In this document: piece after piece, positions 1 to 64,000 of the stretch
How the letters are laid out: every line of letters begins with the position of its first letter
Numbering within the stretch: the stretch's first letter is position 1
Assembly (NCBI RefSeq): GCF_023716665.1
Contig: NZ_CP071859.1
Location: forward strand, 806,001-870,000
DNA length: 64,000 bases
Reading direction: 5' to 3'
Source of the DNA: Vibrio sp. SCSIO 43135
Lineage (GTDB): Bacteria > Pseudomonadota > Gammaproteobacteria > Enterobacterales > Vibrionaceae
Translations under genes and position numbers: made by a program
The notes under the pieces: generated by a model
The model's database searches: none
The model's input: only the letters and a program-made list of their open reading frames with translations
What the model was told of the DNA's origin: nothing

Positions 1-126
1 GAACTTCTAACATTAAGTTGTTCTAAAACAGTGGAGAGTTTTGGTAAAGTATCGATAAAGTCATATAAATTCACCTCGCAATAGAGCAAGGACATTGCGC
101 TATCGGTGAGAGTTTGAGAGTGAAGC

Positions 127-1059
127 ATGCAGGAATTGCGATTCGTACTTATTATTGTCGGCGCGCTAGCGATAGCCGCGTTACTGTTTCATGGTCTTTG
201 GACAAGTAAGAAAGAAGGAAAAGCCAAGTTTGGTGATAAGCCACTTGGAAAGTTAAAAGTCGAGAACGACGAATCCCAAGATACACCTCAACGAGCGTTC
301 GCTCCGGAAGATGATTTCGAGATTATTCGCAAGGATCGAAAAGAACCTGATTTTGGCGCTGGTGGCGAGCATGCTGAGGTAGACCCTCTGATAGACGGCT
401 ATGAACCTGAACGAGATATCGCTGATGAGCCAGCCGTAGCCAGTAAAGAAATCACTGAAGAGCTCGATGTTTTACCTTCTTTTAAAGCGATAGAAGAACC
501 AGAGGGTGATACAGAAGTTAGCTCACTAGTTGCTGAAAAAAGTGATGCCGAAAATGTGAATATTGAACCAGACGTTGCCTCTGACGAAGACGTGCAGCAA
601 ACACCAACAAGTGCTGAAAGTCCTGCTGAGCCAGAAATGGAAGTTATAGTGCTAAACGTGCACTGTGCTGGTAATGATGCATTTATTGGTACTAAGCTAT
701 TTGATAGCATGCAGCAAAATGGCTTGTTGTACGGCGAAATGGATATTTTCCACCGCCATTCAGATTTGTCCGGAACAGGTAAAGTGCTGTTTAGTGTCGC
801 GAACATGATGCAACCAGGTACCTTAAAGCATGATGATCCTGCTGAATTTAGTACCAAAGGTATTTCATTCTTTATGACCTTACCTTGCTTTGGTGAAGCC
901 GATCAGAACTTTAAGTTAATGCTAAAGACTGCACAGCAAATTGCAGATGACTTAGGGGGCAATGTATTGGATGACGCTCGAAATCTAATGACCCCTGATC
1001 GTCTAGCTAAATACCGCCGTCAAATCCAAGATTTTGATAACGCTAGAAAAACAGCTTAA
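127..1059 (+). CDS. zipA: Cell division protein ZipA
   Basis: Bitopic inner-membrane protein that tethers FtsZ to the membrane during septation. The 310-residue product starts with a membrane anchor at about residues 5-25, followed by a short basic stretch. A long linker rich in Asp, Glu and Pro (about 50-170) is typical of ZipA. The C-terminal 140 residues form the FtsZ-binding domain and begin near the [11 protein letters not shown] segment. ligA follows 60 bp downstream, the usual zipA-ligA order in gammaproteobacteria. A hairpin lies between the two genes, so ligA may be only partly co-transcribed. The linker is acidic and low-complexity, so identification rests on the two ends and on context. 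Confidence 0.95.
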
Positions 1060-1070
1060 GAATCAGCGAA

Positions 1071-1093
1071 GGCTCCTAGAGGGAGCCTTTTTT
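1071..1093 (+). terminator. Intrinsic terminator after zipA
   Basis: A GGCTCC / GGAGCC stem with a five-base loop is followed directly by six T. It lies between the zipA stop and the ligA start and may attenuate read-through into ligA. Confidence 0.75.
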
Positions 1094-1095
1094 AA

Positions 1096-3129
<2,034 letters not shown>

Positions 3130-3155
3130 TTATTTAATCAAGTGTCGATTATGAA

Positions 3156-3188
3156 AGCCTTAGTTCTAATAGAACTAAGGCTTTTTTC
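3156..3188 (+). terminator. Intrinsic terminator after ligA
   Basis: An 11-bp stem (AGCCTTAGTTC paired with GAACTAAGGCT) around a short loop is followed by a T-rich run. It closes the zipA-ligA transcription unit. Confidence 0.9.
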
Positions 3189-3638
3189 TTGTCTGAAATT
3201 TACCCTCATATTTCATGAAAACAATCTACAAGTATTTAAAGTGATCCCGCTCATACCTAGAGGTTGTTGTGCAAGGTTCCACAAAATGATGCGACGCACT
3301 TCAAATTTAATAAATTATCTTAAGGGGTAAGTTATTGTAATTACGTGATTTATCTTTTTTGATCTTGTTTTTTGTTTGAAATGAGGATGTGGATCACTAA
3401 CTTGGGAAAACTTTGCAATGGGTCATATTTTTTTAGTTAAAAATTAAGTTCTGATTGATGTTTTTTGATGCGAAGTTAGTCTTCTAATTATGGATACACG
3501 GCGTGTATGCAGGAAAAAGAAAATCGAAGTTAATGACTAATTTAGATTTTTAACATAGGAAATGATTTCTCCCTTCGGCGGCCAACTTAAGGCGAGGAAT
3601 ATAAAAAGACAGCTATATCCATTTTTAGGAGTTTTTCC
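3189..3638 (+). other. Intergenic leader region of the porin gene
   Basis: This 450-bp A/T-rich stretch between the ligA terminator and the porin start contains no convincing ORF. A 62-codon frame that begins in the ligA terminator has no family character. The last part (about 3490-3638) probably holds the porin promoter and a long 5' leader ending in a good ribosome site (TTTTTAGGAGTTTTTCC before the ATG). I could not assign a specific operator here. Confidence 0.5.
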
Positions 3639-4685
3639 ATGGACAAAATGTTTAAACGCACACTTCTAGGCGCGACTATCGCACTTGCATCAACTGGCGT
3701 AATGGCTAAGCAAGTAGGTGTTAACTCAGACTTTACTGTAGAAGCATACGGTGTTGCTGCAATCTCGATTGTTAACTACAACACTACTGATAATAACGAT
3801 TCAAGTGCTGGCTATGCGGTAGAAAACGAATCTCGTATTGGTTTCCGTGCTCATGGTGATATGTACGAAAACTTCAAGATTACAATGCAGATTGAATCTG
3901 GCTATGTAGATAACACTGACTGGTCACATGGTGGTGTTTCTGGTGGTGTGCTTGGTTTCCGTGATACATACATTGGAGCATCGGGTGACTGGGGTAATGT
4001 TCGTGTTGGTCGTGTTCTTACACCGCTATACGAAATCGTTGACTGGCCTTTCTCTAACCCAGGTCTAGGTTCAGTGTTCGACTGGGGTGGTATCGCAGCT
4101 CACTACGATCGTCAATCAAACCAAGTTCGTTACGATTCAGCTAAATTTGGCGGCTTCTCTTTTGCTGCATCTGTAGGTCGTGACGATGGTGCAAATGGCG
4201 GTGGTGCAGCAACGCGTGATTCTTCATTCGTAAGTGCTAACGCTAAATACAGCTTCGAAAAAGTAACATTAATGGGTGCTGTAGAAACTGGTTCAGACTA
4301 CAACGCTGTTGCTGGTCAAGACAACCTAACATACCTTGTTGGTGCTGAAGCATCACTGCCTGGTGGTTTTGGTCTAGCTGCTGCATATAAGCAAGAAGAG
4401 TTAGATGGTTACCAAGGAACGGCTGGTAGCGAAATTAGCCAAGGTTCTTACTCTATCATCGGTCAGTACTGGAATGGCCCTCTAGGCATCAAAGTAGGCT
4501 ACGCTGCGAACCTAGAATCTGAGCTAAATGGTGCAAAACAGGCTGACTCAGATAGTAACACTATCTCTGGCCAGGTTATGGGTGTTATCAACGGTTTCGT
4601 ACCTTACGTTCGTGTAGCGGGTCGTACTGTTGGCTCAGCAGACACAGATATCGTGACACGTTTTGGTCTTGAATACGGTTTCTAA
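3639..4685 (+). CDS. Outer-membrane general porin (Porin_4/OmpC-like), possibly the chitoporin-position porin of Vibrio
   Basis: Trimeric-type beta-barrel porin for passive uptake of small hydrophilic solutes. The 348-residue precursor has a signal peptide that cleaves after VMA (about residue 23). The mature protein starts with the alternating pattern of a first beta strand (FTVEAYGVAAISI). It has many Gly/aromatic strands, an acidic loop and the C-terminal Phe required for barrel assembly (EYGF). It is a single-gene unit with a long leader and its own terminator. From memory, a porin follows zipA-ligA in V. cholerae and has been linked to chitin-oligosaccharide uptake. That is context only: channel specificity cannot be read from sequence, and OmpU/OmpL-type general porins are the alternative. 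Confidence 0.85.
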   Translation: MDKMFKRTLLGATIALASTGVMAKQVGVNSDFTVEAYGVAAISIVNYNTTDNNDSSAGYAVENESRIGFRAHGDMYENFKITMQIESGYVDNTDWSHGGVSGGVLGFRDTYIGASGDWGNVRVGRVLTPLYEIVDWPFSNPGLGSVFDWGGIAAHYDRQSNQVRYDSAKFGGFSFAASVGRDDGANGGGAATRDSSFVSANAKYSFEKVTLMGAVETGSDYNAVAGQDNLTYLVGAEASLPGGFGLAAAYKQEELDGYQGTAGSEISQGSYSIIGQYWNGPLGIKVGYAANLESELNGAKQADSDSNTISGQVMGVINGFVPYVRVAGRTVGSADTDIVTRFGLEYGF

Positions 4686-4743
4686 GCGAAACTATCAAGA
4701 TAAAAATTTAGATATCTACTGTGTTTTCTCACAGAGTTAAATC

Positions 4744-4772
4744 AAAACGCTGGCTGTTAGTCAGCGTTTTTT
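4744..4772 (+). terminator. Intrinsic terminator after the porin gene
   Basis: AAACGCTG pairs with CAGCGTTT around a TGTTAG-type loop and is followed by T residues. It separates the porin from the downstream lipoprotein gene. Confidence 0.85.
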
Positions 4773-4832
4773 ATAATAATAACAAAAGACTAGGTTGGCT
4801 TTAGTCACCATCAAATAATAAGGCAGAAGTTT

Positions 4833-5660
4833 ATGCAGAAGACAAGTATTGTATTAATTGCTTTCACATTGAGCGCTTGTTCGTCATTAGATTCTAATAG
4901 CGACTTTGTTGATGCAGTGGAGACTATTAAAGACCGTAAAAATTACGTAGAGATTGTCGCGAAAGATCTTACACCTGATTTTAAAGCGGTAGCAGGCCCA
5001 AATGTAATGAGGTCTACGCTAGCTTTGACCGCTAATTTCCCCAAATCAGAAACCAAGGTTCCTGAATCTTTCATTTCTTTTGAAGTAAGCTATTTCCAAA
5101 ATTATGATGAATATGAAACGGTTACTTACAATGGGACTGATTACAAAATTAAGGCTTTAGAGGCAACTAAAAACAGTTGTAATGAACATTGTACTACGAC
5201 GCAGTACGTTAGCTTTCCTATTGATGTCAGTACGATTGAACAATCTGCGGAAGATGGCTTAGTGTTTACCATGACCTCTGCGGGTAAAAGATTGGTCACG
5301 GATTTTGAAATCCCTGCTGGTTACTTCAATGCTGTAGTAGATGAATCAGAGCGATACTTGGCTACAGGTTCATCGGCAGCTGTTGCCGCGCCAGTCGCAG
5401 TCGCTGCACCTGCAGTAGTGAAAGAAGCAAAACCTGACCCCGCTGCTGTAAGTAAACCACAAGAGATGGTTGAATACTGGTACCAAGAAGCATCCGATGC
5501 AGAAAAGCAGCAGTTCACAGATTGGGCATTCCAAAATCGTAAAGGCGATGTTGCGAAACTTTCGACTGATAGCCAAAGTGCACAAATGATGAGCTACTGG
5601 TTTGGTAAAGCGGGTGATAATGAACGCAAACAAATTCTGACTTGGTTATTGAGCCAGTAA
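4833..5660 (+). CDS. Predicted lipoprotein with a duplicated YWF-type C-terminal motif; function unknown
   Basis: The 275-residue protein has a type II signal peptide with lipobox LSAC (Cys16), so a lipid-anchored envelope protein is expected. The middle region (about 20-165) is a beta-rich domain I do not recognise, containing one CNEHC cysteine pair. An Ala/Pro/Val linker (about 180-210) follows. The tail holds two copies of a short motif, YWxxxAxDxExxQxxxW-like, starting near residues 214 and 253. E. coli YccT (DUF2057) ends with one similar YWF...W segment, so the tail may be a shared envelope module. The gene is monocistronic, with a ribosome site (AAGGCAG) before the ATG and a terminator after the stop. 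No enzymatic motif is seen. Confidence 0.8.
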   Translation: MQKTSIVLIAFTLSACSSLDSNSDFVDAVETIKDRKNYVEIVAKDLTPDFKAVAGPNVMRSTLALTANFPKSETKVPESFISFEVSYFQNYDEYETVTYNGTDYKIKALEATKNSCNEHCTTTQYVSFPIDVSTIEQSAEDGLVFTMTSAGKRLVTDFEIPAGYFNAVVDESERYLATGSSAAVAAPVAVAAPAVVKEAKPDPAAVSKPQEMVEYWYQEASDAEKQQFTDWAFQNRKGDVAKLSTDSQSAQMMSYWFGKAGDNERKQILTWLLSQ

Positions 5661-5676
5661 CTGGTCGCTAATTGCA

Positions 5677-5704
5677 AGGGAGCACATAGTGCTCCCTTTT
5701 TTAT
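5677..5704 (+). terminator. Bidirectional terminator
   Basis: AGGGAGCAC / GTGCTCCCT forms a 9-bp stem with a four-base loop followed by TTTTTT on the plus strand. It lies between two convergent genes and probably serves both. Confidence 0.85.
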
Positions 5705-5880
5705 TACTGCTTACTATGCTGGCAGATGACAATCGGCAAATACTTCATTGTGCCATCAGGTAACTCACACATAACCAAAGGACCTGTTGCACTGTTTCCA
5801 TCTTGTGGATCAGCTAGTGCGCTACTGCTAAAAATACTAAAGCTTAGACAGGTAGCGAGGATAAGTATTTTTCTGAACAT
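5704..5880 (-). CDS. Small secreted protein, 58 residues, function unknown
   Basis: The product starts with a clear Sec signal peptide: a basic MFRK N-terminus, a hydrophobic core and a cleavable SSALA-D site at about residue 24. The mature peptide is only about 34 residues and contains two cysteines (MCELPDG and VICQ), suitable for one disulfide in the periplasm. I chose the ATG at 5880 over one 21 bp upstream because AAGGAG lies six bases before it. It converges on the lipoprotein gene with a shared terminator. I do not recognise a family; similar short MCELPDGxxxYLPxxxC proteins may exist in vibrios. Confidence 0.7.
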   Translation of the reverse strand: MFRKILILATCLSFSIFSSSALADPQDGNSATGPLVMCELPDGTMKYLPIVICQHSKQ

Positions 5881-6168
5881 AACGGACTCCTTGACGAGCA
5901 TACCTCAACCGCGAGGTTTGCTGTTAAGTATGGACAAAAAAACAACTCTTTCAAAAAAAAATACAAACTTTCAATTAATTACGTAAAAAATGTAACTTTG
6001 TTAAGGTGAGTAATTCTAAAGGGTTATTACACGATAAGATAAAATCCTGAGCTATCCCAAATTCACAGCACCAAAATAGAGTTAAGAGCGAGGAGTTCAC
6101 TCGCTTTATTTTCAGTGCGTATATTTATAACTGATTGTAAATATTGGTTTTGTCACTAGTCAGTTGAG

Positions 6169-6621
6169 TTATTCCTGCTTGGATACAGTCAGAATGATCC
6201 CTTGAACATCAGTAATGACCACTTTATCGCCCGCTTTTATAGGAGTATCAACTTGGGCAGTCCAGGTTGTGTCACCAAGTTGTATTCTATTTTTTCCAGG
6301 TTCTAGGTCTTTATCGGCTATCAGTGTTTGACCAATAAGTTGTTTATGCTTGTCATTAAGATTTCGGTTATGGTCCGAGCGACGATCTGATTTAAATTGT
6401 CTTCGCCACCATAACCAAGTTGCGACTAACGAAAACACCGCAAATGAGATCCATTGAAGTTGCCAGCTCATTGGGGTGACACTGAGAAGTGCCCCTACTA
6501 GTAGAGCAGAAAGGCCTATCCAAAGAAAATATCCGGCGGTTCCCAATAATTCGGCACCGAGTAGCACTAACCCAAGAGCAAGCCAGTGCCAGTGATTGAG
6601 AGATTCGAGTAATTCAAACAA
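6169..6621 (-). CDS. NfeD-like membrane protein (partner of SPFH/stomatin protein)
   Basis: The 150-residue protein has two to three hydrophobic segments in the first 70 residues and a C-terminal soluble domain of about 70 residues with the pattern of an NfeD OB fold (GQTLIADKDLEPGKNRIQLG then GDKVVITDVQG). NfeD proteins work with SPFH/stomatin proteins in membrane microdomain organisation and membrane-protein quality control. It lies 8 bp after qmcA on the same strand, the conserved pairing. This is the short NfeD1b-type without a serine-protease domain. Start and family are both well supported. Confidence 0.9.
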   Translation of the reverse strand: MFELLESLNHWHWLALGLVLLGAELLGTAGYFLWIGLSALLVGALLSVTPMSWQLQWISFAVFSLVATWLWWRRQFKSDRRSDHNRNLNDKHKQLIGQTLIADKDLEPGKNRIQLGDTTWTAQVDTPIKAGDKVVITDVQGIILTVSKQE

Positions 6622-6629
6622 GTGAGTAC

Positions 6630-7553
6630 CTACTTACCATTTGGTTCTTTTTGCTTAAACATCTCTGCGATACCCGCTACAGAACCCATTAACCCTGATG
6701 CTTCTAATGGTAGCATAATAATTTTTCCGTTTTCTGCTTGACCAATACTCTTCAGTGCATCGGTATAGCCTTGAGCAATAAAGTAATTTACAGCTTGCAT
6801 GTCGCCCTGAGCGATTGCGGTTGAAACCATTTCTGTTGCCTTTGCTTCTGCTTCTGCTGCGCGTTCTCGAGCTTCGGCTTGAAGTATAGCCGCTTGCTTT
6901 TCACCTTCGGCTTTTAGAATTTCAGACTGTTTGTGACCTTCGGCTTTCAGTATCTCGGCTTGACGAACACCTTCAGCTTCTAAAATATCGGCTCGTTTAT
7001 TTCGTTCTGCTTTCATTTGCGCATTCATAGCAGCCGTTAGATCTGATGGTGGTTGAACATCTTTAATTTCGATACGCGTTACTTTGACACCCCACGGATT
7101 GGTCGCTTCATCGACGATGGCCAGTAATTTCGTGTTGATCATATCGCGCTGGCTGAGCATCTCGTCCAGCTCCATAGAGCCTAGCACGGTACGAATATTG
7201 GTAAGGGTTAAGTTACGAATAGCGTGTTCTAAGTCGTTGACTTCGTATGCTGCTCTAGCCGCATCAACCACTTGAACAAAGCAAACCGCGTCGATGACTA
7301 CGTTAGCATTATCTTTAGAAATAACTTCTTGTGCTGGAATGTCGAGTACACGTTCCATCATGTTGATTCGCTGTCCAATACGGTCAATGAAAGGAATGAT
7401 GATATTTAAGCCCGGTTTTAGGGTATGCGTATAGCGACCGAAGCGCTCGACTGTCCAGTTATTGCCTTGAGGAACGGTTTTTACTGAGGCAAATATCACT
7501 GCGAGTGCAACAAGTGTAAATACGCCAATGGTGACTAATGATTCGATAGCCAT
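6630..7553 (-). CDS. qmcA: SPFH/stomatin-family membrane protein QmcA
   Basis: Inner-membrane SPFH protein; E. coli QmcA is a multicopy suppressor of membrane-protease defects. The 307-residue protein has an N-terminal membrane anchor (about 5-24), the SPFH/Band-7 domain (about 25-190) and a long charged coiled coil at about 190-250. The coiled coil is built from repeats of the form (I)LxAEGxxQ, at least four in a row, as in paraslipin-type proteins. A Gly-rich hydrophobic tail follows. The start has a good ribosome site (AAGGAACATCACC). It is the promoter-proximal gene of a two-gene operon with the nfeD-like gene. Confidence 0.92.
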
Positions 7554-7689
7554 GGTGATGTTCCTTATCGTATTGAAATGTTTGCCTTCCGCTCAATAGG
7601 CTGGGAGGAAGGTGAATCGAGTTGAATATGACTATGATACAGGGGAGTGTGGGCTCAGAAATGAGATGTTAGTTGGTTTTTTACAATAA

Positions 7690-7712
7690 GAAAGGCCGGT
7701 TAAACCGACCTT
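7690..7712 (-). terminator. Intrinsic terminator after cnoX
   Basis: Read on the minus strand, AAGGTCGGTTTAACCGGCCTTT forms a stem followed by CTTATT, just downstream of the cnoX stop. The stem has one G-T style mismatch. Confidence 0.7.
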
Positions 7713-7734
7713 AAACTTCTGAATTTACGTGTAA

Positions 7735-8589
7735 TTAATAGAGTAGAGAATATAGCTGTCTACGATACTTCGCGGCGATAGTATTGCCTTGGCCAAGTGC
7801 ACTCAGAATATCCATAAACGCTTTCTTCAGGTCACCGTCTAATGCATTAAGATCTGTTTTTAGATATCCCCATAATAATTCTAGCGCTTCGTCATCACGG
7901 TTTACCTGATGGTATTGCAACGCTAAATCGGCGGCCAACTTTACATCTTGTGGCGAAGCCTTTAGCGCTGTTTCTAATGCTTGAATTTCTGGGCTGTCGG
8001 CAGCTTGCTTATGAAGCTCTAATTTCGCGACCAATCCTTTGTAATAATTATCTTGGTATTCCAGAGGGATGGTTTGAAGTTGTGATTCTGCTTGATCAAA
8101 CTGTTGCGTTTCGAGCAAACAGTCTGCGATCGCCAGTTTCACCTCACCTTTAGATTTTAGTTCTTCATTCAACTCATTCAATAGACCTAGCGCTTGAGAA
8201 TGCAGGCCTTGTTGCATAAATTCTAACGCTTTGTTCAGCGATAATTCGTCTTGGCTTGGCAGGTGTTTGGTCAACATAGTTTGAATCGCTTCGATAGTTT
8301 GTGGGCCGCCCAACCCATCTACTGCCTGACCATTAATAAATAAAGCGATAGTTGGTAAAGCTTGAACCCCGAACTGCGCAGCGATGGCTTGTTCTTGTTC
8401 GCAGTTTAGTAGTGCTAATGTGAATGCACCATTGTATTGCTGGGCTAAGCCTTGAAGCTGAGGAATGATATCGGCGCTTTCTTGACTCATCGATGCCCAA
8501 AAGTGGATTAAGACGGGAGTCTGCATTGAGCCTTCTAATACTTGACGAAAGTTCTGCTCATTTAGTTCCACAATAAATGGTGATTGCAT
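7735..8589 (-). CDS. cnoX: Chaperedoxin CnoX/YbbN: thioredoxin-fold plus TPR protein
   Basis: Holdase that protects proteins during oxidative (bleach) stress and hands them to DnaK and GroEL in E. coli. The 284-residue protein has an N-terminal thioredoxin fold (about 1-110, cis-Pro in QALPTIAL) and a C-terminal TPR region ending in KYRRQLYSLLY, as in E. coli YbbN. The active-site region reads WASMSQES, so both positions of a CxxC are non-cysteine, including residue 38 where E. coli retains one Cys. Cys63 (LLNCEQEQ), which E. coli uses for mixed disulfides with clients, is kept. It is monocistronic with a ribosome site AAGGTATACC. Confidence 0.92.
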   Translation of the reverse strand: MQSPFIVELNEQNFRQVLEGSMQTPVLIHFWASMSQESADIIPQLQGLAQQYNGAFTLALLNCEQEQAIAAQFGVQALPTIALFINGQAVDGLGGPQTIEAIQTMLTKHLPSQDELSLNKALEFMQQGLHSQALGLLNELNEELKSKGEVKLAIADCLLETQQFDQAESQLQTIPLEYQDNYYKGLVAKLELHKQAADSPEIQALETALKASPQDVKLAADLALQYHQVNRDDEALELLWGYLKTDLNALDGDLKKAFMDILSALGQGNTIAAKYRRQLYSLLY

Positions 8590-8660
8590 TGGTATACCTT
8601 GAGTTGAATTATGTGTTACCTAAGAAATAAGGTTAAGTAGTGGATTTATCAAGGGCAAAA

Positions 8661-8686
8661 ATAAAAAACGCCGCGTGAGCGACGTT
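8661..8686 (-). terminator. Strong intrinsic terminator on the minus strand
   Basis: On the minus strand, AACGTCGC and GCGGCGTT pair around TCAC (one G-T pair) and are followed by TTTTTTAT. No annotated-size gene ends here. It lies about 40 bp after the stop of the 40-codon ORF at 8726-8848 and therefore supports a transcript across that ORF. Confidence 0.8.
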
Positions 8687-8725
8687 GATTATTTCCTCGA
8701 GTGTGAGGAAGGCAAGCAAAGGTGT

Positions 8726-8848
8726 TTACAACATGATAAACAAAGTTAGCGCAACACCCACACTTAACCAGTTTAGTTGGTTTAATGTCATTTGTGTCCA
8801 CCGAATGTAACGCTGATATACAGGTGAGCAGCATGGGGTTTCAGCCAT
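8726..8848 (-). CDS. Candidate small membrane protein, 40 residues
   Basis: The peptide begins MAETPCCSPVYQRYIRW, continues with a polar stretch and ends in a hydrophobic segment (WLSVGVALTLFIML), so a single-pass tail-anchored protein with an adjacent Cys-Cys pair is plausible. Support: a strong minus-strand terminator about 40 bp downstream, and a TATAAG-like -10 sequence with an inverted repeat about 75 bp upstream, in a 380-bp interval that would otherwise be empty. Against: the ribosome site is weak (only A-rich sequence before the ATG) and I recognise no family. Confidence 0.45.
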   Translation of the reverse strand: MAETPCCSPVYQRYIRWTQMTLNQLNWLSVGVALTLFIML

Positions 8849-8924
8849 TTGTTTTAGTGCTAGGTGCTCTTAACAATGACACTGTGTCCACTTCATGGAG
8901 CGGTTTAGCCACGCTACGAGACTT

Positions 8925-8942
8925 ATAATGCCTTCTCATTAT
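8925..8942 (-). promoter_or_regulatory. Inverted repeat upstream of the 40-codon ORF, possible operator
   Basis: ATAATG and CATTAT form perfect 6-bp arms around a 6-base spacer, with a TATAAG hexamer overlapping on the minus strand. The arms resemble Fur half sites, but the spacing is one base longer than the usual Fur box, so the regulator is uncertain. Confidence 0.35.
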
Positions 8943-8972
8943 TACGAAATAATTACAGTGGAAAATATTTTT

Positions 8973-9800
8973 TTATGCCGCCTTTCGCAAAATTTTATCT
9001 AACCAAGCGCCTGGTAATAGCCTTTTGAGTATTGCGAAAACTTTGGTCGGCGTTGTTACTCGGTAGCGGAGCTTAGGCTTGTTGCTTTCCAACGCATGAA
9101 TCAGTGGTGGAATACAGGACTCTGGTGGCAAGACGAAAGCATTTTTGGATTGAGTATCACTAAGTCGGTCCATTTGCTGTTGATAGTGATGCTGGTGAAC
9201 ACTTCCCTCAATTGATACCCATTTTTTAAAAGCAGTTAGCGCGTTGGCTCGAAACGCGGTTTCTATCGGCCCTGGTTCTATTAAAGCGATATGGACACCA
9301 CTGCCGATAAGCTCTAAGCGCACAGTATCGGTCCAACCCTCCAGTGCAAATTTAGAGGCATTGTAAGCGCCGCGGTATTTCATTGCTGCAAATCCTAACA
9401 CCGAACTATTTTGTATAATCCGACCCTGATTATTACTGCGCATTAAAGGAATCAGCTGGGTAGTTAAATGATGCCAACCAAAAAAGTTAGCTTCAAACTG
9501 CTCGCGTAGTCCTTCTGTGGGTAAGTCTTCTAGCGCACCGGGTTGTCCGTAAGCACCGTTGTTGAATAGTGCGTATAAGTTTCCCTGAGTGATTTCAATC
9601 ACTTCGTTGACAGCTCTATCGATGGAGCCCTGATCTGCTAAGTCGAGAACCAAACTAGTAAAACCTTGTTCAATCAATCTATCAACGTCTTTTTGTTGAC
9701 GGCAAGAGGCAATGACCTTGTAGCCTCTATTTTTAAGTGCATGTGCGGCGGTATAGCCAATCCCGGTAGAGCAACCGGTGATTAAAATCCATTTGTTCAT
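8973..9800 (-). CDS. Short-chain dehydrogenase/reductase (SDR)
   Basis: NAD(P)-dependent oxidoreductase of the classical SDR family, 275 residues. The N-terminal Rossmann motif TGCSTGIG (about 8-15), the NNGAYG motif (NAG-type) near residue 86, and the catalytic Ser (QNSSVLG) and YxxxK (YNASK) are all present. The PGPIET segment after the active site is typical. The substrate is unknown; the length and C-terminus suit retinol- or steroid-dehydrogenase-like SDRs that also occur in bacteria. It lies 13 bp after the yfcH-like gene on the same strand, so the two are probably co-transcribed. Its own ribosome site is poor, which fits translational coupling. Confidence 0.88.
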   Translation of the reverse strand: MNKWILITGCSTGIGYTAAHALKNRGYKVIASCRQQKDVDRLIEQGFTSLVLDLADQGSIDRAVNEVIEITQGNLYALFNNGAYGQPGALEDLPTEGLREQFEANFFGWHHLTTQLIPLMRSNNQGRIIQNSSVLGFAAMKYRGAYNASKFALEGWTDTVRLELIGSGVHIALIEPGPIETAFRANALTAFKKWVSIEGSVHQHHYQQQMDRLSDTQSKNAFVLPPESCIPPLIHALESNKPKLRYRVTTPTKVFAILKRLLPGAWLDKILRKAA

Positions 9801-9813
9801 ATAGGTAGGAGTT

Positions 9814-10728
9814 CTATTCTTGATGTTGAAGTAGGTTTCTTAAAGCTGGCTCGATTCTAGAGTAGCTAAATCGAAAACCTAACTCGGTCAGTTTTTTCGG
9901 TTTTGCTCTAACGCTATCTAATAGCAGTGATGAGCTTTCACCCATGATAAGTTTGATACCCCATTTAGGCACAATTCCCAAGTGAGGTCGGTGAAGGGAT
10001 TTCGCGAGTGTTTGGCTAAATTCTTTATTTGTAACAGGATGGGGAGCGCTCAGGTTGAACTCTCCATTGGCGTGTGAGGTATTAAGCAAGAAGGTGATGG
10101 CTTTGACTGCATCTAGTATGTGAATCCAAGGGATATATTGTTTTCCACTCCCAATCGGTCCACCTAGGCCAAACTTATAGGGAGGTAGCATTTTTACCAG
10201 CGCTCCACCCTCTAGTGATAGCACCACGCCGGTACGTAATAGACAAACCCGAGTATTCTCGGAACGAGCTCGTTTAGCAATAGTCTCCCATTGATCGCAT
10301 ACCTCATGGGCAAATCCTGTGCTGCTAGAGTGTAGGCTTTCGTCAAAGGGATGAGCTTGTTGATCGCCGTAATAGCCTACGGCTGAACCGCTAATAAACA
10401 CGGAAGGCGGCTCAGTACTTGCGTGAATGAGCTCTACCAACTTTTCAGTAAGATTCCAGCGGCTATTGCAGATTTGTTTTTTTTGGGTGGCATTCCACCG
10501 TTTATCAGCGATCGGCTCTCCTGCTAAATTGATCACTGCGTCGAAGTCATTGAAGTCATGCAATTCATCTAAACTGGATAGGTAGGAGATATTGCCAAGG
10601 TCCACATGGGCGAGCTTACGTTTGGCGTTTGAAATATTTCTACTGAGTACGACAACTTGGTATGTTGTAAGATGTTTTAGCAGTTCCCGACCGATAAGCC
10701 CTGAACCTCCTGTTAACAGTATCTTCAT
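9814..10728 (-). CDS. YfcH-type epimerase (TIGR01777 family)
   Basis: The 304-residue extended-SDR protein has an N-terminal Gly-rich dinucleotide site (TGGSGLIGREL, about 6-16), the NLAGEPIADKRW segment characteristic of TIGR01777 proteins, a GYYGD motif with the catalytic-region Tyr, and a C-terminal DUF1731-like end (LDSVRAKPKKLTELGF). The biochemical reaction of this family is not established. The start is firm, with AAGGAGGGG seven bases before the ATG. It is the first gene of a two-gene unit with the SDR downstream. Confidence 0.9.
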   Translation of the reverse strand: MKILLTGGSGLIGRELLKHLTTYQVVVLSRNISNAKRKLAHVDLGNISYLSSLDELHDFNDFDAVINLAGEPIADKRWNATQKKQICNSRWNLTEKLVELIHASTEPPSVFISGSAVGYYGDQQAHPFDESLHSSSTGFAHEVCDQWETIAKRARSENTRVCLLRTGVVLSLEGGALVKMLPPYKFGLGGPIGSGKQYIPWIHILDAVKAITFLLNTSHANGEFNLSAPHPVTNKEFSQTLAKSLHRPHLGIVPKWGIKLIMGESSSLLLDSVRAKPKKLTELGFRFSYSRIEPALRNLLQHQE

Positions 10729-10947
10729 TTACCCCTCCTTTTGTCGTAATTATAGCAACTTAGCTCAGTTTTGCTGGCAACAGTATAATCTCAGTATGTG
10801 GCAAATTTATTAGTTGGAAACAGATTGGCATAGAAGTGTTCACACTTTAAAGCATTGTTTTGATTTTATTCTTGAGCCGTAACGGTTATCACATCGACAC
10901 GCCTTTCTATTTGCCATGATAAAAATAGGCAATCAAGAGGGGCAAGT

Positions 10948-11682
10948 ATGGATACGCTGCGAGCGCTGTTACGGGCGATGTTGAGTAGTGCGAGGGATCT
11001 ACTCCCGATTGTAGCGGTTATTGCGTTTTTCCAACTTGTAGTGCTGCAAGAACCCCTTCCCAACATTGTATCCATTGCATTTGGCCTATTGCTGGTGGTA
11101 TTAGGCTTAACTTTTTTCATCTTTGGATTGGAGATGGGGCTATTTCCTATTGGGGAAGCAATGGCACAAGCTTTTGCTCGCAAAGGAAGTGTAGTTTGGC
11201 TACTTATTTTTGCTTTTTGTTTAGGATTTGGCACAACGGTTGCCGAGCCTGCTTTAACCGCGGTTGCTGATGAAGCCGCGGATGTGGCGGCTGAAGGTGG
11301 GATGATCGAAAGCAGTGAACTTGGTAAAGAAGAGTATGCTAATGGTTTGAGATACACCGTTGCGTTATCGGTCGGTATTGCAATCATGGTGGGCGTGCTT
11401 CGAATCCTAAAAGGCTGGCCAATTCACTACATGATTATTGGTGGTTATATTGGTGTCGTTATTCTCACCGGGTTTGCACCAGATAACATAATCGGTATCG
11501 CCTATGATTCTGGTGGTGTTACGACGTCTACTATCACTGTTCCTTTGGTTACTGCGTTAGGTGTTGGGCTTGCATCGTCAATTAACGGAAGAAATCCGAT
11601 GATCGATGGCTTTGGCCTTATTGCTTTCGCGTCGCTATTACCGATGATGTTTGTAATGATCTATGGGATGGTGCTGGCATGA
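10948..11682 (+). CDS. DUF1538 membrane protein, subunit A
   Basis: Polytopic inner-membrane protein of 244 residues with about six hydrophobic segments. Signature motifs are [15 protein letters not shown] (58-72), [10 protein letters not shown] (92-101), [11 protein letters not shown] (185-195) and [10 protein letters not shown] (214-223). The next gene repeats all four motifs in the same order, so the pair is an ancient duplication. Many DUF1538 proteins carry both halves in one chain; here they are two genes overlapping by ATGA. Transport is inferred only from membrane topology and conserved Gly/Pro/acidic residues in the membrane. It is first in an operon with a PII-like and a CBS protein, which suggests nucleotide-controlled transport. 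The start is supported by AGAGGGGCAAG. Confidence 0.85.
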
Positions 11683-12473
11683 TTGCGTTGACCACATTCA
11701 CTAACACCCTGTTTGATACCATTATGGATGTGATACCTATTGCATCGATTCTTTTCGGTTTCCAATTCGCAATTTTACGCCGCCCAATCAACAACCTTTC
11801 GAGTGTTTTGTTGGGCTTTGTCTATGTCATCTTGGGGTTGTCCCTGTTTCTAATAGGTTTAGAACTCGCTTTGTTTCCGTTAGGCGAGACTATGGCAAAG
11901 CAGCTTACCGCTCCCCATTTTTTAGCAAATTTCAAAGTCACGTTACAAGGTGCCTTGAGCTGGGTGGATTACTACTGGGTTTACTTGTTTGCTTTTTGTA
12001 TTGGCTTTAGTACCACAATTGCAGAGCCTTCCCTTATTGCAGTCGCAATGAAAGCAAGTGAAGTATCAGGAGGCAGTATTAGTGTTAATGGGTTACGCGT
12101 TGCTGTTGCGATTGGTGTGGCGGTTGGTATTTCATTGGGCTGTTACCGTATCGTAGTCGGCGATCCTATTCACTATTACATCATCGCTGGGTATGTTGTT
12201 GTAGTGATACAAACTTTCTACGCACCCAAACTCATTGTGCCGCTGGCTTATGATTCGGGGGGAGTGACAACCTCAACGGTGACGGTGCCATTGGTTGCTG
12301 CATTAGGCTTGGGGTTAGCTTCTACTGTTCCTGGGCGAAATCCAATGATCGACGGCTTTGGCTTAATTGCTTTTGCTAGTTTATTTCCAATCATCTCGGT
12401 GATGGCGTATGCCCAAATCACGCAGTGGCTGAACCGAGGTGCCAACCCTAAGGAGAGCAACAATGCGCTTTAA
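11679..12473 (+). CDS. DUF1538 membrane protein, subunit B
   Basis: Second DUF1538 protein, 264 residues, with about six membrane segments. Motifs matching subunit A are [15 protein letters not shown] (59-73), [10 protein letters not shown] (108-117), [11 protein letters not shown] (190-200) and [10 protein letters not shown] (219-228). It is slightly longer, with an insertion around residues 75-100. The start codon overlaps the stop of subunit A (ATGA), and its end overlaps the PII-like gene by 11 bp, so the four genes are translationally linked. A two-subunit pseudo-symmetric channel or carrier is the simplest model. The substrate is unknown. Confidence 0.85.
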
Positions 12474-12813
12474 ATTGATTTTGGCCTTTGTCGAAGAAGC
12501 TAAAACTGACATCGTTCTTGATGCTGCGCGAAGTGCTGGAGCGACAGGGGCAACAGTCATTAATCACGCAAGAGGTCAGGGCCTAAACAAAAAGCGAACC
12601 TTTTTTGGGCTCACGCTAGAGGTGCAAAAAGACGTTCTGTTGTTTGTTGTAGAAGAGCATCTAGCACGGCACATATTGGAAACTATTAGTGAAGTAGGGG
12701 AGTTTGATCAGGAATCAGGGCAGGGGATTGCGGTTCAGATTGATGTTGAAGATGCGGTTGGTGTTGCCCACCAAGTTGAGACATTGACTAAAGTGGTTGA
12801 GGATGAGTTATGA
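12463..12813 (+). CDS. PII-like signalling protein of the DUF1538 operon
   Basis: The 116-residue protein has the alternating beta-alpha-beta layout of PII proteins: [14 protein letters not shown] (strand 1 and helix 1), AGATGATVINHARGQG (strand 2 and T-loop entry), a short T-loop, LLFVVEEHLARHILETI, then GQGIAVQIDVEDAVGV at the C-loop position. The canonical T-loop tyrosine used for uridylylation is not evident and the loop is short, so control by nucleotide binding without GlnD modification is more likely. I chose the ATG at 12463 (AAGGAG seven bases upstream) rather than an upstream frame start inside the previous gene. It overlaps the preceding gene by 11 bp and the next by 4 bp. Confidence 0.82.
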   Translation: MRFKLILAFVEEAKTDIVLDAARSAGATGATVINHARGQGLNKKRTFFGLTLEVQKDVLLFVVEEHLARHILETISEVGEFDQESGQGIAVQIDVEDAVGVAHQVETLTKVVEDEL

Positions 12814-13217
12814 ACAATCGAGATACAGTCAAAGTACAAGATGTAATGGCCAATACATATGTCATTGTGGATGGTTTAACTACGGTACATGAAGGCATCG
12901 AGTTGGCGAGAAAGCATAGCGTGAAAGCGCTTATTGTAAAGAAACGTCACGATGATGATGAATTCGGCATTGTATTGATGAATGACATCGCGAAAAAGGT
13001 GTTGGCGAAAAACCGCTCCCCGAAACGAACCAATATTTATGAGATTATGACTAAACCAGCGTTGTCGGTAGACCCAGACATGAACGTCAAGTACTGTGCT
13101 CGTCTGTTTGAACGTTTTGGTATTAGTAGAGCGCCTGTGATTCGGCAAGGCGAAGTCCTTGGTATGGTCAGTTACAACAATATTGTCGTGAATGGCATGG
13201 CAAGGGATGACGAATAG
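12810..13217 (+). CDS. Tandem CBS-domain protein of the DUF1538 operon
   Basis: The 135-residue protein consists almost entirely of one CBS pair: the first motif is VQDVMANTYVIVDGLTTV with FGIVLMNDIAKKV, the second is IYEIMTKPALSVDPDMNV with LGMVSYNNIV. CBS pairs bind adenine nucleotides such as AMP or ATP and often gate transporters or enzymes. No other domain is attached, so it is probably a stand-alone sensor acting on the membrane pair or the PII-like protein. The start overlaps the preceding stop (ATGA). It ends the operon; yfcE begins 47 bp later with its own ribosome site. Confidence 0.88.
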   Translation: MNNRDTVKVQDVMANTYVIVDGLTTVHEGIELARKHSVKALIVKKRHDDDEFGIVLMNDIAKKVLAKNRSPKRTNIYEIMTKPALSVDPDMNVKYCARLFERFGISRAPVIRQGEVLGMVSYNNIVVNGMARDDE

Positions 13218-13264
13218 GAATGAACGCCGTAGAATGCCCTCAATTAATTTGAGGAGATAGTGGC

Positions 13265-13810
13265 GTGAAACTCTTTTTTGCCTCTGACCTACACGGTTGT
13301 TTAGTTGCAACTGAACGTGTGCTTGAGAAGTTCGAACAATCGGGTGCACAAACGTTAGTATTATTAGGTGATACGCTCAATCACGGACCACGAAACCCTG
13401 TTCCTGAAGGGTATAACCCACCTAAAGTGGCCGAGCGTCTTAATCAATATACCGACTCCATCATCGCGGTACGCGGAAACTGCGACAGCGAAGTGGATCA
13501 AATGTTACTCGAGTTTCCAATGATGACTGATTACTCATGGATACTGCTCGAAGAGCATAAACGGATCTTTCTTACTCACGGGCATTTATACAACCAAGAT
13601 AAACGTCCAAATCTCAAATCTGGAGATGCCATTGCACATGGACATACACACATTCCATGTGCTGAGTGGGTTGATGATATTGTAGTGTTTAACCCTGGTT
13701 CAGTGACGTTTCCTCGGCAAGAGTTCCCGGCTAGTTATGGTCTGTATGATAATGGTCCGTTTCAGGTAGTAAGCTTTGAAGGTGATATTATCGCAGAGAC
13801 TGATTTTTAA
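13265..13810 (+). CDS. yfcE: YfcE-type metallophosphodiesterase
   Basis: The 181-residue calcineurin-like phosphodiesterase carries all metal-site motifs: DLHG (8-11), GDTLNHG, GNCD, THGH and GHTH. E. coli YfcE hydrolyses phosphodiester model substrates with Mn2+; its physiological substrate is not settled. A GTG start at 13265 is preferred because GAGGAG lies eight bases upstream and MKLFFASDLHG is the conserved beginning. It follows the DUF1538 operon at 47 bp and may be its last, looser member. A mobile-element-like repeat starts 11 bp after the stop. Confidence 0.93.
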   Translation: MKLFFASDLHGCLVATERVLEKFEQSGAQTLVLLGDTLNHGPRNPVPEGYNPPKVAERLNQYTDSIIAVRGNCDSEVDQMLLEFPMMTDYSWILLEEHKRIFLTHGHLYNQDKRPNLKSGDAIAHGHTHIPCAEWVDDIVVFNPGSVTFPRQEFPASYGLYDNGPFQVVSFEGDIIAETDF

Positions 13811-13821
13811 AATTGAGCAAC

Positions 13822-14119
13822 TAGGGTCTGTTGACCTTTCGAGCTGATTTTTGCAGCACTTTGTGGGAAATTTCTATTTCTTTACAAACAAGAGCAGGCA
13901 GAGGCTTTGATGTGTAGCTAGCCTACATGAGAAGCTGATAACGCAGTAGAAATGAACCACAAAGGCTGCCCAAGGGTTCGGCTACGCGCCCCGGACTAAA
14001 ATCGTTTTATACTTTGTTGAAGACTATTTGCTTAGAATGACTAGGCTACACAGTCTTCGCCTCGCCTAAAACTATTTTATCTCGAACAAAATTTAACCGC
14101 GAAAGATCAACAGACCCTA
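13822..14119. mobile_element. MITE-like non-autonomous element with 20-bp terminal inverted repeats
   Basis: The left end TAGGGTCTGTTGACCTTTCG and the reverse complement of the right end (14100-14119) agree at 19 of 20 positions. The element is 298 bp long, has no ORF of meaningful size, and begins and ends with TA, the target sequence duplicated by Tc1/mariner-IS630 type transposases. It sits precisely between two convergent genes, 11 bp after the yfcE stop and 1 bp before the stop of the SelW-like gene. The interior contains G/C-rich segments unlike the surrounding intergenic DNA. No transposase is present, so it would need to be moved in trans. Confidence 0.75.
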
Positions 14120-14120
14120 A

Positions 14121-14399
14121 TTATTTAGTGTCGACATGCCCTAGGTCTAGATCTGGGGCAATGATATTCCGGACTCTTTGTTTTAGAACTTTTGCTTCTG
14201 GAAATCCGCCATCCTTTTTCCGTTCCCACACTTGGAGCCCGTTACACACGATTTCAAATCGCCCACCAGTATCTGGATGTAGAGAGACAGAGTCAATTTC
14301 TTCACTAAACGTGTGTAAGAGCTCTTGGGTTAGCCATGTTGAGCGGAGCATCCAATTACATTGTCGACAATAGTGTATTTCAATTTTGGCTTTTATCAT
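14121..14399 (-). CDS. SelT/SelW/SelH (Rdx) family protein, cysteine form
   Basis: The 92-residue thioredoxin-like protein has the signature CxxC (Cys11-Arg-Gln-Cys14) after the first beta strand (KIEIHYC). Bacterial SelW-like proteins replace the animal selenocysteine by Cys, as here. The later GGRFEIVCNG and VWERKKDGGFPEAK segments are the conserved core of the family. A redox role with glutathione is proposed for homologues, but the bacterial function is unproven. It lies 19 bp upstream of the TSUP permease end on the same strand. A mobile-element-like repeat abuts its stop codon. Confidence 0.9.
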   Translation of the reverse strand: MIKAKIEIHYCRQCNWMLRSTWLTQELLHTFSEEIDSVSLHPDTGGRFEIVCNGLQVWERKKDGGFPEAKVLKQRVRNIIAPDLDLGHVDTK

Positions 14400-14417
14400 G
14401 GTATGACTTTCCTTGTT

Positions 14418-15173
14418 TTAAACCAGCAGCTTGATACCGACGGCAAAAGTGAGCACTTCAAAGCAGATTTTAATCGTTTTATTGCTTTGTTTGGTGGCTA
14501 TGGCTGCACCAAGTGAACCACCTAAAAATGAGCTAACAAGCAGAATTGGAATCCATGGCCAGTAGATGGGGGCGCCTGCTTGCGCGACTGCAATCCCCCC
14601 CATGCCATTCCAGAAAATACCAACACAAACCATAGTGTAAGCGACTGCTTGCTTGTAGCTATACCCAAACCAACGTACTAGGAAGAGCGTGACCAATAGC
14701 CCAGAACCTGCGGTTAACGAACCATTAATTATTCCTATTACAACCAGCACAATAGCGCCGACAACCCATCCAGATAAAGTTCTGTTGATCGGAGATTCAG
14801 TTTGCCCGAGCTGCTTTTTAAAACGAGAGTATATCCCAAGAGCTAATATCATGGTGCCAAGTAGCTTTTCTGCAATAACTTCAGGAATGGCCAGTACTAT
14901 ATTCGCACCGACAATTACGCCAATACAGCCAATAACTATGATGGCTAATGCGCTAGGGTAGTGGAGGGTACGTTGCTTGATATGGGTGTAAGCTGCACCA
15001 ACACCAAGTGCGACACTGGCCACTTTGTGCGTGCCTAGCGCAATAGAAAAGGGCAGACCAAGAAAAATCAGTAGTGGGAATTGAAGTAGGCCAGCCCCAC
15101 CGCCTGACATCGCTGCTAATATATTTGCAATGAGTGAGCCGAAAAATAATGTGAGTGATTGTAGCCATTCCAT
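14418..15173 (-). CDS. TSUP family (TauE/SafE) membrane permease
   Basis: Polytopic membrane protein of about 251 residues with eight predicted hydrophobic segments and the two TauE/SafE half-repeats: GGGAGLLQFPLLIFLGLP early, then NGSLTAGSGLLVTLFLVRWFG. The family exports or imports small organosulfur or sulfite-type anions; the substrate cannot be told. I prefer the ATG at 15173. A longer reading would start with TTG at 15197, inside the T-tract of the toxS terminator. A SelW-like gene follows at 18 bp, so the two are likely co-transcribed. Confidence 0.88.
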   Translation of the reverse strand: MEWLQSLTLFFGSLIANILAAMSGGGAGLLQFPLLIFLGLPFSIALGTHKVASVALGVGAAYTHIKQRTLHYPSALAIIVIGCIGVIVGANIVLAIPEVIAEKLLGTMILALGIYSRFKKQLGQTESPINRTLSGWVVGAIVLVVIGIINGSLTAGSGLLVTLFLVRWFGYSYKQAVAYTMVCVGIFWNGMGGIAVAQAGAPIYWPWIPILLVSSFLGGSLGAAIATKQSNKTIKICFEVLTFAVGIKLLV

Positions 15174-15192
15174 GCTGAGCAATATTCCTATA

Positions 15193-15217
15193 AACAAAAG
15201 GGAGCATTAAGCTCCCT
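15193..15217 (-). terminator. Intrinsic terminator after toxRS
   Basis: On the minus strand AGGGAGC pairs with GCTCCCT around TTAAT and is followed by TTTGTTT. It is 29 bp after the toxS stop. Confidence 0.8.
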
Positions 15218-15245
15218 ATTGGTATGTCATTAAACTTCACAAAGA

Positions 15246-15761
15246 CTAGTTTGTGAATAGCACCGTTGAACCATGACTTAAGCTGGTAAGTAGAAGCGCT
15301 TTTTCGTTGATCACATCGATGCGACGGCTTTGCTGTGCATCCATTTTAAACAACTGTGTAATCAAGTTAAGCTGCTCTTCAGTAAAGTCTTTAGATTGTG
15401 CTGAAGAGACATCTTTAAATTCTTTTGGTGACACGAGCAAGTAGTTGTCGCTGATATCCCATTCTCCCGACTCTGAGATGTTAATTAAAACTTCATTGTC
15501 GGTGTTTTCTGCAAACAAACGAACGGTAGAGACTCGAATGTAAGTACCGTTTGGCAGGTATTTTACATTCGAATTTACGTCTGCTTTGCGTAAAGGGCCA
15601 ACTGACTCTTCTTGAGCGGCTTCAGTTAGTACTGTTACCATACGTGATTGCCATTCGTTAGAAGTCAGGACTTGCTCTACTTTAAGGTCGCTGCCCCAGT
15701 ATAACCATCCGCTAAAAATCGCAGAAAGTAGCAAAATAATAGATGCAATTTTTTGAGTCAT
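15246..15761 (-). CDS. toxS: ToxS, periplasmic partner of ToxR
   Basis: Inner-membrane protein that stabilises ToxR through its periplasmic domain; ToxRS also senses bile. The 171-residue protein has an N-terminal signal anchor (about 5-22) followed by a periplasmic domain (SNEWQSRMVTVL, then YLLVSPKEFKDVSSAQS). It follows toxR by 11 bp, the invariant Vibrio toxRS arrangement, and precedes a terminator. The mature domain contains no cysteine. Identification rests on context and whole-protein resemblance. Confidence 0.95.
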   Translation of the reverse strand: MTQKIASIILLLSAIFSGWLYWGSDLKVEQVLTSNEWQSRMVTVLTEAAQEESVGPLRKADVNSNVKYLPNGTYIRVSTVRLFAENTDNEVLINISESGEWDISDNYLLVSPKEFKDVSSAQSKDFTEEQLNLITQLFKMDAQQSRRIDVINEKALLLTSLSHGSTVLFTN

Positions 15762-15772
15762 TTCTACGTTTC

Positions 15773-16621
15773 CTATTTACACACTTTGCCAAGGTCTTCT
15801 TGTTCAGCAACCATTCTTACTGTCACATTTTCACCTGAGTAGTCTATGCCGTGTATATAGTTGAGGATCAGTTGGTTGTTTTGACCACCAGTTGCAATGA
15901 CTTCAACTGGAGCAAGCTCGTTAGTATGCGTTTCTTTGTAACGAAGAATACATTGCTCAATTGAAGGCAACCAAGACTTGATTTCTGGGTGGTTGGTTGG
16001 AGTCATAACCGGTACGTTATGGTAAACCGCCACTTCTCTAAACTTGGATTCAGCTGGGTTCGTAAACAGTACTACACACAAAGGTAGCAACACAGCAAGC
16101 GCTAGCAGAATACGAGTAGGCATGCTCATTTTTGCTTTCGCAACGGGCGTTGCTTGAGTTGGCGTTTGTACTTTAGGTGCTTCTACTGACTCAGTTGCTT
16201 CTTCGACAACAGTAGCTGTCGTAGTTGCGATAGGCTCTTCAACTGGCTGTGGCGCATTTTCGCCACCTGAAAGTGGTGAAGATTGTTCAACTGAACAGAT
16301 TAACTGGTAGCCACGTTTAGGCACAGTTTTGACAAACTGAGGAGATTTAGTGGAGTCTTTCAGCATTTTGCGCAAAGTCGAGATGGCTTGAGTCAAGCTT
16401 GAATCATCAACCTCAAAGCCTTGATCACGCCAAACAAACTCATGAAGATCATTACGCGTTACGACTTCATTTGGACGTTCTGAAAGCAGTAGGAGAATTC
16501 GGCTTTCATTACTTCCTAAGCGAACTATTTCCGAGTCATTTTCTTGATCAACCAGCGAATTACTGTTGGGATCAAAAGTGAACCGACTTGCAAGAATAAA
16601 TTTAGTGCCTATGTTGCTCAT
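15773..16621 (-). CDS. toxR: Transmembrane transcription regulator ToxR
   Basis: Membrane-bound regulator controlling outer-membrane porins and stress functions in vibrios. The 282-residue protein has an N-terminal winged helix-turn-helix of OmpR/PhoB type (about 5-110, with RLGSNESRILLLL, LTQAISTLRKML and VKTVPKRGYQL). A variable Pro/Thr-rich tether (about 112-165), a membrane segment (about 170-187) and a periplasmic domain of about 95 residues follow. Two periplasmic cysteines, Cys224 and Cys281, match the redox pair known in V. cholerae. It is divergent from htpG across 263 bp and co-transcribed with toxS. Confidence 0.97.
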   Translation of the reverse strand: MSNIGTKFILASRFTFDPNSNSLVDQENDSEIVRLGSNESRILLLLSERPNEVVTRNDLHEFVWRDQGFEVDDSSLTQAISTLRKMLKDSTKSPQFVKTVPKRGYQLICSVEQSSPLSGGENAPQPVEEPIATTTATVVEEATESVEAPKVQTPTQATPVAKAKMSMPTRILLALAVLLPLCVVLFTNPAESKFREVAVYHNVPVMTPTNHPEIKSWLPSIEQCILRYKETHTNELAPVEVIATGGQNNQLILNYIHGIDYSGENVTVRMVAEQEDLGKVCK

Positions 16622-16778
16622 TGATTTCTTCTTTATATATCACGTTGCAGGCTGCTAACCCCATAGTTTGAGATTGATCACGGTAAATCTCAATCGAATG
16701 GTTTTAGCTTCTTTGATAAATTTTGCGCATAGCATAAACAAAATTGATCAAAAAAACAGTGTTTTTATGATTTTTGAC

Positions 16779-16806
16779 CTTGAATTTACATTTGTCATCC
16801 TCATGT
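16779..16806 (+). promoter_or_regulatory. Sigma-32 heat-shock promoter of htpG
   Basis: CTTGAAT and CCTCATGT are separated by 13 bases, close to the sigma-32 consensus CTTGAAA N11-16 CCCCATNT. The site lies about 80 bp upstream of the htpG ATG. In V. cholerae a heat-shock promoter is known in the same toxR-htpG interval. Confidence 0.75.
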
Positions 16807-16884
16807 TAACTAGCAAATCTTAATTAATCGCGTTTGGGCAATTTTTGAACCAACGCCATCATTATTGATTGTTATGGAGCTAAC

Positions 16885-18789
16885 ATGAGCGAAACAGCAA
16901 CAACAAATAAAGAAACTCGCGGCTTTCAATCTGAAGTAAAACAGTTACTTCACTTGATGATTCACTCTTTGTACTCGAATAAAGAGATTTTCCTACGTGA
17001 GTTGATTTCAAACTCATCTGATGCCTCTGACAAGTTGCGATTTCAAGCACTTTCTAATCCAGATTTATACCAGGGCGATGCTGATCTTGGCGTAAAACTG
17101 TCGTTTGACGAGTCGACAAATACTCTAACGATCTCAGATAACGGTATTGGTATGAGCCGTGATGATGTCATTGAACACCTAGGTACCATTGCGAAATCAG
17201 GTACTGCTGAGTTTTTCTCAAAGTTATCTGAAGAGCAATCTAAAGACTCGCAACTGATCGGTCAGTTTGGTGTTGGTTTCTATTCTGCGTTTATTGTGGC
17301 TGATGCAGTAACGGTTCGTACTCGTGCAGCAGGTTTGAGCGCTGATGAAGCGGTTCAATGGCACTCTGAAGGTGAGGGTGAGTACACCATTGAGAGCATT
17401 TCTAAGGAAACTCGTGGTACCGATATCGTTTTGCATATGCGTGAAGACGGTAAAGAGTTCTTGAATGAGTGGCGCTTACGTGAAGTGATCGGCAAATACT
17501 CAGATCATATTGGAATTCCTGTTTCTATCTTAACCAAAGTAAAAGATGAAGAAGGGAAAGATACCGACGAGACTAAATGGGAACAGATCAACAAAGCTCA
17601 AGCGCTATGGACTCGTAACAAGTCTGATGTTAGCGACGAAGAATACCAAGAGTTCTATAAGCACGTGTCTCACGATTTTGCCGATCCTCTACTTTGGAGC
17701 CACAACCGTGTAGAAGGTAAGAATGACTACACGAGCTTGCTGTACATTCCAGCTAAAGCACCTTGGGATATGATGAATCGTGATCATAAGTCAGGTCTTA
17801 AATTGTATGTGCAACGTGTATTCATCATGGATGACGCCGAGCAGTTCATGCCGTCATACTTACGTTTCGTTCGCGGCTTAATTGATTCAAATGATCTTCC
17901 TTTAAACGTCTCTCGTGAAATTCTGCAAGACAACAAAGTAACTCAATCGCTACGTGGTGCGTGTACTAAGCGTGTTCTGTCAATGCTTGATAAATTGGCT
18001 AAGAAAGACGAAGAGAAATACCAAAGCTTTTGGAAAGAGTTTGGCCTTGTAATGAAAGAAGGCCCAGCAGAAGATATGGCGAACAAAGAAAAGGTCGCTG
18101 GTCTACTACGTTTCGCTTCTACAGAAGTGGACTCTTCAGAGCAAACAGTGTCTTTGGCTTCCTATGTTGAACGTATGAAAGAAGGCCAAGATACTATTTA
18201 CTACCTAACTGCTGATAGTTACGCAGCGGCGAAAAACAGCCCGCACCTTGAGCAGTTCAAAGCAAAAGGCATTGAAGTTGTTCTGATGTTTGATCGCATC
18301 GATGAGTGGTTGATGAACTACTTAACTGAGTTCGATGGTAAGCAATTCCAGTCGATCACAAAAGCGGGCCTAGATCTAAGTAAATTCGAAGACGAAGCTG
18401 AAAAAGAGAAACAGAAAGAAACAGAAGAAGAGTTCAAATCGGTTGTAGAGCGCACAAAAGAGTACTTGGGCGACCGTGTTAAAGAAGTACGTACTACCTT
18501 TAAACTGGCTTCAACACCGGCAGTGGTGGTAACGGATGATTTCGAAATGGGTACTCAGATGGCTAAGTTGCTAGAAGCGGCGGGCCAAGAAGTTCCTCAA
18601 GTGAAATACATCTTTGAGATTAACCCTGAGCATGAGCTTGTTAAACGTATGGCTGATGAAGCCGACGAACAAGCGTTTGGTCGCTGGGTTGAAGTATTGC
18701 TTGGCCAAGCGATGTTAGCGGAACGTGGAGCGATGGAAGATCCGTCACAGTTCTTAGGCGCTATTAACACGCTTTTGACTAAGGTGTAA
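16885..18789 (+). CDS. htpG: Hsp90-family chaperone HtpG
   Basis: ATP-dependent cytosolic chaperone. At 634 residues it matches the normal bacterial HtpG length. The N-terminal GHKL ATPase motifs are visible: [18 protein letters not shown], and the [11 protein letters not shown] lid segment. The middle domain carries the [10 protein letters not shown] and [19 protein letters not shown] segments, and the C-terminal dimerisation domain follows a charged stretch around residue 510 ([14 protein letters not shown]). A sigma-32-like promoter precedes it and a strong terminator follows. It is monocistronic and divergent from toxR. Confidence 0.98.
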
Positions 18790-18802
18790 TTGCCAACGGA
18801 CC

Positions 18803-18832
18803 TCAAAAGCTCGCATTTTTGCGAGCTTTTGG
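18803..18832 (+). terminator. Intrinsic terminator after htpG
   Basis: CAAAAGCTCGCA pairs with TGCGAGCTTTTG around a TTTT loop, 14 bp after the stop. The very stable stem has no long T-tract beyond the arm itself. Confidence 0.85.
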
Positions 18833-19040
18833 GTTTAAATGTCGCAAACATCGCTGAAATGAAGGCAACATTCAGGTCTATGTGGTGATTTGCAACAACC
18901 GATAGCATTCTTTAGTCGTAAGGCAAGCCCATACCGTGAAATGTATGGTAGAATGCCGCACTTGAATACTGTTGGTCTTGAATACAACAGGTAACGCGTG
19001 TATTTTTGCCCGCAGTTATCGAATCCATAAATTAAAAACC
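18833..19040 (+). other. Intergenic region upstream of the adk leader
   Basis: No ORF with coding character is visible between the htpG terminator and the adk leader hairpin. The stretch probably contains the adk promoter. A TAGAAT hexamer near 18950 could be a -10 element, but I could not pair it with a convincing -35. Confidence 0.4.
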
Positions 19041-19103
19041 TTATACCGAAACTTATCGTCGCAAACTGTTATTAGTAAGTGCTTACTGTGAGCTTCGGTA
19101 TAA
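19041..19103 (+). promoter_or_regulatory. Structured leader of adk: nested inverted repeats
   Basis: TTATACCGAA (19041-19050) is the exact reverse complement of TTCGGTATAA (19094-19103), enclosing about 43 bases. Inside the loop AGTAAGTGCTTACT (19074-19087) is itself a perfect palindrome. The outer arm ends 27 bases before the adk start, so in RNA this would be a two-level stem just ahead of the ribosome site. No T-run follows, so it is not a terminator. Confidence 0.5.
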
Positions 19104-19118
19104 ATCATTATTGTCTAA

Positions 19119-19775
<657 letters not shown>

Positions 19776-19814
19776 TTTGCTTCATAGCGAATTTATTATT
19801 TTGATATATTAAAG

Positions 19815-19837
19815 CGACCTCTTTGAGGTCGTTTTTT
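19815..19837 (+). terminator. Intrinsic terminator after adk
   Basis: CGACCTC and GAGGTCG pair around TTT and are followed by seven T, a textbook terminator 40 bp after the adk stop. Confidence 0.92.
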
Positions 19838-19942
19838 TATGCTCAATCTTCTCAATATTGATTGCTGATTACCGCAATTCGCAGAGTGATCTGAGAATGC
19901 CTTTTTTACGTATCAACGGCTTTACTAAAGCAATAGAGAACT

Positions 19943-20899
19943 ATGAATAACAATAAAAAACAGGGTGTGTTGTTAGTAAATCTGGGCACGCCTGATGCAG
20001 CGACACCGGCTGCTGTGAAACGATTTTTGGGTGAATTCCTACACGATAAGCGCGTAGTTGATATGAATCGTTTTCTTTGGTGCCCACTTTTACATGGTGC
20101 TATTTTGCCGATTCGTGCTCCTAAAGTCGCCAAGCTCTATCAGAGTGTCTGGATGGATGAGGGCTCACCACTGCTGGTTTATTCAAAACGACAAGCAAAG
20201 AAACTCGAAGCGATACTGACGATCCCAGTAGAGTTGGGGATGACGTATGGCTCACCAAGTTTACGAAGTGGCGTTGATGCATTGCTCGCTAAAGGTGTAG
20301 AAGACATTATAGTGCTTCCTTTATACCCGCAATACTCAGGAACTACGACGGCAGCAGTGGTTGATGGGTTGGCAAAAGTGTTTAAGCAAGTCTCAGTAGT
20401 GCCAGGCCACCGTGTTGTTCGTGATTACCATAACCACCCTTTGTATATTAAGGCATTGGCAGCGACGGTACGGCGCTCATGGGAGAGCAATGGTAAGGGG
20501 GATTATTTATTGTGCTCCTATCATGGTATTCCTAAACGCTTTGCTGACAACGGTGACATTTATCCGAGGCACTGCCAAGTTACGACAGAGCTTCTAGCAA
20601 AAGAGCTAGGTTTGGAAGATCACCAGATTGGGATGACTTATCAGTCTCGTTTTGGCCGAGAAGAATGGCTTCAACCGTACACTGACAAAACGCTAGAAAC
20701 CTTGCCTTCTAACGGTGTTAAGAAGCTTGATATTATGACTCCAGCATTTTCATCCGACTGCTTGGAGACGCTAGAAGAGATCTCTGATCAATGTAAAGAA
20801 ACCTTTATTGAAGCGGGAGGAGAGTCGTTCAATTATATCCCGTGTTTGAATGACTCTGACGATCACATAGCGATGATGGTTTCACTTATCGAAGGCTGA
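19943..20899 (+). CDS. hemH: Ferrochelatase
   Basis: Inserts Fe2+ into protoporphyrin IX, the last step of heme synthesis. The 318-residue protein has the N-terminal VNLGTPDA motif, the metal-site His in [12 protein letters not shown], the YPRHCQVTT segment and the late [15 protein letters not shown] signature with the conserved Glu. Length equals that of E. coli HemH. It lies directly after adk, as in E. coli. A hairpin follows the stop. No iron-responsive operator could be recognised upstream. Confidence 0.97.
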
Positions 20900-20911
20900 A
20901 AATAGCCCAAA

Positions 20912-20936
20912 AGGGCACCTAGAGTGCCCTGTTTAA
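20912..20936 (+). terminator. Hairpin after hemH, probable terminator
   Basis: AGGGCAC pairs with GTGCCCT around CTAGA. The following sequence GTTTAATT is only moderately T-rich, so efficiency may be low. Confidence 0.6.
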
Positions 20937-20966
20937 TTCTCGTTGTCACCGTACTTGGTTAAGACA

Positions 20967-22355
20967 TTAAGCGATTTGAGTTTGTTGCTCCTCAATTTCC
21001 TGTGCAGAGCTAATTGTTGATTCGGCACCATGCATCCAACGGACAAGGGTATTTGAAAATAACAGCAGGATCACACCGCTGATCAGCGCTGTTACTGCAA
21101 TACCACTGAATATAGCAAGTGCTCCTAGCTCGCCAACGTGCGAACCTACATACCCAGCAACATAGTTAGCGATAGCATTACAACCAAACCATGCCCCCAT
21201 CATAAGTGATGCCAAACGAAGTGGCGCTAATTTGGTTACCAGTGATAAACCAATTGGCGATAAGCATAACTCACCCAGAGTGTGGAAGAAGAAAGCGCCG
21301 ACTAACCACAGCATTGAAGTTTTCACGCTAGTGTCACCACCTTGTTCCATTACTGCACCCACCATGCACAAGAAACCTAAAGCGAGGAAGAACATTGCTA
21401 GCGCAAATTTAACGGGAGAGTTTGGCTCGCGCTTGCCCAATTTAACCCATAGAACAGCTAATACCGGCGCAAGAGTAATAATGAAGAACGGGTTGAGCGA
21501 TTGGAACCAAGCCGCAGGAACTTCAAAGCTTCCGATCATTCGATCCGTATATTGTTGAGTATAGATATTCATCAATCCACCGGCTTGTTCAAAGCCTGCC
21601 CAGAATACAATAGTGAACAAGCTCATAACGAGAATGACTTTGATGCGGTCTACTTCTTCTTTGGTCAACGGCTCTTTCTTGGCTGCTTTTTTTATCGCAA
21701 GTTCGCGTTTAGCTGCAGGAACTTTACCGATATCGCCTAACCATGATTGAGCGAATGTCATTTGCATCACTAAGCTGATCAACATACCTGTACCAGCAGC
21801 AATGAAACCAGCTTTCCATCCGAATGAATTTGTAACTGAGCCAGAAACTACGCCGGCAAGAAGAGCCCCCAAGTTTATGCCCATATAGAAGATAGTAAAC
21901 GCACCATCGCGTCGATTATCACCTTCTTGGTACAAATCACCCACCATAGTCGAAATGTTAGGTTTGAATAAACCATTACCGGCAATCAGTAGCGCCAAAC
22001 CAAGATAAAAGGTATGAAGAGATCCTAGTCCTAGAGCATCTGCTGGTAGAGCAAGAGTGAATTGGCCAATGGCCATTAGCGCACCACCAATCAAAATCGA
22101 ACGGCGCTGGCCAAGGTAGTTATCAGCTAGGTATCCCCCAATCAATGGGGTGATATATACTAAGCCTGTGTAAATCCCGTAGAGGTCGAGAGCATCTTTG
22201 GTGGACCAACCGAGTCCGCCATGCATTGTGGCATCAGTAAGGTATAGAACCAAAATGGCACGCATTGCATAGTATGAGAATCGCTCCCAAAGTTCAGTGC
22301 CAAACAGTAAAAACAGCCCCCGTGGGTGACCTAATATTTGATGTTGGTTTGTCAT
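20967..22355 (-). CDS. POT/PTR family proton-dependent oligopeptide transporter (Dtp-like)
   Basis: Inner-membrane symporter for di- and tripeptides. The 462-residue protein shows the POT signatures: ELWERFSYYAMRAILVLYL in helix 1 (ExxERFxYY proton-coupling motif), GGYLADNYLGQRR between helices 2 and 3, and FTIFYMGINLGALLAG (PTR2 signature) in helix 5. About 12-14 membrane helices are expected. It is shorter than E. coli DtpA (about 500 residues), mainly in loops. It is monocistronic and divergent from rfaH. Which of DtpA to DtpD it corresponds to cannot be settled. Confidence 0.93.
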   Translation of the reverse strand: MTNQHQILGHPRGLFLLFGTELWERFSYYAMRAILVLYLTDATMHGGLGWSTKDALDLYGIYTGLVYITPLIGGYLADNYLGQRRSILIGGALMAIGQFTLALPADALGLGSLHTFYLGLALLIAGNGLFKPNISTMVGDLYQEGDNRRDGAFTIFYMGINLGALLAGVVSGSVTNSFGWKAGFIAAGTGMLISLVMQMTFAQSWLGDIGKVPAAKRELAIKKAAKKEPLTKEEVDRIKVILVMSLFTIVFWAGFEQAGGLMNIYTQQYTDRMIGSFEVPAAWFQSLNPFFIITLAPVLAVLWVKLGKREPNSPVKFALAMFFLALGFLCMVGAVMEQGGDTSVKTSMLWLVGAFFFHTLGELCLSPIGLSLVTKLAPLRLASLMMGAWFGCNAIANYVAGYVGSHVGELGALAIFSGIAVTALISGVILLLFSNTLVRWMHGAESTISSAQEIEEQQTQIA

Positions 22356-22650
22356 AAATATTGCTTATTTTAGTTATTAGAGAATTTAATGTGGTGTTAC
22401 GTATACAATGTGGTGGACTTATCTGCAATGAGGTGGATTGATAGACTGCGTCAATGCTGTGTTGTAAGTTATTAATAAATAGGCGTTTCTATCTCAAATA
22501 GAGGCAAAAAATTCGTGTTACAAACTTATTTTTCAGTTTTGAATGTGATTAGTGGTTGAATTGGCAATAAACTGCTCGACGGTAAGGGAATGGCTGCATT
22601 GCGTAGCATGATGGTGTTAGGATTAAGCAAAAGGATAAAATGGCTTAACG
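22356..22650. other. Divergent promoter region of the peptide transporter and rfaH
   Basis: A 295-bp A/T-rich interval without coding potential. It must contain promoters for both flanking genes. I see no clear named operator; short TGTGGT-containing repeats occur near 22391-22435 on the plus strand (ATGTGGTG at 22390 and ATGTGGTGGA at 22409). Confidence 0.4.
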
Positions 22651-23148
22651 ATGAAGCGTTGGTACCTCTTATATTGTAAGCGTGGAGAGCAACTTCGCGC
22701 CAAGTTACACCTAGAAAATCAAGGAGTAGAGTGCTACTACCCTGAAATAGAGGTAGAGAAAATCGTGCGAGGGAAAAGGCAAACTAAGACAGAGCCTTTG
22801 TTCCCTTGCTATGTATTCGTCCGGTTTGATTTTGAAATTGGCCCAACTTTTACCACTGTTCGCTCAACGCGAGGTGTTGTTGATTTTGTGCGTCAGGGCC
22901 CTCAGCCACAAGAGCTTCAGGGGGATCTGGTATATGGGCTTAAGCAAATTGAAAGAGAAGCGGTTGAACCGAATACCGAAGCATTACCTGAAAAGGGGCA
23001 GACGGTACGGGTTAAAGGCGGTCAGTTCGCTGGTATAGAAGCTATTTACCAAGAAGCTGATGGTGAAGCTCGTTCTATTATGTTGGTTAAGATGATCAGT
23101 CAGGTCGTCCCAATGAGTATAAAAAACAGTGATTTAGACTTAAATTAA
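22651..23148 (+). CDS. rfaH: Transcription antitermination factor RfaH
   Basis: NusG paralogue that binds RNA polymerase at ops elements and promotes transcription of long surface-polysaccharide operons. The 165-residue protein has the NGN domain (about 1-100: WYLLYCKRGEQLRAKLHLE, then PLFPCYVFVRF and the TRGVVDFVR loop) and a C-terminal KOW/fold-switching domain (VRVKGGQFAGIEAIYQEADGE). The YLLYCKRG start distinguishes RfaH from NusG. The ribosome site is weak (AGGA about 15 bases upstream), so translation may be inefficient. It is monocistronic with a terminator shared with asnB. Confidence 0.96.
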   Translation: MKRWYLLYCKRGEQLRAKLHLENQGVECYYPEIEVEKIVRGKRQTKTEPLFPCYVFVRFDFEIGPTFTTVRSTRGVVDFVRQGPQPQELQGDLVYGLKQIEREAVEPNTEALPEKGQTVRVKGGQFAGIEAIYQEADGEARSIMLVKMISQVVPMSIKNSDLDLN

Positions 23149-23177
23149 AAAAGGCACCGAAAGGTGCCTTTTCTTTT
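23149..23177. terminator. Bidirectional terminator between rfaH and asnB
   Basis: AAAAGGCACC pairs with GGTGCCTTTT around GAAA, with T-runs on both strands. It serves the convergent genes rfaH (plus) and asnB (minus). Confidence 0.9.
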
Positions 23178-23189
23178 TCTTAGCTATTT

Positions 23190-24854
23190 TTAGTAAGAGT
23201 CGTTGTGAACGCTCTGTACCGCGCGGCCAGAAGGGTCAGCCATGTTCTTAAATGACTCATCCCACTCAATGGCTTTTGCAGATGAACAAGCGACAGATGG
23301 ACCACCAGGCACACACTGCGCCGCTGACTCTAGCGGGAATAGCTCCTCGAAGATTTCGCGATATACATAGCCTTCTTTGGTTGTTGGCGTGTTGTATGGG
23401 AAGCGATAAGCCGCAGTCTCCATTTGCTGATCAGTAATCTTCGATTCAGCAACTTCTTTTAGCGTATCAATCCAGCTGTAGCCTACGCCATCAGAGAACT
23501 GTTCTTTCTGGCGCCAAGCGATTGACTCAGGCAGATAATGTTCGAAACACTCACGTAGGATGTGTTTCTCCATTTTGCCATTACCACACATTTTATCTTG
23601 TGGGTTTAGGCGCATAGCAACATCGATGAACTCTTTATCCAAAAATGGTACACGACCTTCGACACCCCATGCCGCAAGTGATTTATTCGCTCGCGCACAG
23701 TCAAACATGTTTAGAGCGAGTAGTTTACGAACAGTTTCTTCGTGGAACTCTTTCGCGTTTGGCGCTTTATGGAAGTACAGGTAGCCACCAAAGATTTCAT
23801 CTGCACCTTCACCTGAAAGCACCATCTTAATGCCCATAGCTTTGATCTTACGACCCATTAGGAACATAGGAGTCGATGCGCGAATCGTAGTGACATCGTA
23901 GGTTTCGATGTGGTAGATAACATCGCGAATGGCATCAAGGCCTTCTTGAATGGTGTAAGTCATTTCATGGTGAACAGTACCGATTTGATCCGCCACTTCA
24001 CGAGCGGCTTTTAAATCTGGTGCACCTTCAAGGCCAACTGCGAATGAGTGTAGCTGTGGCCACCAGGCCTCGGATTGCTCGTCATCTTCGATACGCATTG
24101 CCGCGAATCGTTTAGCAACAGCGGAAGTGATAGATGAGTCTAGGCCACCGGATAGTAATACACCGTATGGTACGTCCGTCATTAGCTGACGTTTTACTGC
24201 AGCTTCGAGAGCTTCAGTAAGATCTTCTTTACTTGTGCTGTTACCTTGAACTGCAGCGTATTCGTTCCAATCACGTTTGTAGTAACGTTGCGGTTCACTG
24301 TCTGCAGAACCGTAGTAACAACCTGGAGGGAACTCGCTAACAGTTTTACATACTGGAACGAGTGCTTTCATCTCAGAGGCAACGTAGTAGTTACCGTGCT
24401 CATCGTAACCTTGGTAAAGCGGAATAATACCAATATGATCGCGCCCAACTAGGTACTGATCTTTTTCTTCATCATAAAGAACAAACGCAAAGATGCCGTT
24501 TAGTTCTTCCAGTAGATCTGCACCCATTTCTTGATACAAGGCTAGGATGACTTCACAGTCAGAGTCTGTTTGGAACTCATATTTACCTTCGTAACGAGCA
24601 CGAATTTCTTTGTGGTTATAGATTTCGCCATTTACAGCAAGAATGTGCTTCTTATCTTGGCTATAAAGTGGTTGTGCGCCACTGTTTAGGCCAACGATAG
24701 CTAAGCGTTCGTGTGCGAGAATTGCTTTATCAGATGAGTAGATTCCAGACCAGTCCGGACCACGGTGACGTAGCTTTTTTGACATTTCTAGTGCGATTGG
24801 TCGCAGTGCAGATGCATCACTTTTTATATCTAAGATGCCAAATACTGAACACAT
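23190..24854 (-). CDS. asnB: Asparagine synthetase B, glutamine-hydrolysing
   Basis: Makes asparagine from aspartate, ATP and glutamine. At 554 residues it equals E. coli AsnB. Cys2 (MCSVFGILD) is the N-terminal nucleophile of the glutaminase domain, which also shows HRGPDWSG and the VNGEIYNH motif. The synthetase domain has the ATP pyrophosphatase loop LSGGLDSS (about 233-240) and LSGEGADEIFGGY. The ribosome site AAAGGAAGTTTT fixes the start. It is monocistronic, in the same chromosomal neighbourhood relative to nag genes as in E. coli. Confidence 0.98.
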   Translation of the reverse strand: MCSVFGILDIKSDASALRPIALEMSKKLRHRGPDWSGIYSSDKAILAHERLAIVGLNSGAQPLYSQDKKHILAVNGEIYNHKEIRARYEGKYEFQTDSDCEVILALYQEMGADLLEELNGIFAFVLYDEEKDQYLVGRDHIGIIPLYQGYDEHGNYYVASEMKALVPVCKTVSEFPPGCYYGSADSEPQRYYKRDWNEYAAVQGNSTSKEDLTEALEAAVKRQLMTDVPYGVLLSGGLDSSITSAVAKRFAAMRIEDDEQSEAWWPQLHSFAVGLEGAPDLKAAREVADQIGTVHHEMTYTIQEGLDAIRDVIYHIETYDVTTIRASTPMFLMGRKIKAMGIKMVLSGEGADEIFGGYLYFHKAPNAKEFHEETVRKLLALNMFDCARANKSLAAWGVEGRVPFLDKEFIDVAMRLNPQDKMCGNGKMEKHILRECFEHYLPESIAWRQKEQFSDGVGYSWIDTLKEVAESKITDQQMETAAYRFPYNTPTTKEGYVYREIFEELFPLESAAQCVPGGPSVACSSAKAIEWDESFKNMADPSGRAVQSVHNDSY

Positions 24855-25080
24855 AAAACTTCCTTTTAAAAATTCTTTAACCTGTTGCCTTCAATTTGCC
24901 AGTTTGGTTAAGAAAAGCAACAGCAAAGGAGAAAAAAAATGGCATTAAAAGCTTGGTGGTGAATTTTATCTAATTAAAAGTATTGTTTGGTATATGAAAT
25001 CTAAATTGTGTCGTGATAATAACCAGTTTAGTGGTTCAGATTGACAGATTTGACGGGGAAGTGATGATGACATTTAGCAA

Positions 25081-25110
25081 AACGGGTAAACCAATTCTGG
25101 TTTACCCGTT
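25081..25110. terminator. Intrinsic terminator downstream of the CPA2 antiporter
   Basis: AACGGGTAAACCA and TGGTTTACCCGTT are exact complements around ATTC. The minus strand continues with TTTTGC and the plus strand with GATTTTTA, so it can act on both strands. Confidence 0.85.
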
Positions 25111-25119
25111 GATTTTTAT

Positions 25120-26709
25120 CTAGTTAGGTTTGGTAAAGCTGGGGTTAAGCTGCTCGCACACGTGTCTAGCAAAGCCACTACCGGCTTCACTGTAGATGTT
25201 GAATGCGGCATCGACACCATTTTCTAGCAAACCTTCCAATTGATCGGGGTATTCGGCAATCGCTGCAATTTGCCCTTGGAAATTACGCCTTCTTAACTGT
25301 TCTAATGCTATCTGGTTTCCTTGGTGGTGAGGCATCGCTAAAAGAACTAGTTTTACATTAGCTGTGTCTAATATACGCTCCCAAAAATCTGGGTCGGTTG
25401 CATCGCCTGCAATGACATTCCGTCCTTCAGAACGATGTTGGTGAGCAGCGTCTTCTCGAACCTCTACACCTAAACTGATTTTTCCGTATCGAGTGCGAAG
25501 TTCATCATAGGCACCACTACCAATCCGGCCCATACCTAAGATCAAAATTTGGGCATGGCCTGGGTTGATTAACTGGTCTTTGGTATGCAACTTCTCGGCG
25601 GCATGTTCTTTGAGCCATCGACTTGAACGTTGGTATAGCTGGTGGCCTTTACGGTTGATAGGCGCTGCGATAACAAAAGAGATAGAAACGGCGATGGCAA
25701 GTGCGACTAGAATATCACCTGACATCCAACCCATTTTGAAGGCTAATCCACCGACAATCAGTCCAAATTCACTGAAGTTAAACAGTGTTAAAGACGCGAG
25801 GAGCGAAGTGCGTACACGAAATTTGAAGTGATTAAGTACTAAGAAATAAAGCACACCTTTGATAGGAAGTAGAGTTAAAAACAGAATAGCGAGAGCAAGG
25901 CCAGATAGAGTCGGTTGTTCTGATAAACCTATGTTTAAGAAAAAGCAGACTAAGAATAGTTCTTTAAGGTTGAATAATGATTTTGAAAGTTCTGAAGCTT
26001 TTTTATGTCCAGCTAGCATCATCCCAAGGATCAGCGCGCCTAAGTCTGGCTTCATACCCACAAACTCGAACAGGCCAGCACCAACCACTAAAGCAAAAAA
26101 TACGCCCAGCAAAACTAACATTTCGCCATGGCCTACTTTATCGAGGAGTTTGAAGAATAGAGGCTTCAGTAAAGGTAAAGCAAATAGGGCGATGGCATAC
26201 CATTCGGGAACCTTTCCGGTAGAAGCGGTTAAGAACAGCACGGCGAAGATATCTTGCATAACCAAGATACCAATTGCGAGTGTACCGTACGTCGCATTCA
26301 TTTCCCCCTTTTCTTGTAATGCTTTAACGGCAAATACGGTACTTGAAAATGACAAGGCAAATGCCAGTAGAACGATTTGTTCAATGGCCATTGCACCAAG
26401 GCTAGACACGCCTAATAGCTTGAAAAACAGTAGCGCGGCGACAAAAAATAAGGTGGAGACTAAATTGTGTATGGTGGCGCCGGCCCAAATCTCTCTGGAG
26501 AGAAGCGTCTTGATATCGAGTTTAAGTCCAATCGTAAAGAGAAGCAGAGTTACACCCAAATCAGCGAGTGTGATGATGGCTTCACTGGATTGATAGCCGT
26601 AAGCACTTAAACCAAACCCTGCTAAAAGAAAACCGACTAAAGGTGGCAAGTTGCATTTCAAGGCGATGAGGCCAGCCACAAAGGCTGCGGAAATTAAAAT
26701 GATATCCAT
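25120..26709 (-). CDS. CPA2 family cation/proton antiporter with TrkA-N domain (Kef/YbaL-like)
   Basis: Inner-membrane K+ or Na+/H+ exchanger of about 529 residues. The first 380 or so residues form 11-13 membrane segments with typical CPA2 motifs (PPLVGFLLAGFGL, LGVTLLLFTIGL, FALSFSSTVFA). A cytosolic TrkA-N Rossmann domain follows, with ILGMGRIGSGAYDEL as the nucleotide loop and a later GDATD acidic motif. I start at the ATG 26709: the longer frame begins with a GTG inside the stem of the nagC terminator. It is monocistronic. Ion specificity cannot be read from the sequence. Confidence 0.9.
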   Translation of the reverse strand: MDIILISAAFVAGLIALKCNLPPLVGFLLAGFGLSAYGYQSSEAIITLADLGVTLLLFTIGLKLDIKTLLSREIWAGATIHNLVSTLFFVAALLFFKLLGVSSLGAMAIEQIVLLAFALSFSSTVFAVKALQEKGEMNATYGTLAIGILVMQDIFAVLFLTASTGKVPEWYAIALFALPLLKPLFFKLLDKVGHGEMLVLLGVFFALVVGAGLFEFVGMKPDLGALILGMMLAGHKKASELSKSLFNLKELFLVCFFLNIGLSEQPTLSGLALAILFLTLLPIKGVLYFLVLNHFKFRVRTSLLASLTLFNFSEFGLIVGGLAFKMGWMSGDILVALAIAVSISFVIAAPINRKGHQLYQRSSRWLKEHAAEKLHTKDQLINPGHAQILILGMGRIGSGAYDELRTRYGKISLGVEVREDAAHQHRSEGRNVIAGDATDPDFWERILDTANVKLVLLAMPHHQGNQIALEQLRRRNFQGQIAAIAEYPDQLEGLLENGVDAAFNIYSEAGSGFARHVCEQLNPSFTKPN

Positions 26710-26734
26710 AACGTAAAACTGAATCCAAGCTAAC

Positions 26735-26758
26735 AAAAAGGCTGTGTAATACACAGCC
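26735..26758 (-). terminator. Intrinsic terminator after nagC
   Basis: On the minus strand GGCTGTGT and ACACAGCC pair around a three-base loop and are followed by TTTTT. It ends the nagAC transcript and overlaps the false upstream start of the next gene. Confidence 0.9.
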
Positions 26759-26790
26759 CGGAATTGTACATCAAATTGTAACTAAGCTGC

Positions 26791-28005
26791 TCAGTCTTCG
26801 AGCAATTTTTGTAACAAAACGCCATTCAGCATAGCGCGTTTTATCATTGCAAAGGCGCCCATAGTTGGCTGGTGATCGATCTGGGAAACGACGATTGGGA
26901 GATCTTTGTGGAAAGTAGTTAGAGACTGGTTTTCAACGTTTCTATGGATAGCAGGGAAGACTATATCTTCACATTCCGTAATGTCACCAGCGATAACAAC
27001 TTTTTGAGGGTTAAATAAGTTGATGGTGATGGCGATCGCTTTACCAAGTTGGTTTCCGACTCGAACTAAGCTTTGTTTCGCCAGTTCATCGCCATTATTG
27101 GCGTGTTGGCAAACATCTTGAATCGAGATGCTTTCTAGGCTTGATAGCGAAGATTCATACCCTTGCGCGATGAGTTTTTTAACTCGTTCAATGATCGCTG
27201 GGTTAGCTGCAACGGTTTCTAGACAACCAAAATTACCGCACTGGCATTGTTCGCCGAGTGGGTCGATCTGAATATGTCCAATTTCGCCTACGTTTCGGTT
27301 GTAACCGAGGAACACTTGCCCATTTACAATGATACCTGAACCAGTACCACGGTGGACGCTGACTAAGATGGAATCTTGGCAGTCTTGAGTAGCGCCGAAG
27401 TAGTGCTCTGCTAACGCCATCCCGCGAACGTCATTACCAACGAAACATTCTACGTGGAACGTATCTTTAATGAGATCGCTCAATGCTAGGTTATCGATAT
27501 CCGTATTCGGCATGTATTCAACCACACCGGTCTCTGGATTAACTAGGCCAGGCAGGGCAATACCGATTGCCACCAGTTGGTTTATGGTCGATTGGTGGCT
27601 GGATATGAACTGTTTAAGGTGGCTAATAAGCCCATCAGACAATTCATTTTGGTTGGTGTAGTAAAGCTCGTGATGAGTGGAGACAAGTTCACGACCGCCT
27701 AGATCGTATAGGCTAATTTGAAGGTAGTCGCGGCCCAAACGCACCGCGACAGAGTGGAAAGGTTCCACTTCGGTAGTCAGAGAAATCGCTCTTCGACCAC
27801 CAGTTGAAGCTTGTTGGGCAACCTCTTTAATCAGGCCGCGCTCTAACAATTGGCGGGTTATTTTTGTAACACTAGCCGGTGCAAGTTGGCTCACATCAGC
27901 GACTTGGATCCTTGAGATAGGACCTTGCTGGTCGATAAGGCGATAAACCGCTGCACTGTTTAGTTGTTTAACTAGATCTACGTTACCTATTTGTCCGCCA
28001 TTCAT
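26791..28005 (-). CDS. nagC: N-acetylglucosamine repressor NagC (ROK family)
   Basis: Represses nag and related amino-sugar or chitin genes and is released by GlcNAc-6-phosphate. The N-terminal winged helix (NVDLVKQLNSAAVYRLID, then LAPASVTKITRQLLERGL) is almost the E. coli NagC sequence. The ROK domain has DVRGMALAEHYFG, GTGSGIIVNG and the zinc-type cluster CQCGNFGCLE. A longer reading starts with TTG at 28011, overlapping the nagA stop as TTGA. I prefer the ATG at 28005, giving 404 residues beginning MNGGQIGN. Either way it is translationally coupled to nagA. nagB is missing from this operon. Confidence 0.95.
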   Translation of the reverse strand: MNGGQIGNVDLVKQLNSAAVYRLIDQQGPISRIQVADVSQLAPASVTKITRQLLERGLIKEVAQQASTGGRRAISLTTEVEPFHSVAVRLGRDYLQISLYDLGGRELVSTHHELYYTNQNELSDGLISHLKQFISSHQSTINQLVAIGIALPGLVNPETGVVEYMPNTDIDNLALSDLIKDTFHVECFVGNDVRGMALAEHYFGATQDCQDSILVSVHRGTGSGIIVNGQVFLGYNRNVGEIGHIQIDPLGEQCQCGNFGCLETVAANPAIIERVKKLIAQGYESSLSSLESISIQDVCQHANNGDELAKQSLVRVGNQLGKAIAITINLFNPQKVVIAGDITECEDIVFPAIHRNVENQSLTTFHKDLPIVVSQIDHQPTMGAFAMIKRAMLNGVLLQKLLED

Positions 28006-28007
28006 TC

Positions 28008-29144
28008 TCAACTTTGCTCGTATTGTCCGTTTACAACAGTCGCTTGAACATTGAAGTCACGGTCAAATACAGTTAGGTTCGCAACCATGCCTTTCTTAAT
28101 TCGGCCTAGTTGGTCTTCGACACCCATTGCAGTTGCTGGATACAAAGTAGCCATTCGTAGAGCTTCGTCCAAAGCGATACCGACGTGCTCAACAGTATTT
28201 TGTACTGCCTCAATCATTGTGAGAGCTGAGCCGCCCAGTGTGCCGTTTTCATCAACACACTTACCATCTCGGTAATATACTTTCTTGCCAACAAAAATAA
28301 AGTAATCCATGTCAGCACCTGCAGGAGCTGTGGCATCGGTCACTAATACGAGCTTTTCACCCTTGATTTTGTGGGCAATTCGAATGTTCGCGTAGTCGAC
28401 ATGGAATCCATCGGCAATGATGCCTGCGTATACTTCAGGTGTGTCGTAAATAGCGCCAACCACGCCAGGTTCACGACCAACCATTGGCGTCATAGCGTTG
28501 AATAGGTGAGTTGCAAATGAAATGCCTGCTTCGAAGCCTTTACGAGCTTCAGTGTAAGTCGCATTTGTGTGGCCGATTGATACAACAATGCCTGCTTTCT
28601 TCAGGCGCTCAATATGTGCTGGATCGTTATGTTCTGGCGCAAGTGTTACTTTAGCCACCAAGTCTGCATTTTCGCAGATTAAATCAATCATACTGTCGTC
28701 AGAAGGACGAATGTAGTCAACGCTATGAATACCTTTCTTCATGACATTGAGGTAAGGCCCTTCGAGGTGTAGACCTAGAGACTGGTTTTGATACTTGTCG
28801 TGGTATTCGCGAGCTGCAGTAATTGCTTGGCGCATGTCTTCGTCGGAAGAGGTAATCAGAGTCGGTAAGAAACTCGTACAGCCGGACTTAAGGTTGGCCT
28901 CATGCATGATTTGCATGGTTTCTGCAGTAATCTCATCATTTAGCATTACGCCACCACAACCATTGAGCTGAAGGTCAATAAAACCAGGGCTTAGGTTTGC
29001 TCCATCAAGGTCGCGTAACTCGATATCTTGTGGTAATTCAGCTGCTGGGCAAACTGATTCGATCAGCCCATCTTTTACAATAACAGCGTGCTCCGTTAGA
29101 ACGTCGCTGCCAGTGAAGATTTTACAGTTAGTTAGCGCGTACAT
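28008..29144 (-). CDS. nagA: N-acetylglucosamine-6-phosphate deacetylase
   Basis: Converts GlcNAc-6-P to glucosamine-6-P and acetate, the first committed step after uptake. The 378-residue amidohydrolase has the family motifs [16 protein letters not shown], the metal-site His in [18 protein letters not shown], and the catalytic Asp in VTDATAPAG. Ribosome site AAGGATTAGCTGACT. It is first in a nagA-nagC operon divergent from nagE across 478 bp. In E. coli nagB precedes nagA; here nothing is present between nagA and the promoter region. Confidence 0.97.
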
Positions 29145-29484
29145 AGTCAGCTAATCCTTATGAAATTGAGTAATTATTAAATACTGAACGGCTTATATTT
29201 GAGTGAGATCCTAACTTTATTCGTATAGTTCAATTAGGTTGCAAAAAATCTTCTATTCGTCTCTCAAAATGTAGAGCTGTTCTTTCCTCTCTGGCGAAAT
29301 CGTCACCACTGTTAATGCAGTGAAAATATCTATCGGAATTCGGTATGAACCCTTTATACCTATACTCTCAACTAAGATTGTTAGAGCAATGAAATAACCA
29401 AATATTATCGCCAATTAGTCATTTTTTTGAATTGTAAAATAAGTTTTATGATCTAGCTAGCAAAAACCTTGAGATTTGCCTGTT

Positions 29485-29506
29485 TCTGGTGATTAGGATC
29501 ACAAAT
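29485..29506 (+). promoter_or_regulatory. CRP-cAMP binding site upstream of nagE
   Basis: GGTGA-N6-TCACA (29488-29503) differs from the CRP core TGTGA-N6-TCACA at one position. It lies about 120 bp upstream of the nagE start in the divergent region, as expected for a catabolite-controlled PTS gene. Confidence 0.65.
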
Positions 29507-29515
29507 GGTAAGGTT

Positions 29516-29537
29516 TTAATTTGCGGAGCAAAATTAA
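29516..29537 (+). promoter_or_regulatory. Candidate NagC operator upstream of nagE
   Basis: TTAATTTGC and GCAAAATTAA form a near-perfect palindrome with a GGA centre, A/T-rich outer arms and a G/C core, the general shape of NagC sites. It adjoins the CRP site and is about 85 bp upstream of nagE. Confidence 0.45.
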
Positions 29538-29622
29538 TATCATAAACTGATGAGGACTAAATTGAGGGACTAAAAAAAGTGTCTCGAGCAAAATACAAAA
29601 AATCCTATAGGGGGAACTTAAG

Positions 29623-31200
29623 GTGAATATTCTTGGATATGCGCAGAAGTTAGGTAAAGCTCTTATGCTACCTATCGCAACGCTTCCTGTTGCGGCGCTT
29701 TTACTACGCTTGGGTCAGCCAGACCTACTTGATATTGCGTTCATGGCTTCGGCTGGTAATGCAATTTTTAGCCAATTACCTTTGCTATTTGGTTTAGGCA
29801 TTGCAATCGGCCTTGCTAAAGATGGCTCTGGTGCAGCTGGTTTAGCAGGTGCTGTTGCTTACTTTGTATTGACTGCAACTGCTACAAACATCGATGCGAG
29901 CGTTAATATGTCGTTCTTCGGTGGTATCTTTGCAGGTATTATCGCAGGTCACGCATACAATGCATTCCATGCAACTCGCCTTCCTGAGTGGTTAGCTTTC
30001 TTCTCTGGTAAACGCCTAGTGCCAATTATGGCTGGTCTGTTTGCTTTAGTTGCGGGTGCTATCTCTGGTGTGGTATGGCCAGCTATCCAAGGTGGTCTAG
30101 ACGCACTGGCGCACGCGGTATCTTCTTCAGGCGCAATTGGTCAGTTTGTTTACGGTACTCTTAACCGCGCTCTTATCCCTGTAGGTCTGCACCACGTACT
30201 GAACTCTTACTTCTGGTTCGGTATGGGTACATGTCAAGAGATCGCGATTACTGGTGCACAGGCTGCTGGTCAAGCTCTTCCTGCTCTACAGCAACTTTGT
30301 GTAGACCCTGCACTAGCGAAAACTCTAGTGGCTGGTCAAGAGCACACGTTTACATTTGCAAACTCTGTGACTCCTGAAATCACAGCAACAGTGAAAGAAG
30401 TGACTGAAACAGTTAAATCTGGTGACCTGCACCGCTTCTTCGGCGGCGACAAAGGCGCTGGCGTATTCATGAACGGTTTCTTCCCTGTAATGATGTTTGG
30501 TCTACCTGGTGCTGCATTAGCAATGTACCTAGCTGCTCCAGCTGAAAAACGTAGCCAAGTGGGTGGTGCACTATTCTCAGTAGCATTCTGTTCATTCCTA
30601 ACGGGTATCACTGAGCCGCTAGAATTCATGTTCGTATTCCTAGCTCCAGCACTATACGCAATGCACGCTGTATTTACTGGTCTATCTCTAGTTGTTGCAA
30701 ACATGTTTGGTACGCTACACGGCTTTGGTTTCTCTGCTGGTCTAATCGACTTCGTATTGAACTGGGGTCTAGCAACTAAGCCGTTCGTTCTACTACTAAT
30801 CGGTCTAGCTTTTGGTGCTCTATACTTCTTCACTTTCAGCTTCGCTATCCGCGCATTCAACCTGAAATCGCCTGGTCGTGAAGACGATGACGAAGAGCAA
30901 GCTGCAGCACCAGCAGCAGGTGATGCTGCTAAAGGTGACCTAGCTCGCCAATACCTAAAAGCACTAGGTGGTCACGAAAACCTAACAGCTATCGATGCTT
31001 GTATCACTCGTCTACGTCTAACTCTTAAAGACCGCTCAATCGCAGATGAAGCAGTTCTTAAGAAGCTCGGTGCGAAGGGTGTTGTGAAACTAGGTGAGAA
31101 CAACCTTCAAGTTATCCTTGGCCCACTAGCTGAAATCGTTGCTGGCGAAATGAAAGCAATCGGTGCTGGTGAAGACCTATCGGATGTGAAACTTCCATAA
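29623..31200 (+). CDS. nagE: PTS N-acetylglucosamine transporter, EIICB subunit (NagE-like, no EIIA)
   Basis: Imports and phosphorylates N-acetylglucosamine. The 525-residue protein has an EIIC membrane domain (about 1-400; LGKALMLPIATLPVAALLLRLG, LHHVLNSYFWFGMG, FLTGITEPLEF) and, after an Ala/Glu linker, an EIIB domain with the phospho-accepting Cys in IDACITRLRL (about residue 467). The E. coli protein continues with an EIIA domain to 648 residues; here the chain stops after EIIB, so a separate EIIA (probably EIIA-Glc) must supply phosphate. GTG start with GGGGAACTTAAG upstream. Codon use looks highly biased, as in strongly expressed genes. Confidence 0.95.
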   Translation: MNILGYAQKLGKALMLPIATLPVAALLLRLGQPDLLDIAFMASAGNAIFSQLPLLFGLGIAIGLAKDGSGAAGLAGAVAYFVLTATATNIDASVNMSFFGGIFAGIIAGHAYNAFHATRLPEWLAFFSGKRLVPIMAGLFALVAGAISGVVWPAIQGGLDALAHAVSSSGAIGQFVYGTLNRALIPVGLHHVLNSYFWFGMGTCQEIAITGAQAAGQALPALQQLCVDPALAKTLVAGQEHTFTFANSVTPEITATVKEVTETVKSGDLHRFFGGDKGAGVFMNGFFPVMMFGLPGAALAMYLAAPAEKRSQVGGALFSVAFCSFLTGITEPLEFMFVFLAPALYAMHAVFTGLSLVVANMFGTLHGFGFSAGLIDFVLNWGLATKPFVLLLIGLAFGALYFFTFSFAIRAFNLKSPGREDDDEEQAAAPAAGDAAKGDLARQYLKALGGHENLTAIDACITRLRLTLKDRSIADEAVLKKLGAKGVVKLGENNLQVILGPLAEIVAGEMKAIGAGEDLSDVKLP

Positions 31201-31228
31201 TCACTACGCTGATTAGTAAGTTCTTCTT

Positions 31229-31254
31229 AAAAGCCTCCCAATGGGAGGCTTTTT
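31229..31254 (+). terminator. Intrinsic terminator after nagE
   Basis: AAAAGCCTCCC and GGGAGGCTTTT pair around AAT and are followed by T. The same stem sequence recurs at 34351-34376. Confidence 0.92.
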
Positions 31255-31405
31255 CTTTATCTATTTCTACAGTTCGGTGTATTCTTCAGCGAACAGCATA
31301 AAAGATTACGATTTTGGCTATGGTTCTAGTTGTGCTAGGGCAAAGAATTGTGGATCATTAGCTGCTATATATTCTGACAATACTAAATACATTGAGGTGC
31401 TATAG

Positions 31406-33076
31406 ATGAGTGAAGCTGAGGCTCGTCCATCGAATTTCATCCGTCAAATTATCGATAAAGATCTTGCGGATGGTACACACACAAGCGTGCATACTCGTTT
31501 CCCGCCGGAGCCAAATGGTTACCTGCATATCGGACACGCTAAATCAATTTGCCTAAATTTTGGTATTGCTCAGGACTATCAGGGACAGTGTAATCTTCGC
31601 TTCGACGATACAAACCCTGAAAAAGAAGACGTTGAATACGTTGAGTCAATTAAGAATGATGTAAGCTGGTTAGGCTTCGAATGGTCGGGTGACATTTGTT
31701 ACTCATCAAACTACTTCGATACGCTTTACGCTTATGCTGTGGAATTAATTAATAAAGGCTTAGCGTACGTTGACGAGCTAAGTCCTGAGCAGATCCGCGA
31801 ATACCGTGGCACGCTTAAAGAGCCTGGTAAAGCAAGCCCATACCGCGACCGCAGCCCTGAAGAGAACCTTGCGCTATTTGAAAAAATGCGTGACGGCGGC
31901 TTCGAAGAAGGGAAAGCGTGTCTACGTGCTAAGATCGATATGTCTTCTTCATTCATGGTGATGCGCGATCCTGTGCTATATCGTGTTCGTTTTGCTACCC
32001 ACCACCAGACAGGCGACAAATGGTGCATTTACCCGATGTACGATTTCACTCACTGTATTTCTGATGCGCTGGAAGGAATTACTCACTCAATCTGTACATT
32101 AGAATTCCAGGACAACCGTCGTCTGTATGACTGGGTTTTGGATAATATTACTATTGATTGTCAGCCTCGCCAGTACGAGTTTAGCCGACTAAACCTTGAA
32201 TACACGGTAATGTCTAAGCGTAAGCTTAGTCAGCTAGTGACTGAAAATTTAGTTCAAGGCTGGGACGACCCACGTATGCCAACAATATCTGGTTTACGTC
32301 GCCGCGGCTTCACTCCTGCATCTATCCGTGAGTTTTGTAAGCGTATTGGCGTCACTAAGCAAGAGAACATGATCGAGTTTGGTTCATTAGAGTCTTGTAT
32401 TCGCGATGACCTAAATGAAAACGCACCTCGTGCGATGGCTGTGCTCGATCCGGTTAAGATTGTTATCGAAAATTACGACGCAGACAAAGTGGAAACGCTT
32501 ACGGTTGCTAACCACCCGAATAAGCCAGAAATGGGTAATCGTGAAGTACCATTTACACGCGAAGTTTGGATTGAACGCGATGACTTCCGCGAAGAAGCGA
32601 ACAAGAAATACAAGCGCTTAGTACTGGGTAAAGAAGTCCGCTTACGTGGTGCGTATGTAATCAAAGCTGAACGTATTGAAAAAGATGCAGAAGGTAATAT
32701 CACGACGATCTTCTGTTCATACGATGCCGAAACTTTGGGTAAGAACCCTGCTGATGGCCGCAAAGTGAAAGGTGTTATTCACTGGGTATCAGCGGATAAA
32801 GGTCTTCCGGCAGAAATTCGCTTGTACGACCGTTTATTCACAGTGGCTAACCCTGCTGCGGCTGACAACTTCGCTGATACGATTAACCCAGAATCACTTG
32901 TTAAGGTTCAAGGCTACGTTGAGCCTAGCTTAGCGGCAGCATCTGCAGAGCAGGGCTTCCAATTTGAGCGTACTGGGTATTTCTGTGTTGACTCTAAAGA
33001 CTCAAGTGCTGAATCACTTGTTTTCAACCGCACTGTCGGGCTACGTGATACGTGGGCTAAAATAGAAACTAAGTAA
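31406..33076 (+). CDS. glnS: Glutaminyl-tRNA synthetase
   Basis: Class I aminoacyl-tRNA synthetase charging tRNA-Gln. At 556 residues it matches E. coli GlnS (about 554). The HIGH motif ([10 protein letters not shown], near residue 40) follows RFPPEPNG, and the KMSKS-type loop is VMSKRKLS near 268-275. The two C-terminal beta barrels that read the anticodon are complete. GAGGTGCTATAG precedes the ATG. It sits between nagE and fur, as in E. coli, with a strong terminator. Confidence 0.98.
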
Positions 33077-33091
33077 TTAGTTTGAAATACG

Positions 33092-33121
33092 AAAATGCCA
33101 GTCTTATGACTGGCATTTTTT
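33092..33121 (+). terminator. Intrinsic terminator after glnS
   Basis: AAAATGCCAGTC pairs with GACTGGCATTTT around TTAT, followed by TT. Confidence 0.92.
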
Positions 33122-33158
33122 GATTATACAAAATAGGTAATCATAGCGGCGCACAAAC

Positions 33159-33186
33159 AAAAACGTCAGCCGAAGCTGACGTTTTT
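33159..33186. terminator. Intrinsic terminator after fur
   Basis: AAAAACGTCAGC pairs with GCTGACGTTTTT around CGAA immediately after the fur stop. T-runs are present in both directions. Confidence 0.9.
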
Positions 33187-33188
33187 AA

Positions 33189-33638
33189 TTATTTCTTAGG
33201 TTTGTGTGCATCAGGGTTGTCTTTACAACTTCCATCACTGCATTTGCCATAAAGATACAAGCTGTGGTTAGTTAAAACCACATTGTATTGAGAAGCGATC
33301 TCTTTTTGGCGTTCTTCAATAATGTCGTCTGAAAATTCAATTACTTCACCACAGTCGAGACACACTAAGTGGTCGTGGTGGTGCTGAGTAGAAAGCTCAA
33401 ATACAGACTTACCACCTTCAAAGTGGTGACGAGTGACAATGCCTGCGTCATCAAATTGGTTCAATACACGGTATACCGTTGCTAAACCGATCTCTTCGCC
33501 TAGATCAATCAGCTTTTTGTAGAGATCTTCCGCACTGATGTGCTGGCATTCAGGTTGCTGTAATACTTCTAAAATCTTGAGTCTTGGTAAGGTAACTTTA
33601 AGACCAGCATCCTTGAGTGCTTGGTTATTATCTGACAT
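33189..33638 (-). CDS. fur: Ferric uptake regulator Fur
   Basis: Iron-responsive repressor of siderophore, heme and iron transport genes. The 149-residue protein begins MSDNNQALKDAGLKVTLPRL, almost the E. coli sequence. It has the winged helix (ATVYRVLNQFDDAGIV), the HHHDHLVCLDCGEVIEF metal-binding segment and a C-terminal C-x4-C pair. A longer in-frame reading to 33731 lacks similarity; the ATG at 33638 has AGGAAAGTAT before it. The order glnS...fur-fldA matches enterobacteria. A Fur-box-like sequence lies 40-60 bp upstream and suggests autoregulation. Confidence 0.97.
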   Translation of the reverse strand: MSDNNQALKDAGLKVTLPRLKILEVLQQPECQHISAEDLYKKLIDLGEEIGLATVYRVLNQFDDAGIVTRHHFEGGKSVFELSTQHHHDHLVCLDCGEVIEFSDDIIEERQKEIASQYNVVLTNHSLYLYGKCSDGSCKDNPDAHKPKK

Positions 33639-33676
33639 ATACTTTCCTGTTGATGATCTGCAGCGATAACAGAATT

Positions 33677-33695
33677 CATAATTACCCTCATTATA
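33677..33695 (-). promoter_or_regulatory. Fur-box-like sequence upstream of fur
   Basis: On the minus strand TATAATGAGGGTAATTATG agrees with the 19-bp Fur consensus at 13 positions, with symmetric ATAATGA / TAATTAT arms. Placement about 40 bp upstream of the fur start fits autoregulation. Confidence 0.45.
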
Positions 33696-33843
33696 GGGTA
33701 GACGTACGGAACAATAAACCACGAACTTCAAAGGGTTACTATGATTTTTTTGTAAATTCGTTTTAAGTCACTTTATAAACTGATTAGACCAGTTACAATT
33801 ATGTAACAAATATGGATAATTACAAAAATCAGGCCCAGCTAAG

Positions 33844-34341
33844 ATGAACAAATCTCTCGCTAAAGTATATAAACCCGGCATCGTTAAGTTTGCACTCAAC
33901 GTCTGGCCACCCTTTTGGGGAGCAGGTATTAGAATACTGTCGATCAGTGATGATTTTCGTGAAGTTCGCATGAAGTTGAAACTACGTTGGTGGAACAAAA
34001 ATGCGAATAGGACCCAATATGGCGGCAGCATCTTTTCACTAACTGACCCAGTTTATTCATTAATGCTAATGGGTATTTTGGGTGAGCAATATTACGTATG
34101 GGACAAAGAAGCTAGCATTAACTTTATCAAACCGGGACAAAGTGATTTGTTCGCAGAGTTTCAGGTGTCTCAGCAACAATTGGAAGAGATATTATCGATT
34201 ACCGCTAGTGGTGAAAAGTGCTTCCCAGAGTTTATAATTTATGTCAAAGACGCTCAGGGGAACGTTGTGTCGGAAGTGCAACGCAAGTTGTACGTGAGGA
34301 AGAAACCGCAGTATAGAGAAACCGAAGCCCTACAAAGCTAG
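33844..34341 (+). CDS. DUF4442 hot-dog-fold protein
   Basis: The 165-residue protein matches the DUF4442 pattern of thioesterase-like hot-dog proteins: FALNVWPPFWGAGI, the VRMKLKLRWWNKN strand, YGGSIFSLTDPVYSLM and the INFIKPG segment. Catalysis has not been shown for the family and no canonical thioesterase Asp/Glu is obvious beyond TDPVYS. It is inserted between fldA and fur and reads against both, unlike the E. coli order. It is monocistronic with a terminator. Confidence 0.8.
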   Translation: MNKSLAKVYKPGIVKFALNVWPPFWGAGIRILSISDDFREVRMKLKLRWWNKNANRTQYGGSIFSLTDPVYSLMLMGILGEQYYVWDKEASINFIKPGQSDLFAEFQVSQQQLEEILSITASGEKCFPEFIIYVKDAQGNVVSEVQRKLYVRKKPQYRETEALQS

Positions 34342-34350
34342 CGCGAATAA

Positions 34351-34376
34351 AAAAGCCTCCCAATGGGAGGCTTTTT
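34351..34376 (+). terminator. Terminator shared by the DUF4442 gene and fldA
   Basis: AAAAGCCTCCC / GGGAGGCTTTTT stem, identical in its core to the nagE terminator at 31229. The flanking A and T runs let it work in both directions for the convergent genes. Confidence 0.9.
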
Positions 34377-34391
34377 GCGAATACGTACTAT

Positions 34392-34925
34392 TTAGTCTTC
34401 TAATTCAGACAAGCACATTTCTTCGTGGATTTGGCTAACCCATGTATTTACACGTTGCTCAGTTAGTTCTGGTTGGCGATCTTCATCGATACATAAACCA
34501 ACGAACTGGCTGTCATCGCCTTCAACTAGCGCTTTGGAAGCTTCGAACTCATAGCCGTCTGTTGAAGTGTATCCAAGGATTGTGCCTCCTTTTGCTTCTA
34601 CGATATCGCGAATAGTACCCATCGCATCACAGAAGTACTCAGCGTAATCTTCTTGGTCTCCACAACCAAATAGCGCAACTAGCTTGGTCGAAAAGTCGAT
34701 CGCTTCCAGTTCTGGGAAGAAATCATCCCAGTCACACTGTGCTTCGCCGTAATACCAAGTTGGAATGCCAAGCAGCAACAAATCGAAGTTATCGATATCT
34801 TCTTTGCTACTTTTTGCAATGTCTTGAACGTGAACTAGCTTTTTACCTAGTTGCTTTTGAATCATCTTAGCAACAGCTTCAGTGTTGCCTGTGTCGCTAC
34901 CAAAGAAGATACCTACACTTGCCAT
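34392..34925 (-). CDS. fldA: Flavodoxin FldA
   Basis: FMN-containing electron carrier for biotin, methionine and isoprenoid enzymes and radical-SAM activation. The 177-residue long-chain flavodoxin has the phosphate loop GSDTGNTEAVA (about 9-19), the WYYG loop (TWYYGEAQCDW) and the GCGDQEDYAEYFCDA segment. It is one residue longer than E. coli FldA. It lies downstream of the DUF2788 gene on the same strand (50 bp), part of the ybfF-DUF2788-fldA series. Confidence 0.97.
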   Translation of the reverse strand: MASVGIFFGSDTGNTEAVAKMIQKQLGKKLVHVQDIAKSSKEDIDNFDLLLLGIPTWYYGEAQCDWDDFFPELEAIDFSTKLVALFGCGDQEDYAEYFCDAMGTIRDIVEAKGGTILGYTSTDGYEFEASKALVEGDDSQFVGLCIDEDRQPELTEQRVNTWVSQIHEEMCLSELED

Positions 34926-34975
34926 AGAATCATTACCTTTAATATTGTCTGTTGTCAGCAGTTATGGAGAGGTGC

Positions 34976-35197
34976 TCAACCGAGACCTGAGCCTTCCATT
35001 GTGATTTGGATAATACCTTTTGAGATAAATCCAAAACAACCTAGGAATAGCACTAACCATACAATACGACGGCCAAAAGGAGGAACATTACCCTGTTTCA
35101 GCACATCTTTTATCGCCATACCAATTAGAAAAAAGATAGACGCAAAAAGTAAATCGAGCCCGACGGATTCGAGTATGTTCATGTAGTCGTAAAGCAT
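34976..35197 (-). CDS. DUF2788 small membrane protein
   Basis: The 73-residue protein has two hydrophobic segments (about 14-30 and 45-63) joined by a short basic loop (KQGNVPPFGRR). The PPFGRRIVWLVLFLGCFGF core is characteristic of DUF2788. Function is unknown. It occupies the position that holds LexA-regulated ybfE in E. coli, between ybfF and fldA. I could not find a LexA box before it. The start has a good ribosome site (AAAGGAAACCC). Confidence 0.8.
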   Translation of the reverse strand: MLYDYMNILESVGLDLLFASIFFLIGMAIKDVLKQGNVPPFGRRIVWLVLFLGCFGFISKGIIQITMEGSGLG

Positions 35198-35301
35198 GGG
35201 TTTCCTTTATGCCAATTTGCTTGCGCGCACTATACCACTGTTATCTATCAATGTTAATGCGAGAGTATTTACGAAGTTCTCATTAACCAAGCTCAACACG
35301 T

Positions 35302-36066
35302 TTAAGCTATGAAGTTTCGAATTACTCGAAGTACTTCTTTGGGCTTTTCGGCGTGTAACCAGTGGCCTGTATTCGCGATAATGTGCGCTTTTGATTGTGA
35401 CATTTGTTTTTGGACATCAGCTTGATGTTCTGGGAGGAGGTAATCCGAGTCTGCTCCCTTAACAAACAAAGTAGGGGTATCGATGGGTTCAATAGCCTCC
35501 CAACCTAGGATGGACTCATAGTTTTCAACGATAGACTTTACGTTGAATCGCCACTGCATGATGTCATCTTGTTTATAAAGAGACTTACTCAGAAACTGCC
35601 TAACACCGTCGATTTCGATGTGCTGTGCGAGAATGTCTAATGCTTGAGAGCGAGAGCTTGGATTCTGTTCACTGACGGCAACCAACCCTGAAATAACGTT
35701 ATCATGTCGGCGCGTAGTGTAATGGACAGGGGCCATATCGAGGACAATGAGTTTGCGAACTTGTTGTTTGAGTGTCTCGGCTACTTTGATTGCCACTTTA
35801 CCGCCCATAGAGTGGCCTACCAGAGTAAAGTCGCTAATTTGTAAATGCGCTAATAAACGCACGACGTCGTCGGCCATCAGTTGGTAGTTATGCTCGTCAC
35901 TATGGAAAGAGATACCATGATTACGAAGGTCGACACTAAGCACTTGATGATCGGCTTTCAAATCGCGCGCAAGTACACCAAGATTGTCCAAATTACCAAA
36001 CAATCCGTGGATCAGTACAATGGTGTGACCCTCACCTTCGAGTTTGTAGTTGAGCAGTTCTGACAT
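35302..36066 (-). CDS. ybfF: Alpha/beta-hydrolase esterase YbfF
   Basis: Carboxylesterase of 254 residues. The oxyanion HGLFGN motif (about 20-25), nucleophile GHSMGG, the acid region (FVKGADSDYL) and the catalytic His (NTGHWLHAEKP) are all visible. E. coli YbfF hydrolyses short and longer acyl esters including acyl-CoA. It is divergent from seqA, as in E. coli. The in vivo substrate is unknown. Confidence 0.93.
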   Translation of the reverse strand: MSELLNYKLEGEGHTIVLIHGLFGNLDNLGVLARDLKADHQVLSVDLRNHGISFHSDEHNYQLMADDVVRLLAHLQISDFTLVGHSMGGKVAIKVAETLKQQVRKLIVLDMAPVHYTTRRHDNVISGLVAVSEQNPSSRSQALDILAQHIEIDGVRQFLSKSLYKQDDIMQWRFNVKSIVENYESILGWEAIEPIDTPTLFVKGADSDYLLPEHQADVQKQMSQSKAHIIANTGHWLHAEKPKEVLRVIRNFIA

Positions 36067-36158
36067 TTTATCTTATTCGTGATTGGTTTAACGTAGAGTA
36101 TCAGCAAAGATCTCGCTATAATCCCCGAGAGTTTAAACATAGAGATTGTGAAAAGCGA

Positions 36159-36701
36159 ATGAAAACAATTGAGGTTGATGAGGATCTATACCGTTACATT
36201 GCTGGCCAGACCGAACATATTGGTGAAAGTGCTTCAGACATTCTTCGTCGTTTACTAAACGTAGATGGAAAAGTGTCGGCAAACGCACAGCCTAAGCCGA
36301 TGTCGGAGCCGAAAGGCATTGTAGTCAGTAAAGATGCAGTAAAAGATGTCCAAGTAGATAGCGTGAAAGAGATGCGCGCTCTATTGATATCGGATGAATT
36401 TGCAGGCCTGAAGAAGGCGATTGACCGCTTTATGCTAGTGCTTTCAACGTTACATCGAATCAACCCAGAGAGTTTTTCTGAAGCGACTCAAGTAAAAGGC
36501 AGAAAGCGTGTTTACTTCGCGGATAATGAGCAAACTCTATTGGCTAGCGGTAATACAACTAAACCGAAAGCGATCCCCAATACACGCTTTTGGGTAATAA
36601 CGAATAACAATACGAGCCGCAAGCGCCAAATGGTTGAGCAATTGATGGTCAGGATGAACTTCCCTGCTGATTCCATCGAGAAAGTGACCAACTCAATTTA
36701 A
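36159..36701 (+). CDS. seqA: Replication-initiation modulator SeqA
   Basis: Binds hemimethylated GATC sites, sequesters the origin after firing and limits re-initiation. The 180-residue protein has the N-terminal oligomerisation domain (MKTIEVDEDLYRYIA, SASDILRRLLN) and the C-terminal DNA-binding domain (GRKRVYFADNEQTLL, then NTRFWVITNNNTSRKRQMV). A Pro/Lys linker joins them. It is followed by pgm at 103 bp, the conserved seqA-pgm pair, which implies the organism uses Dam methylation. Confidence 0.97.
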   Translation: MKTIEVDEDLYRYIAGQTEHIGESASDILRRLLNVDGKVSANAQPKPMSEPKGIVVSKDAVKDVQVDSVKEMRALLISDEFAGLKKAIDRFMLVLSTLHRINPESFSEATQVKGRKRVYFADNEQTLLASGNTTKPKAIPNTRFWVITNNNTSRKRQMVEQLMVRMNFPADSIEKVTNSI

Positions 36702-36804
36702 AAATCTAAATTCAAACCTCATGATGCGTAACAAATGCCAAGTATTATGAGGTTTTTTCATTTTCGTAAGACAAGAATTCTGTAATTTTTATAAGGATGT
36801 CAAA

Positions 36805-38451
36805 ATGGCTATGCACCCTAGAGCGGGACAAAAAGCTCGACAAGAAGATCTACATAATATTCCAGCGTTAGTGGCAAACTACTTTTTACTTCAGCCTCAA
36901 GTAGGTAACCCAGACCATAAAGTGGCATTCGGGACTTCAGGTCACCGTGGGAGCGCGGATAAATCAACCTTCAATGAAAATCACATTCTGGCTATTGCAC
37001 AAGCTGTTGCAGAAGTACGAGCGGAGCAAGGGACGACAGGACCACTTTTTGTCGGCAAAGACACCCACGCGCTGTCAGAGCCTGCCTTTTCTACAGTTGT
37101 TGAAGTATTGATTGCTAATGGCGTACGTGTTGTCGTGCAAGAAAACAACGGCTACACGCCAACACCGGGTGTATCTCACGCTATTCTCACTTACAACTTA
37201 GTCAACGATGAGAAAGCAGATGGCATCGTCATCACGCCTTCTCATAATCCACCACAAGATGGTGGCATTAAGTACAACCCTGTGCACGGTGGTCCAGCAG
37301 AAGCTGAGCTTACCCAGGCGATTGAAGACCGTGCTAACGCTCTAATTGCAGAAGAGCTACAGGGAGTGAAGCGACTTCCTCTGGCGCAAGCGAAGGCTTC
37401 AGATCTGTTTGTTGAGATGGATTTAGTTAAGCCTTACATCGACGACCTAGTGAATGTTGTTGATATGGATGCCATCCAAAAAGCAAATCTTAAGATTGGA
37501 GTTGATCCATTAGGTGGCAGCGGTATTGATTACTGGCGTCAGATTGGTCAAGCCTACGATCTTGACTTAACCTTGGTCAGCGAAGCCATAGACCCATCGT
37601 TCCAGTTTATGTCCTTAGATAAGGACGGGGTCGTTCGTATGGACTGTTCGTCTCCTTATGCAATGGCAGGGCTGCTTGAACTTAAAGATGAGTATGATTT
37701 AGCGTTCGGTAATGATCCTGATTATGATCGCCACGGCATAGTGACACCAAAAGGTTTGATGAATCCTAACCACTTCTTGGCGGTATGTATCGATTACTTA
37801 TATCGTCATCGTGAAGGGTGGGGCAAAGAAGTCGCTGTTGGTAAAACGCTCGTATCAAGTGCAATGATTGATCGCGTTGTTGCCGACCTAGGTAGAGAAC
37901 TATGTGAAGTGCCAGTTGGCTTTAAGTGGTTTGTCGATGGATTGTACGAAGGTAAGTTTGGCTTTGGTGGTGAAGAGAGTGCTGGTGCTTCTTTCTTACG
38001 TAAAGATGGCACTCCATGGTCGACGGATAAAGATGGCATTATCTTGTGTTTGCTCGCTGCTGAAATCACTGCGGTAACCGGCAAGAATCCACAAGACTAC
38101 TATGAAGAATTGGCCTCTAAGCATGGTGAGTCACAGTATAATCGCATTCAAGCGGTTGCTAATGGCCCACAAAAAGAAGTACTGAAGAAGTTGTCTCCAG
38201 AAATGGTATCAGCTGAGATGCTGGCGGGTGATGCAATTACCGCTCGTTTAACTCATGCACCAGGCAATGGAGCAGCAATTGGCGGATTGAAAGTGACGAC
38301 TGACAATGGATGGTTTGCCGCGCGTCCATCGGGTACGGAAGACATTTATAAGATTTACTGTGAAAGCTTTAAAGGTGCTGAGCATCTTAAGCAAATCGAG
38401 TCTGAAGCTCAGGACATTGTAAACCAAGTTTTTGCTGAGGCAGGGCTGTAA
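36805..38451 (+). CDS. pgm: Phosphoglucomutase, alpha-D-glucose phosphate-specific
   Basis: Interconverts glucose-1-P and glucose-6-P for glycogen and surface sugar synthesis. At 548 residues it matches E. coli Pgm (546). The catalytic serine loop is [12 protein letters not shown], the metal loop is [10 protein letters not shown], the sugar-specificity loop is [12 protein letters not shown] and the phosphate-binding loop [12 protein letters not shown] is near the C-terminus. ATAAGGATGTCAAA precedes the ATG. A strong terminator follows. Confidence 0.98.
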
Positions 38452-38476
38452 GCCTGAAACGTAGTTCTCGGTATAT

Positions 38477-38511
38477 AAAAAGAGCTGATGTTTTTACATC
38501 AGCTCTTTTTG
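38477..38511 (+). terminator. Intrinsic terminator after pgm
   Basis: AAAAAGAGCTGATGT and ACATCAGCTCTTTTT pair around TTTT. It is symmetric and may also act on the convergent DUF1853 gene. Confidence 0.92.
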
Positions 38512-38538
38512 TTTAGTCTCAATAAACTGAGTTGATAC

Positions 38539-39291
38539 CTAATTGTTCGGCCAGCTATCAGGCACGATAAACCAAAATTGACCATCTTCAGCTTGAGCAT
38601 GGACAAATCGCCCATTTGGTTTTCCGATGGGGTTGCTATATTTAGCCAAACCAGTTGCCCATAAAGGTTTACTCAATTCATATATTGGTGTGTTCACCTG
38701 CTCCCACTGACTTTGATAACACCAAAAACCAGAGATCTGCTGCTTGTTAATCCGAAAGCCAAGGCAGTCAGTTGGCACAGGCTCTGGAGAGAAAGGATTG
38801 ATATACAGCCTTCCCTGTATAAGTAGGTGCTCTGATAGGTTATCAAACTGAGGGTACTGAGACAGGAAATGTGGATTGGTGCTCATTTTTAGCTGATGGT
38901 TCAGCATTCTATTCAGTTTTTTATCAAGTTGGTCGTGAGCGTTCGGTCCATACCAAATCCCTTGGTGCAACAAGTAAAACTTAATCGCGACTTCCCAATG
39001 TTCGTTTTGCCCGGTGAATTGATTGTTCAAAATAAGATCAATTGCACCTAGGGTTTGTCCGTTATCACGATTGATTTGAATCTCTTCCAGTTCCAAAGTG
39101 TACTGGTTACTAGATGTTAGCAATTGTGTACAGAGGTGTTGATATAGAAACCCTAGCCTAGGATTGCCATCGTAGCCGAGATCTTGAGGAAGCAAGGTGT
39201 TCAGGTGCTGCAAAGACTCAAACGGTGGTGTGATTTCAAATAATGGTTCGGTATTCGCTATCCAATGGTAGAAGCGCTGTTGAGAGTTCAT
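38539..39291 (-). CDS. DUF1853 family protein, possible PD-(D/E)xK-like fold
   Basis: The 250-residue protein matches DUF1853: LGFLYQHLCTQLL near residue 47, an LGAIDLIL strand, then HWEVAIKFYL and IWYGPNAHDQLDKKL. The spacing of Asp in AIDLIL and Glu-x4-Lys in WEVAIKF resembles a PD-(D/E)xK nuclease core, which is inference. No function is established. It converges on pgm and is divergent from the NIF3 gene. Confidence 0.8.
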   Translation of the reverse strand: MNSQQRFYHWIANTEPLFEITPPFESLQHLNTLLPQDLGYDGNPRLGFLYQHLCTQLLTSSNQYTLELEEIQINRDNGQTLGAIDLILNNQFTGQNEHWEVAIKFYLLHQGIWYGPNAHDQLDKKLNRMLNHQLKMSTNPHFLSQYPQFDNLSEHLLIQGRLYINPFSPEPVPTDCLGFRINKQQISGFWCYQSQWEQVNTPIYELSKPLWATGLAKYSNPIGKPNGRFVHAQAEDGQFWFIVPDSWPNN

Positions 39292-39410
39292 CCATAGACC
39301 TCAATGAAAGCAATTGTTTGTATTGTACCCGCGCGCTATCATCACTGCCATGTTAGGGAGCACTTAGTTTCGACCTAAACTAAGTTGGAACAATGTAACT
39401 GGAAATTAGA

Positions 39411-40169
39411 ATGAACAATTTGCAGCTAGAACAAATTCTAAATGAAAAGCTTTCTCCGCAGTTAATTAAAGATTATGCGCCCAATGGGTTGCAGGTAGAA
39501 GGCACACAGACAATCAAGAAAATCGTTACCGGTGTAACGGCTTCACAAGCTTTGATCGACAGAGCTATCGAGCTCAATGCTGATGCATTATTGGTACATC
39601 ATGGTTATTTTTGGAAAGGAGAGCCTGAGCCTATTAGAGGTATGAAAGGCAATCGCATTCGCTCATTAATCAAAAATGACATTAACTTGTTTGGTTACCA
39701 CCTTCCTCTTGATATTCACGCCGAGCTTGGTAATAACGCTGAGTTAGCGCGCCTGTTAGATATTCAAGTAGAGGGAGGAATGGAAGGTAACCCCCAGTCA
39801 GTTGCTATGTACGGTCGGCTCAAAACTCCTCTATCGGGTGCCGAGTTTGCGAGCAAGATCAATACAGCCCTGAATAGGCAACCGCTTCATATCGCTCCAG
39901 AGTCAGAAGATAAACTGATCGAGACAGTTGGCTGGTGTACCGGTGGTGGACAAGATTATATAGAGCTTGCGGTTAAGCTTGGCTTAGATGCTTTTATTTC
40001 GGGGGAGATCTCCGAGCGAACCACATATACAGCTAGAGAAATGGGTGTGCATTATTTTGCTGCAGGTCATCATGCAACAGAAAGGTATGGGGTCAAAGCC
40101 TTAGGTGAGTGGTTAGCCAAAGAGCATGGACTCGATGTTGAGTTTGTCGATATTGATAATCCTGTCTAG
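39411..40169 (+). CDS. NIF3/YbgI family metal-binding protein
   Basis: The 252-residue dinuclear-metal protein has LLVHHGYFWKGEP, HLPLDIHAELGNN, and the late FAAGHHATERYGVKALGEWL, the three conserved metal-ligand segments of the NIF3 family. E. coli YbgI forms a toroidal hexamer. GTP cyclohydrolase I type 2 is a common but poorly supported name, and biochemical role remains unclear. It precedes gltA convergently, close to the E. coli ybgI-gltA neighbourhood. Confidence 0.92.
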   Translation: MNNLQLEQILNEKLSPQLIKDYAPNGLQVEGTQTIKKIVTGVTASQALIDRAIELNADALLVHHGYFWKGEPEPIRGMKGNRIRSLIKNDINLFGYHLPLDIHAELGNNAELARLLDIQVEGGMEGNPQSVAMYGRLKTPLSGAEFASKINTALNRQPLHIAPESEDKLIETVGWCTGGGQDYIELAVKLGLDAFISGEISERTTYTAREMGVHYFAAGHHATERYGVKALGEWLAKEHGLDVEFVDIDNPV

Positions 40170-40199
40170 CAGGATAGGGCTTTTCAAAAAAATGAAGTA

Positions 40200-40234
40200 A
40201 AAAAGGGGTTGATGTCAGACATCAACCCCTTTTT
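40200..40234. terminator. Bidirectional terminator between the NIF3 gene and gltA
   Basis: AAAAAGGGGTTGATGT and ACATCAACCCCTTTTT pair around CAG. The stem has A and T runs on both sides between convergent genes. Confidence 0.92.
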
Positions 40235-40254
40235 AGATTTCGATTGCTCAACCG

Positions 40255-41544
40255 TTATTCACGTTCGTGAAGTGGCTGAAAATCACGGATTTCTTCACCA
40301 GTGTAAAGCTGACGAGGACGACCGATACGGTTTGCTGGGTCACTGTGCATTTCGTTCCAGTGTGCAATCCAACCGATAGTACGAGACATCGCGAAGATTA
40401 CAGTAAACATTGATACTGGGATACCAATTGCTTTCAAGATGATGCCTGAGTAGAAGTCAACGTTAGGGTATAGCTTCTTCTCAACGAAGTATTCGTCAGA
40501 AAGGGCAATTCGCTCAAGTTCCATCGCTACATCTAGTAGTGGATCTTTGATGTTTAGTTCTTTCAATACTTCATGACAAGCTTCGCGCATTACTGTCGCG
40601 CGAGGATCGTAGTTCTTGTAAACGCGGTGACCGAAGCCCATTAAGCGGAATGGGTCATCTTTGTCTTTCGCTTTAGCTACATACTCTTCGATATTATCTA
40701 CGCTACCGATTTCCTCAAGCATACGTAGACATGCTTCGTTAGCACCACCGTGCGCTGGTCCCCAAAGAGAGGCGATACCCGCTGCGATACATGCAAATGG
40801 GTTAGCACCAGAAGAACCGGCTAGACGTACTGTAGACGTTGACGCGTTTTGCTCGTGGTCTGCGTGAAGCGTGAAGATTTTATCCATCGCACGCGCTACA
40901 ACTGGGTTTACTTCATATTCTTCACATGGGTTTGCAAACATCATGTGTAAGAAGTTTTCCGCGTAGTTAAGGTCGTTACGTGGGTAAATAAATGGCTGGC
41001 CGATAGAGTACTTGTAACACATTGCTGCAAGCGTCGGCATTTTAGAAAGTAGACGATATGCTGCGATTTCACGGTGCGTATCGTTATTGATATCTAATGA
41101 ATCATGGTAGAAGGCTGCAAGAGCACCAACTACGCCACACATAACCGCCATTGGATGAGCGTCACGTCGGAAGCCGTGGAAAAAGCTTGCGATTTGCTCG
41201 TGTACCATAGTATGGCGAGTTACTGTTGTTTTGAACTGTTCGTATTGCTCACGATTTGGGGCTTCACCGTAAAGAAGGATATAACATACTTCTAAATAGT
41301 CAGCATTGTTTGCTAACTGATCGATTGGGTAACCACGGTGTAGCAGCACACCTTTACCGCCATCGATATAAGTGATTTGAGATTCACAAGATGCAGTGGC
41401 AAGAAAACCAGGGTCAAATGTAAAGTATCCGTTTGCTCCTAGTTTACGAACGTCGATTACTTGAGGGCCAACAGTCCCGTCCATAATCGGCAGCTCGATT
41501 GGCGCTTTGCCTTCAATATGAAGGGTAGCTTTCTTATCCGCCAT
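40255..41544 (-). CDS. gltA: Citrate synthase, type II hexameric
   Basis: Condenses acetyl-CoA and oxaloacetate, the TCA entry step. The 429-residue protein is the long gram-negative type regulated by NADH, as in E. coli (427). Visible are the N-terminal beta domain, [15 protein letters not shown], the [16 protein letters not shown] catalytic His segment, and [27 protein letters not shown] precedes the ATG. It is divergent from sdhCDAB across 394 bp, the conserved gltA/sdh arrangement. Confidence 0.98.
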
Positions 41545-41938
41545 GACAATCTCCTTTGTTTATTATTTAATCCGTCCAGGATGTTTATGTGCCATTTTTG
41601 TACGTGTGTTCGTTAATAAAGTCAATTCTTCTCCTCTGATGTGTGCACTTGTTATGATTTTTTAAACATGTAACGTTAAAAATCTGTTCTGTGTAGCAAA
41701 AATTGTTACATCAATTGTATTAGAATGTTGCCAGCCGTATAGTGGCGCTGTAATTTTTGGTGGAAACCTTATAAATTCAAGGCTAGAAACAAATGTGAGG
41801 TGACGTTTTTAATCTTGTTGTTAACAATTGTTTTACATTTATCTTTTTAAAAATAGCGGATTACTGTTAAATAAATGTTAACTTTTGTAGGTTTGTCGTC
41901 AAAATTCGTTCATAACTATAAATGCTCAATGGAGCTGA
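41545..41938. promoter_or_regulatory. Divergent gltA/sdhC control region
   Basis: A 394-bp A/T-rich interval with no ORF. It must hold promoters for gltA (minus) and sdhCDAB-suc (plus). A near-consensus ArcA box sits at its sdh end, with a second partial match (TTGTTAACAATTG) near 41818. ATGTGAGGTGACG near 41792 has one CRP half-site only. Confidence 0.6.
41866..41880 (+). promoter_or_regulatory. ArcA binding site upstream of sdhC
   Basis: GTTAAATAAATGTTA matches the ArcA consensus GTTAATTAAATGTTA at 14 of 15 positions, 58 bp upstream of the sdhC start. ArcA represses sdh and suc genes under anaerobiosis in E. coli, so the same is expected. Confidence 0.7.
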
Positions 41939-42331
41939 GTGAGCAAGCCCGTGAAAGAAAGAAAGTCAAGACCTGTTAATTTAGATTTGCAGACTGTTAG
42001 CTTTCCGATCACCGCCATCGCATCAATCCTACACCGTGTGTCAGGAGTGATTACGTTTGTCGCGATCGGAATTTTGCTTTGGTTACTATCCATCTCATTA
42101 GAATCCCCAGTAGGCTTTATGGAAGCGAGCGACATCGTCGATGGCTTCTTCGTTAAGTTTATTCTGTGGGGGATTTGTACTGCGTTGGCCTACCATATTG
42201 TTGGCGGTATTCGTCACCTACTTATGGATTTAGGTCATTTTGAAGAATTAGAATCTGGCGCGCTGAGCGCTAAAGTTGCTTTTGCAGCAACAGCAGTATT
42301 ATCGCTTCTTGCAGGAGTTTTGGTATGGTAA
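41939..42331 (+). CDS. sdhC: Succinate dehydrogenase cytochrome b556 subunit SdhC
   Basis: Membrane anchor of complex II that binds heme b and ubiquinone with SdhD. The 130-residue protein has three membrane helices. The quinone and heme region is ASILHRVSGVITF (Ser and Arg near the quinone), and YHIVGGIRHLLMDLGH carries the heme-ligand His. GTG start at 41939 with GGAG four bases upstream; a later GTG at 41951 is possible. It overlaps sdhD by 7 bp. First gene of an apparent sdhCDAB-sucABCD operon. Confidence 0.96.
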   Translation: MSKPVKERKSRPVNLDLQTVSFPITAIASILHRVSGVITFVAIGILLWLLSISLESPVGFMEASDIVDGFFVKFILWGICTALAYHIVGGIRHLLMDLGHFEELESGALSAKVAFAATAVLSLLAGVLVW

Positions 42332-42672
42332 GCAATGTTTCCTCATTTGGTCGTAATGGTGTTCACGATTTCCTACTGATTCGTGCAACTGCCATCATTA
42401 TGACTCTATACACTATTTACCTAGTGAGCTTTTTTGCGTTCTCTGGTGATATCTCTTACGTATCTTGGACCCAATTCTTTGGTGGTACCTTCACTAAAGT
42501 CTTCACTATGCTGGCCCTAACCTCCGTACTTATCCACGCTTGGATTGGTCTATGGCAGGTACTGACTGACTACATCAAATGTACAAAACTACGTGGCGGT
42601 CTTCAGCTAGGTGTTATTGCTGTTCTTATCGGATATTTCTTCTCTGGTCTGTTTATTCTGTGGGGTGCGTAA
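42325..42672 (+). CDS. sdhD: Succinate dehydrogenase membrane anchor subunit SdhD
   Basis: Second membrane anchor of complex II. At 115 residues it is the same length as E. coli SdhD. Three hydrophobic helices are evident. The N-terminal GRNGVHDFLLIRATAIIM segment is characteristic, and HAWIGLWQVLTDYIK contains the heme-side His and the quinone-site region. It overlaps sdhC, and its TAA stop directly abuts the GTG start of sdhA. Confidence 0.96.
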   Translation: MVSNVSSFGRNGVHDFLLIRATAIIMTLYTIYLVSFFAFSGDISYVSWTQFFGGTFTKVFTMLALTSVLIHAWIGLWQVLTDYIKCTKLRGGLQLGVIAVLIGYFFSGLFILWGA

Positions 42673-44439
42673 GTGACTATTCCTGTTCGTGAATTTGATG
42701 CCGTTGTTATCGGCGCAGGTGGTGCAGGTATGCGTGCTGCACTACAAATTTCAGAGCAAGGCCTTTCTTGTGCTTTGCTGTCAAAAGTATTTCCAACTCG
42801 TTCTCATACTGTATCTGCTCAAGGTGGTATTACCGTTGCTCTTGGTAATGCGCACGAGGATCACTGGGAACAGCATATGTACGATACGGTAAAAGGTTCT
42901 GACTACATCGGTGACCAAGATGCTATCGAGTACATGTGTAAAAATGGTCCTGAATCAGTCATCGAATTAGAGAAAATGGGACTACCATTCTCTCGCTTTG
43001 ATAACGGTACGATCTATCAGCGTCCATTTGGTGGCCAGTCAAAGAACTTTGGTGGTGAGCAAGCTGCGCGTACTGCAGCAGCAGCTGACCGTACTGGTCA
43101 CGCACTACTACATACTCTTTACCAGCAAAACATTAAGCACAAAACGACGGTATTCTCTGAGTGGTACGCGCTTGATTTAGTGAAAAACGAAGATGGTGCA
43201 GTGCTTGGCTGTACAGCTCTTTGTATGGAGACTGGTGAAGTATGCTACTTCAAATCTAAAGCAACCATTCTTGCTACTGGTGGTGCTGGCCGTATTTACG
43301 CGTCTACTACCAATGCACACATCAACACGGGCGATGGTGTTGGTATGGCGTTACGTGCTGGTGTACCAATGCAAGATATGGAAATGTGGCAGTTCCACCC
43401 AACTGGTATTGCTGGTGCAGGTGTACTGGTTACTGAAGGCTGTCGTGGTGAAGGTGGTTACCTTCTAAATAAAGACGGCGAACGCTTCATGGAGCGTTAT
43501 GCTCCTAACGCTAAAGACCTTGCTGGTCGTGATGTTGTTGCTCGCTCAATGATGATCGAAATCCGCGAAGGTCGTGGCTGTGACGGCCCATGGGGTCCGC
43601 ACATCAAACTGAAACTTGATCACCTAGGTAAAGAGACGCTTGAGTCTCGTCTTCCTGGTGTTTGTGAACTTTCGCGCACGTTTGCTCACGTCGATCCTGT
43701 TAAAGAGCCAATCCCTGTAATTCCAACATGTCACTACATGATGGGTGGCGTACCAACACAAGTTTCTGGTCAGGCAATTAAGCAAGACGAGAACGGAGCA
43801 GATGTTGAAGTACAAGGTTTGTTTGCTTGTGGTGAAATTGCTTCAGTATCGGTTCACGGTGCAAACCGTCTTGGCGGTAACTCACTACTAGACTTGGTGG
43901 TATTCGGGCGTGCAACTGGTCTACATCTGGGTGAAACTCTGAAGAAACAAGCGGAAGCGAAGCCTGCAACCGAAGCTGACATCGAGCGTTCACTTGAGCG
44001 TTACAATCGTTGGGAAAACAGCACAGGTGGTGAAGACCCTGCACAAATCCGTAAAGACCTTCAGCAATGTATGCAAAACAACTTCTCGGTGTTCCGTGAA
44101 GGTGATGCTATGGCCAAAGGTTTAGAAGAGCTAAAAGCGATTCGTGAGCGTTTGAAAAACGCGCATTTATCTGACAAGTCTACAGAGTTCAACACACAAC
44201 GTATTGAGTGTTTAGAGCTAGAAAACTTGATGGAAACAGCTTATGCAACCGCTGTTGCAGCAAACTACCGCACAGAAAGTCGTGGTGCTCATGCTCGTTT
44301 TGACTTCCCAGACCGTGATGATTCTCAGTGGCTATGTCACTCGATTTACAACCCTGAAACAGAAGGGATGGCAAAACGTGACGTAAATATGGAACCTGTG
44401 CATCGTGAAGCGTTCCCACCTAAAGCACGTACGTACTAA
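42673..44439 (+). CDS. sdhA: Succinate dehydrogenase flavoprotein subunit SdhA
   Basis: Oxidises succinate to fumarate with covalently bound FAD. The 588-residue protein has the dinucleotide motif [14 protein letters not shown], the flavinylated His in [10 protein letters not shown], the active-site [21 protein letters not shown] region, and HYMMGGVPT and [13 protein letters not shown] near the end of the FAD domain. Length equals that of E. coli SdhA. The GTG start lies immediately after the sdhD stop, so translational coupling is likely. Confidence 0.98.
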
Positions 44440-44454
44440 GGAGAGGGCTAGATT

Positions 44455-45168
44455 ATGAAACTGAATTTCTCTTTGTACCGTTACAATCCGGACGTCGACC
44501 AAAAGCCATACATGAAAGACTATGTGCTCGAAGTGGAAGAAGGCTCGGATATGATGCTTTTGGATGCGTTGATTCTGCTGAAAGAGCAAGATCCAACGAT
44601 ATCTTTCCGTCGTTCTTGTCGTGAAGGTGTTTGTGGTTCAGATGGCCTAAACATGAACGGTAAAAACGGCCTAGCATGTATTACACCGTTGTCAGCATTG
44701 TCTGGTAAAGACAAGATCGTGATCCGTCCACTACCTGGGTTGCCAGTAGTGCGTGATTTAATTGTTGATATGACGCAGTTCTACGATAACTACGCTAAAG
44801 TTAAACCGTTCTTAGTGTCGGACGGCAACGTACCACCTGCACGCGAAAACTTGCAGACACCTGATGAGCGAGCTCATTTGGATGGTTTGTATGAATGTAT
44901 TATGTGTGCATGTTGTACGACTTCTTGTCCTTCATTCTGGTGGAACCCAGACAAATTCATCGGACCAGCAGGCCTATTGGCAGCGTACCGTTGGCTAATT
45001 GATAGTCGCGATACAGCAACAGATGAACGTTTATCTAATCTTGATGATGCATTTAGCGTTTTTCGTTGCCATGGCATAATGAATTGTGTAAGTGTTTGTC
45101 CTAAGGGATTAAATCCGACGAAAGCTATTGGCCACATCAAGTCGATGTTGGTAAATCGTTCGGTTTAA
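44455..45168 (+). CDS. sdhB: Succinate dehydrogenase iron-sulfur subunit SdhB
   Basis: Carries electrons from FAD to quinone through three clusters. The 237-residue protein has the [2Fe-2S] plant-type motif CREGVCGSDG...C (near 56-76), the [4Fe-4S] motif CIMCACCTTSCP and the [3Fe-4S]/[4Fe-4S] cysteines in CHGIMNCVSVCPKGLNP. AAGGAGAGGGCTAGATT precedes the ATG. It lies 15 bp after sdhA and completes complex II. Confidence 0.98.
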   Translation: MKLNFSLYRYNPDVDQKPYMKDYVLEVEEGSDMMLLDALILLKEQDPTISFRRSCREGVCGSDGLNMNGKNGLACITPLSALSGKDKIVIRPLPGLPVVRDLIVDMTQFYDNYAKVKPFLVSDGNVPPARENLQTPDERAHLDGLYECIMCACCTTSCPSFWWNPDKFIGPAGLLAAYRWLIDSRDTATDERLSNLDDAFSVFRCHGIMNCVSVCPKGLNPTKAIGHIKSMLVNRSV

Positions 45169-45183
45169 TAAATAACAAAAATT

Positions 45184-45211
45184 GCCGGTCGCTCCGTATG
45201 GAACGACCGGC
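45184..45211 (+). promoter_or_regulatory. Stable hairpin between sdhB and sucA
   Basis: GCCGGTCG pairs with CGACCGGC, and inside it TCC pairs with GGA around GTAT, so the element folds into one long stem. The sequence after it (CTCTTAAT) lacks a T-run. It may partly terminate, stabilise the upstream sdh mRNA or serve as a processing site between sdh and suc. Confidence 0.6.
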
Positions 45212-45268
45212 TCTTAATAGCTCGGCATAGACCGAAGCAAACGTGAAAACTACTGGTTAAGGGAAAAT

Positions 45269-48094
45269 ATGCACAACGGCGTGATGAAGGCATGGCTCGA
45301 GTCTTCACACTTGGCTGGCGCCAATGCAACTTATGTAGAAGAACTCTACGAACTGTATCTAAGTGACCCCGATCAGGTAAGTGAGGAGTGGAGACGTGTA
45401 TTTGATGGTTTGCCTGTGCAAGCCTCTGAAGTGGTAGAACAACCACATTCACGTGTCCGTGATTACTTCCGACGACTCGCTCAAGAAACAAAGCATTACA
45501 ATGTCCAAGTTAGTGATCCTGATGTCGATGCTAAACAAGTAAAAGTTCTACAGCTTATCAATGCTTACCGTTTCCGTGGGCACCAAGCTGCAAACCTAGA
45601 CCCTCTAGGTCTATGGAAAAGAGATGCAGTACAAGATCTCGATCCTTCCTTTCATACTCTCACCGAAGACGACTTCCAAGAAACCTTCAACGTAGGCTCT
45701 TTCGCTATTGGTCAAGAAACCATGGTGCTAAAAGATCTATACGATGCACTGAAGAAGACTTACTGTGGCTCTATCGGTGCTGAATATATGCACATGACAA
45801 ACACAGAGCAAAAACGTTGGATTCAACAGCGTTTAGAGTCTGTAGTCGGTCAACCATCATTTAACGACGAAGAAAAGCGTTCATTCCTTGAGGAGCTAAC
45901 AGCTGCAGAAGGTTTGGAACGATACCTAGGTGCAAAATTCCCAGGTGCTAAGCGTTTCTCGTTGGAAGGTGGTGATGCATTGATCCCAATGACGAAAGAA
46001 ATCATTCGTCATGCTGGTGGTCAGGGTATGCGTGAAGTCGTGATTGGTATGGCTCACCGCGGACGTTTGAACATGCTTGTCAACGTTCTAGGTAAAAAGC
46101 CACAAGATCTATTCGATGAATTTGCGGGTAAGCATGACGATACATGGGGAACGGGTGATGTTAAATACCACCAAGGTTTCTCTGCTGATTTTGCTACTCC
46201 TGGCGGCGATGTGCACTTGGCATTGGCGTTTAACCCATCACACCTTGAGATCGTTAACCCTGTAGTTATTGGATCTGTACGTGCTCGTCAAGACAGACTC
46301 GACGATAAGAACGGCGATGCTGTTCTACCAATTACTATTCATGGTGATTCGGCAATAGCTGGACAGGGCGTTGTTCAAGAGACATTTAATATGTCTCAAG
46401 CTCGTGGCTTCTGTGTAGGTGGTACTGTTCGTATCGTAGTAAATAACCAAGTTGGCTTCACTACTTCGAACCCTCGTGATACACGTTCAACAATGTACTG
46501 TACCGATATCGCGAAAATGGTTCAGGCGCCTATTTTCCACGTCAATGCTGACGATCCGGAAGCAGTAGCATTCGTTGCACGGCTTGCTCTAGATTATCGT
46601 AATACGTTTAAACGTGATGTTGTAATTGACCTTGTCTGTTACCGCCGTCATGGTCATAACGAAGCAGATGAGCCAAATGCAACTCAGCCGTTGATGTATC
46701 AAAAAATCAAGAAGCATCCGACTCCACGTAAGCTGTACGCAGACGTGTTGATCGATCGTGGTGAATTCGATATTGAAACGGCTACTCAGTTAGTTAACGA
46801 ATATCGTGATGCTTTAGACCATGGTGAAGTTGTTGTAAAAGAGTGGCGTCCAATGGCACTACACTCAGTTGATTGGTCCCCTTACCTAGGGCATGACTGG
46901 AATATCGACTGGGATAGTAAAGTAGACTCAGAACGCTTGAAAGAGCTTGGCAACAAAGTATGTCAGTTCCCAGAAAGTCACAAGCTGCAAAGCCGAGTGA
47001 ACAAGCTTTACAACGATCGTTTGTCTATGATGAACGGCGAGAAGCAGATTGACTGGGGTATGGCAGAAACACTTGCGTATGCAACGCTGGTGGATGATGG
47101 AAAACGCATTCGTATCTCAGGTCAGGATTCTGGTCGTGGTACTTTCTTCCACCGTCACTCGGTACTTCACAATCAGTCGGATGCAAGTACTTTTATCCCT
47201 CTTGCTAATATTCACGATAAGCAGGGGCCATTCCAAGTGTTTGACTCTGTGTTGTCTGAAGAAGCGGTACTCGCATTCGAATATGGCTACGCAACAGCAG
47301 AGCCAAGTGGCTTAACCCTTTGGGAAGCTCAGTTCGGTGACTTCGCAAATGGTGCACAAGTTGTGATTGACCAATTCATTTCATCTGGTGAGCAGAAGTG
47401 GGCACGTCTATGTGGCCTAACTATGCTTCTGCCTCATGGTTATGAAGGTCAAGGCCCAGAGCACTCATCAGCTCGTCTGGAGCGTTACCTACAATTATGT
47501 GCTGAGCAAAATATGCAGGTTGTTGTGCCTTCAACGCCAGCTCAGGTTTATCACATGATTCGTCGTCAAGTTGTTCGCCCAATGCGCCGACCTTTGATTG
47601 TTATGTCTCCTAAGTCTTTGTTGCGTCACCCGCTATGTACCTCTTCGATTGAAGAGTTAGCTGATGGTACGTTCCAAGCTGCAATTGGTGAGATTGACAA
47701 CATTGAAGCAAGCAAAGTGAAACGCGTCGTGTTCTGTTCGGGTAAGGTTTATTTCGATCTGCTTGAACAACGCCGAAACAATGAGCAAGACGATGTAGCT
47801 ATCGTTCGTATTGAGCAGCTTTACCCATTCCCACTTGAGGAAGTACAAGCAACAATCGCTCAGTACAAGAACGTTACAGACTTTGTTTGGTGCCAAGAAG
47901 AACCACAAAACCAAGGTGCTTGGTACAGCAGTCAACATAACTTCCGCGCAGCTATTCCAGCGGGAGCAGACCTTAAATATGCAGGCCGCCCGGCTTCTGC
48001 TTCGCCAGCAGTAGGCTACATGTCGGTACACTTGAAACAACAAAAAGCGTTAATTGAAGACGCTCTTAACTTAGATCCAAAAGTCTCAGCTTAA
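45269..48094 (+). CDS. sucA: 2-oxoglutarate dehydrogenase E1 component
   Basis: Thiamine-diphosphate-dependent decarboxylase of the 2-oxoglutarate dehydrogenase complex. The 941-residue protein has the E2-binding N-terminus (KAWLESSHLAGANATYVEEL), the VIGMAHRGRLNMLVNVLGK segment, the GDSAIAGQGVVQE ThDP motif, and QDSGRGTFFHRHSVL plus LPHGYEGQGPEHSSARLERYL in the C-terminal half. AAGGGAAAAT precedes the ATG. It is the first suc gene, 100 bp after sdhB, with a hairpin in between. Confidence 0.98.
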   Translation: MHNGVMKAWLESSHLAGANATYVEELYELYLSDPDQVSEEWRRVFDGLPVQASEVVEQPHSRVRDYFRRLAQETKHYNVQVSDPDVDAKQVKVLQLINAYRFRGHQAANLDPLGLWKRDAVQDLDPSFHTLTEDDFQETFNVGSFAIGQETMVLKDLYDALKKTYCGSIGAEYMHMTNTEQKRWIQQRLESVVGQPSFNDEEKRSFLEELTAAEGLERYLGAKFPGAKRFSLEGGDALIPMTKEIIRHAGGQGMREVVIGMAHRGRLNMLVNVLGKKPQDLFDEFAGKHDDTWGTGDVKYHQGFSADFATPGGDVHLALAFNPSHLEIVNPVVIGSVRARQDRLDDKNGDAVLPITIHGDSAIAGQGVVQETFNMSQARGFCVGGTVRIVVNNQVGFTTSNPRDTRSTMYCTDIAKMVQAPIFHVNADDPEAVAFVARLALDYRNTFKRDVVIDLVCYRRHGHNEADEPNATQPLMYQKIKKHPTPRKLYADVLIDRGEFDIETATQLVNEYRDALDHGEVVVKEWRPMALHSVDWSPYLGHDWNIDWDSKVDSERLKELGNKVCQFPESHKLQSRVNKLYNDRLSMMNGEKQIDWGMAETLAYATLVDDGKRIRISGQDSGRGTFFHRHSVLHNQSDASTFIPLANIHDKQGPFQVFDSVLSEEAVLAFEYGYATAEPSGLTLWEAQFGDFANGAQVVIDQFISSGEQKWARLCGLTMLLPHGYEGQGPEHSSARLERYLQLCAEQNMQVVVPSTPAQVYHMIRRQVVRPMRRPLIVMSPKSLLRHPLCTSSIEELADGTFQAAIGEIDNIEASKVKRVVFCSGKVYFDLLEQRRNNEQDDVAIVRIEQLYPFPLEEVQATIAQYKNVTDFVWCQEEPQNQGAWYSSQHNFRAAIPAGADLKYAGRPASASPAVGYMSVHLKQQKALIEDALNLDPKVSA

Positions 48095-48122
48095 GAACTA
48101 GAAGCGAAAGGATGAAATAGAT

Positions 48123-49328
48123 ATGACAATTGAAATTCTGGTTCCAGATTTACCTGAATCAGTTGCTGATGCAACCGTAGCAACTTGGCACAAGAAACCG
48201 GGTGAAGCGGTTGCTCGTGACGAAGTTATTGTTGATATTGAAACTGATAAAGTTGTTCTAGAGGTACCTGCTCCTGAAGCTGGTGTACTAGAAGCGATTA
48301 TTGAAGAAGAAGGTGCAACAGTACTGTCTAAGCAGCTGATTGCTAAGCTTAAGCCTGGTGCTGTTGCGGGTGAACCTACATCTGACACAACAGAAGAGAC
48401 AGAAGCTTCTCCAGACAAACGCCATAAGGCTGCTTTGACGGAAGAAAGCAATGATGCGCTAAGTCCAGCTGTACGTCGACTACTTGCAGAGCATGGCCTA
48501 GAAGCTAGCCAAGTTAAAGGCACCGGTGTTGGTGGTCGAATCACACGCGAAGACATTGAAGCTCACCTAGCTAACGCTAAAGAAGCACCTAAAGCTGATG
48601 CTCCAGCTGTTGAAGCTCCAGCAGCAGCACGTAGCCAAAAGCGCGTACCTATGACTCGCCTACGTAAGACGGTAGCAAACCGTCTTCTAGAAGCGAAGAA
48701 TAGCACAGCAATGCTGACGACTTTCAACGAAGTAAACATGAAGCCAATCATGGACCTTCGTAAGCAGTACAAAGACCAATTCGAGAAGCGTCACGACACG
48801 CGTCTTGGTTTCATGTCTTTTTACGTGAAAGCGGTAACTGAAGCGCTTAAGCGTTACCCAGAAGTAAACGCCTCTATCGACGGTGATGATATCGTTTACC
48901 ACAACTACTTCGACATCAGCATGGCGGTATCTACGCCACGAGGTCTAGTGACTCCAGTACTAAAAGACTGTGACACACTAGGTTTTGCTGACATCGAAAA
49001 AGGCATCAAAGAGCTAGCGATCAAAGGCCGTGACGGCAAGCTAACTGTTGATGAGCTAATGGGTGGTAACTTCACTATCACAAACGGTGGTGTATTTGGC
49101 TCTCTAATGTCTACGCCAATCATCAACCCGCCTCAAGCGGCAATTCTTGGTATGCACAAGATCCAAGAGCGCCCAATGGCAGTGGATGGCAAGGTTGAAA
49201 TCTTGCCGATGATGTACTTAGCGTTGTCTTACGACCACCGTTTAATCGATGGCCGCGAGTCAGTAGGCTTCCTAGTAACAATTAAAGAGCTACTAGAAGA
49301 TCCTGCACGTCTGTTATTAGACGTTTAA
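48123..49328 (+). CDS. sucB: Dihydrolipoyllysine succinyltransferase, E2 component of 2-oxoglutarate dehydrogenase
   Basis: Core of the complex; transfers succinyl from lipoyl-lysine to CoA. The 401-residue protein has one lipoyl domain with the modified Lys in [12 protein letters not shown] (Lys43), a peripheral-subunit-binding domain ([32 protein letters not shown]), an Ala/Pro linker and the catalytic acyltransferase domain ending with the His motif [18 protein letters not shown]. It is 28 bp downstream of sucA. The E3 gene (lpd) is not in this cluster, as usual. Confidence 0.98.
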
Positions 49329-49336
49329 TATCGCTA

Positions 49337-49369
49337 AAACGTCTAGTTGCTATAGTCGGCTAGACGTTT
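49337..49369 (+). promoter_or_regulatory. Hairpin after sucB, partial terminator or processing site
   Basis: AAACGTCTAG pairs exactly with CTAGACGTTT around 13 bases and is followed by GATATTTTTC. It could attenuate transcription between sucAB and sucCD. Confidence 0.6.
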
Positions 49370-49390
49370 GATATTTTTCAAGGCTAGACT

Positions 49391-49419
49391 GGCTCAACTG
49401 TCTGGCCTTCACTTGAGCC
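49391..49419 (+). promoter_or_regulatory. Second hairpin in the sucB-sucC gap
   Basis: GGCTCAA pairs with TTGAGCC around 15 bases, 21 bp after the first hairpin. No T-run follows. Together the two stems make the sucB-sucC gap the most structured part of the TCA operon. Confidence 0.4.
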
Positions 49420-49534
49420 ATATTTGTATACGATACACGTATGGTTGAATTGAGAAGACCCTACAGACGTTTCGCAGTGTATGCGGCGTCATGGAAATAA
49501 TAATCCCTTAAGGGATAACAAACGGAATATCAAA

Positions 49535-50701
49535 ATGAATTTGCATGAATACCAAGCCAAACAGCTGTTTGCAGAATTCGGTTTGCCTGTACCAGAAGGC
49601 TACGCGTGTGACACGCCACAAGAAGCGTTCGAAGCTGCAGGTCGTATTAGTACTGACAAAAAAGTAGTGAAATGTCAGGTTCACGCTGGTGGTCGCGGTA
49701 AAGCGGGCGGCGTAGAACTACACGATACTAAAGACGGTGTAAAAGAGTTCGCTCAGAAATGGCTAGGTAAAAACCTAGTAACTTACCAAACAGATGCAAA
49801 TGGTCAGCCTGTTACAAAAATCCTAGTTGAAGAAGCATCGAACATCGCTAACGAGCTTTACTTAGGCGCAGTTGTAGACCGTGCTACTCGTAAAGTTGTC
49901 TTCATGGCTTCAACTGAAGGTGGTGTTGAAATCGAGAAAGTTGCAGAAGAAACGCCAGAGTTGATTCACAAAGCAGCTATCGATCCATTAGTAGGCCCTC
50001 AAGCGTACCAAGGCCGTGAACTTGCGTTCAAACTGGGTCTTGAAGGAGACCAAATCAAACAATTTGTTAAGATCTTCATGGGTCTTGGCAACATGTTCTC
50101 TCAGTACGACCTCGCTCTACTAGAGATCAACCCTCTTGTAATCACTGGCGAAGGCAACCTTCTATGTCTTGATGGTAAGATCAACATCGACTCAAACGCG
50201 ATGTACCGTCAGCCAAAACTTCGTGAAATGCACGATCCTTCACAAGAAGATGAGCGCGAAGCACACGCTGCACAGTGGGAACTAAACTACGTAGCACTAG
50301 ACGGTAATGTTGGCTGTATGGTTAACGGTGCAGGTCTAGCAATGGGTACGATGGATATCGTGAACCTACACGGCGGCAAGCCAGCTAACTTCCTAGATGT
50401 AGGTGGCGGCGCAACCAAAGAGCGTGTAGCAGAAGCATTCAAGATCATCCTATCTGATGACAATGTAAAAGCAGTACTAGTAAACATCTTCGGTGGTATC
50501 GTTCGTTGTGACATGATCGCTGAAGGTATTATCGGTGCAGTTAAAGAGGTAGGCGTGAGCGTACCTGTAGTTGTTCGTCTAGAAGGTACTAACGCGGACC
50601 TAGGTCGCGAAGTTCTTGCTAATTCTGATGTTGATATCATTGCAGCTGAGTCGCTAACTGACGCTGCTCAGAAAGTTGTTGCTGCTGCGGAGGGCAAATA
50701 A
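49535..50701 (+). CDS. sucC: Succinyl-CoA synthetase beta subunit
   Basis: Converts succinyl-CoA to succinate with ATP or GTP formation; the beta subunit binds the nucleotide and hydrophobic partner. The 388-residue protein begins [20 protein letters not shown] (ATP-grasp domain) and has the [13 protein letters not shown] loop and, in the C-terminal domain, the FLDVGGGA and [10 protein letters not shown] segments. An upstream in-frame ATG adds 18 residues without similarity, so I start at 49535. It overlaps sucD by one base (TAATG). Confidence 0.97.
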
Positions 50702-51573
50702 TGTCTGTACTAATTAATAAAGACACTAAAGTAATCTGTCAGGGTTTCACTGGTGGTCAAGGTACTTTCCACTCTGAGCAAGCTATCGCATACGGTACAC
50801 AGATGGTTGGTGGTGTTTCTCCAGGTAAAGGTGGTCAAACTCACCTAGGTCTACCTGTATTTAACACAGTACGTGAAGCAGTAGAAGCAACTGGCGCAAC
50901 GGCAACAGTTATCTACGTACCTGCACCTTTCTGTAAAGATGCAATCCTGGAAGCGATTGATGCAGGCATCGAGCTAATCGTAACAATCACTGAAGGTATC
51001 CCTACAACAGATATGATCGACGTTAAAGTGAAGCTAGAAGAGACTGGCGTTCGCATGATCGGTCCTAACTGTCCGGGTCTAATCACTCCAGACGAGTGTA
51101 AGATTGGTATCATGCCTGGACATATCCACAAGAAAGGTAAAGTGGGTATCGTATCGCGTTCAGGTACACTAACTTACGAAGCAGTTAAGCAGACAACAGA
51201 CGAAGGTTTCGGTCAGTCTACTTGTGTTGGTATCGGCGGTGACCCAATCCCTGGTTCAAACTTCATTGATATCCTAAAACTGTTCCAAGAAGATCCAGAG
51301 ACTGAAGCAATCGTAATGATTGGTGAAATCGGTGGTACAGCTGAAGAAGAAGCTGCAGCGTTCATTAAAGAGAACGTCACTAAGCCAGTTGTTTCTTACA
51401 TTGCTGGTGTAACGGCTCCTCCTGGTAAGCGTATGGGTCACGCAGGTGCAATCATCTCTGGTGGTAAAGGTACTGCGGAAGATAAGTTTGCTGCATTAGA
51501 AGCTGCAGGCGTTAAGACAGTGAAGTCTCTTGCAGACATCGGTAAAGGTCTACGCGAAATCACTGGTTGGTAA
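50701..51573 (+). CDS. sucD: Succinyl-CoA synthetase alpha subunit
   Basis: The alpha subunit carries the phosphorylated active-site His and binds CoA. The 290-residue protein has the CoA-binding Rossmann domain ([16 protein letters not shown]), [12 protein letters not shown], and the phospho-His loop [18 protein letters not shown] near the expected position 246. [11 protein letters not shown] is also conserved. It is one residue longer than E. coli SucD. Last gene of the sdh-suc series, with a strong terminator after it. Confidence 0.98.
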
Positions 51574-51591
51574 TAACCACTGTGATCAAAC

Positions 51592-51624
51592 AAAGGCTTG
51601 ATGAGAGATCATCAAGCCTTTTTC
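51592..51624 (+). terminator. Intrinsic terminator after sucD
   Basis: AAAGGCTTGATGA and TCATCAAGCCTTT pair around GAGA and are followed by TTCTTTTTT. It ends the sdhCDAB-sucABCD operon. Confidence 0.95.
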
Positions 51625-51671
51625 TTTTTTGCCTGACAACGGTCAATTAGATGTTTTTCGCGCCCAAAATA

Positions 51672-51695
51672 AAAGGCTGCCATTAGGCAGCCTTT
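51672..51695 (-). terminator. Intrinsic terminator after the NhaC-like antiporter
   Basis: AAAGGCTGCC and GGCAGCCTTT pair around a four-base loop; on the minus strand TATTTT follows. It ends the rnt-antiporter unit. Confidence 0.88.
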
Positions 51696-51723
51696 CGTTA
51701 CTCAAGATATTAACTGCGCTTTG

Positions 51724-53049
51724 CTAAAGAACCATTGCAGCTAACCAACCAAACGCGATCAACGGAATATTGTAGTGAATAAAGGTTGGAACTACTGTTT
51801 CCCAAATGTGTTCGTGTTGTCCATCTGCATTTAGGCCAGATGTTGGACCTAGGGTTGAATCAGAAGCTGGCGAGCCTGCATCACCAAGTGCAGCTGCAGT
51901 GCCTACTAACGCGATAGTTGCCATTGGCGAGAAACCGAAAGCGGCTGCTAGCGGAACATAAATGGTCGCGATGATAGGGATGGTTGAGAACGAAGAACCA
52001 ATCCCCATGGTTACTAGTAGACCAACAACAAGCATAAGAAGTGCTGCTAGAGGTTTGTTGTCTCCAATGCTGGTAGACAGTGCTTCAACCAGTGATTCAA
52101 CGCCACCCGTTTGTTTCATTACTGCAGCGAAGCCGGCCGCTGAAATCATAATAAAGCCAATCATTGCCATCATGTGAACACCTTTAGTGAACACATCATG
52201 TGTTTCTTTCCACGCAATGACACCACCAAAAGTGAACACCATAAAGCCAGCAAGTGCACCAATGATCATTGACCCAGTGCTTAGTTGAACTGCGAGCGCT
52301 GCTACGATACCAGCTGCTGCGACTAGGATATTTTTCTTGTTGATGGCTGTAGGTTCTGTATCAACATGAGTAAGTTCAGTTTCTTTGTATTCGCGAGGCT
52401 TGCGGTAACTAAAGAAGATTGCTGTTAGTAGACCGAACAGCATACCTGCAGCAGGAAGAAGCATCGCCGTAGGGACTTGGCTAGCGACCACGTCTTCTAA
52501 GCCGTTATCGTGTAAGTTCTTAAGCAGGATATTGTTTAAGAAAATTCCACCAAAGCCAATTGGAAGTACCATATAGGGAGTAATTAAGCCAAAAGTCAGC
52601 ACACAAGCGACTAAACGGCGATCCAATTTAAGTTTAGCGAACACGCCCAATAGAGGTGGAATCAAAATTGGGATAAAGGCGATATGGACAGGAATAACGT
52701 TCTGAGAAGACATAGTGACGAGTACAAGTGCGATAAGTACCGCGTACTTAAGTCCTGTGCTCGCAGTACCGTTTTCCTTACCATGAATTCGTTTGATAAC
52801 TGACTGTGCCAGTAAATCAGTGATCCCGGAGCGTGATATGGCAACGGCGAATGTCCCTAACATAGCGTAGCTTAGCGCGATGGTTGCACCACCACCTAGG
52901 CCACTTTCAAAAGCAGAAACGGCGTCATTTAAACTCATTCCTGATACTAGACCACCAACGATAGCGGCGAATGTCAGTGCTACTACGACATTCACCCTCA
53001 TCAGTGCAAGTACCAGCATGATACAAACAGAAATAACAACAGGGTTCAT
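51724..53049 (-). CDS. Na+/H+ antiporter of the NhaC/YuiF type
   Basis: Polytopic membrane protein of 441 residues with about 11 helices. Characteristic segments are [65 protein letters not shown] and the late [19 protein letters not shown] loop, which define this Na+/H+ antiporter (Na_H_antiporter/NhaC) group. Some relatives are annotated as amino-acid permeases, so the substrate is not certain. It follows rnt by 18 bp on the same strand and probably shares its transcript. Confidence 0.88.
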
Positions 53050-53067
53050 AATAATCTCGATGTGTGT

Positions 53068-53727
53068 TTACTTATTATCGTTGTCGCTCTCGTCAACTAA
53101 TGGCCAGCCGCCTAAGGCTTTCCATTTATTGACGATGCCACAGAATAGCTCAGCGGTTTTTTGAGTATCGTAAAGTGCTGAGTGGGCTTCTTTATTGTCG
53201 AATTCCATCCCAGCTGTTTTACACGCTTTAGCTAAGACGGTTTGTCCATAGGCCAACCCGCTAAGCGCAGCTGTATCAAATGTTGCAAAAGGATGGAAAG
53301 GGACTCTTTTGAGCTTGCAGCGTTCACTTGCTTCCATAACGAAGCTCAGATCAAAAGTGGCGTTGTGTGCGACCATAATGGCCCGGCTACAATCGGCATT
53401 CTTTTGTTCCTTACGAACAAGCTTATAAATTTCTTTTAGGGCTTCAGATTCTGTCACAGCACCACGAAGAGGGCTAAAGGGATCACGAATACCATTGAAC
53501 TCAAGCGCAGCAGGCTCAAGGTTTGCACCTTCAAATGGTTCAACGTGAAAATGTAGAGTGGATGCAGGGTGAAGGTCGCCATTATCATCCATCTTTAAGG
53601 TGATAGCGCAAATTTCTAATAGAGCATCTGTTTTGGCATTGAATCCAGCGGTTTCGACATCAATTACGACGGGGAAATAACCGCGAAAGCGTTTTTTGAG
53701 CGTCAATGCTTCATTTTCTACAGTCAT
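53068..53727 (-). CDS. rnt: Ribonuclease T
   Basis: 3'-5' exoribonuclease that trims tRNA and other stable RNA 3' ends and turns over tRNA CCA. The 219-residue DEDDh protein has [11 protein letters not shown] (first Asp and Glu), [11 protein letters not shown] (second Asp) and [16 protein letters not shown] (His and last Asp). RNA-binding basic residues near the N-terminus (KKRFRGYFP) are present. It is the first gene of a pair with the NhaC-like antiporter. Confidence 0.96.
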
Positions 53728-53851
53728 GGTGGTCCAAGGTTTTGTGACAGGGCGTGCATTATTGCAGATTCTCTAAGTGATCAAAAGCAAGCTCTGGGAT
53801 TTAATCCCCCATCTTATTGGCTAGCTTTTTGCATCAGTACCAAGGGTAAGA

Positions 53852-53880
53852 TAAAGCGGCAATCAATCACCGCTCGATAG
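53852..53880 (+). promoter_or_regulatory. Possible flagellar sigma-28 promoter of motY
   Basis: TAAAG and CTCGATAG resemble the sigma-28 TAAA / GCCGATAA boxes, but the second box matches only five of eight bases and the spacing is slightly long. Vibrio motY genes are known to be sigma-28 dependent. Confidence 0.3.
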
Positions 53881-53906
53881 CAGTATTAAACGAGATGAAA
53901 TTGACT

Positions 53907-54788
53907 ATGAATAAGTGGCTAGTGACAACAATATGTTTGACCAGCGCAACCGTATCTATGGCCTTGAGTGCTATGGAAAAGCGCTACGTTGCTACGCCTA
54001 TGCAATCAACTTGGCAGATGGTTGCAAACACTCCTCTAGAGTGCCGTTTAGTTCACCCTATTCCTAATTATGGCGATGCGGTGTTCTCTTCTATTGCAAG
54101 TAAAAAAATCAACCTCGATTTTGAGTTAAAAATGCGTAGGCCAATGGGTGAAACTCGTAATGTAAGTTTAGTTTCAATGCCGCCGCATTGGCGTCCAGGC
54201 GAGAGCGCTGAACGCATAAGTAATATTAAGTTCTTTAAGCAGTTTGATGGTTATATTGGTGGTCAAACCGCTTGGGGCATATTGAGTGAGTTAGAGAAAG
54301 GGCGTTATCCAACTTTTAGTTACCAGGACTGGCAGAGCCGTGATCAGCGAATTGAAGTTGCGTTATCATCAGTATTGTTTCAGCAAAAATATAACGCGTT
54401 TAGTGACTGTGTTGCTAATCTGCTGCCGTATTCATTCGAAGATATCTCGTTTACGATTCTTCACTACGACCGAAGTAGTGTTCAACTCAACAAAGCTTCA
54501 CAAAAGCGCTTAGCTCAAATCGCAGAGTATATTCGCCACAATCAAGATATTGACCTCGTACTGGTATCGACCTACACCGATTCAGTTGAGAGCAAAAGTG
54601 TTAGTCAAAATTTATCAGAGCAGCGCGCAGAAGTGCTAAGAGATTATTTTGAATCTCTCGGATTGCCAGAAGACAGAATTCAAGTTCAAGGTTATGGCAA
54701 ACGTCGCCCTGTAGCGGATAATTCGTCACCAATTGGAAAGAACAAAAACCGACGAGTCGTTATTTCACTAGGTAGAACACAAGTCTAG
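53907..54788 (+). CDS. motY: Sodium-driven flagellar motor protein MotY
   Basis: Component of the T-ring of the polar sodium-type flagellar motor; with MotX it anchors the PomAB stator. The precursor of about 293 residues has a signal peptide (cleavage after about 21-23 residues), the MotY-specific N-terminal domain ([15 protein letters not shown], then [15 protein letters not shown] and the [11 protein letters not shown] segment), and an OmpA-like C-terminal domain that binds peptidoglycan ([37 protein letters not shown]). An ATG 12 bp upstream (53895) is also possible but its GAG abuts the codon. It converges on the DUF2753 gene. Confidence 0.95.
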
Positions 54789-55219
54789 TGCAGTGAAAAA
54801 CGAGCGATAATATTGCAGTTAGTAAACGAATCGATGTCCTGAACCTGTTTTGCAATTTTTGGGTTAGGGTGTCGCTTCATGAACTCCACCAAGGCTTTTT
54901 TGCAGCAGCCTAAAGAATCCACGAATGCATCGCAATCGGTATTTGGGCATTGAGGCACTAAAGTGAGCACTTTTTCGGAAGCCAACTGAAGATATTTGAG
55001 CTCATACTTCACCTCGCCAACCTGACGCCAGAAAGACGCCATGTTATGGCAAGAAATGACCGAGACTACTAAACGATCTTCTAACGCCAGATCTTGTTCG
55101 TGAGATAGCTCCTCACTAAGAGTGAGGGCCTGTTGGTAGTGAAGAATACTACGCAGATGGTCGTCTTTTTGCATCGCGATATCAGCGAGTAGTGTGTGCT
55201 TTTCCCATTCTTCCATCAT
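54785..55219 (-). CDS. DUF2753-like protein, cysteine-rich, preceded by a Fur box
   Basis: The 144-residue, mainly helical protein has a TPR-like start ([18 protein letters not shown]) and six cysteines, five of them in the second half ([29 protein letters not shown]). It resembles the vibrio DUF2753 family, function unknown. Ribosome site GGGATAGCAA. A perfect 7-1-7 Fur box lies 40-56 bp upstream of the start, so repression under iron sufficiency is likely. Its stop codon overlaps the convergent motY stop in the palindrome CTAG. No signal peptide is seen, so it is cytosolic. Confidence 0.8.
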
Positions 55220-55258
55220 TTGCTATCCCTCACTTTAGATAAAGTAAGTGGATATTAA

Positions 55259-55275
55259 ATGATAATTATTATCAT
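55259..55275 (-). promoter_or_regulatory. Perfect 7-1-7 Fur box upstream of the DUF2753 gene
   Basis: TGATAAT-T-ATTATCA (55260-55274) is an exact match to the 7-1-7 Fur palindrome, extended by one more A/T pair on each side. It lies 40 bp upstream of the DUF2753 start, in promoter position. Confidence 0.8.
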
Positions 55276-55289
55276 GTAAAGATTGAAAT

Positions 55290-55313
55290 AAAGGCCACTA
55301 TTGAGTGGCCTTT
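55290..55313 (-). terminator. Intrinsic terminator after gloA
   Basis: AAAGGCCAC pairs with GTGGCCTTT around TATTGA; on the minus strand ATTTC follows, 12 bp after the gloA stop. Confidence 0.82.
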
Positions 55314-55324
55314 ATTCGATTAAG

Positions 55325-55741
55325 TTAGCCTTCTAAACCCGAAGAAGCCTGCTTGTTTTGAATGAGCTCTATCATGTACCCATCTGGATCTTTCACGAAA
55401 GCGATATGGGTACTGCCACCTTTCACTGGGCCTGGCTCTCGCGTGACATTGCCGCCCGCAGCCTTAATGGCATCACAGGTAGAGTAAATGTCTTCGACAC
55501 CGATAGCGATATGGCCAAACGCAGTCCCCATGTCGTACTCGGATTTACCCCAGTTATAGGTAAGTTCGATCACTGCACCTTGGGATTCGTCACCGTAACC
55601 TAGAAAAGCGAGAGTGTACTCATATTCCTTGTTTTCATTGGTACGTAGCAGGCTCATGCCCATCACTTCGGTGTAAAATGAAATTGATTTATCAAGATCT
55701 CCAACTCGTAACATGGTGTGGAGAATACGGCCGTTAGACAT
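55325..55741 (-). CDS. gloA: Lactoylglutathione lyase (glyoxalase I)
   Basis: Converts the hemithioacetal of methylglyoxal and glutathione to S-lactoylglutathione. The 138-residue vicinal-oxygen-chelate protein has [22 protein letters not shown] (metal His), the second-strand Glu in [21 protein letters not shown] (second His) and [12 protein letters not shown] (last Glu). These are the four metal ligands. Length is that of E. coli GloA. It lies 44 bp after nth on the same strand. Confidence 0.97.
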
Positions 55742-55785
55742 TTCTTGCTCCTAGCTTTTTAGTATTAGTAATAAAACTGAAAGTA

Positions 55786-56421
55786 CTACACTTCAGTCTT
55801 TTCTTTAAACTCACACAAGTCCTCGATGATACAACTACCGCACCTAGGCTTGCGAGCGACACAGGTGTAGCGCCCGTGTAAGATCAGCCAATGGTGTACA
55901 TCGAGTTTGAACTCTTTAGGCACAACCTTGAGTAGTTTTTTTTCGACGTCGTCGACGGTTTTGCCCATCGCAAACTTGGTTCGATTTGAAACTCGGTAAA
56001 TATGAGTGTCGACAGCGATAGTAGGCCAGCCAAAAGCGGTATTGAGTACAACGTTAGCTGTTTTGCGTCCTACTCCAGGTAGGGCTTCTAGTGCTTCTCG
56101 GTTTTCTGGTACTTCACCACCATGTTGGTCGAGCAGGATGCGGCAAGTTTTTATGACGTTTTCAGCTTTAGAGTTAAATAGGCCAATCGTCTTGATGTAT
56201 TCCTTAACCCCATCGACACCTAAGTCAAACATTGACTGGGGAGTGTTCGCAACTGGGTAAAGCTTATCCGTAGCTTTGTTAACGCTCACATCGGTAGCCT
56301 GTGCCGATAAAAGTACGGCGATTAACAGTTCAAATGGTGAATTCCAGTTCAACTCGGTTTGAGGGTTCGGGTTGTCGTCTCTCAATCGAGTGAGTATCTC
56401 GACTCTCTTGGTATTGTTCAT
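55786..56421 (-). CDS. nth: Endonuclease III
   Basis: Bifunctional DNA glycosylase/AP lyase that removes oxidised pyrimidines. The 211-residue protein matches E. coli Nth. The helix-hairpin-helix LPGVGRKTANVVLN carries the catalytic Lys, VDTHIYRVSNR carries the catalytic Asp, and the [4Fe-4S] cluster is C-x6-C-x2-C-x5-C in CVARKPRCGSCIIEDLC. It is the last gene of the rnf-nth series, 24 bp after rnfE, as in E. coli. Confidence 0.98.
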   Translation of the reverse strand: MNNTKRVEILTRLRDDNPNPQTELNWNSPFELLIAVLLSAQATDVSVNKATDKLYPVANTPQSMFDLGVDGVKEYIKTIGLFNSKAENVIKTCRILLDQHGGEVPENREALEALPGVGRKTANVVLNTAFGWPTIAVDTHIYRVSNRTKFAMGKTVDDVEKKLLKVVPKEFKLDVHHWLILHGRYTCVARKPRCGSCIIEDLCEFKEKTEV

Positions 56422-56445
56422 GTTGAGGCTTGCTTCCAGTTTTTA

Positions 56446-57138
56446 TTATTGATTGGTCACTCGAGCGCGTTCAATAGACGGCTTTTCTTGTTTTGGTTGG
56501 CGAGCTTCCAACTGATTATCGAAAATATTTTTTAACGCGATAAGTAGTCCAACACCGATGAATGCTCCTGGTGGGAGCAGTGCCAGTAAGAAACTGTTAT
56601 CAAATTGGAATACTTCGATTTTTAGTGATGTTGCCCACTCACCTAGTAGTAGGTCGGCACCATCAAATAATGTCCCATTACCTATCAGTTCTCGCATTCC
56701 ACCCAGTACGACTAAAACGCTGGTCATTCCTAGTCCCATCCAAAATCCATCTTGAGCCGACGGGATCACATCGTTTTTAGATGCGAAAGCTTCAGCACGG
56801 CCTATGATGATACAGTTGGTGACAATAAGCGGAATGAAAATACCGAGAGAGAGATAAAGCCCGTAAGCATAAGCATTCATCAGCAGTTGAACGCAGGTTA
56901 CGAGTGAGGCGATGATCATAACGAACACTGGAATACGCACTTCCTTTGGTACATAGTCGCGGACCAAGGATACCGTTACATTGGATCCTACAAGAACCAA
57001 TAGTGTCGCTAAACCAAGACCTAGCGCATTAGTGACAGTCGATGAAACGGCTAGGAGTGGGCACAAACCTAGTAGCTGAACCAGAGCTGGGTTATTGTCC
57101 CACAAGCCATTTTTTATCAGTGTCTTATGTTCAGTCAT
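56446..57138 (-). CDS. rnfE: Rnf electron transport complex subunit E
   Basis: Membrane subunit of the Rnf (Rsx) ferredoxin:NAD oxidoreductase. About 230 residues with six membrane segments. The N-terminal [26 protein letters not shown] block and the half-helix segment [20 protein letters not shown] include the conserved Cys that with RnfA binds an intramembrane [2Fe-2S] cluster. I start at 57138, preceded by GGAGGCTCAA; a start 12 bp earlier is possible. It overlaps rnfG by 8 bp. Confidence 0.96.
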
Positions 57139-57766
57139 TTGAGCCTCCACAGTTACGTGGCTGAGCCAATATCGACTCTTTATTTTGATTAACGTATGTT
57201 ACGGCTTGTTTTACCGCTTTTACTACTGCTCTTGGTGTAATGGTCGCACCGGTAAATTGATCAAATTGACCACCGTCCTTGCGAACCTTCCAAGCCGAGA
57301 TATTCTCATCATTCACCGACTTTCCGGTAAAGCTTAGAATCCAGTCGGTTACACGTAAGTCAATTTTATCACCTAGCCCAGGGGTTTCCTGATGAGAAAG
57401 GACGCGGGTACCAGTGATCGTGCCGTTATCTTGAATACCGACAATAACCTTAATAGCACCATTATAGCCGTCTGGCGCGATCGCCTCGATGGCAATTGCG
57501 CTTGGTTTTCCATCTATAGTGGCGATATAAGCAGGCATTGATGCGTCTGTACCTAATTCAGGAGACGACACTAACGTGCAGGCTCGATACAGTTCATTAT
57601 CATGTAGGTCGTGCGGAATCACTTGATTCAACACTGATAGTAGTTGAGCTTGTTCCTGTTGCTTGATCTGATCTTTAGTTAAGTATTGAGTCAGGGCGAC
57701 CAGACCTGTAGAAGCACAAGCAAAAAGAGCGAGTGTAAGGCCGTTTTTCTTTATTGCGTTTAACAT
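57131..57766 (-). CDS. rnfG: Rnf electron transport complex subunit G
   Basis: Periplasm-facing flavoprotein subunit. The 211-residue protein has an N-terminal membrane anchor (about 8-26) and an FMN-binding domain. The flavinylation motif FTGATIT places the FMN-accepting Thr at residue 175, the same number as reported for V. cholerae RnfG. It overlaps rnfE and starts 4 bp after rnfD. Confidence 0.97.
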
Positions 57767-57769
57767 ACC

Positions 57770-58816
57770 TTAGTGCCCGTAAGTTCTTGGTTTAGTGTAA
57801 TAATCAATCAGTGGGACGCACATGTTAGCAAGTAACACTGCGAACGCCACACCATCGGGGAAACCACCCCAACTACGGATAATAAACACCATAACGCCGA
57901 TAAACGCGCCGAAGATAAGTCGGCCTTTAACCGTAGTGGATGCTGATACTGGGTCAGTAGCAATAAAGAAAGCACCTAACATAGTAGCACCAGAAAGTAG
58001 ATGGATAAGCGGTGATGCTGTCTCCCCAGGAGTGAACAGCATAAATAGTCCACTAGAGACGATTAGTCCAACTAGAAAGCTAACTGGAATATGCCAGTTG
58101 ATGACACGTAATTTGATCAGCAGCAGGCCACCCGTTAAGTATGCAAGATTAACCCACTCCCAACCGATACCGGCAATACCATTAAATTGAGGTTGTGCTA
58201 AAGCTTCCTGTACGGTGCTACCGGAATGCAGAGCTGTTTTAAATGAATCTAGAGGGGTAGCCATGGTGACACCATCGATACCGGTACGAATTTGTTGCAA
58301 TGATAAGCCTTCACTATTGAATCCAGTAAAGATCATTGAAAACGCATCAACAAATGAAATTGGGTCATTTGAAAGTTGAACAGGCTCTATCCAGCTGGTC
58401 ATTTGCACTGGAAAGGATATGAGTAGTACTACATAAGCGACCATCGCTGGGTTAAATAGGTTTTGGCCAATTCCCCCATATAAATGCTTTGCGATGATGA
58501 TAGCAAAGATAAGACCGATGACGATTACCCACCATGGTGAGAGTGGAGGGATAGCAACCGCTAGTAGCCATGCGGTCACAATTGCACTGTTATCTCTAAG
58601 AGCAAATAGCGGATGGCGTTTGCGTGAGACCATCACCAGTGCTTCTAATGCCATGGCGACCATAACGGCAAAAATTAACTGAATAATTGTGCCCCAACCA
58701 AAGAAATAAGTTTGTGCCACGAGCCCCGGAAGGGCACAAATTGCAACCCATTTCATTAGATCTGGTGTACTGCGCTTACTATGGGCGTGCGGTGAGCTGG
58801 CAATGAAAAAGGCCAC
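57770..58816 (-). CDS. rnfD: Rnf electron transport complex subunit D
   Basis: Membrane flavoprotein of 348 residues with about nine helices, related to NqrB. The segment [10 protein letters not shown] contains the flavinylated Thr at residue 187, the position established in V. cholerae RnfD. Other conserved features are [13 protein letters not shown] and [21 protein letters not shown]. Its ATG overlaps the last base of the rnfC stop. It probably forms part of the ion path of the complex. Confidence 0.97.
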
Positions 58817-61515
58817 TACTCTTTCTCCTCAAAATTTTGCTCTTGTTTTTCGAGCTGTTCTTTTTCAGCTTTACGCGCTTTGGCTCTTGCAATAGCAGCA
58901 GCGACAGCGGCTTTCTTTGGATCTTCGGATTCTTCAGCTTGCACTTCAGTCGCGTCGGCTTCAGCAGCTTGTGCTTTACGCGCTTTAGCTCGTGCAATAG
59001 CAGCAGCGACAGCAGCCTTCTTTGGATCTTCCGATTCTTCAGCTTGCACATCAGTCGCGTCGGCTTCAGCAGCTCGTGCTTTACGCGCTTTAGCTCGAGC
59101 AATAGCAGCAGCGACAGCGGCCTTCTTTGGATCTTCCGATTCTTCAGCTTGCACATCAGTCGCCTCGGCTTCAGCAGCTTGTGCTTTACGCGCTTTAGCT
59201 CGTGCAATAGCAGCAGCGACAGCGGCCTTCTTTGGATCTTCTGATTCTTCAGTTTGCACATCAGTCGCCTTGGCTTCAGCAGCTTGTGATTTACGCGCTT
59301 TAGCTCGTGCAATAGCAGCAGCGACAGCGGCCTTCTTTGGATCTTCAGATTCTTCAGCTTGCACATCAGCCGCCTCGGCTTCAGAAACTTGTGATTTACG
59401 CGCTTTAGCTCGAGCAATAGCAGCAGCGACAGCGGCTTTCTTTGGATCTTCTGACTCCTCAGTTTTCACTTCAGTCGAATCTGGCTCAGTAGCTTGGGCT
59501 TTGCGTGCCTTAGCTCTTGCTATAGCAGCGGCGACAGCAGCTTTCTTCGGGTCTTCCGATTCCTCAGTTTGTTCTTCAGCCGACTCTGGCTCAGACGTTT
59601 GCGCTTTACGCGCTTTAGCTCGAGCAATAGCAGCAGCGACAGCGGCTTTCTTTGGATCTTCCGATTCCTCAGTTTTCACTTCAGTCGACTTTGGCTCAGC
59701 AGCTTGGGCTTTACGCGCCTTAGCTCGTGCTATAGCAGCAGCCACTGCATCTTTTTTGCTGTCTCCTGATTCTGACGTGTCAGGAGTCGAATCTGACTCT
59801 TGTGCTTTTTCTGCTTTACGTGCTCTAGCTTGCTGCTTTCTTTCTTCGCGCAGTTTTGCCATTTCTGAATTGTCGGGCTCGGCTTTCCCAGTCTCCATCG
59901 CTGCAGCTTGTTTGGCTTTAGCTTTGGCGATCGCAGCGGCTACAGCTGGTTTTACAGCTGGCTTTTCTTCTGTTTGGGTTTGCTCTTTTTGAGCTTTAAC
60001 TCTTGCGATGGCGGCAGCGATAGCATCGTCACCAGCAGACTGCTTCATGTCCTTACGACGATTTTCTGCGGCTTTCTTAAATCGGTTTTCCCGTTCGGCT
60101 TTATCACGCTCCATACGAGCATTTTTTTCTTCAAATCGTTGTTTCGCTCGCTCGGCTGATTCGGCTTCAAGCTTGCGTGTACGAATTTCTGCTTTTGCTT
60201 GGCGATAGTATTGAACAAGTGGAATTTCACTCGGACATACATACGCGCAGGCACCACACTCGATACAGTCTTTTAGGTTCAGCTCTTCACATTTATCTAA
60301 CTCTTGAGCTTTTGCATGCCATTGAAGCTGCTGAGGAAGCAGTGATGCAGGACAGACTTCTGCACATTGACTACAACGGATACATGCCATTTCAAAGCGA
60401 TCCGGCGCAATCTCTTTTCGTGTGGGTGCAAGAATACAGTTGGTCGTCTTGGTTATCGGAACGTTGGAGTGGGGCAGAGTAAAGCCCATCATTGGGCCGC
60501 CAAGAATCAGTCTTTGGTTCTTCTTCTCGGCCTTATGGTTAAACTCAGCAAGTAGTGATTGTACCGGAGTTCCTATTGGAGCCCAGACATTACGTGGTTG
60601 CTTAAACGTACTACCGGTTAAGGTAACAATTCTTTCGATAAGCGGCTCGCCATCACAGACTGCACGTTTGGCTGCGTATAGAGACCCTACGTTTTGAACT
60701 AAAATACCGATGTCTGCAGGAATACCGCCATTTGGCACTTCTTTATTGGTCAGTATCTTAATTAATTGCTTCTCACCACCGGATGGGTATTTGGTTGGGA
60801 TCACGCGGACAACAATTTGGCTGTCATGTGCCGCTTGAGTCAGGGCTTCAACGGCTTCTGGCTTGTTATCCTCAATACCTATAATCGTCAGCTTAGGTTT
60901 GAGGATGTGTTCAACAATCTCAATACCTTTAATGATCTCTTCTGCATAATGACGCATTAATGTGTCATCAGCAGTAATGTATGGCTCACATTCGGCCGCA
61001 TTGATGATCAGAATTTCGGTACGGGCCAAGCCTGATTGAATTTTTTTAGCCGTCGGAAAGCCTGCGCCGCCCATGCCGGAAATCCCTGCTTGTCGAATAC
61101 GCTCGATTAGCTCCTCAGGGGACTCCTGAGTGAAATCTGGTGATGGTTTAAGTTCGCACCATGTGTCTTGCATATCTGGGCGAATGACGACACACAATTC
61201 TGATAGGCCTGAAGGGTGAGCGGTGGTGCGTTGTTCAATTGCACTAATGGTACCAGAAGTTGGTGCATGAACTGGCAGCATAAAGCTTGTGTCGTATTTG
61301 GTTAAAGGCTGACCTTTCAGCACTTTTTCACCGACAGCGACGATGAGGTCTCCTGGCTTACCAATGTGTTGCTTGATCGGCAAAACGATTTCATCCGCAA
61401 TAGATGCGCGTTCAATCGGTTGGCTCAGAGATTGTTGTTTGTTCTCTGGCGGGTGTACGCCACCAGGGAAGTCCCATAATGCACCCGATTTTATTTGTTC
61501 AATTAGTGACAACAT
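58816..61515 (-). CDS. rnfC: Rnf electron transport complex subunit C with expanded repeat tail
   Basis: Peripheral NADH-binding and iron-sulfur subunit. The first 450 or so residues are canonical: an N-terminal barrel domain, the Gly-rich [15 protein letters not shown] flavin/NADH loop, and two [4Fe-4S] motifs, [12 protein letters not shown] (near 380) and [12 protein letters not shown] (near 420). The rest, to residue 899, is a charged helical extension. From about residue 587 it consists of nine tandem units of 35 residues with the core [13 protein letters not shown] separated by acidic ESEDPKK linkers. E. coli RsxC has a shorter tail of the same kind. Overlaps rnfD by one base and follows rnfB by 8 bp. 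Confidence 0.97.
58868..59757 (-). repeat. Coding tandem repeat, nine units of 105 bp, in rnfC
   Basis: Core blocks start every 105 bp on the plus strand (for example at 58868 and 58973). Each unit encodes 35 residues: a basic Ala-rich helix ([13 protein letters not shown]), a variable spacer of about 15 residues and an acidic ESEDPKK element. The core is nearly invariant at the DNA level, whereas the spacer varies. The high similarity of the central copies (units 5 to 8) suggests recent expansion by slippage or recombination. Copy number is therefore likely to differ between strains. Confidence 0.95.
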
Positions 61516-61523
61516 ACCAGTCC

Positions 61524-62114
61524 TTAACTCCCGCTATTCTGCGACTGCGATACGGCAGAATCGGTGATATCAACAACAGGAATGGCGTCCAATTGCCACT
61601 TCCAATTATCAGTAGTGGTGGCTACTGGAATCATTTCAATACAATCTGTTGGGCATGGGGCCACACATAAGTCACAGCCCGTACACTCATCTTTAATGAC
61701 GGTGTGCAGCGCTTTTGTACCACCAACAATTGCGTCAACAGGGCAAGCCTGAATACATTTGGTACAGCCAATACACATATCTTCATGGATATAAGCTACA
61801 GTCTTAACAGCATTGTCTAGGTCATGTGCAGACTCTTCGGCTTCTACTCCCATCAGATCAGCCAGTTTTTCGATAGTCGCCTGACCACCTGGAGGGCATT
61901 TATTGATCTTATCGCCATTTGCAATGGCTTCAGCGTATGGACGACAACCTGGGTAGCCACATTGTCCACACTGTGTTTGAGGCAAAATGCCGTCGATTTG
62001 GTCGACGATAGGGTCTGCTTCAACTTTAAATCGGATAGAAGCAAAACCAAGTACAGCACCGAAAATGGCTGCGAGTACCGCAATGGCAATAACCGCAATT
62101 AATATAGAGCTCAT
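61524..62114 (-). CDS. rnfB: Rnf electron transport complex subunit B
   Basis: Ferredoxin-like subunit that accepts electrons at the membrane. The 196-residue protein has an N-terminal membrane anchor (about 4-25), the Fe-S cluster motif [16 protein letters not shown] (near 49-64) and two ferredoxin-type motifs, [12 protein letters not shown] and [12 protein letters not shown]. Length matches the E. coli-type RnfB, not the long clostridial forms. It overlaps rnfA by one base. Confidence 0.97.
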
Positions 62115-62695
62115 TACAACTTCACCAACCCAGTAAAGCCCATAAAGGCAAGAGACATAAGGCCTGCAGTGATCATGGCAATCGATGCGCCTTTAAATGG
62201 AGTCGGGACATCAGCCGCGGCGATACGTTCGCGCATCGAGGCGAATAAGATAAGCACTAGTGAGAACCCCACTGCAGCACCAAAGCCATAGACGATTGAT
62301 TCGACGAAGTTGTGGTTCTCGTTGATGTTTAACAACGCGACACCAAGTACGGCACAGTTGGTGGTGATCAATGGCAAAAATATACCAAGTAAGCGGTAGA
62401 GAGTCGGGCTTGTTTTATGTACCACCATTTCAGTGAATTGCACCACAACTGCAATCACTAAGATGAAGCTCATGGTTCTTAAATACTGAAGGCCTAAAGG
62501 TGCCAAAACATAGGTTTCAACAAGATATGCGCACACTGATGCGAGAGTTAGCACAAATGTTGTGGCTAACCCCATACCTATCGCGGTTTCTAGCTTTTTA
62601 GAAACGCCCATAAATGGACATAAGCCCAGAAACTTTACCAGTACAAAGTTGTTGACTAGGACTGTGCCTACCAACAACAAAAGATATTCGGTCAT
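62114..62695 (-). CDS. rnfA: Rnf electron transport complex subunit A
   Basis: Membrane subunit paralogous to RnfE; 193 residues, the same as E. coli RsxA, with six helices. [22 protein letters not shown] and [17 protein letters not shown] carry the conserved cysteines for the intramembrane [2Fe-2S] cluster shared with RnfE. I start at the ATG 62695 because upstream residues in the longer frame have no similarity. First gene of the rnfABCDGE-nth operon. Complex polarity (Na+ or H+) cannot be told from sequence. Confidence 0.97.
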
Positions 62696-62912
62696 AGTTA
62701 TATAGTTTAGAAATTCCGATCCCAATATTATCGTGCTTTGCAAGCGCAATAACAACCAAGGAAAGCTAAGGTTTTATATCAATGGATAAAATTTAGCCGC
62801 GTTTAAGAGGTTTTGTTGGCAAAGTACTGCTTGAATGAGCTCAGAATAGGAAGCGCGATAGCTCGGCTCACTCTGTTGTGTTGGTTTGGATCAGCAACTG
62901 GTTGATACAACG

Positions 62913-62944
62913 AAAAAAGCCCAATCTTTCGATTGGGCTTTTTT
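62913..62944 (-). terminator. Terminator after tRNA-Asn
   Basis: AAAAAAGCCCAATC and GATTGGGCTTTTTT pair around TTTC, 8 bp downstream of the tRNA-Asn 3' end on the minus strand. Confidence 0.95.
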
Positions 62945-62952
62945 CTAGAATA

Positions 62953-63028
62953 TGGCTCCCCCTGCGGGACTCGAACCTGCGACATACGGATTAACAGTCC
63001 GCCGTTCTACCAACTGAACTAAGGGGGA
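62953..63028 (-). tRNA. tRNA-Asn (anticodon GTT)
   Basis: The minus strand reads TCCCCCTTAGTTCAGTTGGT at the 5' end and closes with GGGGGAGCCA, so the CCA is encoded. The acceptor stem, D-arm (AGTTCAGTTGGTAGAAC), anticodon loop CTGTTAA with GTT at 62993-62995, and T-arm (GCAGGTTCGAGTCCCGC) are all complete at 76 nt. It has its own strong promoter and terminator, so it is a single-gene unit. Confidence 0.98.
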
Positions 63029-63062
63029 AAAGTGATTCTGGCTATTGCCGGAAGCGGGGCGA

Positions 63063-63091
63063 ATATTATCGGCACCTTAATTTGATGTCAA
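63063..63091 (-). promoter_or_regulatory. Promoter of tRNA-Asn with GC-rich discriminator
   Basis: On the minus strand TTGACA and TAATAT are separated by 17 bases, close to the ideal sigma-70 promoter. TCGCCCCGC follows the -10, a GC-rich discriminator typical of stringently controlled stable-RNA promoters. Confidence 0.88.
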
Positions 63092-63539
63092 CACTCGAGA
63101 GGACGAAAAAAGTAAAAAAACACGATAAAAAAGTCTTTACTTTTCTGTATCCCTTACGAGTTTTGGGCTCGAATTACTTATCCACCAATTTTGTGGATAA
63201 CTATGTTAATTAACCTTGAAAAACCAAATGATCGTAGAAGATGAATACTGAATTAGCGAGCAAGAAGTAGATGGTTAGCTATTGAAAATGTTGATGTTAA
63301 CAAGCGAAAACCAAGATAAAGAAAGCAGCAATAAGAGTAGGCGCTTAAAGGTGGTTTTTAGATAAAATGGGGAAAAGCTGTGAATGAAAATCCACGTATT
63401 AAAAGCAAGACTACGCATTGTAAAATGCATATTGCGGTAGCGAGGGCGAAAGATATTATCAAAGTTGCAATCGATGATCTAGAGCTGAAATCAATCATTC
63501 AACAAAATAGTGAGATATTTTGCTAACACTGTCATTAGA
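63092..63539. other. Intergenic region between tRNA-Asn and uvrB
   Basis: About 450 bp with no ORF of credible coding character. It contains an inverted pair of DnaA-box-like sequences at 63178-63200 (listed separately). The rest is A-rich with several short repeats of AAAA-type. The uvrB promoter is expected near its right end, next to the LexA box. Confidence 0.5.
63178..63200. promoter_or_regulatory. Inverted pair of DnaA-box-like sequences
   Basis: TTATCCACC on the plus strand and TTATCCACA on the minus strand (TGTGGATAA, 63192-63200) face each other across five bases. The second is a perfect consensus DnaA box and the first differs at one base. The arms TTATCCAC / GTGGATAA could also form a hairpin. 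Confidence 0.6.
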
Positions 63540-63555
63540 GTGTATATATGTACAG
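63540..63555 (+). promoter_or_regulatory. LexA (SOS) box upstream of uvrB
   Basis: GTGTATATATGTACAG matches the LexA consensus CTGTATATATATACAG at 14 of 16 positions, 39 bp upstream of the uvrB start. uvrB is a known SOS gene in E. coli. Confidence 0.8.
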
Positions 63556-63594
63556 TGAAAAGAATCAATAACGATAGCGCTTGTAGAGGCAGAA

Positions 63595-64000
63595 ATGAGC
63601 AAACTCTTTGATTTGGTGTCTGATTACCAACCGTCTGGGGATCAACCAACGGCGATTAATCAACTACTTGAAGGTCTAGATGCAGGATTAGCACATCAAA
63701 CATTGCTTGGTGTTACGGGCTCAGGAAAAACGTTTACCTTAGCTAACGTGATCGCACAAGCTCAGCGTCCCGCTATATTGCTAGCGCCAAACAAGACGCT
63801 TGCGGCGCAGTTGTATGGAGAGATGAAATCATTTTTTCCTAACAACGCAGTCGAGTATTTTGTCTCGTATTATGATTACTACCAGCCTGAAGCTTATGTC
63901 CCAACCACGGACACCTTTATCGAAAAAGACGCATCAGTGAATGCCCATATTGAGCAAATGCGACTTTCCGCAACCAAGGCTTTGCTAGAGCGTAAAGACG
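63595..64000 (+). CDS. uvrB: Excinuclease ABC subunit UvrB (3' end outside the window)
   Basis: Helicase-like damage-verification subunit of nucleotide excision repair. Only the first 135 codons are in the window, continuing without a stop. The start [18 protein letters not shown], Walker A GVTGSGKT (39-46), the [11 protein letters not shown] segment and the flexible beta-hairpin motif [12 protein letters not shown], which clamps DNA, are clear. The ATG at 63595 follows GTAGAGGCAGAA. A LexA box lies in promoter position, so DNA-damage induction is expected. Confidence 0.97.

Follow-up and report, generated by a model that had tools for sequence, protein, structure and literature searches.

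A PII-like protein and a CBS-pair protein encoded with an UmpAB-like DUF1538 membrane pair in Vibrio: a candidate energy-sensing cation/proton antiporter unit

Introduction

How cells stop cation/proton antiporters from dissipating the proton gradient is a question of general interest. The transporters on which PII proteins are described as acting include those for ammonium and bicarbonate and the ABC importers for nitrate and urea (PMC10710835; this and the other papers cited here by PMC number are quoted from excerpts of their text). A Vibrio genome carries two overlapping genes for membrane proteins of the DUF1538 family, directly followed by genes for a PII-like protein and for a CBS pair, and the question that this locus raises is what two sensor genes do beside a membrane pair. 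The position of the sensor genes beside what appears to be an exchanger suggests that the exchanger is switched by the energy state of the cell.

Results

Layout of the four-gene unit

The window, i.e. the whole stretch of 64,000 nucleotides that was analysed, lies on the larger contig of a two-contig genome of 4.98 Mb, and its nearest relatives, as judged from the locus, were Vibrio species. Four genes are read from the + strand: an umpA-like gene for the DUF1538 membrane subunit A (10948..11682; 244 aa), an umpB-like gene for the DUF1538 membrane subunit B (11679..12473; 264 aa, with a hydrophilic C-terminal tail), a gene for a PII-like signalling protein (12463..12813; 116 aa, with a shortened T-loop), and a gene for a stand-alone CBS pair (12810..13217; 135 aa). 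Successive genes overlap by 4 bp (ATGA), 11 bp, and 4 bp. A and B are 52% identical and share four motifs in the same order; the motifs, the overlaps and the coordinates had been given in a preliminary description of the locus, and all proved correct on inspection of the open reading frames and the sequence. The mechanical list of open reading frames opens the PII-like frame at GTG 12439. The ATG at 12463 is the better start, since a Shine-Dalgarno-like sequence, AAGGAGAG, is found just upstream of it.

The unit is bounded on the left by a gene for a protein with the Pfam domains Epimerase and DUF1731 (9814..10728, − strand), which we take to be yfcH-like, and on the right by a gene for a calcineurin-like phosphoesterase (13265..13810, + strand; Pfam Metallophos_2), presumably yfcE-like. 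Both membrane proteins belong to DUF1538 by the gathering cut-off of PF07556 (237.1 bits for A and 231.6 bits for B, cut-off 22.6), the PII-like protein belongs to the P-II family (PF00543, 44.6 bits, cut-off 25), and the last protein matched PF00571 in two stretches (57.9 bits, cut-off 24).

An Rfam scan of the unit found no riboswitch family, the sole match being a weak one to the S15 leader (E 0.16) far below gathering, and at the gathering threshold 14 other loci gave no riboswitch and only one tRNA; riboswitch control of the unit was rejected on these scans. Promoter and terminator scans of the unit returned no more than was found in shuffled sequence.

The membrane pair resembles UmpA and UmpB

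The preliminary description had considered DUF1538 to be without an established function. NCBIfam, however, holds models for two such proteins, and A gave its best match to UmpA (NF041627; 386 bits) and B to UmpB (NF041628; 353 bits). Both scores are below the equivalog cut-offs of 490 and 500 bits, respectively. The UmpA cut-off is a narrow one, since none of 369 genomes of the class passed it. By sequence, the window pair are homologues of UmpA and UmpB that are not classed as equivalogs.

UmpAB of Halomonas zhaodongensis was reported in 2017 as a hetero-dimeric Na+(Li+,K+)/H+ antiporter (PMC5484666). Its genes were isolated because they rescued E. coli KNabc, and growth at 0.2 M NaCl required both; UmpA and UmpB co-precipitated, and the Na+(Li+,K+)/H+ antiport seen in everted vesicles depended on pH and was highest at pH 9.0. 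The evidence for antiport in that report comes from the proteins of one species in E. coli KNabc. The Halomonas genes, like the window pair, are paired and overlapping DUF1538 genes; on the 4.2-kb fragment that was published, umpB carries the highest ORF number, and in the window the PII-like and CBS genes come after the umpB-like gene. In E. coli, the Halomonas proteins were active although no PII or CBS partner of their own locus was supplied, and the sensors are thus not needed for basal activity. In the same report homologues from Vibrio xiamenensis cluster with UmpA and UmpB; among our loci this species is represented by one with the full four-gene order, the A protein of which is 75% identical to that of the window.

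The words PII, P-II, and CBS are absent from the main text of PMC5484666, no link between UmpAB and either the PII branch or the CBS protein turned up in the open-licence papers searched, and the table of PII-regulated transporters, as excerpted from a 2023 review, does not contain one (PMC10710835). The preliminary description had called the locus the best candidate for an undescribed system in the window, but the transporter type itself is already described; PII-controlled transport is known as well, and what is new, by the open-licence literature, is the link of PII and CBS to UmpAB.

An AlphaFold2 model of A, built from a 45-row alignment, was all-helical with a mean pLDDT of 89.9. It contains two predicted broken helices, one of residues 82–98 and 101–116 with the break at 99–100 (AEP motif), and the other of residues 179–191 and 197–210 with the break at 192–196 (SGGVTTST). 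After removal of identical sequences, of rows covering less than 80% of the query length, and of rows with runs of X, each of the residues E100, P101, and D187 was kept in 493 of 494 DUF1538 half-domains. The residues R135, R152, R215, D187, D220, and E100 were all invariant in the 45-row alignment, and they match in kind the three arginines, two aspartates, and one glutamate given as conserved charged residues of UmpAB (PMC5484666). The acidic and hydroxyl residues at or near the helix breaks would fit a putative ion-binding site. Foldseek found nothing better than E 0.55 for the model and VIA-align nothing above Z 5.4; these weak matches do not show a new fold, since the query was a single half of a pseudo-symmetric pair. 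No solved structure related to UmpA by sequence was found, and among the DUF1538 frames compared, 443 of them single and 33 double with duplicates counted, none was fused to PII or CBS.

The four genes are inherited together

The order DUF1538–DUF1538–PII–CBS was present in 99 of the 111 nearest loci, a sample comprising 80 loci from genome contigs, 29 from the phylum sample, and two overlapping loci of the genome itself, in which species may repeat. Ten of the other 12 break off early, the four that lack PII within 230 bases and the six that have it within 360 bases. In L111, the remaining 737 bases contain no PII, and in L112, the remaining 1,101 bases contain no CBS. At three of these places the lack of CBS is real, as wider reads (L115, L126, and L143) contained PII and were devoid of CBS.

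Within the genus, DUF1538, the PII-like gene, and the CBS gene were all present in the same 79 of 99 genomes (own genome included) and absent from the same 20, with matches accepted at E up to 0.001 for PII-like and up to 1e-30 for CBS. A yfcE-like gene was found in nine of ten searched genomes of the genus without the unit, and in all nine that were opened the yfcE-like and yfcH-like genes were 89–765 bases apart, with no match to DUF1538, PII, or CBS in the 4.5 kb read at these empty sites.

The UmpA model detected DUF1538 in 126 of 369 genomes of the class. One locus each was read from 109 of these, chosen among the stronger listed matches (the 17 left out were the own genome, G007, G050, and mostly weaker matches). 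The exact order A–B–PII–CBS was found in 100 of the 109, PII in 104, and CBS in 102; the CBS share is biased upward by the choice of stronger matches, since divergent fused versions have PII and often no CBS. In four of the five loci without PII the contig ends within 230 bases, and the fifth, L272, has a lone DUF1538 frame followed by 3,989 bases without PII. One locus with 2,824 bases left (L259) has no CBS.

Among 299 genomes of the phylum, DUF1538 was detected in 116 and the PII-like gene in 121; both were present in 112, PII only in nine, DUF1538 only in four, and neither in 174. The PII-like gene thus occurred in 112 of 116 DUF1538-positive versus nine of 183 DUF1538-negative genomes, and a Fisher test on these counts ignores relatedness. 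The four genomes with DUF1538 and no PII match were G172, G218, G236, and G245, of which G218 and G236 contain DUF1538 in fragmentary form only. The unit is real, and it is conserved far beyond the genus and more than expected by chance. The four genes probably make up one functional unit, and the conserved linkage supports the two-subunit transporter with PII-like and CBS partners that had been proposed from the window.

DUF1538 and PII as the core of the unit

In 20 loci chosen for diversity, PII adjoins DUF1538 in 18 and CBS is present in seven. At the two exceptions, L123 and L131, no PII accompanies the DUF1538 pair, and in L131 a short frame and a GTPase-like frame come after the pair. 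When 72,556 plasmid records were searched by tblastn (UmpA, E up to 1e-5; PII-like, E up to 0.01), UmpA was found in nine and the PII-like protein in eight, all of them among those nine. We opened seven of the nine, two alphaproteobacterial and five from Bacillota. The two alphaproteobacterial loci have two DUF1538 genes and a P-II gene, the first DUF1538 gene being short in one (L156). The five Bacillota loci carry both DUF1538 domains within a single gene or frame; a P-II frame comes next, and in four of the five it gave two PII domains. No CBS protein of this family was found in the stretches read at these seven loci.

DUF1538 with PII looks like an ancient core, as the pairing also occurs in Bacillota, and CBS looks like an accessory addition to it, being present in seven of the 20 diverse loci and in none of the seven opened plasmid records. 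CBS was seen mostly in proteobacteria, and also in a metagenome-assembled genome titled Polarisedimenticolaceae (L076). Linkage of the PII and CBS genes to DUF1538 across genomes had been named beforehand as the test of the unit; it held throughout for PII and among the nearer relatives for CBS, and it failed for CBS in many divergent loci.

Two genomes (L124 and L148) contain two systems of different subtype each, and these were compared with respect to the pairing of PII with DUF1538. The PII proteins of the same DUF1538 subtype were 76% and 38% identical between the two genomes, as against 28% and 30% for PII proteins of different subtype within one genome. PII thus tracks its own DUF1538 pair rather than the genome, as expected of partners. 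Cognate pairing of PII with DUF1538 subtype was observed in both genomes, with a modest margin in the 38% case. The distances of PII correlated with those of A and B at 0.82 to 0.83, a value that may reflect shared ancestry.

Residues that distinguish the PII-like branch from GlnB and GlnK

In GlnB and GlnK, the T-loop tyrosine is the uridylylation site, and the B-loop lysine and C-loop arginines of GlnB hold the ATP phosphates. The window protein was aligned with GlnB and GlnK of the same genome. The TGxT turn and the glycines in the loops on the nucleotide side are retained, whereas five residues are deleted after the T-loop and the T-loop tyrosine is missing, the latter in agreement with the preliminary description. 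Three P-II genes are detected by Pfam in the genome, yet the PII-like profile matches one place; the possibility that the window protein is an ordinary GlnB or GlnK was rejected on this ground. The profile as a rule passes over ordinary GlnB and GlnK.

These features are shared by the branch. In 251 PII rows, T31 was kept in all, G38 in 250, and G88 in 249. The T-loop lacks a tyrosine in 238 rows, and 12 have one at another position (ten in TFFGLTY or a close variant, two elsewhere); the remaining row, L149, is of the canonical type, with a longer T-loop and a weak match to the PII profile, and comes from a genome without DUF1538. At the position of the GlnB B-loop lysine the rows have I (200), V (23), M (10), L (9), F (7), or Y (1), and K only in L149. 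The position of the first C-loop arginine is occupied by G in 239 rows and by R in none, and that of the second by R in nine. With the adenosine side kept and the phosphate ligands lost, the site would appear suited to AMP-like ligands. The T-loop has a conserved signature, typically K/R-T-F-F-G-L-x-L-E-x-Q-R/K-D, and this signature would make the contact with UmpAB.

The model of the PII-like protein had a mean pLDDT of 76.6 with an ill-defined T-loop. Its best match among solved PII proteins reached Z 11.5, and that to AMP-bound SbtB (6mmo) was at Z 10.5 over 82 residues. Copies of the branch also occur away from DUF1538 in several genomes, some of them near genes that resemble those for acetylglutamate kinase or ntrB/ntrC (named from their translations).

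The CBS pair probably serves as a second sensor

The solved sequence nearest to the CBS protein is that of CBS-CP12 (5nmu), with E 8.7e-25 by sequence and 6.2e-34 by profile. The match ends at residue 127 or 128 of the 135, and the CP12 tail is absent. CBS-CP12 forms hexamers and binds AMP, according to the excerpted review (PMC9406205). The likeness suggests that the window protein is probably a second adenylate sensor. The PII and CBS genes overlap in 118 of 177 loci having one gene of each, which fits coupled expression.

Discussion

Comparison with known transporter–sensor pairs

SbtB binds AMP and puts its T-loop into SbtA (PMC8352866). As in the window unit, a transporter gene and a dedicated PII-like gene are in one operon in that case, an analogy of how the two may work. 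Unlike SbtA, the membrane partner in the window matches only DUF1538 in Pfam, and unlike SbtB, the PII-like protein has no C-terminal cysteine and is accompanied by a CBS protein. SbtB binds AMP or cAMP in the subunit cleft, and the predicted fold of the PII-like protein matches that of AMP-bound SbtB. GlnK plugs AmtB directly via the T-loop (PMC10710835), and the AmtB–GlnK pair is likewise a transporter gene linked to a PII gene. Unlike GlnK, the window protein lacks the T-loop tyrosine, the B-loop lysine, and the first C-loop arginine; its partner, unlike AmtB, is not an ammonium channel by Pfam, and its gene is surrounded by DUF1538, CBS, and phosphoesterase genes instead of amtB or glnA. 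PII-NG adjoins the CzcABC metal/proton pumps (PMC7726332, citing Sant'Anna 2009) and is, like the window protein, a divergent PII beside a cation/proton exchanger; the partner of PII-NG is a heavy-metal pump, whereas the window gene is between DUF1538 and CBS, and it is by gene neighbourhood that the two are set apart. The cyanobacterial CBS-CP12 contains the CBS pair that is the best sequence match of the window CBS protein; unlike it, the latter has no CP12 domain, nor room for a CP12 tail in its 135 residues.

A possible mechanism and its alternatives

We consider it reasonably probable that a PII-like trimer binds adenine nucleotide and gates the monovalent cation/H+ antiport of UmpAB by its T-loop, with CBS as a second energy input; nucleotide binding, complex formation, and the direction of control are what we infer. 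UmpA and UmpB would constitute a two-subunit monovalent cation/proton antiporter of the inner membrane, an activity carried over from the Halomonas homologue. Adenine nucleotide would occupy the intersubunit clefts of the PII-like trimer, and according to which nucleotide is bound, the T-loop would enter the cytoplasmic side of UmpAB and stop or tune the exchange, as in GlnK–AmtB and SbtB–SbtA. Where present, the CBS pair would bind AMP or ATP as the second input. High AMP or low ATP would shut or slow the exchange and spare the proton gradient, the opposite sign being possible as well. The net effect would be to adjust the exchange of Na+ or K+ for H+, a process that consumes proton-motive force, to the energy charge. 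Since UmpAB is active without its partners, the sensors would act as brakes or tuners.

Several observations count against gating. PII-gated transporters appear to be restricted to trimers, according to the excerpted review (PMC10710835), and UmpAB was reported as a hetero-dimer. Copies of the PII branch exist apart from DUF1538, DUF1538 occurs without PII in L272, L123, L131, and L111, and CBS is often missing in divergent versions. The activity of the Halomonas pair without its sensors, the scores of the window pair below the NCBIfam cut-offs, and the lack of frames that join DUF1538 to PII or CBS belong on the same side.

The DUF1538 pair might mainly move another substrate, such as bicarbonate or another anion coupled to a cation, with the antiport in E. 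coli as a side activity and the PII-like and CBS proteins tying uptake to carbon or energy status as in SbtB–SbtA. The match to AMP-bound SbtB at Z 10.5, the loss of the canonical phosphate ligands, and the origin of the nearest solved CBS pair, the Calvin-cycle regulator CBS-CP12, would all agree with this; moreover, similar antiport is described for several unrelated families in papers citing UmpAB, as excerpted, and the KNabc rescue screen may therefore be permissive. We nevertheless regard this explanation as unlikely, as antiport of Na+, Li+, and K+ was measured in everted vesicles and full rescue needs both subunits (PMC5484666), and as DUF1538 is tabulated in the excerpted section on key pH-adaptation genes of a machine-learning study (PMC13255231).

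It is also conceivable, and in our judgement quite improbable, that the two sensor genes share a transcript with the antiporter genes and that the PII-like and CBS proteins act on other targets, such as enzymes or transcription, under salt or alkaline stress. The copies of the PII branch without DUF1538, including those near acetylglutamate kinase or ntrB/ntrC-like genes, and the lack of any frame joining PII to DUF1538 point in this direction, whereas the PII-like gene is found with split and with fused DUF1538, in plasmid records as well as in Bacillota, and the comparison of the two genomes that each hold two systems showed PII subtype going with DUF1538 subtype. That the genes are neighbours by chance or by operon hitchhiking, with no functional link, is barely credible even though compact gene order is common in bacteria, and it was rejected by the linkage counts, i.e. 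the identical presence pattern in 99 genomes and the conservation at class and phylum level.

Gating of UmpAB by the PII-like protein may have a wider meaning, which we put forward tentatively and with some doubt. UmpAB would be a further PII-gated family beside Amt and SbtA, served by a widespread, adenylate-only PII branch dedicated to a monovalent cation/H+ antiporter, so that energy charge switches pH and Na+/K+ homeostasis with CBS as a second AMP/ATP input; UmpAB would then assemble from three A+B pairs, in keeping with the trimeric PII, and the fused DUF1538 of Bacillota would have its counterpart in their tandem PII. If true, PII signalling would be extended to ion and pH homeostasis by a branch devoted to a Na+(K+)/H+ antiporter, and a function is suggested for a PII-like branch and a CBS family that are annotated by domain alone. 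Close relatives either have the whole unit or lack all of it, and since it is also small, it is directly testable. In one genome of the genus sample (G299), the PII gene is in two pieces, with a stop inside one of them.

Variation among the PII-like partners

The PII branch, that is, the PII-like proteins related to the one encoded at 12463–12813 in the window, typically lacks a T-loop tyrosine and a B-loop lysine. A T-loop tyrosine was found in the PII partners of ten loci (L087, L122, L127, L129, L275, L277–L279, L281, and L282), where it lies in the motif TFFGLTY or a close variant and occupies a position different from that in GlnB. Several of these ten partners are adjoined by fused DUF1538 proteins. 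One of the loci, L127, carries a mixed cluster (6556–10669), in which a fused DUF1538 gene, a PII gene, a CBS gene, a second PII gene, and a split DUF1538 pair follow each other on the same strand, so that a single CBS gene is flanked by two DUF1538/PII subtypes. In four Bacillota loci from the plasmid collection (L157, L158, L159, and L153), two PII domains stand in tandem in a single frame next to a fused DUF1538 protein.

PII-branch members without an immediately adjacent DUF1538 gene were observed in several families of the phylum sample (L133–L147). Several have nearby a putative acetylglutamate kinase, SH3-like protein or ntrB/ntrC-like pair, as named from the translations. Weak PII matches occurred in four DUF1538-free genomes (G256, G147, G259, and G285); the one locus read among them, L149 of G256, encodes a PII protein with a canonical T-loop and the B-loop lysine.

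The CBS protein and DUF1538

Among solved CBS pairs, the nearest to the CBS family of 12810–13217 in the window is the CBS part of cyanobacterial CBS-CP12, and the family may be related to the source from which that fusion arose. DUF1538 appears in a table in the section on key pH-adaptation genes of a 2026 machine-learning study (PMC13255231), a listing consistent with involvement in pH homeostasis.
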